Origin: Lepraria neglecta
Taxonomy: Eukaryota > Ascomycota > Lecanoromycetes > Lecanorales > Stereocaulaceae
Direction of reading: 5' to 3'
Assembly: GCA_033220425.1 (NCBI GenBank)
Contig: CM065652.1
Span: forward strand, 1,612,001-1,676,000
Length of the DNA stretch: 64,000 nucleotides
The notes under the pieces are model-generated. The model saw nothing but the letters and a program-made list of their open reading frames with translations, did not search any database and was not told the origin of the DNA. The position numbers and the translations under genes are program-made. Shown one piece after another: positions 1 to 64,000 of this stretch (the first letter of the stretch is position 1; each line of letters opens with the position of its first letter).

Positions 1-2631
1 GAGATTGGCCGGTCTCCCTTGATAGGGGGTCAATTTGAAGTCGTAGTTCATGATGAGCCGTACTAGAATTACCTTGATCTCAAGGCTTTAGCATATTCAA
101 TATTTTTAAGAATGCTTGGCATTCCAATCCACCGCATCCCCCATACAAATTTATATGCAAAACGCGACAATCAGCCATATATCATCTTTGGAGCCATTCT
201 GCCGTCCCAATTGAGTAAATATGAATCCCTAGCTACTATTTATAGACTAACCCTTAGTATTGCAGGCTCGACACGCCCCCTACCGTCTCCCTCCTTATAC
301 CCCACCGCCATGCCTACACATCTAATAGATACTACTTCCAAGTCTTATACAGATGGGCTTATACGCCACCATTAGAGACTCGTCGCGGTAGCAGCAAAGG
401 TCCACTATCATACTAGTACCGCCTATAAGTGGGAGAGAAGGATCCAGATATATGGGACTATGGATCCACCAAATCCTCTGTGCCGTGGCTGTTATAGTTA
501 TATACATACTGCTGTAAAGAATGCCCTTCTTGAGTACCAGCGCAAATACCCGTAGGTATACTGAGACGAGTTAGTAGCCTTCCTGGAAGAAGAATGGGGT
601 CTTACCGTCTCTTAGCTAACTATCTCTAGGCTTCTTAGGAAAGAGAGAATAAGTAATAAGAAAGGACAACGCGTTGGATATACTCAGAGCCTTCGGCTTC
701 GTAATAAGTAGCAGGCTTTTATCTGTAACGTAACCGCTGAGCAGCGTTGTCTTTATAGATGAGTCACTTCTTAAGCTGCAGACTGGATAGAGATATATAG
801 CTTATAGACCAATTGGAGAAGCTACTCGGTGGAGTGATATAGGGGGCGCCTTGCGCCCTACCTTCTTCTTGCCTCCACTACTCCTACTGGTAGCAGTACT
901 AGCAGCAGCACTGTTCTCCGGCTGGTCGTTAGCGAATCACACCGCCTTGGGGGTACGGTGGCTCTTCCGCGCAGGTTGCTCGGGGGCGGTGGGAGGGGTA
1001 GAAGGGGTGGGGGTGGAGGGCCTGGATCGAGAGGAGCGCTGAGAAGGTATTGCAACACCGTCGTATTCGTATGTATGCGTTTTCTAGGCTTCAAAGATGA
1101 TATATGGATGATTATGTGGTTGATTGTCGCGTTTTGCATATAAATTTGTATGGGCGATGCGAATATGCTAACTTGCAAAGTATCAACCAGGACACGCATA
1201 TTTCCCGTGCCCAAAATTGAGTAGATTCTTCTCTGTAGTGGCGAACTGGTGGAGATGACCTTCTCCCTGCCTCTGGCGGTACTTGCAATAGCGAAGGCCA
1301 TCAAATACTTCAGGTTCGGGTGTTATCTCCGGATCGTTCTGGATCATATTGACTGGCATGCAAATGTGGGAGCCCTTTGGCAACTCAGTTCCGTCACTAA
1401 GTACATGGTTTTCTTGCATGACTCTGTAATAAGACAGCATACTAGGGGGATTGAACCGCCAACTCTCCTTCATGAAGCTGTCCAACTTGCGCAGCCTGGC
1501 GTAAGACGTCTTTTGCCAGCCCCTGTCCTCGCGGGCGACTTCTCGGACCTCCTCTCGTATTTCTTCGAAATATTTCGGATGTGCGGCCAAGTCGTAGAGA
1601 ACATGAACGGCGTTCATCTATGATTTATATATGGCAGCAAGAGATATCACGATCTCCAAATGAGCCAGATGGTTAGGGTCCGATTCAGATTCATCTGCGC
1701 ATTCCATCGTCCAGGAAAGCAGTGTATCCTTGGTGCCTTTTTCAAGCTTCTCGGACGCCATCAGCTCCCTACGACGGAGGATCTCGGGGACCAGGAGCTT
1801 CTGCGTTTGCCGGATATAGCTGTGACCTTTCTAAGTCGATGGCAAGGTTTTAGAAAGCAATGGATGCACCCATGTGGGAAACAAGCGCATGAAACAGACG
1901 CTCACAAAGACTGCGTACAGTCAGCAAAGCTATTAACAAGGGCTTAGGGTCAAGTTCTCTTACCCTGCTAGGTGAATTGAGTAGATATCTCAAGCCACTT
2001 TTCGGTACGGCATAGCGGCAAACCGCCAAAGACTCGGGCATTTGTCCGTGCAACAAGCTCCAATATTGTATGGTAAGGCTTGATCGTGGTCCATTCTTCG
2101 CTTCTCAGGAAATGGCTGTCCAAGCCAAATTTGACTTCTTCCTCCATGGGTCCTCTCAATGACCCCAGCATTGGTGTCAATTTTGTCAGAACCATCCGAA
2201 AGTGGAGATTGCTGCGAAGGATAAGATTCTTCTTTGTGTGGGACCCCAGTAGATTATGGGCATTCGCGACAGTCGAGTTGGCTGTTTCTATAGGTAGTGC
2301 TCGGATCTCCTCGAACATAGAGACCGGTAGCACCACCATATCTGCCTCGTTTCTGACGAACTTGAACGCCCGTTTCGAAGACTACTCTGCGTTAGCGATA
2401 GGCTATACAATTCCTACCAAGGGTGTCTGCGCTAGAGTAGCCTTCATTTATGATAGCTGCTGAGTCTTTGAAGAAACGAAAGTTGGCCACGAGCCGGGGC
2501 TCGAAGACTGATTTCAAGCCAACGAGAGGAGCTTTAGGACCTTGCAAGCGTACAGAAATTATAGAGATGAGATAGAGGCAGGCTGACAGAGGCAGAAACG
2601 CCCAAAAGAGCGAGTAGTCTTCAGCGAACAT
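1..2631 (-). pseudogene. Cytochrome P450, ent-kaurene-oxidase-like (CYP68/CYP503 type), split by a DNA transposon and running off the left edge
   Basis: A P450 on the minus strand starts at 2631 with a hydrophobic membrane anchor. It continues through the region with WTTIKPYH and VFGGLPLCR, the K-helix SFMKESWRFNP (an ExxR-type ESWR), the perhydroxyl segment and the heme-cysteine loop FGHGKYACPG near 1185. The wording resembles fungal ent-kaurene oxidase and related P450s that act on diterpenes at the ER. The frame then meets TGA and TAG where R and Q are expected. The conserved tail (EIKVILVRLIMNYDFKL and on) reappears at positions 1-75 on the far side of the element at 91-1168. Further stops and frame changes lie between about 1620 and 2400, so the gene is dead. 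Many lesions are C-to-T type. The last codons lie left of the window. Family is fairly certain; the exact CYP family is inferred. Confidence 0.8.
91..1168 (+). mobile_element. Non-autonomous Tc1/mariner-superfamily element inserted in the P450 gene
   Basis: The ends are inverted copies. GCATATTC at 91 pairs with GAATATGC ending at 1168, and an inner block around CCCATACAAATTTATATGC occurs inverted at 143-174 and 1122-1159. TA lies directly outside each end (89-90, 1169-1170), the target duplication of the Tc1/mariner/pogo superfamily. P450 coding sequence flanks both sides. At about 500-720 the plus strand reads as a winged helix-turn-helix of a DDE_3-type transposase (YQRKYP, DELVAFLEEEWGLTVS, TISRLLRKERISNKKGQR) with TAG and TGA codons inside. 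No DDE catalytic domain is visible, so the element is internally deleted and also mutated. The stretch at 850-1030 is G/C-skewed low-complexity sequence. Confidence 0.75.
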
Positions 2632-3809
2632 GATGATAGATGTTCAAAGTATACTCGTTAAAATGGGAATCAACGTCTAGAAGTGCAAACAATACATGTA
2701 GCAGGGTCTTAGGCCTCCATGCCTGCCTTCTTAGCCACAGTTGGCGGAAGACGTTCTAGCCTAGAACTACGAGGCCTCTCGATAGCTAGAGGCTGAAGCG
2801 GGAGCATCGTGTTCGCACATGCTTCGCTCATTGACCCAGCATACAAGAGCTAGCGATGCAGAAGACTAGGAAAATTACGAGCTCATGTAAGAACACTAGG
2901 TGTTCATGTATTACGGGCAAGCGAAGTCGTGGGAGGTTCGGGACGCAGCGGCACGCGACCCTCGTCTGGTGCCCTCAGTGGCGTTATACTACTGTAATTA
3001 GGAGCCGATGGCTTCGACAGCTTAAGAGAACCGCATTGTAACTCGTTGCTCATGGGAGCTTCCTTCTTAAGAGGCGGAAGAGAACTTTACTGATTCCATG
3101 CTTGTAACGCTTACTTCTAAATCTCGGAGGACCATTTTGAGTTTGAAAGGATTCCCGGAAGACTGTCTAGAACCCTGCATGTTATACGTAAGAGATAAAG
3201 CGTGTATGTCTCAAAAAAGCGTCATACCACCCTCGTCGATCTCCGAGATGCAGCCATATCATCCTGAATCCTTCTAACTGGCTATGCTCACCCCCTGGAT
3301 TTCATCGCATGTGCCTCATTTCCTAAAGCGCTGACAACCTAAGGCGCATTAGCTCATGCTCTCATACTTAGTCCGCTCTGATTGGTGTCTGGGGTTTCAG
3401 GGACGGGTGGGCTTGTATCCTCTCAGAATCCATGTAATCAAACGGGGTTGTGCCGCTGCGCGCACAAATGAGCATTCAATGCCGCGCACCATCATGCTTG
3501 AAAGTCCGAGCGTGCATCTCATCCAACGTTGCCGTGGACCGTTGACCCTGCTTATGTTGGTCGGCCTTAGTGACGCATAGACTGCTTCACCGTCTACTTC
3601 CGTTAAAGCTATACCAAATTTGTTGCTAATGGCGCCGGTACGAACGTGTAATATCTTTTCAAAACTTATTTTGACGGTGTTGTTGTATTGACTTTTACCT
3701 TACGAAAGGCGCGTGAGTAAACTGAACACGTGATCCTCTATTTTCAAGCACCTTAGCTACGCGTGAACACTAAAGAATCGTCCTCCATCCCAAGCGTAAC
3801 CCATTCAGG
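2632..3809. other. Intergenic, probable bidirectional promoter region between the two P450 genes
   Basis: The two P450 genes diverge from this 1.2 kb gap. I see no coding signal, RNA gene or clear repeat in it. It would hold both promoters, but I cannot point to a specific site. Confidence 0.5.
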
Positions 3810-5763
3810 ATGGTTTCATCACTCTTTATTGCTGGCATCTCGCTGGTTACTGTCTTCTGCTACTTTCAGTTTCGTGCTCTGCGTCAGAACATTACCAAAG
3901 CCAAGCAGTCCGGCTTGCCATATGTAGTGTCACCGTGAGCTTGCCTAAAGCATTATGTCTGGTGTCAGAAGCTAACAACAACCTAGGGTCTACTTCCAAA
4001 CCATCTGGTGGCTGATCTTGCAAGAGCCCTTGGTGCCTCTCTTGAGCCTCTTGCCCAAGGCATGGACCGAGAGCTGGTTGCCGTACGCTGTCCTTTGTAA
4101 CATGTCTAGTTTCCCAACTGATGACAATCCGCAGACTTTCACGCTTCGGCCGAGTATGGCACGAGGGTTATGGACCCTTCGCCAGGCAAGGCAGCGACAC
4201 TTTCATGGTGGTGTCTGCTGGTGGGAACATTTTGTGGACCTGCGATCCAGACACAATTCTTCAATTCTCCAAGCGGAATCATGATTTTGTCAAACCCGTT
4301 GAAATGATGGGCATGCTGAACATGTACGGGCCTACTATCACTGCCACGGAGGGAGAGGAATCCCGCATCTACAGGAAAATCGCTACTCCATCCTTCAACG
4401 ACAGAACCCATGGTTCGGCATGGATCGAATCTCTTGGGCTAACATCGGCGCTGCTCAAACGATGGGACAGCATGAAAGCTCCAATCACGCAGCTGAACGA
4501 AGATGTAGCAAGGTTGACCTTACAGGTCATAAGCTACGTGTGCTTTGATCGCCAAATGGAATGGGCAGAAGCTACTGGACGTCAAGACAATCCCCCCAAG
4601 GGACATAGCATGAGCTACCGAGAAGCTATCAGCTCAATGGTAGACAATATTCCAACTCTTTTCATGGTGCCGCCACCAGTTCTCAGTAAGAAAAAAGGAT
4701 GCAAGGACCGTTCTTCGCTAATGGAACATTCAGATATATCTCCAATTGACGCACACAAGAAAGCCAAGGCATCTTATGCCGAGTGGCAGAAGTATATGGA
4801 AGAAATGCGAGACGAGACCTCGGAAAGCCTCCGACGAAATGGCTCGAGAAATGACGCATCCATTCTAGGTGAACACCAGCCAACGTCAATCTTGTCTTTT
4901 CTCAGCTAACCCTCTTTGCAGAATCCTTCGTTCAAGCCGGCCAGACTTCGACCACGGATTCCAAAGATGCAAAAATCTCTCCCGCCGCAGTCCTCGGAAA
5001 CATCTTCGTTTTCATCATGGCTGGCTACGAAACAAGTGCCAACACTCTTACATACGCCATAGCTCTTCTCGCCTGCCGCCCCGATCTTCAAAAAGCTATG
5101 CAAGCCGACCTAGACAGAATCCTCGGCGATTGTCCCTCCAGCGACTGGTCCTATGAGGCAGACTTCCCCAAAATCCTCGCCGGATACGTAGGTGCCGTTA
5201 TGAACGAAACTCTACGCCTCTACAGTGTTCTACCATTCTTTCCTAAAACCACTAGGGAGACGCCAAAACCCTTCACCTTCGACGGCCGTGATTACACTGT
5301 TCCCGCCGACACGCTCATCTTGATGAATACCAGTGCAACACACCGGAACCCAAAGTATTGGCCGGCAGTTGTTCCTATTGCTGGAGATGGGCCACCATAT
5401 CCCGTGTCGTCCTTCGATCTCTCCCGTTGGCTGAACAAAGACAAAGGCATTTCGGCCTTCAGCCCCACGCCCGGCTCATACGTACCCTTCTCCGACGGCC
5501 CCCGAGCCTGTATAGGTAAACGTTTCGCACAAGCTCAATTCTGTGCTGTGATGGCTACCATTTTCAAAGACTACAGCGTAGAATTAGCCGTCGATGATAG
5601 CCAGGCTGCTGAAAAAGGAGTCAGCAAGTCGCTCTGGGAAAAGGCGAAACGCAACGCCGAGCAGGAGCTTTCTACTGGAGTCGGGTTCCTAATGTCTCTG
5701 AAGATGAAGGGAAAGATTCCATTACGCTTGGTCAAGCGAGGTGAGGAGCAATCGGTGGTCTGA
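3810..5763 (+). CDS. Cytochrome P450 monooxygenase, apparently intact
   Basis: Five exons fit without any frame break: 3810-3934, 3987-4082, 4135-4685, 4734-4868 and 4922-5763, giving 582 residues. The introns are 52, 52, 48 and 53 bp with GT...AG ends, and the first has a GCTAACA branch-like site. The protein has an N-terminal hydrophobic anchor, a fungal C-helix region (ATEGEESRIYRKIATPSFND), the I-helix oxygen-binding motif AGYETS, the K-helix NETLRLY (ExxR), and the heme loop FSDGPRACIGKRFA with its cysteine ligand. Length is usual for an ER-bound fungal P450. It lies between a dead diterpene-oxidase P450 and a dead diterpene cyclase, so a role as a tailoring oxidase of the same pathway is likely but inferred. 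The substrate cannot be read from sequence. Confidence 0.9.
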
Positions 5764-5775
5764 TCTAGCCCTATT

Positions 5776-5816
5776 CTGCTAGGGATTGCTAGTCTGCCAG
5801 CTAGGGCTATTCTACC
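5776..5816. repeat. Short imperfect palindrome between convergent genes
   Basis: TAGCCCTATTCTGCTAGGG and the inverted AGCTAGGGCTATTCTACCAG sit between the 3' ends of the P450 and the GST. It may be a hairpin in the 3' UTRs or a MITE remnant. Confidence 0.35.
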
Positions 5817-5931
5817 AGCAATAGTAAGATACCATAGTGTAGGTAATTATTCTCTTAGTAGCAATTAGCGCCACAGTGCTGCCTCTCAATGGCTTCCCAG
5901 CAATAGACGCCCAGTGCATGCATGCCATCTC

Positions 5932-7029
5932 TCAATGCTTCGCCCCCGCTAGCATCTTCGCCTGCTCCTCCACAACTTTCTTGACGGCCTCCCTCTCCGC
6001 CATACGCCCATGCCACTTCTGCCAGTTGGCTGTACGAGGTTTCGCAGTCAGCAATGTCATTCGTCACAAGTTTTAAGCCACGTTTAACAAGTACAATCAG
6101 TGCAGAGTGCTCCCAAAACGGGGCCAGCTACCCAACATATGGTACCAAACGGGAAGGAATGACATCGGAAAAGACTTACGAAACTGGGCCGGGTCCCACT
6201 CTCCCTCAAACGGCGCCATGATCTGCTCGATGTTCTCGTCCCACATGAAGAAAGCGAGATCCACATAAGTGCACTTGTCGCCAACCAGCCAGCCGCTCTT
6301 CGATTTCGCCAACGCATTGCCCAGTACGCCGACGACGCGCTTCATCTCGTCATTATAGCGCTTTTGTGCCGATGGTAGCTTTTCCGGGTGGAAGAGGTTG
6401 AACCTTTTGGTGGGGGGAAAGGGTGGTAAGCGTGATGGGTCCTTGATGGGGCAGGGGAAAATAATTTGAGAAACGCAGAATCAAACGTACCAGCCTGCTT
6501 GACCGTAATAGGGACCCTGTCCCGAGGCTTGGAAAAAGAACCATTGGTCCTGGAGGTACTTTTCCGGGGTAGTGGCGTAGGAGATGGTGTGAGACTTGTC
6601 GTATTCGGCGATGAGATAGGAGATTATGGCACACGATTCCCAGAGGATGATGCCGGTGTTGGGGTCTTTGATAGCTGAGGGTGTGGCTTTAGCATACGAG
6701 ATTTTCCACAGTTGCTGTAAGTGGGGACGGAGATTTTTTTTACCTGGTTCACGGCCATTGGCGTTGACCTCGGTGGCATAAGGCGCTTTCTTGAGCTCAG
6801 TGGCATCCCAAATGGCAACAGTCTCGAAGGGAATAGAGAGCTCGGTGAGGATGATGGCGACCTAGATGGCGTGTGAGCTGGGATCTGCTGGGAAGTTTTG
6901 GGGGGGTTAATTGAGAGAGTGACTTTCCAGGGATTAGGGCCGAATGCTGAGGGGTATTAGCTGCAGGCACTAGGGTGGCATAAGGGCATACATACGTGCT
7001 GAATAGAGGGTGATGGGTTGGAGAACCAT
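5932..7029 (-). CDS. Glutathione S-transferase, Ure2p-like
   Basis: Six exons join in frame: 7029-6996, 6946-6924, 6861-6744, 6674-6491, 6403-6180 and 6029-5932, giving 226 residues. The thioredoxin-like N-terminal domain starts MVLQPITLYSAPFGPNPWK and contains the glutathione-binding ES pair in ILWESCAIISYLIAEYD. The all-alpha C-terminal domain holds GWLVGDKCTYVDLAFFMWDE, the usual buried Asp motif. The enzyme conjugates glutathione to electrophiles, or acts in a GST-like rearrangement, in the cytosol. Second-intron donor and acceptor (GTCACT...CTAG) are weak but the only in-frame solution I found. It is convergent with the intact P450, 168 bp away. GSTs are frequent in fungal secondary-metabolite clusters, so membership of the diterpene locus is possible but not shown. 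Confidence 0.88.
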
Positions 7030-8276
7030 GATGGAAGCTGATAGGTGCTGTGGTGGATGAGAAACGGTTAGTGCGTAGCTTGAGAGTTTACGAGTATGGA
7101 TGGGTTGTAGGCCTAATGGGTTGTCATGAGAAGAAGAGTCGATGTTGAGGTGGAGGTTTCGGAAAGGACTACTGCCTAAAGTAAGGTAACATTCCCACGT
7201 CTGAATAGAGGGGTAAAGTAAAGCGTGCAGGGACTGAATGGATATTTTACGTTTTTTACTTTACAGATACCGGAGGTAATGGTGCCTTCCATCGGTTCAT
7301 GCAAGCGCGTGTTTTACTTTTGAGCCAAAGCTTCCTTGTGGGTGAGTGCGGGTCCCAGCTCGGCGTACTTACAAAAAAGTTCCACGCACTTACGGGTAAT
7401 GTCTTGGCAAAAAGCTCGGCGTACTTACAAAATCAATTTTTGAACTTTTAATTCTACACTATAGCAGGAGTACTCTACCTAAGCTACGCATATACTTAGT
7501 TACTACTTTACATATACTCTTCTATTAAATATGGCTACTACTCAAACCCACCTAAATGATGAAGTCGCATGTGCTTAGGATGTGTCCTGCATATGTTGCA
7601 GAGGAGATAACGATGTTTGTTGACATTCTACGAAAACGCGCTAACTAACTTCCCGGCATATGCAGGGCCTATACTGCGCGTTACTACCCGAAAGGCCGAA
7701 CGGCCGAAATAAGCGATGCTCGGCATGCAGAAAGCTCGGCGCACTTACAAAGTAAGTGCGCCGAGCTTTGTAACTACGCGGAACTTTTTTGTAAGTACGC
7801 CGAGCTGAGACCCCGGTGAGTGGTGCTACAATAATTGGCCTACATTGAAGGAATCCTCCTGCAGTAGCTGGAATCCTAGTCGAGGAACGGATCTATGCAT
7901 GCAGGGAGCCTAGTGTACCTGCATAATTACGCTTGACGCATCACGCCAGGAAATCTTTGGGGTCTTGCGGTGTAAGATGAGCACTTGAGTGGTCGCGTGG
8001 TTAGTCAAGTAATGACCTGGACTACGTGCTAGATTGTTCGAGGGCATAGGTCCGATGTGGCAGCTCACCGATCTCGAGTTGAGGCGCGAAAATGCGGTCC
8101 TTCCAAGGCAACTGCCTTGCAAGATAAGATATTGAATTTACTCTGTCACGTCTGTCGCTCCGAAGGCTTTAGCTTACCATCCATAAACTTTGCTCTGCCT
8201 AAAATAGACGGGAAGATGCGCGTTGATTTGAAGTACATACAGTTTTTATTCTTTGGATTCAAGAGATACAGTGGCA
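7030..8276. other. Intergenic region, GST 5' side and cyclase 5' side, containing one MITE
   Basis: Apart from the MITE at 7349-7814 I see no gene. The GST promoter should lie just right of 7029 and the cyclase promoter left of 8277. An open stretch at 8057-8296 has no recognisable protein content. Confidence 0.5.
7349..7814. mobile_element. hAT-like MITE with 8-bp target duplication
   Basis: A 466-bp element without coding capacity. Left end CGGGTCCCAGCTCGGCGTAC and the inverted right end (GGGGTCTCAGCTCGGCGTAC) form terminal inverted repeats of about 35 bp, ending in a shared run ACTTACAAAAAAGTTCC. GGTGAGTG occurs directly outside each end (7341-7348 and 7815-7822), an 8-bp target duplication as made by hAT transposases. 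The core AGCTCGGCG(T/C)ACTTACAAA recurs inside, and at 7731-7769 it forms a perfect hairpin with 18-bp arms and a 3-base loop. The middle is AT-rich. Confidence 0.8.
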
Positions 8277-11233
8277 ATGGACGACTCGGATATTAAGCAA
8301 CGGGCACGGCTGCTGTGTCAAGGCGTTGTTGATGGAATTGCAAAGTCGAATCTGTGTACTGTCACAACAGCCATCTACGACACTGCATGGCTGTCCATGA
8401 TATCGAAAAAGGAGAGTGGAGTTGAATGCTGGCTTTTCCCGGAATCTTTCCAATATCTCTTGAGTCAACAGCTTCCCAACGGAGGATAGGAGTCTTACGC
8501 CACCGAAGAAGACGGCATATTAAACTCATTAACGGCTCTCCTTGCTTTGACACGACGACATCGAGGTAGCGCAGATTCCAGCGTCAAGCTTCAAGATGCT
8601 ATCCAGAGCGCCATTAGCTATCTTGAGGGTTCTCTGCAAACACTAGACATCGACGGTAGTCTGCCAGTCGGATTCGAGATTTTGGTCCCGGCTCTGCTAG
8701 CAATGCTTGACAATGAAAGTGTCCATGTCTCGTTTCCGGCGAAGGATTCTCTCCTTGCAATCAGCAAGATAAAGATGAAGGCTTTCACATCGGACTTATT
8801 CTACAGCACGACAGAAACAAGGTTGTCCCACTCGCTAGAGGCGCTTATTGGTAAGATCGAGTTCGACTGCATTTGTCATCGTAAGATCTTTGGAAGCATG
8901 ATGGCTTCACCTGCGTCTACAGCAGCTTATCTTATGAACGTCTCTTCATGGGATGAGGCAGCTGAATTCTACCTTCGGAGAGTCGTCCTGGAAGGTTCAG
9001 GAAAAGAGAACGGGGCAGTCCCCAGCGTGTTCTCAATCCCTCTTGGGTGCGGCTCATCTCCGTTGGCAAAGGGAGCCAGACTGACATTGTTGTAGATTAT
9101 CTCTACGCTCTTTCAAGGCGGCTTGTTGGAAGGAGCTCTGGGCTAAGGTAGTTTAGACTCAATCGCATGGTATCTAGAGTAGAACTACCATGCACAGAAC
9201 GGTCTTCTCGGTTTTGGTGCGTTATGAAGATCGTCGAGAACTTTACTTAGTCCTAACAACTTCACTGAATAGCCCCATCAGTGCAATCGAATGCTAATGA
9301 CAGCGCGAAAGTGATACTGAGTTTGAACCTCCCGGGCCGACGTGTCCACGCGAAGTCTTTGACGGAACATTTTAGGTCAAAAACCAATCACTTTTGCACC
9401 TATCGTAGTGAGAGTGATACCAGCTTCAGCACGAATTACAACGTCTTAAGGGCTCTACTGGAAGTCCCCAACGCCAATGATCACATCGCAGACATAAAGA
9501 GCATTGCTGAATTCCTATGCGAGTCGTGGTGGAGCGGACCCACCAAAGATAAATGGGTAAATTGGCCAGTATCATAGATTGGGGAAAAAATTTCTCAGAA
9601 TATCTCATCCCCGTATTCAATGATGCTCCTCGCGGAAGCCTTAGTCCGAATTTTGGAGCTCTGGGACTAGGGCCAGATAGATCATCTTTCAGATACATTT
9701 CTGAAAGATCGCCTCCCCGTCAAATTGGTCCAGATCCTCAATCGGAACTTGATGGGTCAAAGCCTTGCTGGGTTGGGTGAATCGGACCAGCCTCTGGAAA
9801 CCACGGCATATGCTGTATTAACGCTAAAGGCTCTTTCCTCTCTTCCTTGGTTAGGTAAATTAGCAGAGAAGATCCTTTCCAAGATAGAGCAAAGTCAGCA
9901 CTTTCTCCGCGAATGCGGAACTAGTTGGAACAAACCTCAATATCTATGGGTCGAAAAGGTCAAATACGGCTCTCCTTTTCTGTCTGAGGCGTACTATCTG
10001 CCAGCCATCCACAGAACAAAGCAAACTCATACCTGGACTGAAAAAGTAACAAACCTTGTGCAGATAGCGCCAAAAGGAGAGAAGAAAATCACGCACCTCT
10101 ACTGCAAATTGCAGTGTTTTCAATCATAGCCCGCTTGGAAGATACATGCCTGTGTTTTAGAAGGCTTGGTCTTCTTACCACAGCTGAGATCTTCCTATGC
10201 CAATGTTCTGGGTGGCGAGCAATCAGCCAAAAAGGAGTACCTAAGTTTCATCCCCTGCACGTGGGTTGTTGTCAACAACATCTAGAAACCCTTCCTAGAC
10301 ACATACCTACTATGGGACATGGTGGTACTTACGCTCTGTAACTTCCGCGTGGACGAGTGCATGGGGACAACGATAGCACAACTTGGCGAACCCGATCTCA
10401 AAGAAGCCAAAACCGTTATACAGACCTTGTGCAACGGACGGAACGCCGAAAAACATACTCTCTCCAACAATACAACCACGAACGGCGCCAACTATTCACC
10501 CACATCCTACTTACCACCCCTGGCCCACTCTCCAGCCCAAGAGACCCCAGCGCCCCGGTCGACCAGTCCACCCACCCTCGCCGACGTCCGCGCCGTTCTA
10601 TCACCATGCATCGATGGCATCCTTCGCCACCCGCGCATCGCTCGCGCCTCCAGACAGACCCATTCGGCCCTCAGCACAGCCCTCCTCACCTTCCTCAACT
10701 CCCACATCGACCAATCCCTCACCAACGTGCTATTCTCCTCCCAAAAGCCATTCCCCCCTGACTCCTTCACCCACTGGCTCCACACAATCGCCGCCCCATC
10801 CGTCTCCGCTCCATTCTCATTCACTTTCCTCACCTGCCTCATAGGGGACTTGCTCACATCTACGACACGGTATTTAGGCACAGATTTCGGCGCACGAGTC
10901 GCGATTATGAGTCGCATTTACAACGACTTAGGGTCTATAGCGAGGGATAGGGCGGAGAGCAATGTGAATTGTGCTGATTTCGCTGAACTGAACGACGGAC
11001 AGGCTCCCGGAGACGAGAAGATAGTGAAGCCGCGATTGGAGGAGCTGGCGCAGTATGAGCGGGATGCGGCTATTCGGGTTGGAACGAGGCTAACGAGTGC
11101 GTTGAAGGGTAGTGAGAGGAAGGATAGGGGGAGGAAGGCGGATGCGGTGAGGTTGTTTTGGGGTGTGGCGGAACTTTATGCGGATGTTTATGTAGTGAGG
11201 GGTTTGTCGAATAGGCTGAATGGTGGAGGTTAG
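8277..11233 (+). pseudogene. Fungal bifunctional diterpene cyclase (CPS/KS type), inactivated
   Basis: The reading from ATG 8277 matches fungal ent-copalyl diphosphate/ent-kaurene synthase-like enzymes, which cyclise geranylgeranyl diphosphate in two steps. The N-terminal part has TAIYDTAWLSMISK and WLFPESFQYLLS. QLPNGG is followed by TAG at 8487 where Trp is expected. The class II acid motif, normally DxDD, reads N-A-N-D at 9290-9301 after GLLGFAPSVQS; both changes fit GAC>AAC transitions. A frame change lies near 9060, and an intron fits at about 9217-9272. The class I domain (10319-11233) is open for 304 codons. Its metal motif, DExxE or DExxD in the family, reads DECMG at 10352-10366. The second motif region (YNDLGSIARDRAE) and the C-terminus (RLFWGVAELYADVYVV) are well kept. 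Span agrees with the usual ~950 residues. Probably dead; exact product unknown. Confidence 0.85.
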
Positions 11234-12808
11234 GAGAGAAGTCGCTGTTGACGAGGTGAAGGTGGGTGGGTGTTTGATAGATGGATTGATAGACTGGAGA
11301 TGGATAGTCGCTGGTGTAAGGTAGAGCAGTCGGCTAGGCGATCGAGAGTGCTTGCTAAGGGTATCTGCCTGACGGTGAGGACAATGCTGGAACTTGACGA
11401 CTCGTGCTGTGTTTTAGTCAGCGTGTTTATTCATAGAATTGACCAAGTATCTTATCCCCATGGATCGCAGCGCGGAGGCCTCCATGAATTTTGAACCTCG
11501 GCTAACCCCTAAAAGGAGGCCTCCCGCCATCGATGGGATAGAGGATAGGACCACAAATACAGAGGATCAGTTTGAACCATTCACGCTTGATGCTAGTATG
11601 TTCTGGATTGAATCAACTTCTATGTCCAGCCGGAAAAGAGTATGTAGAGAAGCACGCTCCGAACATGAAGATCCCGACTTTTATCATGGATGTCGTCTTG
11701 TATGTACTGCGGTCTACCGCAGATCAATACCAATCGAGGCAGCAGATGGATTTCATCGATGCCACCCAACTAATTCAATCCATATGTAGTTACATTTCCC
11801 CCATTCAGATCCGCACTCTTATTGAATGCCATTTTTCTGTAAAAATGCTATCATCTGCTGGAATGCCTGTACCGAGGAATAGTGCCGATTGATGTTGTGC
11901 CCCGAATTGAGAGCGAGGTAAGACTGCGAGCCCTTGCTAACCGCCGGAAAATATGCCGGTATTGCAGCAGCAGCCTGATTCGTTGGGTATGTACAATCGG
12001 GTGAAATTAAAAATTGCCGATCCGGGCTTGGCAGGCAGAAAAACGATTCATTCTATTGCCCTTATAGGAACTACGTCCCTAGAACCAGCTATCTATAGGC
12101 CCTATTATAGGCTGCTAATATTTCGTTTTACCTCCCCGGCCTTTTCTACCGCCTGGAGTCGCTCCCGGAAGGACTCACTAGTTTAGGCGCATTTTCTCGG
12201 CGATTTGGGTCAAGGGCGACGCGATTCTTATAGGCCTCGACAATTTTATATCGGGTATAGGTGCCTTGATAACCCCGTTTGAATATAATAGCGGTGTTGT
12301 TTTGGGTACAGAAGCCTATATTTTGGCCCTGGAGGCATTCATTTTGGGGTCGATTTTGCGGGTAGTCAGGGGTAACCGGATAGGTACTGTAGCATCCGAG
12401 TAGTCTAGCTGTTTGTAGCTAGAGCAGAACTTGCTATAGCAAGCGGGTCTCATCTCTCATCGTCATTATTCTCCATGACTAGCAGTTGGTTAAGAGGAAC
12501 TCTGTATTAGTCCGCATCACAGCAGCCATGCGGCCAATCCACCCTTCGCTTCAGATGACTTTGGAGGGAGGCGTTTGTACGGCGAGAAGAGCAATCCTCC
12601 CTTGCATGTGAGTCTCGGTGACCGGGCTCCATGACCCAATTCTACGGACCTACCACGACCACCGTGCCCCATCCAAGAGACTCGTCTCTAAGAAGCTATG
12701 GTGGTCCTTCATCTCAGAGCCATCACTCGCTGCACTCAAGCCAAGCCGAGCAAGATTCGACTTCCTTTCAACATTTGAACCCACAGCAGTCACGCTGCCA
12801 AATCAACC
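11234..12808. other. Gene-poor stretch with an unrecognised coding remnant and decayed sequence
   Basis: At 11600-11750 the plus strand reads NQLLCPAGKEYVEKHAP and VVLYVLRSTADQYQ, which looks protein-like, but I cannot name the family and no flanking exons join it. From about 11940 to 12450 the sequence is rich in TAG, CTA and ATAGG, as in mutated repeats. I could not find element ends. Confidence 0.4.
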
Positions 12809-13654
12809 ATGCGTCTCGTACCAGAAGAGATTTCCTTCTCCGGTGAGCACTACTTCCTTTCTCGAACATTGTCTTGAGCTGACCTTCCTGTCAGATTATC
12901 TAGGTCTCAATGCCGCCCTTTTTGAATGGGCCGACAGCTACGATGCCAAAGTGCGCCAACCACCCTTCTACACTATACCCAACGCTGACCTCTCCTCTCA
13001 CAGGACTGGGCACGCCTCCGCAAATGCATTGCTTCTACCATGCGCATCGATTACCGCTCCTTCCTAGACAAGATGTGGGAGGCCATGCCGGCAGAAGAAT
13101 ACGTGGCCATGGCCTCAGACCCACACGTGCTCGGCGACCCTCTACTCAAGACGCAACACTTCATTGGTGCTTCGAGGTGGGAGAAAGTGTCGGATACTGA
13201 GGCTGTGGGATGGCATCAACTGCGTGTCCCTCACCAACGATACACGGACGAGTCAAGAATGGAGATCGCCGTGAAAGGGCACGCGCATGGCACCAATCAG
13301 CACTGGTATCGCAAGATCGATGGTGTATGGAAGTTTGCAGGATTGGCACCGGAAATCAGATGGGGCGAATTTGATTTCGACAAGGTCTTTGCCAGTGGGC
13401 GGGAGACATTTGGCGGTCAAGAAGAGGCATTGGAAGAAGTAACCATCATGAATGGGGTACCGGGAAATGCCTCTATACCAACAACGCCTGCGGATGCAAT
13501 GGCGAAGTCTCCTACGGATGAAGAGGCAGTGCACACGGCAAGCGGCATCGGAAGCACGATTGAGAATATGCCTATGGAAGTCGCGGCTAAGCTGATGCAA
13601 GAGCCTCTGGGCAAACACGAGACTGCCTCTATGGAGGGACTGGTTGAGGCTTGA
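12809..13654 (+). CDS. Scytalone dehydratase (DHN-melanin pathway)
   Basis: Three exons (12809-12842, 12895-12950, 13004-13654; introns 52 and 53 bp) give 246 residues. The enzyme removes water from scytalone and vermelone in DHN-melanin synthesis. The start MRLVPEEISFSDYLG and FEWADSYDAKDWARLR are typical. Residues matching the known active site of the Magnaporthe enzyme are present: the Tyr-Asp pair of SYD, the Tyr of RIDYRSF, His of KTQHFIGASRW, His of RVPHQRY and Asn of the HAHGTNQHWY loop. The position of the Magnaporthe serine in that loop is Gly here. The fold ends near KFAGLAPEIRWGEFDFDKVF. About 75 further residues follow, rich in acidic and small residues, longer than the 172-residue Magnaporthe protein. 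No other melanin gene is in the window. Confidence 0.95.
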
Positions 13655-14007
13655 AGAACGCGTGCATTCCTTGAGCCTTATCATAGAGCTGTAATCCACA
13701 TCCACCTATTCATTGCATCTACAGCTCAACGGGATGTTGTCCTCGTCAACTCGAGGCTTCTCAATATCCTTCTCACTTAATGCTTTGCTTTCATGTATAT
13801 CCTGATTGCCACAAAGGACTGCATACCTCTGCCGAGCCACTTCTCTACATCGAGTACCAAAGAACATGTCACGTTTGGAGATCAAAGTGAGGTTTAAGCC
13901 ATTACGTTAATAATTCTATTGACTTTTTTCTTGCTATCAACATGCACATTATCGCAGGCTAACTCATTACATTATCATATGCTCTCTCTCTTCTATCTCA
14001 TTCCCTT
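13655..14007. other. Short intergenic gap between convergent genes
   Basis: About 350 bp, AT-rich toward the right. Shared 3' region; nothing else seen. Confidence 0.5.
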
Positions 14008-14697
14008 TCAGTAATGCGCACTAAACCTCGTGTATGCCTCCTTCCCGCTATAGTAACCATCTGTAGCAGTAGGCTTGTGATAACCTCCCGTCTTCGTCGC
14101 TGACGCCTCACCAGTGCAATTGCTCCCGAGCAAAAAGTAATTCGCCTCCAAAAGCGGTGTTTGGAAATCAGCCCCAACCCTGGTAACATTGAATGCCACA
14201 CGGAAAGTGTTATTGTACGGGAAATTGGGAGGGATGATGAAGCCTGGCGGCTGCGTGTATAGCAGCGCGAGGTATGGATGGCCAACGCCGGATGGTGCCT
14301 CATAAGGTACCTGGGCGGCAGAGCCGTTGTAGGATGCGATGCCATCGGCGGAGAAGGTCACGTCTTGTTGAAACCAGAGGAGGTTGGCTGGGATGGGTGA
14401 GCTGTAATTGGCGATTATGTCCACTAGGATGGCTATGTAGGTCTTGTTGAGGGGAGTTGAGGAGCTGAGTTGAGGTAGGTGCAATGGGACTGGTTTTTGG
14501 AGTCAGCTCCCTCGAATCCTGAGATTTTCCGCATGTAAAGACTGACCTTTGTAGCCGATGGTCTCGCCGGCAACGACATTGACCTTGCCATATTTCACTC
14601 CAAGTGTATTGTTCGTCTCGGCGAGCGTATAGCTTGGAGGTGTCTGCGCAAGGACACTTCCCACGAGGCACGTTACCGCAGCGAGAAGAAACAACAT
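14008..14697 (-). CDS. Secreted PEBP-like protein
   Basis: Two exons (14697-14547 and 14489-14008, 57-bp intron) encode 210 residues. The N-terminus MLFLLAAVTCLVGSVLAQ is a signal peptide with likely cleavage after VLA. The body follows the phosphatidylethanolamine-binding protein pattern: an N-terminal strand region, YIAILVDIIANY (the position of the DPDAP-like segment), LLWFQQDV, then HPYLALLYTQPPGFIIPPN and FRVAFNVTRVG, ending EANYFLLG. Several N-x-S/T sites fit secretion. PEBP family members bind lipids or inhibit proteases; no specific role can be assigned to extracellular fungal ones. Upstream ATG codons (to 14796) would push the signal peptide inward, so the start at 14697 is preferred. 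Confidence 0.82.
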
Positions 14698-15909
14698 TGT
14701 AGATGAGACGTGGTAGATGGAAGATATGGATTCACATTCACGGAATGCGTAAGGATATAATTTCACAACCTTCGTCCCAGTAAATCTCATCGGCATAGCT
14801 AATCTTATACAACCAAAACCACCTGGATATGGTCGACCGATTGGCTTCGCGGCGATCTACCATTGAAATGTAAGAACCGTGACGCACATTGCTCGATGTG
14901 TCCTCACTCTTCCCAAAATGGAACTTCTTGGCCACTAGTAGTTCTGAGGAACACTTTCTAGGTTCGGCCATGTAGTTTTCGGCGACCGTTAACTCGTACG
15001 CACCACTTAGCATTAATCATAGCTGCCTGGCGAGGAGGCTTAAAACAAGTCAAAGGTGTCAATACGGTCAAAGAGCTGCGTCTAGACGACTACAGCCATG
15101 AGAGTCAGGGCATGACTGTATTTCCACCAAGCCTCGCCGGATGTTTTGTAGCGGCGGACTTTGAAGAACCGTAATCATGGATTCGACGTCCTGGGCCTCA
15201 TTGCACTCTATCCAGATATTACAGCGCTTCGGACGACATGCTGCCTTTCAGTTCGAGAAGAGTTCTCTCGAGGTTTTTGGAAGAATTATGGCCTTTGTGT
15301 GGTTAGGATGTTATCTCGAACGGAGCAGGGTACGGCGCAGGGCAAGGTCCCTGAAAACTTCGGAACAAAGCGCATGGGAGGCTCGACGATTTTCTGTGGT
15401 TGGTTGTCTTGCGAGATTGGGTTGACTCGAGTTGATTGGGCCCGCTTAGGTAAAAATTCGGCCTTGTATGCGACCGAAACTTGCATTACCGCATCTCGCA
15501 TGAGATACCCGAACCCGAGAGCCTCAATCCGTGATATTACAAAGGAAACCCCTTTGAAAGCTAAGCCAGGTCCAGCACTAGAGCTCCGGCTGCAAATGCC
15601 TGAACGAGAGCTACAACATTGGTAAGGCAGTTGATTGAAGCGGCTGGAAAGCTGAGGTTCTTAAGAATCTTAATTCGGCGAGAATCTTTTAAGTAGCTAG
15701 CATCATGCAAACACCCTTGGCTCCCTAGGGTTAACGTCAATACAACATGAGCATTTTTCACGGTTAGCGATTAGTGCATGTCTAGAGTACTTAATCCGCT
15801 CTCCTGGGAAGACGACAGCCAAGTATATATCAAGCTCCATTCTCAAGTCTTCAATACCTTTCACAACCACCACTTACCAGCCTTCAATTCTCGCTGACCA
15901 AAATTAAAA
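14698..15909. other. Intergenic region between divergent secreted-protein genes
   Basis: No family is recognised in the open stretches here, including one at 15161-15625 on the plus strand, which has no supporting motif. The region should hold the promoters of the PEBP-like and SnoaL-like genes. Confidence 0.45.
15823..15831 (+). promoter_or_regulatory. Candidate TATA element of the SnoaL-like gene
   Basis: GTATATATC lies about 80 bp before the ATG at 15910 and is followed by a pyrimidine- and CA-rich leader (TTTCACAACCACCACTTACC), as in many fungal promoters. Position and sequence only. Confidence 0.4.
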
Positions 15910-16422
15910 ATGCGTCTTCCCATCATTCTCGCCACGCTCGCCACGCTCGCCACTCTTCCTAGTCTTCTCGCCTCTCCGTTTCCCCTCAAGTCTTTCTCGC
16001 ACCGTCTCGAAACCCGGTCCAATACCACAAAGTCATACTGCCCTGGGCACCCCGCTCCCGAGGGATATCAACGCGAACTCTTCTTCGCCTTCATCAACGA
16101 CCTCTATGTCAAGAAAGACGTCATAGGTGCCTTTGACACCTACATCGCTGAGAACCTCATCGAGCACGATCCCTTCGATGCCCAAGGACGCGCCGCCAAC
16201 GCTGCGAAGCTTGCCAACATCATCCCTTACGTACCATCCACAGTTCTTCGCATGAGCTTTGACAACAACGTCGGACTCGCTCACGTGAGAGTCAACCAGG
16301 CGAACAAAGAGCCGATAGCCCTAGCTGATATCTATCGCATGGATGGTACTTGTATTGTGGAGCATTGGGATGTGACCCAGTCAAGGCCAGCGAATGCTAC
16401 GAATCCGATTGCGATGTTCTAG
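15910..16422 (+). CDS. Secreted SnoaL-like / NTF2-fold protein
   Basis: A single uninterrupted frame of 170 residues. The first ~22 residues (MRLPIILATLATLATLPSLL, then AS) form a signal peptide containing a threefold TLA repeat. From ELFFAFINDLYVKKDVIGAF on, the sequence follows the SnoaL-like cone fold: a helix, then ENLIEHDPFDAQGRAA with the His-Asp pair common in this family, a conserved LAHVRV strand, and IYRMDGTCIVEHWDVTQ at the end. Relatives include small polyketide-cyclase-like or aldol-type enzymes. In secreted fungal proteins the reaction is unknown. The ATG sits in AAAAATGCG context. No neighbour explains its role. Confidence 0.85.
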   Translation: MRLPIILATLATLATLPSLLASPFPLKSFSHRLETRSNTTKSYCPGHPAPEGYQRELFFAFINDLYVKKDVIGAFDTYIAENLIEHDPFDAQGRAANAAKLANIIPYVPSTVLRMSFDNNVGLAHVRVNQANKEPIALADIYRMDGTCIVEHWDVTQSRPANATNPIAMF

Positions 16423-16675
16423 AGCACAGGTGTGAAGCCTTGAGAGGATGGAAAGCGACCAGGGAGTCTTCCTGCATATAATACTGCTATTCCTTGCGTG
16501 TCGAAGTGGCATGCGAAAGGATCGTGAGCCTCGACGGCATTGAAAATGTTGTACTGGTATTCGAACATAGGTGGCTTGATGCCAATTAATGAAAGACCCT
16601 CGTTTGAGGGGACTCGATCTAGCTTTGTGCAAGCGGAGATTATTGGACTGCCCTTCTGTACAAGGTATTCAAATC

Positions 16676-17278
16676 TCAGCATGCGCCTCCATAGCCGCTT
16701 CCCTCCATGTGCACTTTGAATCCCGAACCAAGTCTTCTAGTAAGTTCCTCTATCGCTGACTTCGAGTCCTCGTCCAGTATCCGCCAATATCCCCGGCGAG
16801 TATCAATAGTAACACTTTGCAGTCGAGGACATGTCACAAGGTAGCGAAGTCCGGCACCATGCTCTTGGTGATTGATGAAATCGCCCTGGTCTTGGAAGAT
16901 CTCGAGCTTGGTCAGGTAGCAGTTGACCCTGAATTTGGAGCCTTCCATGATCAATGAATGATCTTGAGGGCAATGTAAAAGCCAAGAGCAGATGTTGGAG
17001 TCTAAGAATGAGGGTAGATCATCATCGAAGATGACAAATGTGTTCTGCGAATAGAACATTTCACAGGCTTCCTGCACGACTTGAGCAAGACAGCCCCAGA
17101 GCCGGAGTAGACCATCATCTACAGCGACATCAGAAACCACGGGACCGCATAATTGATTGAAGTGTATTGGCTCCGAGCTGATGACGAGGTCTTGATAAAC
17201 TAGGTCGCGTATCTCCCGTGGAAGTAACAGGAAGCTGGCTTTGCTGCGATTCCGATCGGCCAAAGAGGTTTGAGCCAT
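16676..17278 (-). CDS. F-box/2EXR-like fungal protein
   Basis: An open frame of 200 residues. Near the N-terminus LLLPREIRDLVYQDLVI is the F-box-like or 2EXR motif found at the start of a very large family of fungal proteins of unknown function, often linked to ubiquitin ligase adaptors. The remainder (EMFYSQNTFVIFDDD, LTKLEIFQ, CPRLQSVTID) matches the strand-rich part that follows in that family. The stop TGA overlaps an ATG that opens another frame of 87 codons (16682-16419), which may be a second exon or nothing. A start at 17278 is favoured because the motif follows about 20 residues later. Confidence 0.65.
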   Translation of the reverse strand: MAQTSLADRNRSKASFLLLPREIRDLVYQDLVISSEPIHFNQLCGPVVSDVAVDDGLLRLWGCLAQVVQEACEMFYSQNTFVIFDDDLPSFLDSNICSWLLHCPQDHSLIMEGSKFRVNCYLTKLEIFQDQGDFINHQEHGAGLRYLVTCPRLQSVTIDTRRGYWRILDEDSKSAIEELTRRLGSGFKVHMEGSGYGGAC

Positions 17279-19257
17279 GCCTAAATGTTATTCGAGCTTT
17301 GGTTTGATGGAAATTCGTGGTGGGGAGAGAAATGATATGCGGCGGAAAACTTTAGAAGCGGTCGATTAGAGCGACATCCGTCTTACCTGACTAGGCATTA
17401 GCTTCTTTTCGAGATTTTCGCTCCAATGGAAGCCTCCATCAGTGAGGGCACCTTCAAACAGTATTCAACAGGATAATCATTTACGAGTGCTCGATGGAGC
17501 ATCAACGATGAATCTGCAATCGATCCATGAAGTTTTGAGCATCCCATCCTGTGCTTTGTGGCTCGTCAAGGGCATCCTGCACGCGCATTTTGGGAGTTCG
17601 AAGGTCAATAAAACCTGACATTGATTGAGTTACTCCAGTGCATCACAAGCGGAGTCTAACGCACTTGAAGTGAGCAGTATACCTAATACGACGAGATCGA
17701 TAGCCGAGGATGGAGCCTTGCACTGACAAGCCAATCATGAACAAGGAGGTCAGATTTCGAGACAGCATAGCGTGATTTCTGTCAGGCCTTACGGAATAGT
17801 CGTCTCCTGGAGGCTCAGCCGAGCATTCTGGAACCGCGTTAATGTTCGCGATAGTCGCTTATGTTGTCTCACCAACGATTGTGGCTTCTCCACAATCACA
17901 CCCAATTCAACGCACAATGCCATCCCCCTGATCTGGATGCAGGTGTCTCTCGAATGGCTTGACGTCTTCTCGAAGATGCTGGCAAAGGTGTCTTATAACA
18001 AGGGTTCGTTCACGCACTCCCGTTGTACAATCTTCGAAAGCCAAGATCCTGCTCCGAAATCCTCAATGCCTGCACTACCGCCAAACCTTCATGACTATGC
18101 GGCCGCTCTCAACCTCGAAGCGGATAAGATGCTCCAAGAGCGAATCTCTGGCGGTAGTAGCACTATAACATCCTCCATCAGTACAGCATCAGCGAAGGCA
18201 GGCTCCTCATCCTCAACATCCGGCAGGCAGACAGCGCGGAACCCTACTTCACATTCCATCATAAGCAGAGCACGGTGTCAGCTTGCCATGATGCGCGATC
18301 CGGACCAGCCAAGATGAGATTCGATTACGAAGCGACGCAAGCGCTGCCCAGGCTCGATTGCAACACACAATGCCGGCCTACCTCCAAAGTGGAAACCTCA
18401 TCTTTGAGAATCTGTTGCTGCGCTTTGCTAGCATAGGCTAAGAGAAATTGACTTCGTTGAGACCTAGGACGAAAGTGTCCGGCGCTGCTTCGGGGTTGGC
18501 ATCTTACAAGGTTATTTCACTATGCGGGCATTTGAAGAGATGGGATGCTGACACCATGGCAGGACCAGACCCTCATACGATGAGGTGTGACAGACAATGA
18601 CAGCAGGTTCCTACCGAGCGATGGAGTGAGTACTAGCCCGGTACCACGCACAGTTACCCCTCCTTCGGAGCACAGTGTGGTCATCGCTCCTGCCGCGCTG
18701 GAGACCCACCGACGATGTCACTCTCGAATCTGAGCCTGGTCCATGATGACTGTAGAAATTTGCCACAAACGGGTGATAGAAAAGCCGGCATTACATCCTA
18801 AAGTTATCAAGTTCTAGTCCAAGCTCATCGAAGAATACTATAACTTCAGCTCAGACCATCTGCGGAAAAACGTCAACATCTTAACCAACGAACTTGGCTC
18901 CATTGATTGAACGTTTTGAAAAAGCTCCATTCCCCATTTTATATTTCACGCGCAAGGCAGCGTGTTCTGGACAAGGACAAGCTTTGAAGATACAGTCGGT
19001 CTTGCCCAGATATCCGCTCCTCGCCATACCTTTTTCTTCGGCATACTAGCCCCCGTTCCATCAATGTGTTCGGAACACGATTTCCAACTGTGATTTTTTT
19101 ACTTCATGTATTTCTTGATCACTGTCCTACTCTACTTTCTAATAAACATCACAGTCTACCTCTCTTAGTCTCGGCATTTATCCCGTTCTTTGCTGGCTTG
19201 CATTGCCTCCACATCAGAGCTGTGTCCTCTTCCTTATGTTCGCAGATTAAACAATTC
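17279..19257. other. Two kilobases without a recognisable gene
   Basis: A plus-strand frame of 181 codons at 17772-18317 is open and includes a serine/threonine-rich stretch, but I see no domain and no convincing exon partners, so it is not called. The rest shows nothing identifiable. Confidence 0.4.
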
Positions 19258-20585
19258 TCATCTCTCTTGCCTCGCCATGGGACTTCCCACCGCATTCTCG
19301 TTGCTTGCCTTCGCTGCTTGGCACACGGATCCCTTCTTAGTCCTTTCCAAAGCGCTGTCTATAATCTCTTTGAGTAGTTCTTGATAGGGTACGCCGTTGT
19401 TCACAGCAATGAGCGGAAGGTCGGACCAGTCTGGTATGATCCCCGGGATGGGATTGACCTAAAGAGAGGAATTTTTAATGGATCGTTCAGAGGGTCGATG
19501 CCAAAGCCCATGGGATTGTTAAAGACTAAGATGATCACGTACCTCCATGACTTTCGGCACACCCTTCTCACCCATCCCATCGAACCTAGTATCAATCCTC
19601 CCTGCATGTCGGCAATGCAACATCTTCCATGCTGCGAGCGCCAACTGACATGCACTATGTACTTGCGGATCCGACAAGTCGGCAGTCACCACATCCATAT
19701 GCACATTCTCGTCCATGGGGTAATTTTTCACAATGTCGCTCGCAAAGTCGATGAATTCGGGACCACTGCCGTCGTTCGACAGTTCAGGTTTTTTGTACAC
19801 ATACTCGTTGGCGCCAATGACTCGAGAATTCTCGCCAGTACCAACTATACCTACGGTGATCTCACGCCCGGAAAGGAAAGTCTCTAGCAAGACGTCTTGC
19901 CCACGATAGAGGGCTTCTAGCTCATCGATAGTCGGAGCTAGATCTTTCGGTCTCTTGATCTTGCTAGAAGTTAAAATACCCTTTGATGTATCCTCTCCAA
20001 TCGGTTTCGCAAACAAAGGATATTCCTGCAGAGCAGCTGCATGGCGCGAGCTTTCTATCGCATGTTGGACCCGGTCCAGAGTCGGCAACTCAGACTTCGT
20101 TCTTGGCTTACTCGGGATTATCGCAAAAGGCGCAGTGTCAATGCCAAAGTGGTCCAGGATGATCTGCAGTTGAAGACAACAAACCAGCATGGCAACATCA
20201 CTGACCAGAGCAGAGCTATTCTGACCTTCGTCCTGCCCTTATCCAAACACAAAGCCGCGGTAGCAGCATCGGCAAAAGTGAACGGAATCTCATAAGCCTC
20301 CAGCAAAGATGGAACTTGAGCTTCTCTCCCTAGACCGTGCATTCACTCGGCAATGTTGAGCACCAAATCCCATTCTCTGTACCTCTCACTCGCCAAGTTT
20401 TTGACAAGGTTCTTAATGCCGTCAATTTACACGACCTTATGCACTAACATCTCTAGAGCCGCCACGATGCCAGAGATGCCGTGATCATCAGCTTTGTCTC
20501 CAGTCTTTCTTTCGGAGAACCCGGCTGCCAGCCATGAAGACTCGTCATCGTACACGAATGCGATTGTCAGAGGTGCGGTAGTCAT
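19258..20585 (-). pseudogene. D-alanine-D-alanine-ligase-like ATP-grasp protein, with in-frame stops
   Basis: From ATG 20585 the minus strand reads MTTAPLTIAFVYDDESSW and follows the D-Ala-D-Ala ligase-like family of fungi. The N-terminal domain holds NIAE(stop)MHGLGREAQVPSLLEA. The ATP-grasp part has FAKPIGEDTSKGI and VLLETFLSGREITVGIVG. The end is VMEVNPIPGIIPDWSDLPLI after an intron (GTACGT...TTTAG). Another intron fits between GRTK and IILDHFGID. Two TAA/TGA codons occur in the first exon, at the position after HKVV and in place of the Gly before MHGLG. The remaining two thirds are clean. The bacterial enzyme makes a peptidoglycan dipeptide; fungi lack peptidoglycan, and the fungal role is unknown. 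It may be a recent pseudogene or contain sequence errors. Confidence 0.75.
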
Positions 20586-21075
20586 TGGGCACATTGAAAG
20601 CGATGTTGGCCCCTCGAGGAACTTCGAAGAAATTCTAGTAGAAGATGCAGGATGTAGGAAGGTCGCGAGTCTCTTAACGTGCTGTTAGCCTGGTCTTCCT
20701 TGAGTGTTACACTTTTTGCTGAAGGCCTTCTCGCAAGGTTTCCAGGGTTTAGCACGCCAGGACGACTGAAGAATGTCCCAAGAAATCAAAGAGCGTTCCG
20801 AAGGTCTGCCGTGGACAATGAATCATCTTGCGCGTTGGGGATACGATTCCAAATTGGCCGCATCTGGTTTGATTGGGCGTGGTTTGGCGGCAATGCCCAA
20901 CTTTGACGTCATTGATGTTTTGACGCGCGACTTCTGACGTGGCGCCTCTTCGTAAGACGCGCTCAAGCACTACTCAGATTCTTGCTCGCTTTCTTGTCAT
21001 GTATGTTCATTCTATGAATTACTATATACAACGTTGGAAACTATATAAAATGCTGAAAATCCCTAACTGGGTTCC
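20586..21075. other. Intergenic
   Basis: About 490 bp upstream of the ligase-like gene and downstream of the rhodopsin-like gene. No coding or repeat signal recognised. Confidence 0.5.
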
Positions 21076-22567
21076 CTACCGCTGCTCGTGTATGCTGTTG
21101 CTGGTATCAGATGGACCCTCATCGCGCATGCTATTACTCGTGTACTCTGACCCTTCAGAGCTACCACTTTCGGACCTGCCTCTGCCCTCGCTGCTTATCT
21201 CCTCCTCAGTCAACGCTGGCAGACGAAGAGCCCACACAGGCTGGGTCTGTTTGACGCTGCGCGTAGCGTACGCATTATCCCATCTCTTTTCCATCTTCTT
21301 GTGGAATGGGCCCTTTTCCACATCCATGACCGTCCAATCTCTACCAAATGAAATCTTGCCAACTTCCATGTCAATTCTTCCCTCTCCAGTCTCCCTTCTT
21401 GGGTGGTTGCTATAGTGGCTCTTCTCTAATAAACTTAGATTTCGCAATGGTTTGATAGAGTTGGGTTTGCGCCAGCCCTTAGGTACGGCAGCGTTGAGAA
21501 CGGGGAGAGATGCAGCAGTGATTGCGAAGAAGATATCGACTGTGATCCAGTGGTAGATGTTTCGCGAAGCCCACGTGATGTCTGGGTCGGCTTGGGACTC
21601 GACCACATTTCTCATGATGGAACCGATACAGGAAACCGAGCCGACGGAAAAGAGGAAGCCGAGGCGGAGTTTCTTAGGTGTTGACATTTGCATCTTATAA
21701 AGGACGATGAGCGGGACGCTCAATAAAGTGAAGTCGGTGGCAATGTGAATGGCGGCTAGAGAGATATTTAGTTTGTCGAGATTATCGCACTTCTGCGGCT
21801 GTGCTAATTTGCCTGCTTGGACCACTGAAAAGTTTGCGAATGGGGTGCAATCGAAGACGCATGACAAGAGGGCCGCGGTGAGGAAGCTAACTAGAAAGGC
21901 GAGGAAAATGTTGTGTGCAATCATCCAACGTTTGGAGGTAAGACCTGTCAGGCGTCGATTAAAGAGCGCAATTGAGATTTTAACTGAGCCAATACCGATC
22001 CAGTAGACAGGCTGAGAGGTTTCTGCGATCTGTTAAGCGCTTAGCTATATGCTTGAAGATGTGGAAAATATGAGAGCTTACCTTAAAGAACCAGGCAATC
22101 TCGGTGTACGTGATGTCGTACATGTGTTTCCCAGATCCGCCTAAAATTACCGAGGCGATCGAGAGACTGAACCAGGTACATACTCCGAGGGCTGCGGGTA
22201 TTATAGCAAAATCATCCCAGCCTATTCGTAAATCGCGGCGCAAAAAGCGAAGTGAGAGTCGTGCAGTCGTTATAGTCAGGACGAGGAACACAACCGCTGC
22301 AGCACTGCCAATAATCGAGGGTCCTCTGGATTTATAGGAAGCATCGCCAGGTGGCGGGTGCATATCGAATGGAAAGCCATTTGCTGGATCTATGGCACCA
22401 TCTGGTATGCCTGTCAAACGGGCCATGCCACGGATGATATACCAGTCGTTGACGTCGGCAGCAGGGTGGCCAAAAAGTGCTGAGGGTGCTGAGGTTGAAA
22501 GGGTAGAAGGTGGGTTTTTATACTGCTTTCTGGCAGTAGAATTCGTGCCGTATACATTCCAAGACAT
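21076..22567 (-). CDS. Fungal rhodopsin-like seven-helix integral membrane protein
   Basis: Two exons (22567-22082, 22029-21076; 52-bp intron) encode 479 residues. An N-terminal extracellular stretch with PDGAIDPANGFPFD precedes about seven hydrophobic segments. Family landmarks are LRFLRRDLRIGWDDFAIIPA after helix 2 (the WDD motif), EIAWFFKIAETSQPVYWIGIG, and the Cys-containing loop before KCDNLDKLNISLAAIHIATD. The C-terminal ~150 residues are cytoplasmic, charged and serine-rich (EGRGRSESGSSEGSEY). This family (rhodopsin domain, related to PTH11-type receptors but here without CFEM) is expanded in Pezizomycotina; a few members are surface sensors. Ligand and role unknown. Both exons are clean. 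Confidence 0.88.
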
Positions 22568-25216
22568 GGCGGCGGTACGAGGTAAAGAGTGATGGGTGTT
22601 GCAATGGGAGGCTCTTTAAAAGAGTAGGCATTAGACCAAGCAGGTACGAAGGTATTAAAAACAGATGCGATGAATTGATGGTCTCGACGTGCATGGAATT
22701 CTCCGAGATAAGATGAAGGATTCGGTCGTGCGAAAGCGCTATGGGCAGAAAGATAGACGCATTAGCATAGGCAATGTCAGCACTAGATAACCGTATTCTA
22801 GCGTCCACGATTGGACACGGCTGACTGGAAGCTCTTTGTGGTGTAGTAGGGATGCAAGCACTCCTCCACATCCTCGAATTTCAACGGGCAGGCAAGGTGC
22901 ATGATGCAAAGCTAGCGATCGCTCTGCTGGAATTTCCCCGTAAATGCTGAGGCAAATGTCGGTGACCAAGATGGCGCACGGTACACCGATCGTCCCACTG
23001 GTGTTGCAACTCATATAAACTAAGCCAGCCCAGCCAAGTTGTAAGGGTCTCGATGGCCAGACTTCCGGAAGGGGTGGGGACGGGAGCTTTCCCCAGGCAG
23101 GCTCGGCAGGGTTTCCTTTAGGGTCCTCGGGCAACTGTCACCATTTCCATTGGGCCGCATCTCGGGCGCTCCCGCCTATGACGCAGATGTCACAATCTCT
23201 CGCTTGGGGCTCTGTTGAGCCAGTAGGACAATTTACCGGCTCTAGCTTCGATCGACAGTGACACCAATCGTTGATCTGACACCGCGATCAGGAGTTTGCG
23301 CATTGACATCTCGACATGCTAATGACGGAGGTTGATGGAAAGTTCCATGGCGGAAGACGCAGATTGAAGGACAATCTCGGAATTTAAATGCGGGATGTGA
23401 TGCATGTTTAAGCCAGATTGTTGTCAATGCCTTTGGCAAAACACGTGGCTGAGACTCTTTGCCTTGATGTCAAAGCACAGGAAAAAATTCCTTGAAAATG
23501 AACCAGGTCATATACGTCATGAGGCCCCTTGGCTTTTGTACTCCAATCTCAGGGGAGCATTGCTCACATCAGATCGGAGCTGCAAAGTTCTCAGGGGCAT
23601 TGCTGCAAAATGCCTAAGCAAATGTCAAGCTGAGGCCAATTCCGAGCTCCAATCTCTTACTGCCCCGCTCCACCCGCATTTCGCGTTGTTCTTGTACTAA
23701 CACAGCAGGTTCCTCGCCTTGCCCGATAGTGTCATTCTCTGATATATATTTATCATAGTACCAAAGGAAAGAAGACGCAAAGCTATCCTGAAATCTGATC
23801 CATGGGCACAAGTAATGTTATTCTCGTAAATCGTCAGCAATGGGTTGCGCTGCGCTGAGGAGTTGCTTGAACTCCCCGCAAAGGCCCAGGGCAAATTGAC
23901 CCTTAGAGATCAGGTCGAAGATGGCTTTGCTGCGTTCCTGACGCATCCCAGGCTCGACTTCAGGAGATAGAGAGCGCTGGGGTCCAATGTGCGTCACTCA
24001 GACGGTCTCGAGACAGCCTCCTTTAGCAATCCCCATACAATCAAAGTTGGACCTCTGAACTAATAGAACAAGCTTTTGCTGCTCAAAATTGCAGACTTTG
24101 ACGGCCCAAAGGCGTCTAAGGAAGCCACCATGATATCTTTCTACGCTGCACTTGGGAGTAATTTGTCCTGACTATTGGTGCAGAGCCCTCCAACACACCA
24201 ATGTTCTCGGCTTCTAATTGTTCAAAAACTCCGGATGTACTTGGCTCATCATATCAATGAATACCCTCAACTCCAAATTGGCGAAAGCTAGTATTCGAGA
24301 GACAAGCTTGCGAAAAGCCCCTTCGAGCCTCTTGTTATAAGCCACATGCAATAAGTCTCGATTATGCAAGCAAGCAAGTCCAGAGTTCCCGTCTATGTCC
24401 TAGAAAGCTTTCATTTATTTGGATATAAATATCTGGGTGGTCAACAAACAAGACTCGCACTAGACTGTCCCATCATCTTGATCCGGAGCTTATCATTAAA
24501 TGCGACCAAGCGATATTAGCACGCTGGACAGACAATAATATAGCTGAATCTCTCAAGGCTGATGATATACTGAAAACCAAATCGTAAGTTAATTCCCTTG
24601 AACGTTGTTTATAGCCGACTCATGGATGAATGCTCGTAATAATCTCATTGGAGCTCGTGCTTCCCACTTCGATAGCTGGAATGAGCGGAGGTGTATCCAT
24701 GGACACTGCCCCTTTGCCATCGACTAGGCTTTGGACCAACGCCCGGCAAAGCGCTCTTTGAGCAAAACATGCCTTTCAACTCCTCGCAGTTTGCACAAGA
24801 CACGCTGGAGAGATCGTTCCCATTGCGTAGGCCTTTTCGTATTGGACATCATAATCCTAGCAACGTCTACACCAGTGAGAATCTATCCCTGGGAGATGCG
24901 CCATGGCCGGAACTTGGACTGAGTACAGAAATTGCAGCCGTGCGCAACTAGAAGCTCAGGAAATTCAACGCCAAGCTGCCATAGGCTCAGCGTAGTTGCT
25001 ATATTATCGATAGCGTCCGGCGCGCTGGGACGAGTCGTTCTCGAATAATAATGCCCTGGCTGGAGATACGAAGAAAGCGGCGTGAGGTGGTCGTTTGTCG
25101 ATCATCGCTGGGCTGGATCGGAAGAAGAAGATTGGCTCATTCGGTATACTCTCAATCCTCTCGAAATGTTTCTTCGATCTTCTTTGCCATTGCATCGATG
25201 GTGAGCTAATCCTCAT
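22568..25216. other. 2.6 kb gap without a recognisable gene
   Basis: Several short open stretches occur on both strands, none with a domain I recognise or with fitting splice sites. Worn gene remnants are possible, for example around 24,450-24,950 on the plus strand, but I cannot name them. Confidence 0.4.
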
Positions 25217-28200
25217 TCAGGAAAGTAAGGTAAAGTTCACAACGAGCTTGCGCCCAATCCTTCCATCGTTCCCAGTCCCGGCCTCTATCAGTCTTACCGC
25301 TTCTGTGTACTCGCTCTCAGGTTCTCGTTTAGCACCAGCCTCCAGGAATGTTCGGGTTAAGGCAGCTTGGTTCTCATTCCCGTCTTCTTCCTGAAGATAC
25401 GATATGATTAATGCGTCTGCTACAAGGCCTAATATCCATTCATTCTCATCGAAATACGTGCAGTAAGGACCAGCGCCCCGCGGCAAAATCTCCGTGCCGG
25501 CCTCCAATAGAAGAACGACAATAGCATGATGAGCTAAAGCTGCTGAACAACCCAGAGCTGTGGGCCCTGAGAATTCCTGACGATTAATATTCTTTTCCAA
25601 AGCAAGTATCATCTGCATTGTCTCCAGCTGGCCGGAATGTACTGCCGTATGAAGGAGTGTCCTTTCCTCTGGATCGTCGTTGACTCCTGCAGAAATGAGT
25701 AGGCTGGCAGCGTTCTTATGTCCCGCGCTAATCGCCGATACCAGCACTTTCTCTTGCTCTAAAGCGCTCGCATTCTCCAAGACTTTGCGATCTATCAGCT
25801 CTTGTAAGAGTATGTCGTTCCCAGTCGAAGCTGCCTCGTCCAAAATTTGGCTATATGGATCAGCATCAACGCAGATATTAATGAATTCATCGAGCAGCAT
25901 CAAGATGATCTCAGGATGACGCGAGGTCAGTGCGGCTCGAATGGTACTTTCTTGTGGCTTGTTGGCGAGCAGCAGTTCAACTGTCTGACTTCGACCTTCA
26001 TAGGATACAGCTTTTAGGGCACTATGATGTTGTTTATCTCGCAAGTTTACATCGGCTCCATTAGCGAGCCGTAGATTGACTAACTGCCCATGGCCGAGAC
26101 GTGACGCGATGTACAATTCAGTATAGCCCTCGTCATCTTGGGCATCAACGTCTACCCCACTCGCAAGCAGCAATCGCATAGCATTCTCGGAGCTCCAGAC
26201 TGACGTGTCTATCAGGGCGGTCCTAAGGAATTTACCTCAGGCATTATGATCAGCTCCACTGGCAAGCAGTAGTTGCACCACCTGGTCATGCCCAGCACGT
26301 GAGGCTGATCCCAAGGGGGTGACGAAATCCCCACCGTGAGCGTTGACGTCAGCTCCATTGGCAAGGAGTAGCTTTGGTACTTCTATCTCGTTGCTATGTG
26401 ATGAGGCGGCTTGCAGTGCATCGCCCCGTGGTCCAACTTGGGCGTGCACATCAGCACCGTGGTCAAGCAACAGTTGAACAATTTGCCTTAGGCCGCGGAT
26501 TGACGCTAGTATTAAGGCGTTGCCCTAAATTTCCCCGCAATCAAGGTTCACTTGTTCTCCCCTTTCAAGCGAAGTTTGACGCCCTCCTCGCTGCCAGAGT
26601 TGACTGCAGTTTATAGAACCGATAGCCCGTTCGACTCCTTGGCATTGACATCAACACCTTCGCTAATTAGTAGACGAACAAGTCGCAGCATGTCAGCCCC
26701 TTTTCGACCTCCGCGGGCGGACGCCTCGTGCAATGGCGTTCTCCCAAGGTGAGAATAAGCATTGACATCCGCACCTGCTCTCAGCAAGTGGCAAGCCATC
26801 TCCTTATTGAGGTTCAAGGCTGCTCCATGTAGGGGTGTGAGTCCTTGATGATTTCGGGCGTTTGCCATCGCTCCCGCTGAGAATAGCATGTCAACAAGTT
26901 TGAGACGATTGTATCTGGCAGCAGAGGCGATGGCGTCCGTAAGAGAGCCCTTTTTAACCTTTCCTACAAGTTTGTCAGAGATCTGGTAACATTTTGTGTT
27001 GCAATCCGTTGCTTGATTGCTTTCTATGCGATTCCAGAAGCCTGTTGCTAGCCGTTCTTTGTCTGTTTTGGCCATATATTCGGCCCTGGGGCCCCCATTA
27101 GCTAGATATCCTTCCTAGCCTATTGCCACATTGCAACATTTTGCAGCTTTTTCAAGGGCATGACAAGCTTCGGCAAAACTTTTTTTTGCTATCTTGTAGT
27201 GATGATAAAGTTTCTCATACCATACTCCGACTTTGACAAAGGTCTCAGAACCCTCGTAAAAGACAGCGAGGTTGTGCTTTGCTGGTAGTGTATCACTATC
27301 GAGTTGGCCGAACTCAGCTTCACTCTGTTCGACGAGTTGTACTAAGCTCCACTCTTGGTCCGAGGCTTCGCCTGCGATGCAGTCTGACATAATCTGCGAG
27401 TCGTCATCGTGATTTTCTTGAAGAGGTTGTGGTGGTTATTTTGAGGTCGTGCTTGTCACAATAGCACGTCGCTCATAATCGAAGAACGCAATCTTTCTCT
27501 CACGGACGTCACGCAGTCGGCCTGTTGCCCAGACAATGAGATCATTTCTCCAACAAGCTCCGTACTCGATTCGTACAGGAACTCAAGAACTTCAGCAGCG
27601 TCTTGTAGTTTCCCTAGTCTCCAGAAAGTCACCGCCAGACCTTTGAAAAGTAATAGTAAACGCCTGTCACGTGGCCAAGATGTGCCCTGCATCACAGTTT
27701 CATACTATATTATCGCGGTAAGCATAGCTTCAGCCTCTCGGAGATAGGGCTCGTTAAGGTACACACGAGCGAACTGGACAGTCACAAAACCATACTGGTG
27801 ACATAATCTCCCATCCGGAGCTTCAAGTAGTGTTTGACGAGAGGCAGGTTTGTCAGAAACACGCGCTCGTCCACAGTGTCGTCGGGCAGGCGTTGGCTCA
27901 GAGCAAGAGCAGCAAGCATGACCCAGTGCTCTTTTTTAACCTCCTCGAGTGCTTCCAAACGCCAACGGCAGAGCGACCTGTGAAGGGAAAAGCTTAAGAC
28001 GGTGCCATCGATATTTCGTCTCGTTTTCAATAGACACAGAGACTCCAGTCGATTGATAGCGAATCGAAGCTTAAGCTTGTTCTGCACTAAGGTTGTCAAC
28101 CATTTGGACTCCATCGTGTTGGGATCGGATTCGTTCTGAGACTGCAGAAATCCGGCCGGACGAGACTCCCTAAGGACATTCTCAAGAGCTGCATGCTGAG

Positions 28201-30282
28201 CTAGTAACTCGATTGGAATGGTGCGAGGGCCGAAACAAGAAATTTTGCTCAAGAGACGGTTCGCGTCCTCATCTTCGCCTAATTTTGAAACCACCATGCC
28301 AAACGTGCTTGAAATTGACATGTTTTTGTCGTAGAACCAAGCACTCCTTGCTGGCTTATGCGCCATCAGCTCTTTATACTGAGATTCGTATAATCCAAGG
28401 AATTTACGAAGAGGCATTCCTTCGCTTAAAGACAGCTCTAGCTTGTTCGAGAGCTAGCAGAACACAATCCAAGGCTTTAACAATCACTTTTGTAATTTCG
28501 ATCGCCACAGACGTATTAGCATGTACTAGGCGACGCAGTCAGGCATACAGTTTGCAGACTTCTCGAGATGGGATGATCGATATAGTAACATCTCACAGCT
28601 AGCGTCTTCATCAATGCTGTCGAGTTCGAGGCTCTGGAAATCCGATACTTGGCTCTTCGATGGAGCGTACTTGTAACTATGACTGTTCCATGTCTGTACT
28701 GAGGTAGAAGGCGTCGACAATCACAATCCTCTAAATCGTCGATGCTATCAATTATAAGAAGCCAGGCGCCAGCGTTTGACTTCGTTGAGAGCCAACGATG
28801 GACTAGAGCTATGTCCTTGTCGCCTCCCGTAGGCGAGGAAGTGGAGGAATTCCTGGACTTGATCTCGTATGCGATATTGGAGTAGGATTCTACTGCTGGT
28901 TCCAAGGTGGCTGCATTGACCCAGAGGATGGCAGAGTATCCAAATTCGTTAATTTTCAGATACTGGAGTATGGGCAATTCTCCAAGTACAAGGGATGTTT
29001 CCGCAATGCTGAGGTTACGAGCTACAAAGCGTGAGGAACAATTTTTTACTGTATATGCACATTGGCTGCCTACCATTTAGAAGAGCATTGGCGCATTTCT
29101 CAATGTCATTCTTGTGAGAGTTGAGGTAGTTATTTGTTGCACCAGTAAGGACATCGAAATCCTTCCACTCTTCCAACTTCATGTTTTGCAAGCCCTGATC
29201 TACGTTCAGTCGAACATAAGTCAAATCTTGGCTCTGCATCAGATGATTCATATCGTCAGCGAATTCATCGGTGACCTTTTGAGTGTTCATAACAATAGAC
29301 ACCAAGCTTTCAAGGATCTGTTTCCTTGTATCTCCTACTGCTTTGAGTGCTAGAACGCCGGTTCCAATACTGATAACACAAGTGATCTTACGTTTCGATT
29401 TACCCCAGACGTGGTTCGCTTCGTCATAGACTGCACGTACTGGGTTGTTGTAGTTTAAGCCTCCATCAACATAATTCGCAGGCGGTTTGCCGAATCGAAT
29501 CGAGTGAAAGTACAATGGGGCAGCGGATGTTGCCCGAGCAGCTTGCCAAATGGTGCAACCCGTGCCAGGTTCCCACGAGCTACAACAGTTTCTAAGCCGG
29601 AAAGGCTGGCTGATGTCTTTGTTGGTAACACAGACAAAGCTAAGCAGAAACCAAGGTCAGCACAGTTATCTGAGATTTCATTGAAAGCAGGGAAGAAAAC
29701 GATAGTCGTACGTTCGGCACTCTGGGAGAACATGGCCTGCTTTGTCATCTTCAAGCAAAACATCTTCACCCTGGTCGAGCCTCTCGGCGACCATGGCTTT
29801 GGTAACGGTTTCTAGACTTGCTGCGTCAAACCTTGCAAACCCTTTGATTCCTTTGAAGATCTTGCTGCCTGCTATGAAAGCTTTCCTCAAGGAATATACT
29901 AGGCGCCATATCCAGATACTTTGATATGCACGTGTTAATGTCCATTTTGAGCACTCCAAGCATGATAGCAATGAGTCTAAATAAGTATAGAGTCAGTGTG
30001 TGATAGTCTCAGCAGACGTAAGGCGAATAAAACCTACCGGCCAGGAGAAGTTCCACCAATCATGTCAAAGTAGTTGCAGGGAAGCAAAGGCCGCGCGATT
30101 CCGGGATCAACTTTCCCATCAAGAACGCACACTATTATTTGCAATATTAGAAGCGATGAAAGCCCACGAACACCTCCACCATCTATAGACGAGGTTCGTT
30201 AGCCTTCGACCAACACCAGGACCTTTCGTCATAAAGTACCTATAGATAGGAGACATAGACCTTTGGTCGTGTCCTCGTTCAT
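25217..30282 (-). pseudogene. Patatin-NB-ARC-TPR-ankyrin NLR-type gene, damaged
   Basis: The start MNEDTTKGLCLLSIDGGGVR uses exon 30282-30240, a 57-bp intron and exon 2 from 30182. The patatin domain shows GGGVRG, the nucleophile elbow GGTSPG across a second intron, and the Asp motif YVDGGLNYNNPV. After a spliced junction near 29060 comes an NB-ARC remnant: FGYSAILWVNAA and the Walker B-like WLLIIDSIDD. The Walker A/P-loop segment expected just before is absent. Next come helical TPR-like units (27100-28400) and an ankyrin array (25217-27000; LLLANGADVNA, HGADVHAQ, LLRAGADVNAYS). Frame changes near 29,890, 29,560, 28,650 and 27,790 and stops at about 26,611 and 26,237 break it. A solo LTR lies at 26997-27138 at the TPR/ankyrin boundary. 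Such proteins are sensors in fungal allorecognition or immunity; here probably dead. Confidence 0.8.
26997..27138 (+). mobile_element. Solo LTR of the small LTR family seen whole at 50247-51322
   Basis: A 142-bp copy of the LTR found at 50247 and 51180, starting TGTTGCAATCC and ending CATTGCAACA, with the TG...CA ends of LTR elements. TTTTG is duplicated on both sides (26992-26996 and 27139-27143). It differs from the other two copies at several places, so it is older than the full element. It lies inside the NLR-type gene. Leaving aside the LTR and one TTTTG, the host frame is the same on either side (EKAAK before, CYQISDKLVG after). Confidence 0.85.
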
Positions 30283-31173
30283 GGCTGCGAACCTAAATGC
30301 CTTGATAACCTCTTAACGGCTCTCCCACCACTATCCAGGCAGCCAGGTTGATATAAGCACTCAACGAGCCGGCACAGTGTTAAAGTCCCCGGCTGTAGTG
30401 GTCTGAATTTCTTCCTTGCCCGCCTCTAGCTCTCTTTGTGCTGCCTTAAATGTCGCTGAGACGTAGGTAACAGGCTCTAGATGCTTGCTGGCGCGTTTGT
30501 CAAAGGCCAACGCTAGCTTTGGCAGTTTAGATCGGTGCAAACTTTCTCGGAAGGTAGCAACGATGTGGATCCAGTCCCCAAAGCGTGTAGTATCTCAAGC
30601 CTCAACAGGTATTTCTAGATCAGGCCAATGGTTGCGGGGGTCGTGAATAGAGGATGTTTATTCGTGGTATCGTAAGAAGGGCATATATATATGTAGAGTG
30701 ACGTCGGAGGCGCGTAAATCGTCCATGGTAGGCAGGGATCTCGTGGACTCATAAAGCGTATTCGTCTAGTGTTAATTCTCGTTGAGGCATCGCGTTCACG
30801 CTTCAGCAAAAGCGCTAGCAATACACGGCAAAAAGGCACTTGGACAAGGTCCAGGAACAGAAACGCGGAAAACAACACGCGTTGCAGAAAAATGATGGTA
30901 GAGAAGTCGCAGTCTGATTGAGAAAGGCAAGAAGTCGAGGATAGAGCTCTCTGCTAGCGTCTTGGCAGTATTTACTGATAGAACCGCATAGAGGCCAAGT
31001 GCCTCACTGATTCCGATTGTACAATCTTCGATGCTGAAAAGAGCGCTATTAAGTCTATAATTTCCCATCAGAAATACCACCATTTGAATTGATAGCTCCA
31101 ATAAATCAAGCCCAACAGCTCCCACCTTACAAGATATAATCATTTATCAAACACAACTCCTTTCGCATCCACC
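30283..31173. other. Intergenic, upstream of the NLR-type gene
   Basis: A minus-strand stretch at about 30,600-30,370 reads FGDWIHIVATFRES and VTYVSATFKAAQRELE without a stop and may be an exon remnant of another gene. No family recognised. The rest is featureless. Confidence 0.4.
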
Positions 31174-32171
31174 TCACAGAGCTAACAATAAAGCCATCAC
31201 AGCTCCCGCAATGCTTGAAGGAATCCAGAGTCCCACAGGTGCCAATGTCGATGGTGCACCACCAGTGAAAGGCAGAACCGAAGAGTTCGATGAATTTGAA
31301 AAGTTCCCAGTGCCGCCTTGCGATACGCAAAGAGCATCAGAGAGATCGACGACAACTAGAATTCAGATGCGTCAGCTTGGAAATCTAACTCATGGAGGCA
31401 AAGGGTAGTTTACCTTGCATATCAGACGGACTACAAAAAGACTGATAGCACGACCACATGACCGAAGCATAGCTTGGAGATTTGCAGATACAAGACTTGT
31501 TGGAGTAGCTGCCACAGCCAGAGAAGTCGTGTGCGTTGGCACAAGATTGCTATGATTCGTAAGCCTAAGTCTCAAAATTGGGTGGGAAAACAAGTGACTT
31601 ACAGCACACGGAGGATAGTTGAGAGGCTCAGTCGGATCTTCGCCGTTGGTATAATAGCCCGCAGCCGAAGTGGCAGCCGCTACTGCTGTTGCGACTTGAG
31701 AGCTCAGGGTGGCGTTATTGCTGTATGTGGGCGCGCAGAGTTGTTGCTCCATTGCTACGGCAGCTGCACGGAGATAAGATGAGCTTTACGTCTCTCGAAT
31801 GGGTAGAAATTGATGAGTAGAGGCTGGGAGACTCACCTTTGATATCAGCCCCATTGCAACTCGACTCCTCACAAGCAGCCAGCTTGCTACGGTAGTCTGT
31901 ACTACAGGCGCACTGGATGTTGAATACATCGCATTTAGTAGTCGGGAGCGTCTCGTTGGCACAAATTTGCTGTTTCCAAATGTCAGCAATTACTCTCCCA
32001 ACATCCAATCATCAGACTCACGGCACAGAGAGGGTATGTCTGAATTCTGGAAGTACTGCCGCTTGCTGTGGGCGCAGGAACTGTCGAAGGAGTGATCTGA
32101 GATGCTGCTTGCGGCATGCACACTGCACTGCCAGCCAGGATTGTAACGAGTGACAAGGAAGTGAGATGCAT
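31174..32171 (-). CDS. Secreted GPI-type protein with two CFEM domains
   Basis: Five exons (32171-32022, 31969-31837, 31763-31603, 31549-31414, 31355-31174; introns 51-58 bp) give 253 residues. A signal peptide (MHLTSLSLVTILAGSAVC) is followed by a short Ser/Thr/Pro linker. Two eight-cysteine CFEM domains follow in tandem. The first runs PLCAQICANE...TKC...QCAC...AAC...SSC...QLC, and the second PPCAQSCANA...GC...KSCIC...WSC...SFC...ALC. The exon borders fall at equivalent places, directly after the PLCA and PPCA motifs, so the second domain arose by duplication. A Ser/Asn-rich spacer and a hydrophobic tail (GLWIPSSIAGAVMALLLAL) indicate GPI anchoring to the cell surface or wall. CFEM proteins bind heme/iron or act at the host interface. 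Confidence 0.93.
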
Positions 32172-32902
32172 GATGGTCTCAACGCGTAGTGAAGCAACTA
32201 CTCAGCTGCGAGATCTAGAGAAAGTGTTGCGTGAGGTGGAAGACGGCGAAGGAAGAGGAAGCAAGCAAATGCTTAAGGTTGGGACATAAAGCATAGTCTT
32301 TGTCGTGGTACCCGGTAGCCGGTTCTGGAACATGCGTGCAAAGATAGATTTTGGATTCTTTGTTCTGTATCCTCGATCATGGTAAAGTGGTGATTAGCTC
32401 TGCGACTGGCTCAACCGTGGCTGAAAGAAATGCATCAATTTACCGTAAACAGCGTATTTAGTGGCGTTGAGAAACGTGGCCAGGCTGTAGGCTTTGTGGG
32501 TTGACTTCGAAGATGAACATTCAGGAATCAAGGACAGGTGGAGAACTTGCGCCTACCCATCTTTGATCTGTTGGCGGACAAAGAAATTCGAGGATGTTGG
32601 CGCATTCCAAGGGCCAGCCACGCAGCGCACCACCATCAGCATCAAAACCAACTCTGGCCTCTAGAGCAAATTTGGTGTAGATAAATTGAGTAGACAAATT
32701 GACAGATTGCCCAATGAATAGTAAGCAGAATGATGATAACCAATCACATGTTGTACAGCTGCCGAACGCGGCTCAGCTTCCGAGCGCACTTAGGATACAC
32801 TGAAGAAGCATGATTATCGCATTAGTGCTATGCCGCCGAGCTATTAATTATGTACAAGCCTCATCATTCTCTCCACACATTTTGATCATCACGCGCAGAA
32901 TC
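32172..32902. other. Intergenic
   Basis: About 730 bp between the CFEM gene start and the 3' end of the transporter gene. No gene seen. Confidence 0.5.
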
Positions 32903-34757
32903 TCAAAGCTTCTCAGTATCATTCCTCATCTCATGCTGAATAACAGCGGCCTTGATCTCCTCCGTAGGAGCCGAGATGCTAACACCCTTGTTGGTAAGAC
33001 CCATCTCTTGTGCGAAAGTGCTATGCGGGACCCATTTGGCGCTGTGTCGAGCAGTGGTCTCTTCCATCATCTTGTCCACTTGTTCCAAGCTCAGACCCTT
33101 AGTCTCGGGAACAAAGAAGTATGCGAAGGCGAGGGAGAGGCAGCAGAGGGAACCCCAAAGGAAGAAAACTTTGGCGCCGAGATTGGCATCGCCTGGGCCG
33201 GTGCCGACAAGGTAGGGGGTGATGACAGCAATGATCTACAACGTTGTTAGCCACGGTGCTCACACAGGGAAGAGAAAGGGTCCAACTTACGCAGTTCCAG
33301 AACCAGTTGGATGACGTAGAGATACCAACACCGCGGGAGCGGATAGGTAGTGGGAAGATCTCTCCAATGACAACCCACGCGCACGGTCCCCAAGTTGCTG
33401 CAAAGAACGAAATGTTGAAGCAGATGAAGGCAACCATGGCGCTCACAGCCGCATGATTGTTCTTGCTCTCTCGCCCAGCCGTAACACCAATAATGCCAAC
33501 AATGAATTGCATGATCACCATGCCTGTAGCACCAACGATGAGGATCTTGCGACGGCCGAAGCGCTCGACTGTCCAGAAGGAGATGGGTGTGGAGCACACG
33601 TTGACGAGGGTGGTGATGAGGGTGATGAGGAAGGGATTGCTGATCGTCCCGAGGGAGGTAAAGAAAACCGTGCCGAAGTAGAAGATAAAGTTGATACCGG
33701 TAAGCTGTTGCATCATTTGCATGAGAATACCTAGAGCGCGTGTGTCAGTCATGGAATGATTCAAAAGCACGATTGAAGATTGACGTACCGACTGTGGTAC
33801 GTCGGCTATTGCTGACACCCTTGAAGATTGATCCCCGGAAGCAATTGGTCCAGCCGCCGATCCAGGACGTCTGCGGAATCACTTGCATCTCGTACTCATG
33901 ATTGGCGATGATCTCGGCCAATTCGTCCTGGATGTAGTCGGAATCGATTGCTTGACCGCGAACTTCGGATAGAGCTTTGGCAGCTTTCTCAAGCTTGCCC
34001 TTCTTGACGAAGTAACGAGGCGATTCAGGAAGGAGGAAGAGTCCAATAGCCAAGATAATGGCCCACAGGAATTGCACAGCGATTGGGATGCGGTAAGAGC
34101 CGGTGTCGTCGCGCTTTTGAGTTGCATAGACCACACAATTGGCCAGCAAGATACCGATTGTAATGCAGAATTGATATCCAGCTACAACTGCACCACGGAC
34201 TTTCCTCGGTGCGATTTCCTAAGCAGATCTGTGAGTGTTGTCCACGAGAGTGTTGAGGAAAACTCAATTGCACTCACCGACATGTACAGAATGACAATGG
34301 CGGAAATGAAACCAACACCAACACCAGCGATTAAACGGCCTGCAACCATGACACCAAGACCTGTAGAGGCAACCTCGAGGATACATCCAACTGTGAAGAT
34401 ACCGCAGCCAGTGATGATTGTGGTTCTCCGGCCAATCATATCGGCTAGATCGCCAGCAATTAGAGCACCGAAGAAGGTACCGCAGGACAAGATGGAGGTG
34501 GTCAATGACTGATCGCTAGCTGGCAAATGGAAAGCTGTTACAGCGGCCTTGTCGTTAGGATCGGGATATTGGAGACCAGTGTATTGTCGAATGAAGTAGG
34601 GCATGGCCAACACGCCGCCCATCCATCCGGTGTCATAGCCAAAGAAGATACCGCCAAAGGCAGCGAAGGCGCAGATGAAGTAAGCTTTGACGGTGACGGG
34701 GGCTTCGATACGAGAGGTGTCGGTGGTCCCAGTGATGACAACTCCTCCTCCAGGCAT
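32903..34757 (-). CDS. MFS monosaccharide (hexose-type) transporter
   Basis: Four exons (34757-34278, 34218-33789, 33730-33291, 33235-32903; introns 59, 58 and 55 bp) give 560 residues, normal for fungal hexose transporters. Twelve hydrophobic segments are expected. Family signatures are FGGIFFGYDTGWMGGVLAMP in helix 1, DMIGRR in loop 2-3, GRLIAGVGVG, LPESPRYFVKKGK before the central loop, QQLTGINFIFYFGT in helix 7, ERFGRRKIL, and PETKGLSLEQVDKMMEE at the end. The protein imports glucose or another monosaccharide by proton symport at the plasma membrane; the exact sugar is not readable. The frame is clean throughout. The ATG is in a ...AAACATGCCTGGAGG context. Confidence 0.95.
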
Positions 34758-36429
34758 GTTTACGGTATTGCTATGGCTTTGGTGTTTGTTAGATGTAAGG
34801 CAAGTCAATGAAGCTGGCAGCTGGAGAAAATTATTGAAGAGCGCGAGTCCAAGACTGGGAGAAGTCAAGCAATTTAAAGAAGTGACGAGCAGGCTAGAAG
34901 AATAACACGGTAACAGTCCTAACACATCCTACCTTGATCACTTGCCGACCCCGCAAAAACAATAGGTTAAATAATTATCATCATGTTCACTGATGACGGG
35001 AGGGCGTTCACTCTTGGCGTGAGAGGCGGAGGAAGTAACCCGGTAAGTATGATCTCCGTGATCATGCGCATAATGTGTACCCTGGTAATCATGTGGTGCA
35101 ACCTTTATGGGGAATTGCTATTTGGTGATCCCCTTGTACGGCGTGTATTGCCTTGTATTCATCCATAAATACAGCCTGGGGCACCCTCAGCCAAGCACGG
35201 GCAGAATGTGTATGCGAGATCTGGCGATAAGATTGGTATTTAAATCTTAACTTCGCGCCCGCTCCAGGGTCTTGGGTTCTGATACGGTATTGGTCAGGAA
35301 TGTAACATTCTAGCATGCAGCTATTCTTCAATCGGCAAGTCCACAAGGATCCTTTGCCCCACTATAGCACCACAATCGAATCGCAATCGTTTCCCCGCCA
35401 TTGGGTTTGTTAGCAGGGGAGGCAAAGGGAGCTTTGTAATGCCGTGACTGGTGGAGACTTTAACCGAGCCGCATTGGACTTTGGATTATAGTGAACAATT
35501 GAGCTCGTGACGTGGTGCTCCATCATGGCCGGTTACAGTCAGGCACTTGTCGTGTCAGATCGGCGTTGACAGCAGAGACGATACAGTATTACAGGTGGGA
35601 GAACATGAGTGCAAAGGCAGCACTGAATGTAGAGGAAATTCGAAGGAGCTCAAGCTTCAAACAAGTCCCTGGATGTGGCTCTCGGACCCTTAAGTTAGGG
35701 CCCGTTTCGGTCACCTCCGGCTTGATCCCCTGCTGATCCTCAGGGTGGCTGCCCCCAGTGCCGCTAGTGGCTTCTCCGGCTAGGCTCGGCTCCTTCTCGG
35801 ACGCGGGGTCTAGACTGCCCCTAGAAATTATTGGAAGAGTATGTTATGCGCGTTGGGAGGCGTGGGTGTAGAAATATCGAGGACTCTGCTTACTCCGGAT
35901 ACTTTGGCGCTGACTGCAGCAAGTAGTGGGTAGTAACATCTCTATCTACCTTAGTAAACGGCTAAACATAGATGATACGACTCTCCGATGGAACTCAAAT
36001 GTTACCTTAACCATCAAAGTTCCTCATTTGGCTTCAGATTACCATTCGCAAAATAAGTGGCCCCTCCGGTGACAGACTTTCGGCCAATTACGCTTGCAAG
36101 ATGCCGTTTCTCGATCTCTGCAGATCACGAGATTTTGCCGAAGAAGCGAACACGTGCATTATCAAACCATGACTCAGCTTATTGGCACAGACCATTACTT
36201 TTTTCGCCTCACTCAGTCCCAGCTCCAGCCAGGCGCCACTCCAGCGTATTGGTAGGAGTAATCAAACGCTGCAAACCTCTTTTGCCACAACTCGGTCGTG
36301 ATCCGTGCTTGGGAGGAAAAGCACTTGGTGGCACGTGAGCCGGGTGGAGCGCATAGTCGGGTGAGTTAGAACGCAAGCATTGTTGGCCAGGATTGCGCAA
36401 AAGCTGCATCAATGGAGCGAACAGTTCCG
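34758..36429. other. 1.7 kb intergenic region
   Basis: Contains the transporter promoter. No further gene, RNA or repeat recognised. Confidence 0.5.
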
Positions 36430-38538
36430 CCCTCTGCGGCCTTATACCCAGCGCATCTACTCGGAGAAGTGCAGGAGGAACAGGATCGTGTGCGCTTTAG
36501 ATGTCGTTGACTTGCAGTCAAAGCCTGCTTACAGAGCCTTGTCGTACACCTAAGTCTCAGCTTATAGAGATGTTGGGTCGTATCCTAGTAAAGAAGACAA
36601 AGTGCTCAGGAGTAAGAAGGGAACCAACAAACATGCATTCAAGGCACCAGCAGCTCTTTTACTCAATTAAAATCTCTTCTAGGAGAACAGAGCAAGATAA
36701 AACTCTGATTTTTGAGCCACGAGATCATCTGCAACGGCTACCCGATATCCATGATAGAGAACTTGCATCATGCCCTTCTCCAGTTGCGGCAAATGGCAGA
36801 TGTCCGATATCTGTGGATTGACGCTATATGTACCAATCAAAGTAACCATAGAGAGCGAGAGCAACAAGTGTCAATCATGGATGACATAATTGCATCCGCA
36901 GAGGAGGTCATTGTCTGGCTTGGGCGACCGAACACGTTCTTCGCTGACTTTCACTGGGCTGTCACCACATTCTATGAGAGAGCCCTGGCCTTGCTCGAGG
37001 AGCGTGGGCAAGATTATACGATGCCCAAATCGATCCATCACGAAGGCTATCAGCAAAGATGTAGGCACGTCAGACCTTGTTTCCCAGCTTTGCGGATAGG
37101 CTAAATTTAACTCCTTGTGTCGCTGGTTCTCACGAGCCTTGGGTTGTGCAAGAAGTTGTCAATTCTCGTGAAATTGTTGTACATTGTGGCGGGGAAAGTA
37201 TTTCGTGGTTGAGCATGTTGCACCTGTCTAAATTATCAAATCAATGCGGCCAAGCATTCGAGCTCGAAGACTTGTTTACGAAACCAGAACATGTAGCGTG
37301 GCTTGAACACCTTGGCAGTATGAGATTATGGCACTGACAGTCCTCGGTGTTTTCCTCCGAGAGTGCCGGGGCTAAGATCCTATTGAGAAACCTCGAAATA
37401 AGGAACCATGCCTCCAAATGGTACACTATGCTCGCCTACGTATGCGATTGGCTCGGCAGATGCGCCTGTCAAGATCCTCGCGACAAGATATACGCTGCAT
37501 TGGCTATTGCCAATAAATGCTCGGACCATGAGGTAAATGGGGGACTTATTCCAGAATATATAGTTTCAATTACGGAGCTTTACAGAACATGGCCTGGAAT
37601 CGAATGGTGCATACCCGGTTTCTTTACTATTTGGCATGTCAGAGGACCAGCCGACGCTCGCCTAATCTCGGGCTGCCAACCTGGGTACCAGAGTTCGCGA
37701 GTGATGAGTTTCAACACGAGCTTGAACCTGTTGTAAACACACTTGCTCACGATGGAACGGCAAGGAAGGTTTCTTATGCACGCGGTCAGGGGGCATCATG
37801 AATCTTGAAGGTGCAAGATTTGATGTAATCAATAGGATCTATCACCAAAGCGTAACTGAGTTAGCCAAATGGGCTGAAGTGCTGTTCGATTTAGATTACT
37901 ATTGTTCGAACAAACAGCACAAAACCACTGGGGTAACTCCAGGAATCTTTTAGCGAACCCTCATCGGAGGTGTCTATCAGACCTTGAGTCCGGCACCTGC
38001 AGCACTCGGTGAATTGTTCGAGAATATCTACTTAACCAAATATCTAATTACATCTATCTCGCCGATGAAAGAGGCGACACAATCTCGAACGCAACGGCTC
38101 TCGTGTCAGGAGTACTTGCAAGGTATGAGGGATGTATGGAAGTTCCTCGGATCGAAGATGTTGATTTAATGTTGGCTAAGTTTGAAGTACGGGACAATGC
38201 AGATATCGGAACCCCTGAGCATGCCCAAATCATGGCGGAAATCGCAAGCCACTATCACTTAGACAGCCCTTTCACCCATAACACAGGTCTTTGTAGCATG
38301 GGGACGACGCCATTTCATTACAGAAAGAGGAATCCTTGGTCTTGGATCCGATAAAGCTTATATCGATGATGAATTTTGGCTGATCGATGGTTCACGCGTA
38401 CCCTTCTTGTTACGGCCCAATGACAAGAGACATTTCGAGTTCATGGGAGAATACTATGTGCACGAGTTCATGAAAGGAGAGATGCTAGACGGAGAATACG
38501 GACTGAAGGATCGGATGACGAAAGAAGAATTGATCTGA
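36430..38538 (+). pseudogene. HET-domain (heterokaryon incompatibility) gene, broken
   Basis: HET-domain landmarks occur in order but in changing frames. QSKPAYRALSYT at 36520-36550 is followed by a stop where Trp-Gly is usual. EIICNGYPISMIENLHHALL and ADVRYLWIDAICTNQSN lie at 36720-36840, AEEVIVWLGRP near 36920, EPWVVQEVVNSREIVVHCGG near 37140, and CQDPRDKIYAALAIA near 37480. The C-terminal module is also present: ITERGILGLGSDKA, DEFWLIDGSRVPFLLRP and GEYYVHEFMKGEMLDGEYG, ending at TGA 38536-38538. At least four frame changes and several stops lie between, so no full protein can be made. HET proteins trigger cell death on fusion of unlike strains. The 5' border is approximate; an intron may lie near 36,680. 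Confidence 0.82.
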
Positions 38539-38542
38539 GATT

Positions 38543-38600
38543 AAAAGGTTGAGAGTCAGCTCACATTCGGAAGGACATGATCAAGTCTCAACCTTTTCAT
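38543..38600. repeat. Inverted repeat just after the HET pseudogene
   Basis: AAAAGGTTGAGA and TCTCAACCTTTT form 12-bp perfect arms about 30 bp apart, directly after the stop codon. It could fold in the 3' UTR of the former gene. Confidence 0.5.
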
Positions 38601-41600
38601 TACTTACACGGACAGACATGTCTAGCAGTGCAGAGTGCACCATTCAGTTGCGCGTCATTTGAGCGAGAGAGGATCTGCATCATTCTGATTGAAAGGAGTT
38701 GAATGGCAGGGGGAGCAGACGTTTTGCTGGGAATAAGCTCGGGCATGATTAGAATAGATCTAGGGGAACAGCCCATAATTTCTCAACATTCAGTCTTTTG
38801 GAAAGAAACCCCCCTTTCAGGCTGAACGGCATGAGAGGCCTTTGTTGCTCCCATTCCGTGCGAGAAGATGCCACTCTCAGTGTGAGCGATTCCCTCAATA
38901 CCTATTTCACAGTTGAGCACGCCCTCAACCACTCCACATCCAATGGCATTTCGCTAAGCCCCTTCAAAGAAATATGATTTAGCGTCGTGCTTTGAGCCCA
39001 GAGACTCTATATCTTCCGCCAATTCATCCCTGTGAGGACCTCTCATCTTCACGAGTCGGAGCGTAGGAGCCCAGCTGAGCACGATGAGAGTGATCAGAAT
39101 GAGGGTAAGCATGAATATAGTAATCTTTTATGCACTGAGATTATGGCCGAGATTTCCAAAAATGACATCGTTGAGTGATATGAAGCCAGATGAGATTGAC
39201 GCTGACGTTCAGACTGGCGAGGGTGGCGATCGTGCGGAGGTGATAACCGTTTCCTGCGTGGATCTCTTCCTTTTCGAGGTCTCCGATCCATAAGATTCCA
39301 GCCAGGAAGATAAGGAATATTGATGGCTGTGACACAAGCATCAAGATCGAATTCGCATCCCCGGAGCGTGTTGCAAAGGGCCAGAGGATGGTGGCGCCCG
39401 TGCCAGATATAGAGGAGAGAACAATTAGCCAGCATGAAAGCTTTGTGGTTTAAAACTCACGGAAGGTCCTGAGGGATGGGTGAGACATTATTTTGTTAAG
39501 GTTCGGAATTTAAATTAGTTATGTTTGTGGATATGGAGGAGGTAGGCGGTGTGACCTATGAAAGAGAAGAGAATTTGTGGGTGGTCTGTGGTGCGTTGGA
39601 AGCGAAAAAGGTGGTGAGTGGATTCATGCTAGCTCTTATGATAGTTGCTTGAATATGCGTGAGAAATTGAGATGGATAAGAGGGCACCTTGGCTTTGAAG
39701 GCATTTGCGCTATTTGGCACAGTTATCACGCACAAATTAGCTCAATATTCGTTGACGAAGCTACCTTATTGCTGTAATGAAGTTTGAGAAGGCGAAACAA
39801 GTCTCCTCAGAAATTGAAGAGGCACACAGCTTTAATCCGTTCAAAGCCAGGATAGAGTGCTCGCAAATTGTGCAGATTGACACTAGGGTTTTGCCGCAAG
39901 ACCAGCTACCATAATCATTTGATAGTCGCCGTTCGAAATATACACCAAAGGCTTTTCGCGATTGCTGTAAATGGAGACGGTCTATTGTTGGCAGTTAGAT
40001 ACTACGTATATCAAGCAATGCTGCCCATGAAGAAAAACAACTAGAACTGTCAGCCAGAACTGAGTTTGCGCTCTGGCAGGACAACTTCTTGACTCGGACC
40101 AGACAGTGAAACCTTCGGTGACTTCCAATGCTTTGTGGGGCTCCATGTGCATTTTATACCAGCTACGAAAGATGTGGATGAACGAGATGTGTTGTCTCTT
40201 GGTCTGGTGCTTGCATCCTTATAACACCTATAACAAAAATGCTGGGGTGAAGCAAGAGAATGTTAGGCAATCTCTCATCGGAGAAACTAGCGACCAAGAT
40301 AGAATACGGTACAAGTTGGTGATCATTGCAGGACTCTCGTCTCACCAATATTTCCACAAAGTGGGTGCACCAGTCAGCCAGTATTGAAGCCGCAAAGGAT
40401 TAACGCTGTCAACAGAAGGGATGATGCGTGGTCGGTTCGCGGGATAGTTGACCACCAAAGCGCTAGTTGAGAATCATCAAGGAGCATGAATAATGTGATG
40501 CACTTCATTGATTAGAAGCACTAGCGTCACTGATTGGGCAGACTTTCATTCCATCAGCAGCCCCCTTCCTTAATTTTTCAAACATGGAACCGAACAATAA
40601 ACATTACACTCTATCCTCCTCCTACTGCAAAGGTCGAACGCAGAATGTGCTTTTCCAAGCTCATCACTTATGACTATTAAACGTTCATCGTTCGGGAACT
40701 TTGAGTCTCAATGTTTCAGAATTTGGTTACGCGTATAATTTAATGTGGAGATGCAGCAATCTTTCCGAAATGTACGGCACCATACGGAAAATTATAGAAG
40801 CCAGGATGAGCTGTCAACGTCTAGTAATTATTGGGACTTTAGCTATCGAAGCCGGCCTCCTTCCTCAATTGCCATCCTGACTACAAAAAGAAGGGTGTAC
40901 TGTCGATGTCTGTCTGACCTCGGACCCATCACAAGCTCCACAGCCAAGCTCCCCAGCCCGGAGGCTTGAAACTTACTCAAAACTTCTCGCACGTCATCCC
41001 TTATTTCTGACCATCACGCTCAATGAAACTGGGAAAAGGGTACAATTATGGATGGCTTCGGAGCTTAGTCTCAGCCGCTACAAAGATATGAGACGTAAGA
41101 TTCTGACGCCAGAATTAAACATAGCTAAGAGCTGTGGCTAGACGCTTCTTGCTGCCCCCTATGAAGTCTCACGTCGTCTTTCCAGGCCATAAGAAGGTGC
41201 ATCTAGTGAGTTATAATGAACGTCCAGACCACCTTTAGTTCTGGTACCCAGTCTGCAAGCCCCCAGAGAGGTCCATCGCTTTCAAATTTCACCTCCACTA
41301 ACGTATCATCGCCAGCTAAACCTTCTGCTTGCTGAGGTTGATGAGCCTGGGTTTGCTCCATCTGGCCCTTCTCCGTTCGGGCTTCATGATCCCGCCGCTC
41401 CTCGACCTTCTTCACCTGCGGCTTGGACTTGCTCCTCTGATTTCGAAATGTAAGAGAGACGAGGAAAATGATGGCGGAGACCAGCATTGCGAACATGTGG
41501 GTATCCCTGATTTGATTATTAAATAATGCAAGCTTATCGGTGCTTTGGTGTTAAGTCTAGGAGTGCCTTCCTTCAAGAAACATTTCGACGGTGAAGAGCC

Positions 41601-43036
41601 TATATATATGGAAGGCTAAGGCATGGAGCGGATGAAGGAGGTTAAAGCAGGTTGCCCTCAGCCAATGGGGGTCTTGTGCGGAGCCGAGGTTTAGGATCTT
41701 TGCCAGGAAGCGATGCAGTTGTGTCGAGGGACTGGAAGTTTGGTGCATCATGTCAAGCTCTCTGGTCGATTTGAGATTGTACAAAGGATGATATGTTCTC
41801 GAGGTACTTTTTGAATACTTTGCTTCATACTTTTGGGCGGATCAACTATCTTGGCTAACCTCCACAGCCACCACAACCCAAAGCCAAACTTGCTCAAACT
41901 TCTCGTACGTGATCTTGGCTACCTAGAAACAAATGGGATCATCACATAAGGCCCAGACCTTAGCACCAAGGCAGCAACTGGGCCTTGTTCTCAATGCCGT
42001 GCGGCTGTGGAAGGAATTTTGTTCAAGCAGTCGTCATTTCGATGATTTCAATTCTAAGACCGGAGATTCGCCACTGTATTTGCTGACAAAGAAAGGTTCG
42101 CGGGTGCAATTAAAGATAAAACCAGGCTCTGTGCTAGGTCCTATTAGCGAGTTCGTGGTTGCACTTGTCAAGAGTTTATGGCATTTGCATCGAGCCCTGA
42201 GTTGACAATGTTATATTCTTGAACGGAAAAGAGCGGGATTTTGTGAACTTCGAAGGCATGGCCGAGCGTTGAATTTGCCAAAGTCAAGGATTCGTTCTGA
42301 TTGTTTCTATCATCCGCGAGAAGGGGTAGGATGAGTAGATTGCTGGACCGTTCAGCGCTTTCTTGCTGGTCATGCGGCTGATGTCATCTCATTTGGCGAC
42401 GATGACCATGGAGGACAAGTCAAGGACCCGGATATTCATGCCAGCGGCACTGGGAGGCTCCGTTGCGCAGATGACCAAGAAGAGCCGGCTGCCCATCTGT
42501 ATTGTTGCACAACTTGATAATCAGGCATTCGCGTGAGGCTCAAAAAAACCTTGGCATGAATCTAATTTGTTTATGCTGTTTCTCGATGGCGAGCTGCAGA
42601 TTTCCATTTGTGCAGGGCGTCAGAAACACTGGAGGACTTTCAGCCTAGCAAATACCTTGAAGTGCGCGGGGATCTCAATTGTACGGTTCTTGGAGCAAAT
42701 AAATCTAGAGATGACGTACTTCACGCTGCAGAGAGTCTTTCAAGTCGATAGGTTTGACCAGGGAAGTTACCCTGGTCCGAGCCTTCGACGCCTGAAGTTG
42801 CCTTAAAATGGAAGGTGCGTGTTGTGGCAACCGTGACACAAGATCTATGCCAGATATGCCTATTTCGACCAGGAGTCCGATGACCAAATGGACTGGTCAA
42901 CATAACACTTGACTCTCTTCTTTCATTGTCAAAGCCATAGCTAACACCAATCCCAGCACGTCGGAAACAATCAACCTCGTCAGCTTCCTCCTTGGCCAAT
43001 CCAAATCAAGCCAAGGATGAACAGCAATACACACGC
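38601..43036. other. 4.4 kb gene-poor region
   Basis: Nothing certain. At 39,030-39,440 the minus strand has pieces with hydrophobic content (SILMLVSQPSIFLIFLAGI) and RTIATLASLNVSVNLIWLH in one frame and a different frame after, perhaps a worn membrane-protein gene. One small candidate gene (41203-41496) is listed separately. The rest is AT-rich and without recognisable repeats. Confidence 0.4.
41203..41496 (-). CDS. Possible small single-pass membrane peptide, unrecognised
   Basis: A 97-codon frame starting MFAMLVSAIIFLVSLTFR, a hydrophobic N-terminal helix, followed by a very charged stretch with Lys/Arg/Glu/Gln (KPQVKKVEERRDHEARTEKG) and a C-terminal aromatic patch. The order of a membrane helix followed by a basic stop-transfer region is what a real small protein would show, but no family is recognised and chance is not excluded. 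Confidence 0.3.
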   Translation of the reverse strand: MFAMLVSAIIFLVSLTFRNQRSKSKPQVKKVEERRDHEARTEKGQMEQTQAHQPQQAEGLAGDDTLVEVKFESDGPLWGLADWVPELKVVWTFIITH

Positions 43037-43624
43037 ATGACTCGCACTCTCATTACGGTCTCTGCATGCGTAAGCCCTCGCCATCATGCCTGATTAAACA
43101 TTTCTAATACTGTGCTAGACTTCTACACCTACGGCCAATCCCTAGGCCATGAGCCCGAGTTCAACATCCTCACCATCATCGACATCGATTGCTCGCGCCT
43201 GAAACCTCCCCCTCCCTCGCTCTGTTACGACCACACTGGTCTCGGCGTCTGCGTTGCCGACGCCTTCTTCGCTGTCCCCAAGAACGGAGCACGGTTTCAA
43301 GGAGCGTTGGATCAGATTCAGAGATTCTTGGACAAGCATGACGACCATGTAGGCTGCGTGGTCATTGTGGTGTCGTGTTACTACGGCATGGATTGGAGTG
43401 TTGCAATGGCAGAGAGGCTGGCTACGGTGTTGGAGAGGTGGACGAGGCTGAGTGTGCATTGTAAGCATTTGGATTTGAAGAGGGAAATGGAGAAGCAGAA
43501 GAAGACGAAGGAGCAAGAACGTTCGGAGAGGGAGGTTGAGAAAAACTGGCCCAGGATTGGACATTGGATTGTTGTTTGGCGGAGATTGGATCGGGAGGTG
43601 GGTGATATATTAAAGGGCAGGTAG
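43037..43624 (+). CDS. RapZ C-terminal-domain-like protein
   Basis: The main exon (43119-43624) reads DFYTYGQSLGHEPEFN, then PPPPSLCYDHTGLG, VVIVVSCYYGMDWSVAMAER and LSVHCKHLDLKREMEKQ, with a lysine/glutamate-rich tail. This follows the fungal proteins that resemble the C-terminal domain of bacterial RapZ: a Cys-rich loop, then W/R-SVA, ERLA, and an H-x-DL near the end. The probable first exon is ATG 43037-43069 (MTRTLITVSAC) with a 49-bp intron (GTAAGC...GCTAG). The reading is then off by one base at the junction, so the 5' end is uncertain and the gene may be slightly damaged. Function in fungi is unknown. Confidence 0.5.
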
Positions 43625-45211
43625 GACTTGTATGATGGTTATCAGCCAGGCGAATGTACAACAATCAACATTGGAAAGCTGGCGAGCGTCAAGAAACTTC
43701 GGACCCACCTTCATGGAAGTTCCATTTGCAGCTCTAATCACGAGATTAAGGGCTCAACTAGGCGGCTGCTGACCCCTGATTTGACCGATTCGTTCGGACT
43801 AAATCCCAGACAATGCACCACCCGTTTCTTCTCGAGAGATCTTCCATGCCGGTTTGGGAATGCTATTACTATGAATGGAAACGTGACTCCGGTGCTGTGA
43901 TCTGCCTTGCTATAGTCTAGAATGTAGAGCCAGATTCCAAATATATTTTCCTACTCATGCTACAATGAAGGGAAGCTCAAGGAACGAAACAGAAAGCCCA
44001 TCAATCAACACTCGCGATACCAGACAACATTCACCAAGTTCGCCTTCCAGAATCATGACATATGCCGAAGTTTGATTTTATCGACTTTCCATCGTTTCCC
44101 ACGCAAGATAAGGAAACCGTCAATCTGGCCAGATACCAGGCATCCTGGACTTTCGTTTCTGTTGAATTATAAGTGTTGAATTATAAGCTTATCTATAGCT
44201 TTATATAATGGCAACGGTTTTGGTATATATAAGAGCTGGCTATATAGACAGCTCTAGGATGCAGAAATAATCTTTGAAGCTTTGTATGGTTCGGATGGTT
44301 CCAGGATACTCGTCGCCATATCGCCATGTGCGAATGAGCCATCCGGTGCCATCTCACCATCTGCGAATAGGCAATCCGGTGCCATATCGCCATGTGTCGA
44401 ATAGGCAATCCAGTGCCATATCGCCATGTGTCGAATAGGCAATCCAGCGCCATGTCGCCATGTGCGAATGAGCCATCCGGTGCCATCTCACCATCTGCCG
44501 AATAGGCAGTCCATCGCCATATCGCCATCTGCGAATAGGCAATCCATCGCCATATCGCCATCTGCGAATGAGCCATCCGGTGCCATATCGCCGTGTGTCG
44601 AATAGGCAATCTATCGCCATATCGCCGTGTCGAATAGGCAATCCATCACCATATCGCCATGTGCGAATAGGCAACCAGACCGCCAGATCGCCATGTGCGA
44701 ATAGGCAATCCGCCGCCATATCGCCATCTGCAAATAATAATCCGGTGCCATATCGCCATGTGCATCATAGGCAGTGTATGCTATATCGCCATCTGCGAAT
44801 GAGCAATCCGGTGCCATATCGCTATGTGCGAATAGGCAATCCGGTGCCATATCGCCATGAGCAGAATGGGCAATCATGTAGACCGTGCGGTACGCCTGTC
44901 TGATGCCTCATGCGATACGCCTTGTATCATGTTTTATGCGATACGCTTCTTTCATGCTTTTCATGCGGAAAGCTTATTCTATGTAAAGGCTTGGCTCTAG
45001 GGCATATGTAGAAGGCTCTACACCTAGGAGAGCTCACCAAGTAAAATATTAATCTTCAGGGTATTTCAATAAATCGATATTGGATATCCTACTATTTGCT
45101 TCGCTCTGATATATCGGTTCTTAGTATCCTTATCCACCTGTTACCTTTCTAGCTCTGCTCAGTCAGTATACCCTAAGGTGGCCTGCGTTTTTTGAAATCT
45201 TTCCAACAGTT
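43625..45211. other. Intergenic region holding a minisatellite
   Basis: Apart from the 33-bp tandem repeat (44290-44875) no gene is seen. GAATTATAAG is repeated directly near 44165. The sequence from 44,900 to 45,180 has no content I recognise. Confidence 0.5.
44290..44875. repeat. 33-bp minisatellite, about 17 units
   Basis: Tandem copies of a unit of 33-34 bp, about GGTGCCATATCGCCATGTGC followed by GAATAGGCAATCC, with variants in which GTGTGCG becomes TGTGTCG or TCTGCG. Because 33 is divisible by three and the unit has no stop in several frames, both strands show long open frames of a repeated 11-residue motif (MAIWRRIAYSH-like on the minus strand). These are shadows of the repeat, with no start context or flanking exons. 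Some units differ by one or two bases in length. Confidence 0.9.
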
Positions 45212-47353
45212 TCAAGCCATAAAACCTTTCCATCTTGGCAGCTCTTTTTTTAGCCGTTTCTCAGCGCGCTCTTGCGCATGGTACAATTTCCACTGCCAGG
45301 CATTGTGCTCCGGCGTCTTATATTTTGGCTCACGGCAAAGGGACCAGATTGGCCAGACGATGGGCCAAAGGACCTCCCACTGACTGCTTCCCTGTGTAGG
45401 GACGGTACGAACATAATTTTCATCCGCATATATATTCATATGTTTGAACTCTTCTCTCAGGAGATAAGCAGGGGAATTGGGATCAATCCACCAGTTCCAC
45501 CAGACAGCAGGACTGCTGCCGAACTCGAAAACAAGCTGACGTGGATTTGGACACGCATTGTGATTGAAGTCTTCAACCCTGAAAGTCAATTGCATCCTAT
45601 CCTCGTGTAAGGCTATTTCTCTTTCGAGGTAGGCCAACACATCGAATCCTTCGCTGGCCAAGACACGCAACCATTCGTCCGCGATCTCCCTGGAGTGAAA
45701 GCTGGATTCATAGTCGACAAAGAGTTCGTCAAGCGGTGTACCAACAGTATCATGACTCCATGGATATGGGTGCTCGTTCTTTACGCGGCACTGACGCGGC
45801 ACGGGAGCATGGACGTCAGCACCTTTACGAATTAGCTTTCGGATGAGAGGTTCAGCTCCCGGAGATCGTGAGAAAAGGCGTAAGGCTACAGCCAGGGGAG
45901 GAAATAAGTTCTGTTCATCATCTGGGTAAAGCTCTTCATATTCGACCAAGCTCTGCGACAGGATGAATTCCAGGCCTTCGACGGGTCCATCATATTTCTC
46001 AAGGCAAATTGAGGAGGTGTCAAAAGTGATGTCATCTTGGGGCTGGACCATAATGCGTAATGTGTCTAGGAAATTCTCCGTTGAAGCTGGTCGGCAACGC
46101 AGAAACCTTTTAACCGAATACTCTCCAGTGCCTACAGCGTGCATAGCTTCTCTGGGAAAGTTGGACATTAGCTAGGGCTTTTTCTACAAGGAGACAGCTG
46201 ACGTACTCCCCTGGTCGGTGTGGTTCTACACCAATTCGGCGCAAAAAGGCACAGGTTTCCGCCTGTTCATACAAAGCTGTGTACTAGATACTTGCAATCA
46301 GCCCATGTTCAACCCGATTCTTCGAACAGGTATACGTACAAAGAGCAAGCTCCGACCTAGTACGTTCAAAGCAAATGGGCTTACGCTGCCACTACTGAAC
46401 GCCGCTTGGAGACCCTCTATATCGCCACGTTCACACATATAGTGGACTGGGTTGTCGCCTCGTATTACCGGGTGACAACTCAATGATGTCGGAACTCTAC
46501 CATACATATCAAGGAAACGCATCTCAAATGCATAGCCGGCGAAGGATGGGGCGATGGTTATAGTTTTCTCCTGGGCGATAGGTCTATATCTCCTAAGGCG
46601 TTGAGAGGAGCTGCTAGCAAAAGTTGACTTTGTGTGGACGCCTACAGCGCCAAAAATGCCGAAGTACCGGACCGCATCCGTACTCTTCTTCACTAGGCTG
46701 AGATTCTGACTGAAGACAGAGATGTGCGAGCTCGACTCTTGTCTGCAGTATGAAGTCGGAGTTTCCTCATGTCCGGGAACAGTTCTACCCCATGTGGCAA
46801 CTGCAGTGGGCAGTCTACCATTGGAGTTCGTCAATTGTATATGGTGCAGCCTTTAAGAGTCAGCGGTGACCGCATCCCATACTGGAAAGAGAATCGGGTA
46901 CTGGAGTTGCCATGAATTGCTGATCATAGCACATTGCAAGTTCGTCGTAGCATCTCTTAATTGATTCTGGAGATGCTGAATATCCTCCTTCTTGGAGACC
47001 ATTCTGAAAGAAGCCCATACTCTTGAAACTCTATGTCGACGATCCAAAGACTTTTTCAGATCCCTTAAAAAGTCCTCGAGGCCCTTGATCCCTTTCTTGC
47101 AGTTTCCCAAGGCATACGCGATGGACTCTGGTGAACCAGGCAAGCGTAAAACCAGGAACTGCTGCTCGAGAAGACAATGTGCTTGATCCAAGGTCATGCG
47201 CATCTGGTCCAGAGCCTTGCAGAGGCTGGCGAGCTCGGCGGGTGCGCCCCGAATGTTGCGCAAGAACCTGCTGACATCATCGATAGTTCCAGCGAGTTGG
47301 ATGGCTAAGGAGACGACAGCGAAGACACCTGAGGTAGCAGAAACCACATCCAT
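45212..47353 (-). CDS. PigL_N-type fungal protein with ankyrin-like region, probable
   Basis: The N-terminus (47353-46853) starts MDVVSATSGVFAVVSLAIQL and has the helical pattern of the domain found at the start of many fungal STAND/ankyrin proteins (PigL_N / fungal N-terminal domain): SRFLRNIRGAPAEL, then LEDFLRDLKK. A second open part (46834-46298) has HPVIRGDNPVHYMCERGDIE and GLQAAFSSG, an ankyrin-like repeat in the wording typical of this family. A third part (46168-45212, 318 codons) has LIRKLIRKGADVHAP and a conserved-looking acidic/aromatic end. Introns would be needed near 46,840 and 46,230. I could not find splice sites that keep frame at the first, so the gene may carry a frameshift. 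Likely role: self/non-self or stress sensing, inferred from family only. Confidence 0.55.
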
Positions 47354-50246
47354 CTTGAAGTATTAAGTCGATGAAATCAAAAGAACAGTATGCTAATAGG
47401 CAGTAAAGCAAGGTTGGAGTTGGACATAGTGTGGCTGTGTTCAGGCGTTCAGGCGTTCTGGCGTTCAGCCTTAGCTGAAAAACCTGTGCCCATTGTCCAC
47501 TTACCGAACCTTCAATCGAGAACACCCCTATCTATCTTTGCGTCAAAAGACTTCATTATCCCAACAAAAACCTGTTAGACCGGCTCCCAAATGAGAATTG
47601 ACCCTTAATCTCTCATCACTCAAATCAGATACGTCAGAGTCCCAACGCCCGCTCCCAGCGCTCCTGCCAACCCAAAACCAGAAGCCTCCTTCCTCGTTGC
47701 AGCCGCTTTCTGGTCACTGGCTGGCGCTTTAAAAGCAGCAACAATTGCACCCCCAACACCATTCGTGCTCGCAGGCCCTGATGTAGCCAATGTTGCCGAG
47801 CCAATATGTAGCGCGGAGTTTGTCCCCAGCCTCACATCGACACCAGAAACCGTGACGTCCGCTCCACTAGGCAAGATTGTACCACCAGCAAGGTAAAAGC
47901 CGTTGGAGGCAGCTGTGAAGATTTTTCTATCCACAGTGAAAAATGAGGGAGATGGTTTCGGGGGCAGTGTCAGAGTGCTCGCACCGTTGACCAAGAGGCG
48001 GTAATTTGAAGGCAACACGGAATAGGTCGTCCCTGAAACGACGGCAGATGGACCACCGGCACTGATTACTACGCCATTTGGCAAATCAAGGGCCGGGTTT
48101 ACCCCAGGCTTGTCTGCACTAGTCACAGGAGTGACAATGAGGCCATTGGCAAGCGTGATAGGGCCACTGGACTCAGTGTTAGTCGGCATGATTTGAACAA
48201 CACATGCATTTTCAGTAGGAGACAATGAGTAAGTACTCCCGTCCACGATGACGCTTGAGGAGCCTTCCAGAGAGTAGGCATGGCCAGATAGCGTTGCTTG
48301 AGCGTTAGGCGCCATTGTCAACGATCCTAGAACGAGTCCTCCGTCCGGCGCTCGATGTACAGTTTGGCCTCCGATGACTAGCGGGTTTGAAGTTTGCACT
48401 GGTGAAAGAGCCAGGCTTGTACCGTCCACGATGGCTTGATAAGGATTGGATATTTGACCATACGTCCGGATACGGTCGCTTGGCTGCCGGGTAAAATTGT
48501 CTGATCACCAAGTTGCAGGGCTCCGTTCGAGGCCTGCACGATTTGATTATTGCTTAGTAGTGGCGGTGCCACTGGTAGAGGTCTGAGTATTGCTGTCCAG
48601 AACGATATGGCTCGCGGCATTTGAGACTGTGTGGCCAGCCATGATGGCTTGATGCCCGGGAGCTATGGTGGAGCCAGCTACGACAAGATCGCTGTTCGAG
48701 TTCTGGACAACTGGGTGACCTTCGACCGAAGGAAGAGCAGGCGCTGTGGTAACTATGGAGGGAGGCTGCAACGCATATGTGCTGGAATCTATTACCACAT
48801 TACTTGCGCCATTTGACACGGTGTGATCTACAACGACAGCTTGGCTGCCGGCCGGTACTGTATTACCTGCCACAATCAGGTCGCTGTTCGCCTCCTGCAA
48901 GATCGGCTGGCCACCAATCGAGGGAAGTGGCTGCTTTGGAGCAGCAACAGCAGGTGCAGGGACCAGTGAAGGGGCGGTTGGTGGCTGAAGTACTTGTGTT
49001 TTTCCGTCCACCACGACTTTAGTTGCGTCGTTCGAAATTGCATGTCCAACCACGGTGGCCTGGCTTCCAGGTGGCAAGGTTGAGCCTCCTATAATAAGAT
49101 CGCTGTTCCTATTTTGTAAAATTGGCTGGCCACCGATGGACGTTATAGGATCTTCCACTGCCGTAACAGCGGGTGCAGGCCGCGGAGATGGCGCTGTAGG
49201 AGGCTGAAGAGCATGGGTCTTACGATCTATTACGACGTGACTCGCACCGTTCGATACTGTATGACCCGCCACCGTCGCCTGGCTGCCTGGTGGCAGAGTT
49301 GACCCTGCAATGACCAGGTCACTATTCGGGCTTTGTAAGATCGGCTGTCCACGGAATTTGGGCAGGGGTTGTGCTGCCGGAAGTGCAGGTGCAGCACCAT
49401 CGGCGGATTGAGCATTTCTCGACAGCTGCACAGGTGACAATGTGATGGGTTTATTTGCCGGGTTGCCATCCGCGGTACTATCACCCTTGTCCGGATCTAC
49501 TTGCGTAGGGTCGTCTTCAGAAGCCGCACCAGGAGTGTTTTGGTTGTTGTCTGGGGGTGATGACAGTCCCTCAGACTCTCCTGCGCCTTGATCTGGCTGT
49601 CCACCGACGCCATTCTGCACCGGAGGAGCGTTTTCCGAGCTTCCTGGCGCCGATCCACTAGCACTAGGTTGAGGCCCTGGTTTTGCATGAGGCTTAGGGG
49701 TGGTTGAAGGTTGAGGTTGTTGAGGGCTAGGTAGAGGTGCGGTAAAACCAGCTTCATCAGGCTGCGGGTTTGGTTGATGATTTGGGGCCCGCACGGGGTC
49801 AGAGGCAGCCTGAGGGTGCTGTTGAGGGGTCGAAGTTGACGTGAGAGCTTGATGGAGCTGAGACATGAAAGTTGGAGACTCATTATTTGGATTCGCAGGC
49901 GGCGCCGGACTGACGGCAGCGGGATTATTGCCACCCTGGTTCTGAGCTACATTTAAATTTTTCGGGGGATCATTCTCTGGGAATTTCGGATCGGGTTGCG
50001 GTACAGTAGGAGATGGATTTGACGTTTCGACAGGAGGAAGCGATCCCGTATTCCTGGGGGCCGCTGGTGGGTATTGGCCTTCAGGACCTGAAGCGACCGT
50101 CACCGAGGACGGTCCAAGGGCATTAGCGCACATCAGAACTCGTGGTGGATCCAAAACTCCCAGAGCAATCGGAGTGCAAGTGTCTGCGCCCCATATTTGC
50201 CACTCCGGGTCAATATCCATCACCTCAGACGGAATCGAAAGCTGAG

Positions 50247-51322
50247 TGTTGCAATCCGTTGCTTGATTGCTTTCTATGCGATTCTAGAAGCCTGTTGCTA
50301 GCCGTTCTTTGTCTGCTTTGGGCATATATAGGGCCCTGGGGGCCCCCATTAGCTAGACATCCTTCCCAGCCTATTGCCACATTGCAACAGGTTATGAGCC
50401 CGGACAGCGCCTATTTCGCTGTACCTTTATGGGGAAGGTTCCCTCGCAGTACGGTGTCTGCGTTTTATACGTTCAGCCCTCGGATTTGCTTACCAATCGA
50501 CTTACAGATATGGAGTCAGAACTCAGTAGAGGCATCATGGAGGAATTCGGCTCCCAGCCAGTTATTTCTGGGAGTATTTCGGTCCGGATACAGGGGAGAT
50601 AAATTCTCAGGCCTACGACGACCACTCAAGCCCTACACTGTTTTGTAGGCACGGCTCCTCAATCAGTTATATCTGGGAGCATTTCAGTCTGGATACAGGG
50701 GAGATAAATTCTCAGGCCTACGACGACTACTCAAGCCCTATATGGGCATAGCTCCTCAATCAGTTATATCTGGGAGCATTTCAGTCTGGATACAGGGGAG
50801 ATAAATTCTCAGGCCTACGACGACTACTCAAGCCCTATACGGGCATAGCTCCTCAATCAGTTATTTCTGGGAGTATTTCGGTCCGGATACAGGGGAGATA
50901 AATTCTCAGGCCTACGACGACTACTCAAGCCCTATACGGGCACAGCTCCTCAATCAGTTATTTCTGGGAGTATTGCGGTCCGGATACAGGGGAGACACAT
51001 GGATTCCCAGGCCTACGACGACTACTTAAGCCCTACACGGTTCTGTACGCACGGCTCCGGATACAGGGGAGACATATGGATTCTCAGGACTATCAACGAC
51101 CTCTCGGACGCCGACAAATGTTTTGGGTCCAGGATTGAGGGGAGCGCTAGCAGGGATATGTTTCTAGCATCGAGGGGAGTGTTGCAATCCGTTGCTTGAT
51201 TGCTTTCTATGCGATTCTAGAAGCCTGTTGCTAGCCGTTCTTTGTCTGCTTTGGGCATATATGGGGCCCTGGGGGCCCCCATTAGCTAGACATCCTTCCC
51301 AGCCTATTGCCACATTGCAACA
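50247..51322 (+). mobile_element. TRIM-like small LTR retroelement (Ty1/copia-type priming), looks whole
   Basis: Two direct 143-bp repeats (50247-50389 and 51180-51322) start TGTTGCAATCC and end CATTGCAACA. CTGAG is duplicated outside (50242-50246, 51323-51327). Right after the first repeat GGTTATGAGCCCGGAC is complementary to the anticodon arm of eukaryotic initiator tRNA-Met (GGGCTCATAACC), the half-tRNA priming site known for copia and Ty5. A polypurine tract GAGGGGAG stands directly before the second repeat. The 790-bp interior has no gag or pol and consists mostly of 97-bp tandem repeats. These are the parts of a terminal-repeat retrotransposon in miniature, mobilised by a partner elsewhere. 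The two LTRs differ at one position, so insertion is recent. It sits in the glycoprotein gene. Confidence 0.88.
50550..51070 (+). repeat. 97-bp tandem repeat inside the TRIM
   Basis: About five full units and one partial, each starting near GCTCCTCAATCAGTTAT, with GGATACAGGGGAGATAAATT and CAGGCCTACGACGACTACTC. Unit starts at 50654, 50751, 50848 and 50945 are exactly 97 bp apart; the first and last units diverge. The repeated GGGGAGA blocks resemble the polypurine tract, so units may have arisen by priming slips. Confidence 0.9.
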
Positions 51323-52540
51323 CTGAGGTGTCCCGAACATCCAGGACGCGAGGCTAGTGTCAGTTGACTGGTCTATGAAACACGACTGGTATCTTGAAAG
51401 AAGCTGGGAGGCTGGCGGAGGATTTGCAAGCTCCGAATAATTGATTTGCTCCCATCCGTTGAAAATCCCCGGGAAAATGAGTGAATGTCCACCTCCATCA
51501 TGATATACAAGATCTGATAAAGCCGTTAATATTGCTCGTTCCCAAACTGCATCCATACGCACCCATGCCCTCGCTGTCGGGCGCTATACATTTGGCGGAA
51601 GAGAGTGCGTCTGGATCATAGGCACGTGTGACTGTGTTTACTGGCCTTAAGCGTACGCGATATCTCGAGTGCGCCACGCATATAGGCTCAGCTGAGATAC
51701 CAGTATAGGCAACATAAACTGAGGGCGAAATGCTTGCACGTCATGTTAGCAGATCTCTCGTGATCTTAATCCAATTTCTCACAATACAAAACCATCGGAA
51801 ACTAGCCCAGACGCTTCTATCTTTTGCACGCTCGGTTCCGCAGTAATGTTAAAGATGTGTGGTTGATAGATTTCGAGACGCTACTTGACTCAGGTGGCCA
51901 ATAGATCAATTGGACTTTAGATGCTCTGATGTCGCATCTATTGCAACAGTCCGCAGGTGCAGCATAAGGAGTAGCTAATTCCGATACGGCATAGTAAGAG
52001 CAGTCCAAGGACTGCTTGTCCGAGTCGAGGGTCCCAGAGACGGTTGGTGGGCAGTTCCACGTCATCACCGTGGCTGTAGGATGGTTGTACTGCCATTTGG
52101 CAGCACTGACTACGTAGGAGCATGACTTCGCGTTGTAATTCCAAGGTGGACGACCCATGGAGCAATTGACTCCTAGATAAGCTAAGCTCAGAGAAGCTTT
52201 CGCGGCAAACACAGGCTCGTCATTTATATATGATACAGGTGTAGGAGGCGCTGTTATGGAGGGTTGGACTGTAGCGTTCGTAGGCCGAAGACCATGAACG
52301 GTCGGAGAAGAACCAGAGACGGTTGAGGCGCCTACCAACGGAGGAGCCATATGGGAAGGGGACACCGAAGTCCCCAGTGGTCCTAATTTAGGTGTTAGAG
52401 TGCCGATGGAAGGAACGCTGGGTGACTGGCCATCTAGCCACAGGCTGTCGGATGGGTAAAAGTTGGACCATGGCGGAATGGACGAAATGGTACTGGACGT
52501 GAAAGAACTGAAAAGACGGGCTGCTGGACCAGAGACTACT

Positions 52541-54582
52541 TAATGAAAAGAGGGTTGAAGATGAGGGGTTTAGCGATATGGTCTTGGACATTGCGGTGCT
52601 CGACGAGTTGAGCGAATGTTGGGAGAAGGCAAGTGCATTGGAGGATTTGGCGGAGCCCAACAATGTAATATTGTCTGTCCACAAGCGCGTAGTTAGCACG
52701 TTAAGCTCAAGATGACCACAATGATTACATAGCAGAAGGAATGTAAACGATTTTGCTAGATTTGACGTACAAGCTGCGACATATCGATTAAGAGCAAGTG
52801 ACAAGTAAAGAATGAAATGCGTGTTGCAAAATAGATACATGCTGATAGGCAATGAAGACGAGTAATGGAGCTAAGGTAAAGACTGTGAGATCAGTCCTTA
52901 AGAAACGCAATGGCGATGCTGGCAAAAGCTGAGAACCGCATAATGAGCGGCTGTTGTTGACTACATATTACTCAACTCGCGAGAACGGAGAGATTGAAGA
53001 CTTTATCCTTCCTCGCGTTATATTCAGCCTTCCACTGCAGCAGATTGAGCGGCTCGGCATGGGCCTTGAAACGAGCTTACTCTGCGGTTCGCCAGCCTGG
53101 TGGACGCAGCAATTGGGGGCAGGAGACCCGAAGGACTGGTGGACAAGCAGTCGAAATTTTGGAAAACACAAAACAGAAACATCGGCCGCGAGGCTCGGTC
53201 ATTCACTCGAGCGGTTGCCCAGCATTGTGGCGAGGTTGAGGCCCAAGCATGCCCTACTATGCTCCTGCATTAAGTTTGCTTGCTTCTTACTTCTTTCTCT
53301 CATCTACCGCATCAATCAAATGTTGCCCACTTGTTCATACAGCAACGGAGATACAGGCCCCCTTAAAAAAGAACACCCATGGATGCATTGGACGCATCGG
53401 CTTGATAATTGCGGTGCCTATTGTGGCTGGAGAGAAGTTTTGGCCATAGGTAAGAGTCCAGAATACGATGGACGGCTGAGGAGTGGGAGAAGTGGGCGAA
53501 GGACCCCTATTCACTTCGTTCTGCAATCCCGGCAGAATGCCCCTTCTCAGCTGAGAGAACCGAGTTCTTGACTGAATGGCCTTGTGTTGACGTTTTGAAT
53601 GGAGGGTCTGCGAAGAAAGGCAGAAGTAGGCATACGGCGCCTGCTTCTGTAATCTCGGCAGACTTCCCCTTCGGCCAACTGCCTAAGCCTAGGGGACTAG
53701 TGCTGTAACGCTATCTTTCGCCAATCGCTTGGAAACGAAACTCTACCAACGAAGTTTTCAACTCAGATTCGACATTCACGCATTCAAACGGGCTCGGCAG
53801 GCCCAACGTGAGAGCTGTCGGGTTGCCATAAACTTTATGTAGTCAATGCTAAAGCCACTCAATAGTGAACAGTAGTGCTGAATGTTGAGGTTAGGAGGAC
53901 TATGGCTAAGTGGCTACCAGCAAGAATCGACCCCCTTTGTCCTCTTGTGAAAAAACGGAAAACTTTGAACTGCTGGATGGCTAAGTGACTGCAAGTGGCG
54001 TAGTTTGTATCAATGACGGCGCAGCCTCCAGGCGATACCTACCGATTGTGAAGCTTGAATTGACTTGAGTCTCAACTAATACTTGTGAAGACGTAATCCG
54101 AAGGTATTGATTGTGGTCAAGCCAAGCGGATGACGCACCTATAATTGACAAGTTACAGCAGCCTACGGGAAAACATTGCTTACTCGCGATATATGAAGAC
54201 CATAATGACCTGCGTCTAGCACAAAGTTTCCAGTTACTCGTCTCTGTTCACTACGGAAGCTTCTCTGTAGAGCTCTTCATGCACTTGAGTGTCTGCTGAC
54301 CTGCTGGTGCACGTTTTTCTGCCCATTCAATTTTAGCATGCAATCTACCGTTCCGCATCCTGCAGGATATAAACCCCCAACATCTCCCACTGAACAATAT
54401 CTTTCACTCTCAAGTCATTGACACCAATTACCAAAACCGGTACCCAAAAACGTCAGTACCAAGCTCAACCAACATCATGCTCTCCTTGGATTCATCCACT
54501 ACCTTACATCGGTGCTAGAGACTTAACTTAAAGAAGCTAGAGTCCGGACGAAAACGGCTCAACAGTCTCTAGGAAGAATTCC
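52541..54582. other. 2 kb intergenic region
   Basis: No gene is recognised. Short open stretches at 52,954-53,571 on both strands overlap one another and show no domain. Confidence 0.45.
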
Positions 54583-57500
54583 TCAAGGGAAGGTGGGATT
54601 TGTGGTCAGTGTTGGTTGCTGCGTGCGTGTTGACGTCGTCAGGGAGCAGTTTGGGCGGTTCAATCCTGTCCAATAGCTAGTTGAATGGCTCAAATGCCTG
54701 GTGCAATCCTGCTTGACAAACGAAAACTTGATGGAGCTTGTCAGTGTCCGCAGTAGAAATCGTGAGTCCTTATCTTGCATCTCCCAGACTGATTTGGCCC
54801 CGCAGTCTGTCGGTGCGAAGTTAGACAGATCAAAGTAATACGGATCCACATTCTCAAACAAGGCGTCCACCCACCCATCCCCCTCTTGCCCCTCTTCCAC
54901 GCTCTTTCTGTATCTCACAAGAAGATCATGCATGGTCTTCATAGGCTCTGACTCGTCCAACAACTTTCTTGGATAACCTCCACGATGGTCTCCGTGATCG
55001 GGAGATGGGGACCCTTGAGGGTCACAAGGAACTTCATAAGGACTCCCTGCAAGGAGTTGGTCGCTGCAGCCAGCATGACCCAGTCGTTGACAGCGATGTC
55101 GCCGTCATGCTGCAATATTGCCTCCAGAATGCCCAGGGCATAGTTATTGTTCGTTGCTGCCATCTCGACGACCAAGGAAATAACCGGCCTCTCCTCATCC
55201 CGCCGGCTCAAGAGGAGATTCATAACTCTTGCGCCATCGATATCATTTTGTGCTGCTTCAGAAAGAGCCTCTATTGGGGCCGCATCTCCTCTATGCTGTA
55301 GCAACAAGTCTACTGTGGCTGAAGTTTGCTTTCGAGCTGCGGCAGCGGTCGCTGATCTCAATGCCAGTCTGATACTAGAGTAGCAGCTGTACTGTAGCAG
55401 GATTGCCACGGTAACAGATGATGCCATCGATCGTGGATTGCGAAAGCGCGATATTGTCTCGCCCCCTCAGAAGATAGTCGAGTATTCCTGGAGCTTTCGA
55501 GTTAAGAGACTGACTCTGTACATGAATTTGGACTGCATGATGAATGCATTCGTCGGTAATACAGAGATAAGGCCTTAGCTGCAAAAGAAGCTCGACTATG
55601 GCGGACTCGTTCGTCTCGATATGCTTCATGATATTGAGTAAATTTGCTTCCGCAACTTCGGCACCATTCTCTAAGAGGATCCTTATTGTTGTTGCGTGGC
55701 CCTTCATCGCAGCGCCTTGGAGTGGGTTCATGATCTTATTTTTATGTTCGTTGATATCCACTCCTTCTTCAATGAGTCTCCGCACGTTGTCGGTGAGGCC
55801 AAGCAGCCCAGCAAAGTAAATAGGCTTCGGCCCCCCGGGAGGCAGTAAGGTCGTCTCGCGCCGACCAGTTCGAATACAAAAATTCGCGATTGTCGCTCGC
55901 GTCGAGACATCGCAGCCAATTCAGGAAGCTTAAAGTGTTTTCCTTGCAGCAAATACGGTGAGCGTCTGACCTGAGGGATTCGATCTGGGTTAAGCTCTTG
56001 TCGTCTGTCTGGCGTTTTTCGGGGGAACAAGTTGCGCTTCTTGCTGCAAACTGATCGGCGGCTTGAACATGGCGATACCACAGGGTAGAGTAGCGGATCA
56101 AAGGGATGTCAAGCAATTTTCCTTTGGTCATCTCGTCGTCATTTGTCTCCAGCCACCGAGATACACAAACCTGAGCAATAGTAAGTTGAGCAATCTCGAG
56201 AGGGACGAAAGAATATGCAGTACCCGAGCTTGTGGAATGAATGGCGCTGAGATACTCCTTGATAGAGAGTGGTCGAATCTCACAAAATCCTTTCGACCGG
56301 ATCCGTCAGGGTTATATCCATCAAATTGTACAGTTGTCACCATGCTACTAGGACAGATGCGGAGTACATCTCTTGGCTCCGGCAGCATGACAGCAGCTGC
56401 AACCTCTTCCGGAGTCAAACGACGTAAAAAATGCCCAAGCAATGTCAGGACTATCCGTACTTGCTCCATGTGACGTTTCGGTATTCGACTCAGTGCCTTT
56501 TCGTAGGCTTTCTCGAGTGTCTCTGGAACACTGGCTAGCGCTGCCTCAAGTTGCGCAACATCAACACAATCTGACAGTTCTCGCATTTGCAAGTAAGCCC
56601 AACGGAATCTCCGATCGCAGGTCAGCTTCAATTTCCACGTTTGAGCGTCGATCTTGCCTCGGCTGTTTCGTGAAACAAGATACAAGATATGTTACACGTA
56701 CCTTTCATCGGTGGTAACAATCCTGGTAAGGGCTTTTGTCCTACAGTTCTCCTTCCATGGGTCACGCCTCACCATCTTCTCAATATTGCTCGTGATAAAA
56801 GTCTCAACGTCGCCTGTAAGAGAGTCCTCAAGATTTACAGCCAGTGCATCGTGAAAAAATGAACGAGTGCCCACTTCGTTCCTACTTGTCGCAAGGATAT
56901 GGGCATTGAGATGCTTCTCCCTTGGACCCGTGATCCAGTCTAACATATCTCCTCGCTCCGAGATCACCTTTTGTTTCGTGGGGTCTGTCTCAATTTGGTC
57001 ACTCAGAGTAGGACATTCGTCTAGTGCATCTAAGACGATGGATACGTTTTTGGTCCATTCTTCCAAATCGATTAGTATCGATTCAAGAGCTACTGCTAAT
57101 GATCGCCTATTCGGACGGCTACCGGCGGTCTTGTTGTTGGCCCACCTCTAAATTTTGGAGTCAACATTACTCTCCTGGGGAGTAAATTGGTGCTGAAAGA
57201 CGAATCTTGGGAACACAGAATTGGGGCAAAAGCTGTCTAGGAGCAAGGCACGTGCCAGAACCTCTGTCTCGGAGCGGTGAATGGATGAAGGAGGAGGTGA
57301 TGACCCCTGATGATGTACTTATATCTCACGGACAATGCCTGGCAACGTGGTTGTTGCAGCACACAGTTGCCTAATGGCAGAACAAACAAGATTGTCGAGA
57401 TTCAGGGTTTCGGTATCCGTGAAGAAAAAATACCAGTACACCAGCACGCTCTTCTGCTCCAGGTTGCAAAGCTGGCTTAGCTCGTCGATGATTTTGGAAC

Positions 57501-58795
57501 TCTTAAACTCCAGTCAGCTCACATTCTCTCATCCAATTGACGCTAGTCCGCTATTTACCATAGTATTGTTTTCCCACAACCCGCTATGCAATTATTAGCA
57601 AGGGCCATATAAAGTGATGTATCTGACATACAAGGGCCGTAAAGCCGTAAAATCCTTCCTTTGGAACCCTTCCAATTAAGGATTCGGGTGATTCAAGTAG
57701 CCATGTTCCTGTCCTAGGTTCCCATCGCGACAACACAAAGTTCTGACTCGCTGATAAATCGAAGCTCGAAAGCCAGCTTGGAATAGCCTGTTCATCAACA
57801 GCTGGAGTTGGCATGTTAGAAACTTCTTTGCTGATTCATTTGAGCTACTCACACAACACTTTCGCCTCGACATTAGCCAAGATTCGAGTTGTATCTTCTG
57901 TTTCTGCCATCACAACGTTGACCTTGTCGTTGATTTCACGGCTCTCTTCTTTCCAGTATTGGTGCTCAATAAGCTGGGTCCACCTCGTGACATCAGATTC
58001 CTTGCTCTGAAGCTTTTTGAGGAGCTCCTGAAATGGATCTTCACTTAGAGCATTTATGCTTGCCAGCACACTCCCTGGAAGCTTTAATTGTGTTTGGCGA
58101 GCAGCTTCGGAAGCGTACTCTAGAATTGATGTATAAGCAAACACCAACGTCTTTTGTAGATAGACCGAGTCATCGAAGACTCGATCTCTATAATGCTTTT
58201 CGATCGAAGCATATCGGGCGAGTTGATCTGCGAGAATGATTGAAGCCTCTAATACGGCATCTAGCCTGTCCGTATGAGTCTTTGTTATCTTCAGTCCGAG
58301 CGACAAGACCGCCCAAACAGTAGAAGCATGGCCGGTTGGATCGAATGCTACCCCCACGTCGACGATACTATTTGAAACGCAAAACAGAGGTCAAGATCTT
58401 CGCAGTGGCGTCCCGGAGGTTGATACCGTCCTTTGTCTTCCCTAGAGGTAGTTTCCAAGCTTTTTGTTGGCCTTCTGCGTACCTTTCCTTTGCAAGCTGC
58501 GCTACCTCTTGAACAACATCAGGGCCTCGTTCTGATTTCTCAAGCTTGAGTAAGGCTGCTTTCTTGTCTTTGTCTAGCTTTTCGAAGGCTACTCGCCAGA
58601 GGTCTTCATTTCCTATTGCGGGGGGTTCCCCTGATTCTTGTTCTGGGATCCATCTGGACCCTGCAATTCTGGGGGCCCTGCATCCTGCGGAACGTCATTT
58701 GTGGCTTGGCTCTGAACCGGCTATTCCAACGCTACAGGACTCTACTATTCGCGAGACTTGAACAGCCGTGCCAGAGGTTTGGAGAATGGCGGCAT
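54583..58795 (-). pseudogene. NWD-NACHT-ankyrin NLR gene, probably damaged
   Basis: From ATG 58795 come a short leader and the NWD-type N-terminal domain: DLWRVAFEKLDKDKKAALL, then VDVGVAFDPTGHASTVWAVL, RLDAVLEASIILADQLARY and IEHQYWKEESREI. Next is the pre-NACHT segment TGTWLLESPE (57,690), the Walker A loop AGCGKTI near 57,575, SVLVYWYFFF, and the Walker B/effector NVSIVLDALDECP near 57,020. The winged-helix part has LEAALASVPETLEKAYEKAL and LTLLGHFLRRLTPEEVAAAV. Ankyrin repeats (54,583-55,790) have MNPLQGAAMKGHATTIRILL and LLENGAEVAEANLL. Stops and frame changes separate several blocks (about 58,740, 57,560, 57,330, 55,800), and the ankyrin array ends abruptly. NLRs of this class control cell death or recognition in fungi. 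Some gaps may be introns, so damage is probable rather than proven. Confidence 0.75.
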
Positions 58796-58981
58796 GTTGC
58801 ACACGTTAGGAGGTCAGAAGTCTGATGGCTCTCTGGTATGAATTCCCATCGTTGAGACGCTTTCTTTGCTACTAACAGAGTTTAATACAGCATAAATAGT
58901 CCGTCATGGCGTTTATTGTATGGCTGTAGATACAAACAGAGGAAGAAATGGATGAGGAAAGAAGAAAAGCCAGCTTGAAAG

Positions 58982-59613
58982 TTGCCTCAGTACCTCAGAC
59001 GTGCCAAGCTACACCCCCCGGCTAAGCCCTTATCGGGTTAGCCATTGCTGACTCCGCAGCTGGGGGGCGGCACATCTGAGCGCAAACTTCCGAAAAAACG
59101 GCAGCTTTGCGATTTTTGTATCAATGAGCGTGTACAAACCTATTAAAATAATATCTTAAACCATCGAATTTTAGCTTGAAACTACACTCGGAGCGAGATT
59201 TCTACTAGTTAAATACTATAACTACTTTATTTTAAAAGATCTAGGTGTGCGCATAGGTAAATAACGTGTCGACGAATTTTTCAAAACCAAAATTTTTCCC
59301 CTTAACGTGTTTTTCGATTGTATGGGAAGTTGCGTTACTCAGGCCCCGAAAATATCGTGTTCCCCCCCGAAATTCCAATAAGTCCTGGTATACTACGTGA
59401 CCGCAGTCGTTGAATTAGCCTCCGAGGGTTAAGTATAGGAGTAAGGCTATCGTATATCGAGTTTTTGGTATTTGGCGTAGTGTTTTTAAGGAATTTACAA
59501 GCAAAGTGACAGAAGTTTGCGCTCAGACGTGCCGCCCCCAGCTGCGGAGTCAGCAATGGCTAACCCGATAGGGGCTTAGCCCCCGGGGGGGTTTAGCTTG
59601 GCACGTGAGGCAA
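58982..59613. mobile_element. Long-TIR MITE (Mutator-like), 9-bp target duplication
   Basis: A 632-bp element whose ends are inverted copies of about 105 bp. The left end reads TTGCCTCAGTACCTCAGACG, then GTGCCAAGCT, a G/C-rich block around GGGTTAGCCATTGCTGACTC and CGGCACATCTGAGCGCAAAC. The right end carries the inverse with a 10-base gap near the tip. GCTTGAAAG lies directly outside both ends (58973-58981 and 59614-59622), a 9-bp duplication as made by Mutator-type transposases. The inside is AT-rich with no coding sequence. Confidence 0.8.
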
Positions 59614-59649
59614 GCTTGAAAGCAGCGGTGAGGGGTTGATTACTCAGCA

Positions 59650-60124
59650 GGTTCGTGCCAAGCCGGCAAGCCGGCGCTAAGCTCCTTCGGGTCAGCTGAT
59701 GCTGACTCCGCAGCATAGGGGCGGCACGTCTGAGCCCAAACTTCCGTAATTTTGCCAGCTTTTCGTTTTTTAAATTTTTAAAAAATAGGAATCTTGACTA
59801 CTCGTAATCAGTATTCCACCACGGCGTATAGAAGTTTTCTACCGAACGGCGCTGAGATGTATATAAAGTACGCGCCGTTCGGTGGAAAATTTCTGTAGGC
59901 CGTGGTGAGGTACTGATTGCGAGTGGTCAAGATTTGTATTGTTTCAAAATACGCTTAGTGAGAGTCCGGTATCGTTGACTTTTGGTGTGCGTGATAAGAA
60001 ATCCGCTATTGTGATGAGAAAACAGCAAAATTCGCCCGTAATTTTTGATTTTGCGCTCAGACGTGTTGCCCCCCAGCTGCGTAGTCAGCAGGCTTGGCGG
60101 GCCACGTCTGAGGTACTGAGGCAA
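59650..60124. mobile_element. Second, diverged copy of the same MITE family
   Basis: The right end (60,050-60,124) carries GCGCTCAGACGTG and CCACGTCTGAGGTACTGAGG, inverted copies of the 58982 end. The left end begins near CGTGCCAAGCCGGC and contains GCTGATGCTGACTCCGCAGC and CGGCACGTCTGAGC, but lacks the terminal TTGCCTCAG. The interior holds a large palindrome absent from the first copy. I could not find its target duplication. Confidence 0.65.
59793..59931. repeat. Large imperfect palindrome
   Basis: Arms of about 60 bp pair with few mismatches. CTTGACTACTCGTAATCAGTA on the left pairs with TACTGATTGCGAGTGGTCAAG on the right, and CCGAACGGCGC pairs with GCGCCGTTCGG at the centre. It would form a long hairpin and is part of the second MITE. 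Confidence 0.8.
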
Positions 60125-60413
60125 GCGCTTGCTCCTTCCATCGAGCTAACTTCTCCATGATATGGAGACTTAGTGTTGTAAGTATTTGTTACTCAATATG
60201 TAAACAGCTTGGTTTTGCCACCGGCAACGGCGAAATCTGCCTTCCTCGGCTTCCCCCAACTGCGCGTAAGGCTGCATGATCCTTCTCATCCGTCGCGGCT
60301 CAGCGGTGCATGAGCCACGTAGTCACAAAGTTCCAATTCTCTATCAAGTTAAAAAGATCGCCATCGATTATCGATGACTAGCAGTGCTCCTCCTACAATA
60401 CTCCTATCTCACC
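60125..60413. other. Promoter-side gap of the 60.4 kb gene
   Basis: About 290 bp between the MITE and the ATG. No specific element identified. Confidence 0.4.
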
Positions 60414-61217
60414 ATGGCAGACCCGCACCCTCCAACGCAAGATCCCTACAAAGACCCCAGCTTCCTCCGCGCCTGCTTACAAGAAACCCACTACGAAGAA
60501 CAACGCCTTCACTTCCTACGCCATCTAATAATCTACTCGACAACCCCCAACTCCGACATCCTCTCAGTACCAAACAACCGCTACACACTAATTCGAAAAT
60601 CCCTTTCAGAGCTCGAACCAGCCGACATCCGCCAATTCTGCTACAAAGACTGCGCTATCTATGGAAACGCAGAGAAGTTGGGTGGTGTTGTACCTCTTCG
60701 GATTCTAGATGATGTGTATAGAGAGTGGTTTCCGCATCGTGCGAAGGATAAGGATTTGAAGTGGGGGAGTTTCTTTGGGAAATATATGGGCTCGGAACTG
60801 CCGAACACTATTCCGCTGGCGGACTTGATAGCGTTCCATGCGAGGCTCTACTTGAAGGTCAACAGTATGGAATATGAAGCAATCCCAAAGCCGGGTATCA
60901 TGGTTGGAAAGCCTCCAGAGCCTCAGCGCGGACTTTATCGGATGCGGGATACTTTTGCTCTTGTTTTCATTATTTTGGACAAGACCAATTGGCGAGAGGA
61001 TGGGGTGCTTCTGGTTTTCAGGGACAGGGAAAGTACTACAGGGTTTCACGTCGAGGGAACAGAGATGGAGATGGAGGATGTTGCACCTGCATGCGTGTAT
61101 CGGACATCGCTCAAGCTTGCGATGAAAGCCGTAATCTCACGGGATGAGGAGAGAAGGAAAAGGCGCAAGGAGTGGTATGATTTGAATGAGGAGTTCTATG
61201 GCAGTGATGACGACTAG
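60414..61217 (+). CDS. Conserved-looking hypothetical protein
   Basis: A clean intron-less frame of 267 residues. I prefer the ATG at 60414 (CTCACCATGGCAG, a good fungal context) to an in-frame ATG 30 bp upstream. The protein starts MADPHPPTQDPYKDPSFL, continues with YEEQRLHFLRHLIIYST and LRILDDVYREWFPHRAKDKD, has a middle strand-rich part (DTFALVFIILDKTNWREDGV, LLVFRD), and ends in an acidic/basic tail (RKRRKEWYDLNEEFYGSDDD). No signal peptide or membrane helix. I do not recognise the family. Codon use and third-position C bias in the first half look like a real gene. Confidence 0.7.
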   Translation: MADPHPPTQDPYKDPSFLRACLQETHYEEQRLHFLRHLIIYSTTPNSDILSVPNNRYTLIRKSLSELEPADIRQFCYKDCAIYGNAEKLGGVVPLRILDDVYREWFPHRAKDKDLKWGSFFGKYMGSELPNTIPLADLIAFHARLYLKVNSMEYEAIPKPGIMVGKPPEPQRGLYRMRDTFALVFIILDKTNWREDGVLLVFRDRESTTGFHVEGTEMEMEDVAPACVYRTSLKLAMKAVISRDEERRKRRKEWYDLNEEFYGSDDD

Positions 61218-61512
61218 TATACATTGACTGATAGTGAAAACTTCCGAGCGTTCTTGCAGATAGCATTCAAGAAAGAGCGATTACGAAACAGACAGCTGCG
61301 CCAATTATACAGAAATAACTTGCAATAATCTTGTGGAAGATTAAGTACCAAGAAGTCTATGTCTATGAGAAAACACCTTTAACCAGTTGAAGTCTCATCG
61401 TTTTCGTTTTTCGTAAACTCAGCCCACATATGTGTTTCAAAGCCGACGTCGTTCGGCCCCTAGTGGGATCCTGGTAGACCCCGCCTTACAAAGGGGGTGC
61501 AAAAAGTCAGTA
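61218..61512. other. Gap between hypothetical gene and transposon
   Basis: About 295 bp; contains the 3' UTR of the gene on its left. Nothing else seen. Confidence 0.4.
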
Positions 61513-62888
61513 TACCGAGGTTTAGCCGGACATAGAACTTTTCAAAAACACCAAATCCTACACCACTGAATATCCACCCTATGGACCCCAGAACACCCTT
61601 ACCTACTCCACAAGCTGCAGAAACAGCACGCCGAGAAGCTACTACACGACGGAAGACGCGATTTTACCAAGCAATTGATACACGCGGCGATAAGACTCTT
61701 ACAGAGGTCTTTGAAGAGCAAGGAGTAATCAAGCCTACTGGATAAAAATAGCTCCGTATACGCAAGCTTCAGGGTTCCCCTGGTACTAGACGTACTGGCA
61801 GACATCGTCCGGGACGTCCTCCGAAAATTCCAGACTCTACGCTTATACAATTACTCGATTCAGATAATCCAGTCCGAAATCAACGCTATACCGCTCAATT
61901 AGCTCATTGAGATATTGATTGTAGAACCTGCACCCTTCAAAATTCGCTCAGAAAGAGGCGAAAAAACGCCCAATTATACAGACAAGCACCTGTCAAAGCA
62001 ATAAGTCAAAAAAATCTTCAGGAACGTGTAGTCTACGGAGAAGAAAATAAAGACAAGTTACTCTGGAGCTTCTGGTAGTATATTTCTTTTACCGACGAAG
62101 CTTATATTAACCCTGGAATTATTCCACACAGGCGAATTCTCCGCGAAGCTGGCACACGTTTGAACTCAGAAAATCTACAATCTTTCCCCGATTTTCAGGG
62201 GTGTAAAAAACACCTTTCGATCAGTATTTCGTGGTGGTATAAAGATCTACGGTTCTATAATGACGAGCATGATCCTCCGCCTGTTAAAATTCAGAAGCCT
62301 GCTAAGCCACGTCGTCGCCCAACTATAGAATCAGAAGAGTTATATTAGGAGCGTGTTAGATAGTAGGAAGAATCACTACCACACGAGCCAGAAATCAGGC
62401 CTCAAGGCAATTCTATAACACAAGCCTATTACGTCGAAAAGCTTCTACCCTATTATATTGCAGCGACCTAGTAACTCAGGCTTTAGTATACGCGGGGGAT
62501 TCTACAAGAAGACAATGATCCAAGTCACGGGACTGGATCAGGACCTAAAGGAGCAGCCAATAGAATACGAGAAGCCAATTGGATTGAGACATTAAAACAC
62601 CCTGCCCAGTCTCCGGATCTGAATCCTGCGGAGGGTATATGGAATATTCTAAAGCAAAGGATTCGAAGGCGTCAATATCGCAATTTGGAAGAGCTTACTA
62701 GGGTAATTTGGGAGGAATGGGAGAAGATCTCTATGGATGAGATACGCGCACGCATCAAAGAGATGCCATGGAGGTGTAATCAGCTAGTCAAAACAGGTGG
62801 TAAAGCTATTAAATAAGAATTGTGGTAGAAATCGATGTTTTAGCATATAATAGTGTTTTGCATGCTTGCTTCCGGCTAAACCTCGGTA
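61513..62888 (+). mobile_element. Complete Tc1-like DNA transposon, mutated
   Basis: The ends are inverted copies: ACCGAGGTTTAGCCGGA at 61514-61530 and TCCGGCTAAACCTCGGT at 62871-62887. TA dinucleotides occur at both edges (GTCAG-TA-TACCG on the left, GGTAC-TA-G on the right), consistent with Tc1/mariner insertion, although the exact border base is unclear. The 1.38-kb element holds one transposase frame, described separately. Length and structure are those of a full element. Confidence 0.85.
61581..62816 (+). pseudogene. Tc1-like transposase with about ten in-frame stops and no frameshift
   Basis: A single frame from ATG 61581 to TAA 62814 is 412 codons long, starting MDPRTPLPTPQAAETARRE. 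An N-terminal helix-turn-helix (KTLTEVFEEQGVIKPTG) and RRTGRHRPGRPPK lie before the catalytic core. The DDE residues are visible in FTDEAYINP, LQEDNDPSHG and SPDLNPAEGIWNILKQRIR. All three acids are present, and the spacing is Tc1-like. The frame is interrupted only by stop codons: seven TAG, two TAA and one TGA, several at places where Gln or Trp is expected (for example SFW-stop-YISFTDE). This is the mark of C-to-T mutation, not of random insertion/deletion decay. Confidence 0.88.
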
Positions 62889-64000
62889 CTAGTATTGACC
62901 CCACAACCGGCAGGACCCTACAACCGGCAGGCGCTAAGCCTAATTAGGCAAACTTCTAAAAAATTAGCAATGTTGTCTATATAAACACCTCTATTCAAGG
63001 ACATTATATTAGGGAGCCTTAGCGCCTTAAGCGCTTGGCATTCATATATTTTATCAATTCTAGCTTAGCGAGAACGAACAAGCTTTTCACCACCTACACT
63101 ATGTACAAGTACCTTAACAATTAGTAGCAACGGTCTACAAAGCCTTGAAAGATACACCTAGCGATCTTTCTAGGCTCCGCCGAGTTATTAGTACTCTAGT
63201 AAACCTTAAGGGATTCGGGAGCCACCAGTCGCTTTCGCTTATCTAATACCTACTAGGCTCTAAAAGCCTAACCACCCTATTATTTATCTATTCGTTACTA
63301 AGGTACTTTATATTACTAAGGTACTTTATATTCCTAAGATCTTAGATCTCAGATCTCAGATCTCGATCTATACTACCGCCAGTAGCGTTAGTAATACTAT
63401 TACCGGAGGTTATTACTATAGCGTAACGACCCTGCTATACCTACCCTATACTAGCCTAGGAGGACCCTTATTTTAGAGAGTTCGGAGAAGGTAATACCTA
63501 TAAGTATATAAAGAGTCGGAGTCTATACCCTGATATAAGTAATCCTAGGGTTATCAAACTGGCGTTAGCAGTAGACTACTCGGTTGTCGTCCTTGCTTTC
63601 AATCTTGCCGATTTTATCTAATCTCGGTACTAATATACTAATATTATCGATAACCCTCTCCGCCAACAGATTATTACCTACGTTATAGAAGGCAAATTTC
63701 GACCCGCTGAACCTTAGAGAGCTAACTACCGGGACAGGAGGACGACCAGGAGACGCCGAGGATAATCAGAATCTCTCGACCTACTAACCTTAGGGCCTAC
63801 CTAGCCAGAAGATTAGGCGGTCGACCAGATAGTAGTACGCTCGGTAGTCCGTCGGTTTAATAAGTTAATAATAGCTATCTAACGGCTGCTCGAGGACCCT
63901 CTATCTACCGGAAATACTCTAGAGGCAGACGGAGGAAGGAGCGAGTTATACTCTAAACCTTTAAATTAACCGTCTTTAAGAACTATAGAGTCTAACACCG
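62889..64000. other. TA-rich degenerate sequence, probably an old mutated repeat
   Basis: The last 1.1 kb has very many TAG, CTA, TTA and ATA triplets, no open frames of note, and few CA/TG-preserved codons, as expected of heavily C-to-T mutated repeats. Short direct repeats occur near 63,297-63,335 (ACTAAGGTACTTTATATT twice) and at 63,345 (AGATCTCAGATCTC). I cannot assign a family. It continues past the window edge. Confidence 0.5.

Follow-up and report, generated by a model that had tools for sequence, protein, structure and literature searches.

A TRIM retroelement family in Lepraria neglecta with a half-tRNA(iMet) primer site and a candidate Copia helper in the same genome

Ty5 and Drosophila copia are primed by the 5' half of tRNA-iMet, whose end lies in the anticodon loop. 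Terminal-repeat retrotransposons in miniature (TRIMs) have been described from several fungi. Rust fungi carry Helenus TRIMs with a primer-binding site (PBS) for the iMet anticodon loop, together with Copia helpers (Kojima 2024, PMC10886601); seven Copia-related TRIMs are described from Cochliobolus (PMC4112212), and TRIMs are also reported from Zymoseptoria (PMC10652580). In the account given for filamentous ascomycetes, FunCo1 elements have an internal portion of tRNA-Lys as primer and GalEa elements are without a PBS (PMC5445492). In plants, a longer relative is listed for 11 of 289 TRIM subfamilies (PMC4717578). Because fungal TRIMs with the same primer site are already published (Helenus, PMC10886601), a first-pass annotation went too far in calling the element described here unusual for a fungus.

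We analyzed a 64,000-nt stretch of Lepraria neglecta DNA (the window), in which the following features were located.

26997..27138, + strand: solo LTR of the TRIM family, flanked by TTTTG/TTTTG (L152)
48547..50246, - strand: open frame downstream of the insertion
50242..50246, no strand: target-site duplication, left copy, CTGAG
50247..50389, + strand: 5' LTR, 143 bp, ends TGTTGCAATC...CATTGCAACA
LTR positions 77-84 of the 5' LTR, + strand: TATA-like CATATATA
50390..50403, + strand: PBS GGTTATGAGCCCGG, 14 nt, complementary to tRNA-iMet 27-40 (anticodon stem-loop half)
50414..50425, + strand: eroded second stretch facing the tRNA D arm, TTTCGCTGTACC, not significant in this copy
50559..51040, + strand: internal tandem array, 97-bp unit, 4.8 copies
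51170..51179, + strand: polypurine tract (PPT) TCGAGGGGAG, common to the window TRIM and Copia family X
51180..51322, + strand: 3' LTR, 143 bp, differing from the 5' LTR at one site
51323..51327, no strand: target-site duplication, right copy, CTGAG
51323..51562, - strand: stop-free frame of 80 codons in a minus-strand gene, upstream of the insertion

The element at 50247-51322 is 1,076 bp long and non-coding, the longest stop-free stretch of its 790-bp interior being 110 codons. It has direct TG..CA LTRs, a target duplication, a PBS, a PPT and a short interior, and its family has dispersed copies; it is a TRIM. The structure proposed in the first-pass annotation (143-bp direct LTRs with TG...CA ends, a 5-bp duplication, a half-tRNA(iMet) primer site, a polypurine tract and a non-coding interior) is borne out throughout, the PBS being the reverse complement of iMet 27-40 in a numbering that we infer from the cmscan structure. 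Two further proposals hold in part. The single LTR difference, read as a sign of recent activity, is real (A/G, 50330 versus 51263), but one difference per 143 bp dates the insertion only loosely. Likewise, what had been called the element's own 97-bp satellite does exist as a repeat array, but the unit was seen only inside or beside TRIM elements, which makes it an internal array; a free satellite was rejected because no unit was found away from them.

The minus-strand frames on either side of the window copy agree in phase, by phase arithmetic, if 1,081 bp (the element plus one CTGAG) interrupted a single frame. The copy thus appears to have inserted into an open reading frame. By eye, the interrupted gene (window 47620-52365, minus strand) encodes a repeat-rich, proline-rich protein that is perhaps surface-anchored; a Pfam scan of its pieces matched no family.

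The genome assembly examined (42.0 Mb, 11 contigs) contains 194 matches to the first 28 bases of the LTR at up to three mismatches, compared with none for the reversed control. The first-pass annotation had called for such a genome-wide search with the LTR; 30 two-LTR copies and 62 single LTRs were read. A perfect 5-bp duplication, which has a chance of about 1 in 1,024 per site, flanks 26 of the 30 two-LTR copies (the exceptions being L055, L062, L065 and L069) and 47 of the 62 single LTRs (21/26, 11/17 and 15/19 in three batches), some of which may be the ends of broken two-LTR copies; the third LTRs of L046 and L056, the L070 LTR fragments and the L120 LTR were left out of these counts. The two LTRs show no substitution in 8 of the 30 copies and one in three more; transitions make up 129 of the 174 LTR-LTR substitutions, and several copies have a RIP-like composition. 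Interiors vary in the number and kind of their internal repeats, with units of about 56, 69, 74, 97 and 105 bp. Of 28 two-LTR copies, 15 carry the exact PBS and 8 a version with one G-to-A change; in the other 5 the site is altered or displaced. Further copies with 5-bp duplications therefore exist, and chance does not explain the primer site in them, the two points on which the first-pass annotation had said its reading would stand or fall.

Two unusually long copies were considered as something more and rejected. The 2.6-kb insert of L050 (670-3280, C1) is not a captured host gene; it is another repeat, with a 94% copy elsewhere. No target duplication is visible where it lies inside the TRIM copy, and sequence matching its first 320 bp and its last 136 bp occurs at many places in the genome. 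It contains a 257-codon frame without a Pfam match. Nor is L057 a long autonomous form, because its extra length is a nested element of another kind, TRIM2 (1,409 bp, L057 716-2124, C6), with its own CGGCT duplication.

The genome has 52 RVT_2 (Copia) matches; the clustering covered 30 of them, which fell into families X (8), B (8), A (7), C (5) and D (2), and a further family, E (C1:4044069), was read separately. The X LTR was found flanking seven of the eight X reverse-transcriptase loci and the X gag matches Retrotran_gag_2, which together make X a Copia family. X and the TRIM share 10 exact nucleotides at each LTR end, and their LTRs align with a local score of 51, compared with a maximum of 25 in 500 shuffles; the LTRs of A, B and C, at 24, 18 and 14, stay in the range of their shuffles. 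Copies of X (L011, L029, L030) also have the TRIM's PPT, whereas that of A and C is ATGGGGGTG, that of B AAATGGGAG and that of E CTGGGGGGTG. Indeed, the primer site is all that the TRIM has in common with A, B, C and E. Past the primer site, the X leader and the TRIM share a short motif at 10-25 nt; a blastn search of the TRIM interior against 45 Copia stretches (parts of elements) gave no match. The Copia helper suggested by the first-pass annotation thus gains support from a family with matching LTR ends, PBS and PPT in the same genome, and X is the best candidate. All eight X reverse-transcriptase loci carry at least four in-frame stops and have a RIP-like composition. Six of 16 X-like gag matches are free of stops, the query copy alone at full length. 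Neither the eight clustered reverse-transcriptase loci (from the 30 of 52 RVT_2 matches that were clustered) nor the 16 gag matches yielded an X copy whose gag and pol are both uninterrupted. X is therefore a candidate helper, apparently decayed in this assembly.

The sole gene-like tRNA-iMet match in the genome (C2:547785; L134 168-237; 46.5 bits to the tRNA model) lacks two acceptor-stem positions in the assembly and was not called in an ARAGORN run. The 14-nt TRIM PBS is the complement of its positions 27-40. The match spans 14 bases in the window's family (TRIM1), X, A, B and TRIM2, 15 in C, 13 in E, where the first base of the site is absent, and 13, 12 and 16 in L113, L107 and L120; because PBS loci were found by their first 12 bases, only the subsequent ones are independent. 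At L120 (301-460, C6:3985671) a TRIM LTR runs into 16 nt of tRNA-iMet complement, beyond which the DNA is unrelated. A half-iMet site is present in all five Copia families in which the site was determined (A, B, C, E and X), so the primer site alone cannot name the helper. In five of six families (TRIM1, TRIM2, X, A and B) the match ends at position 27, as if copying stops at position 26, which we take to be modified; reverse transcription of the primer would stop at that modified base.

One copy, L064, is a hybrid. Its LTRs are of the TRIM type (98.6 and 99.3% to the window LTR) and are flanked by an AGCAG duplication, and its interior, which opens with X leader and gag sequence, closes with TRIM sequence. 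This is the arrangement expected from template switching between packaged RNAs; DNA recombination is also possible. Because 7 nt are missing across the LTR/PBS border of this single case, it may have been altered after insertion. Nevertheless, the hybrid suggests that TRIM and X RNAs meet.

TRIM2 provides a second, parallel pair, so that the idea of dependence can be tested twice. Its 109-bp LTR (CGTTAGC...GCTAAAG, ends CG..AG) shares its ends with the 182-bp LTR of Copia B, and the two elements have the PBS in common. At L162 (163-415; C1:5531304-5531804) two TRIM2 LTRs of 108 bp each form an inverted pair flanked by a GTTGT duplication and separated by a 37-nt spacer, in which CCCGG links the 14-nt PBS, the iMet-half complement, to the 3' part of a different tRNA. 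The only other genomic match, an intron-containing tRNA gene (Asn-GTT by ARAGORN), lacks the last CCC. The joining of two tRNA-primed DNA ends before integration would explain this one case; in the literature searched, nothing was recognized as the same kind of inverted LTR pair with tRNA sequence.

Taken together, the sequence comparisons make it very likely that the TRIM family has been moved by the machinery of Copia X or a close relative, with priming by half of tRNA-iMet and integration of the X type. RNA polymerase II would transcribe the TRIM from its LTR, and the RNA would be packaged into particles of Copia X or of a closely related family. A cut in the anticodon loop after position 40 would release the 5' half of tRNA-iMet, which would anneal to the 14-nt PBS and prime the minus strand, and the PPT would prime the plus strand. 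An X-type integrase would then recognize the shared TGTTGCAATC...TTGCAACA ends and generate the 5-bp duplication, and later LTR-LTR recombination would leave solo LTRs.

The stops and RIP-like composition of the X copies raise the question of whether X was already dead when the recent TRIM copies moved, and whether intact Copia A, B or E, which have the primer site alone in common with the TRIM, moved them instead. Each of these families has the half-iMet site, and in each one copy keeps a long frame free of stops (1,301, 1,459 and 1,469 codons for A, B and E). We nevertheless consider this unlikely, because none of A, B, C and E matches the LTR ends and PPT of the TRIM, and because LTR identity over 143 bp is no proof that an insertion postdates the decay of X. 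The motif that the X leader and the TRIM have in common just past the primer site would also be expected if the copies were remnants of one longer element whose coding region was deleted, spread by segmental duplication. This is extremely improbable: the 5-bp duplications, perfect in most two-LTR copies and most single LTRs, differ from site to site, as do the flanks, implying separate integrations and refuting segmental duplication as the main mode of spread.

In X, GCTTCCGCTGCACC lies 23 nt past the PBS and is complementary to the iMet D arm at 13 of 14 positions; five old TRIM copies carry TTCCGCTGCGCC, complementary at 12 of 12. The stretch was first noticed by eye and tested afterwards against shuffles made by first-order Markov resampling. 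The longest exact match was reached, per 10,000 shuffles, by 0 and 1 for X, 4 for L052 and 1 each for L054, L055 and L068; the corresponding numbers are 134 for L057, 109 for L046, 6,518 for the window copy, 7,271 for L056, 9,501 for A, 9,649 for B, 2,859 for C and 2,827 for TRIM2. Per 1,000 shuffles, duplex energy gave 2 for X, 41 for L057, 33 for L050 and 272 for the window copy, and matching with mismatches allowed gave 0 for X, 7 for L057, 537 for the window copy and 37 for L120. The five copies with the perfect stretch have 7-19 LTR differences, compared with 0-10 in 18 others (Mann-Whitney p = 0.0012; the comparison leaves out seven of the 30 two-LTR copies, which have other forms), so the stretch looks ancestral and eroding. 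Its erosion in the window copy makes a function doubtful. It is probably a functionless trace, left either by primer copying or by descent of the TRIM and X leaders from a common ancestor: the young subfamily that includes the window copy is without exact complementarity, yet has seven copies with 0-1 LTR substitutions, and families A, B and C do not have the stretch. Against this stand the very few shuffles that equal the match in X and in four old TRIM copies (1-4 of 10,000 in the latter), two changes in the young form that keep G-U pairs with the tRNA, and the packaging of the Ty1 primer by D-arm complementarity (PMC4974528). A function is possible but less likely than not. On a bolder reading, with similarly modest odds, the half tRNA may be gripped twice by the TRIM and its Copia helper, at positions 27-40 by the 14-nt site and at the D arm (9-21 to 9-23) by the second stretch, with fossils of priming (the match end at 27; L162) preserved in the genome. 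Nothing recognized as the same D-arm contact in half-tRNA-primed elements was found in the literature searched.

How does this family compare with known systems? Ty5 and Drosophila copia resemble the TRIM in half-tRNA-iMet priming, but they are autonomous and coding. Ty1 RNA, too, is complementary to the tRNA-iMet D arm besides the primer site; however, Ty1 uses the 3' end of the whole tRNA, whereas the TRIM matches the 5' half and its D-arm part is eroded in young copies (PMC4974528). The window TRIM shares its anticodon-loop PBS with fungal Helenus members, but the defining trait of Helenus, an LTR that contains tRNA-derived sequence (PMC10886601), was not found here: window positions 50000-51600 gave no tRNA match at E values up to 10. 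The one Helenus/Copia pair presented by Kojima has unlike LTRs, whereas the TRIM and X have LTR ends and PPT in common. With plant TRIMs the family shares its miniature LTR structure, 5-bp duplications and a Copia relative with shared ends; the putative plant helpers, however, share long LTR and interior stretches, whereas the likeness to X is limited to the LTR ends, the PBS, the PPT and a short motif in the leader (PMC4717578). TRIM and candidate helper thus have in common exactly the signals that dependence should need and differ in the rest, and one genome contains both the candidate helper and a hybrid copy. What this locus adds to the known fungal TRIMs is the TRIM-helper pair and the D-arm stretch in X and five old TRIM copies.
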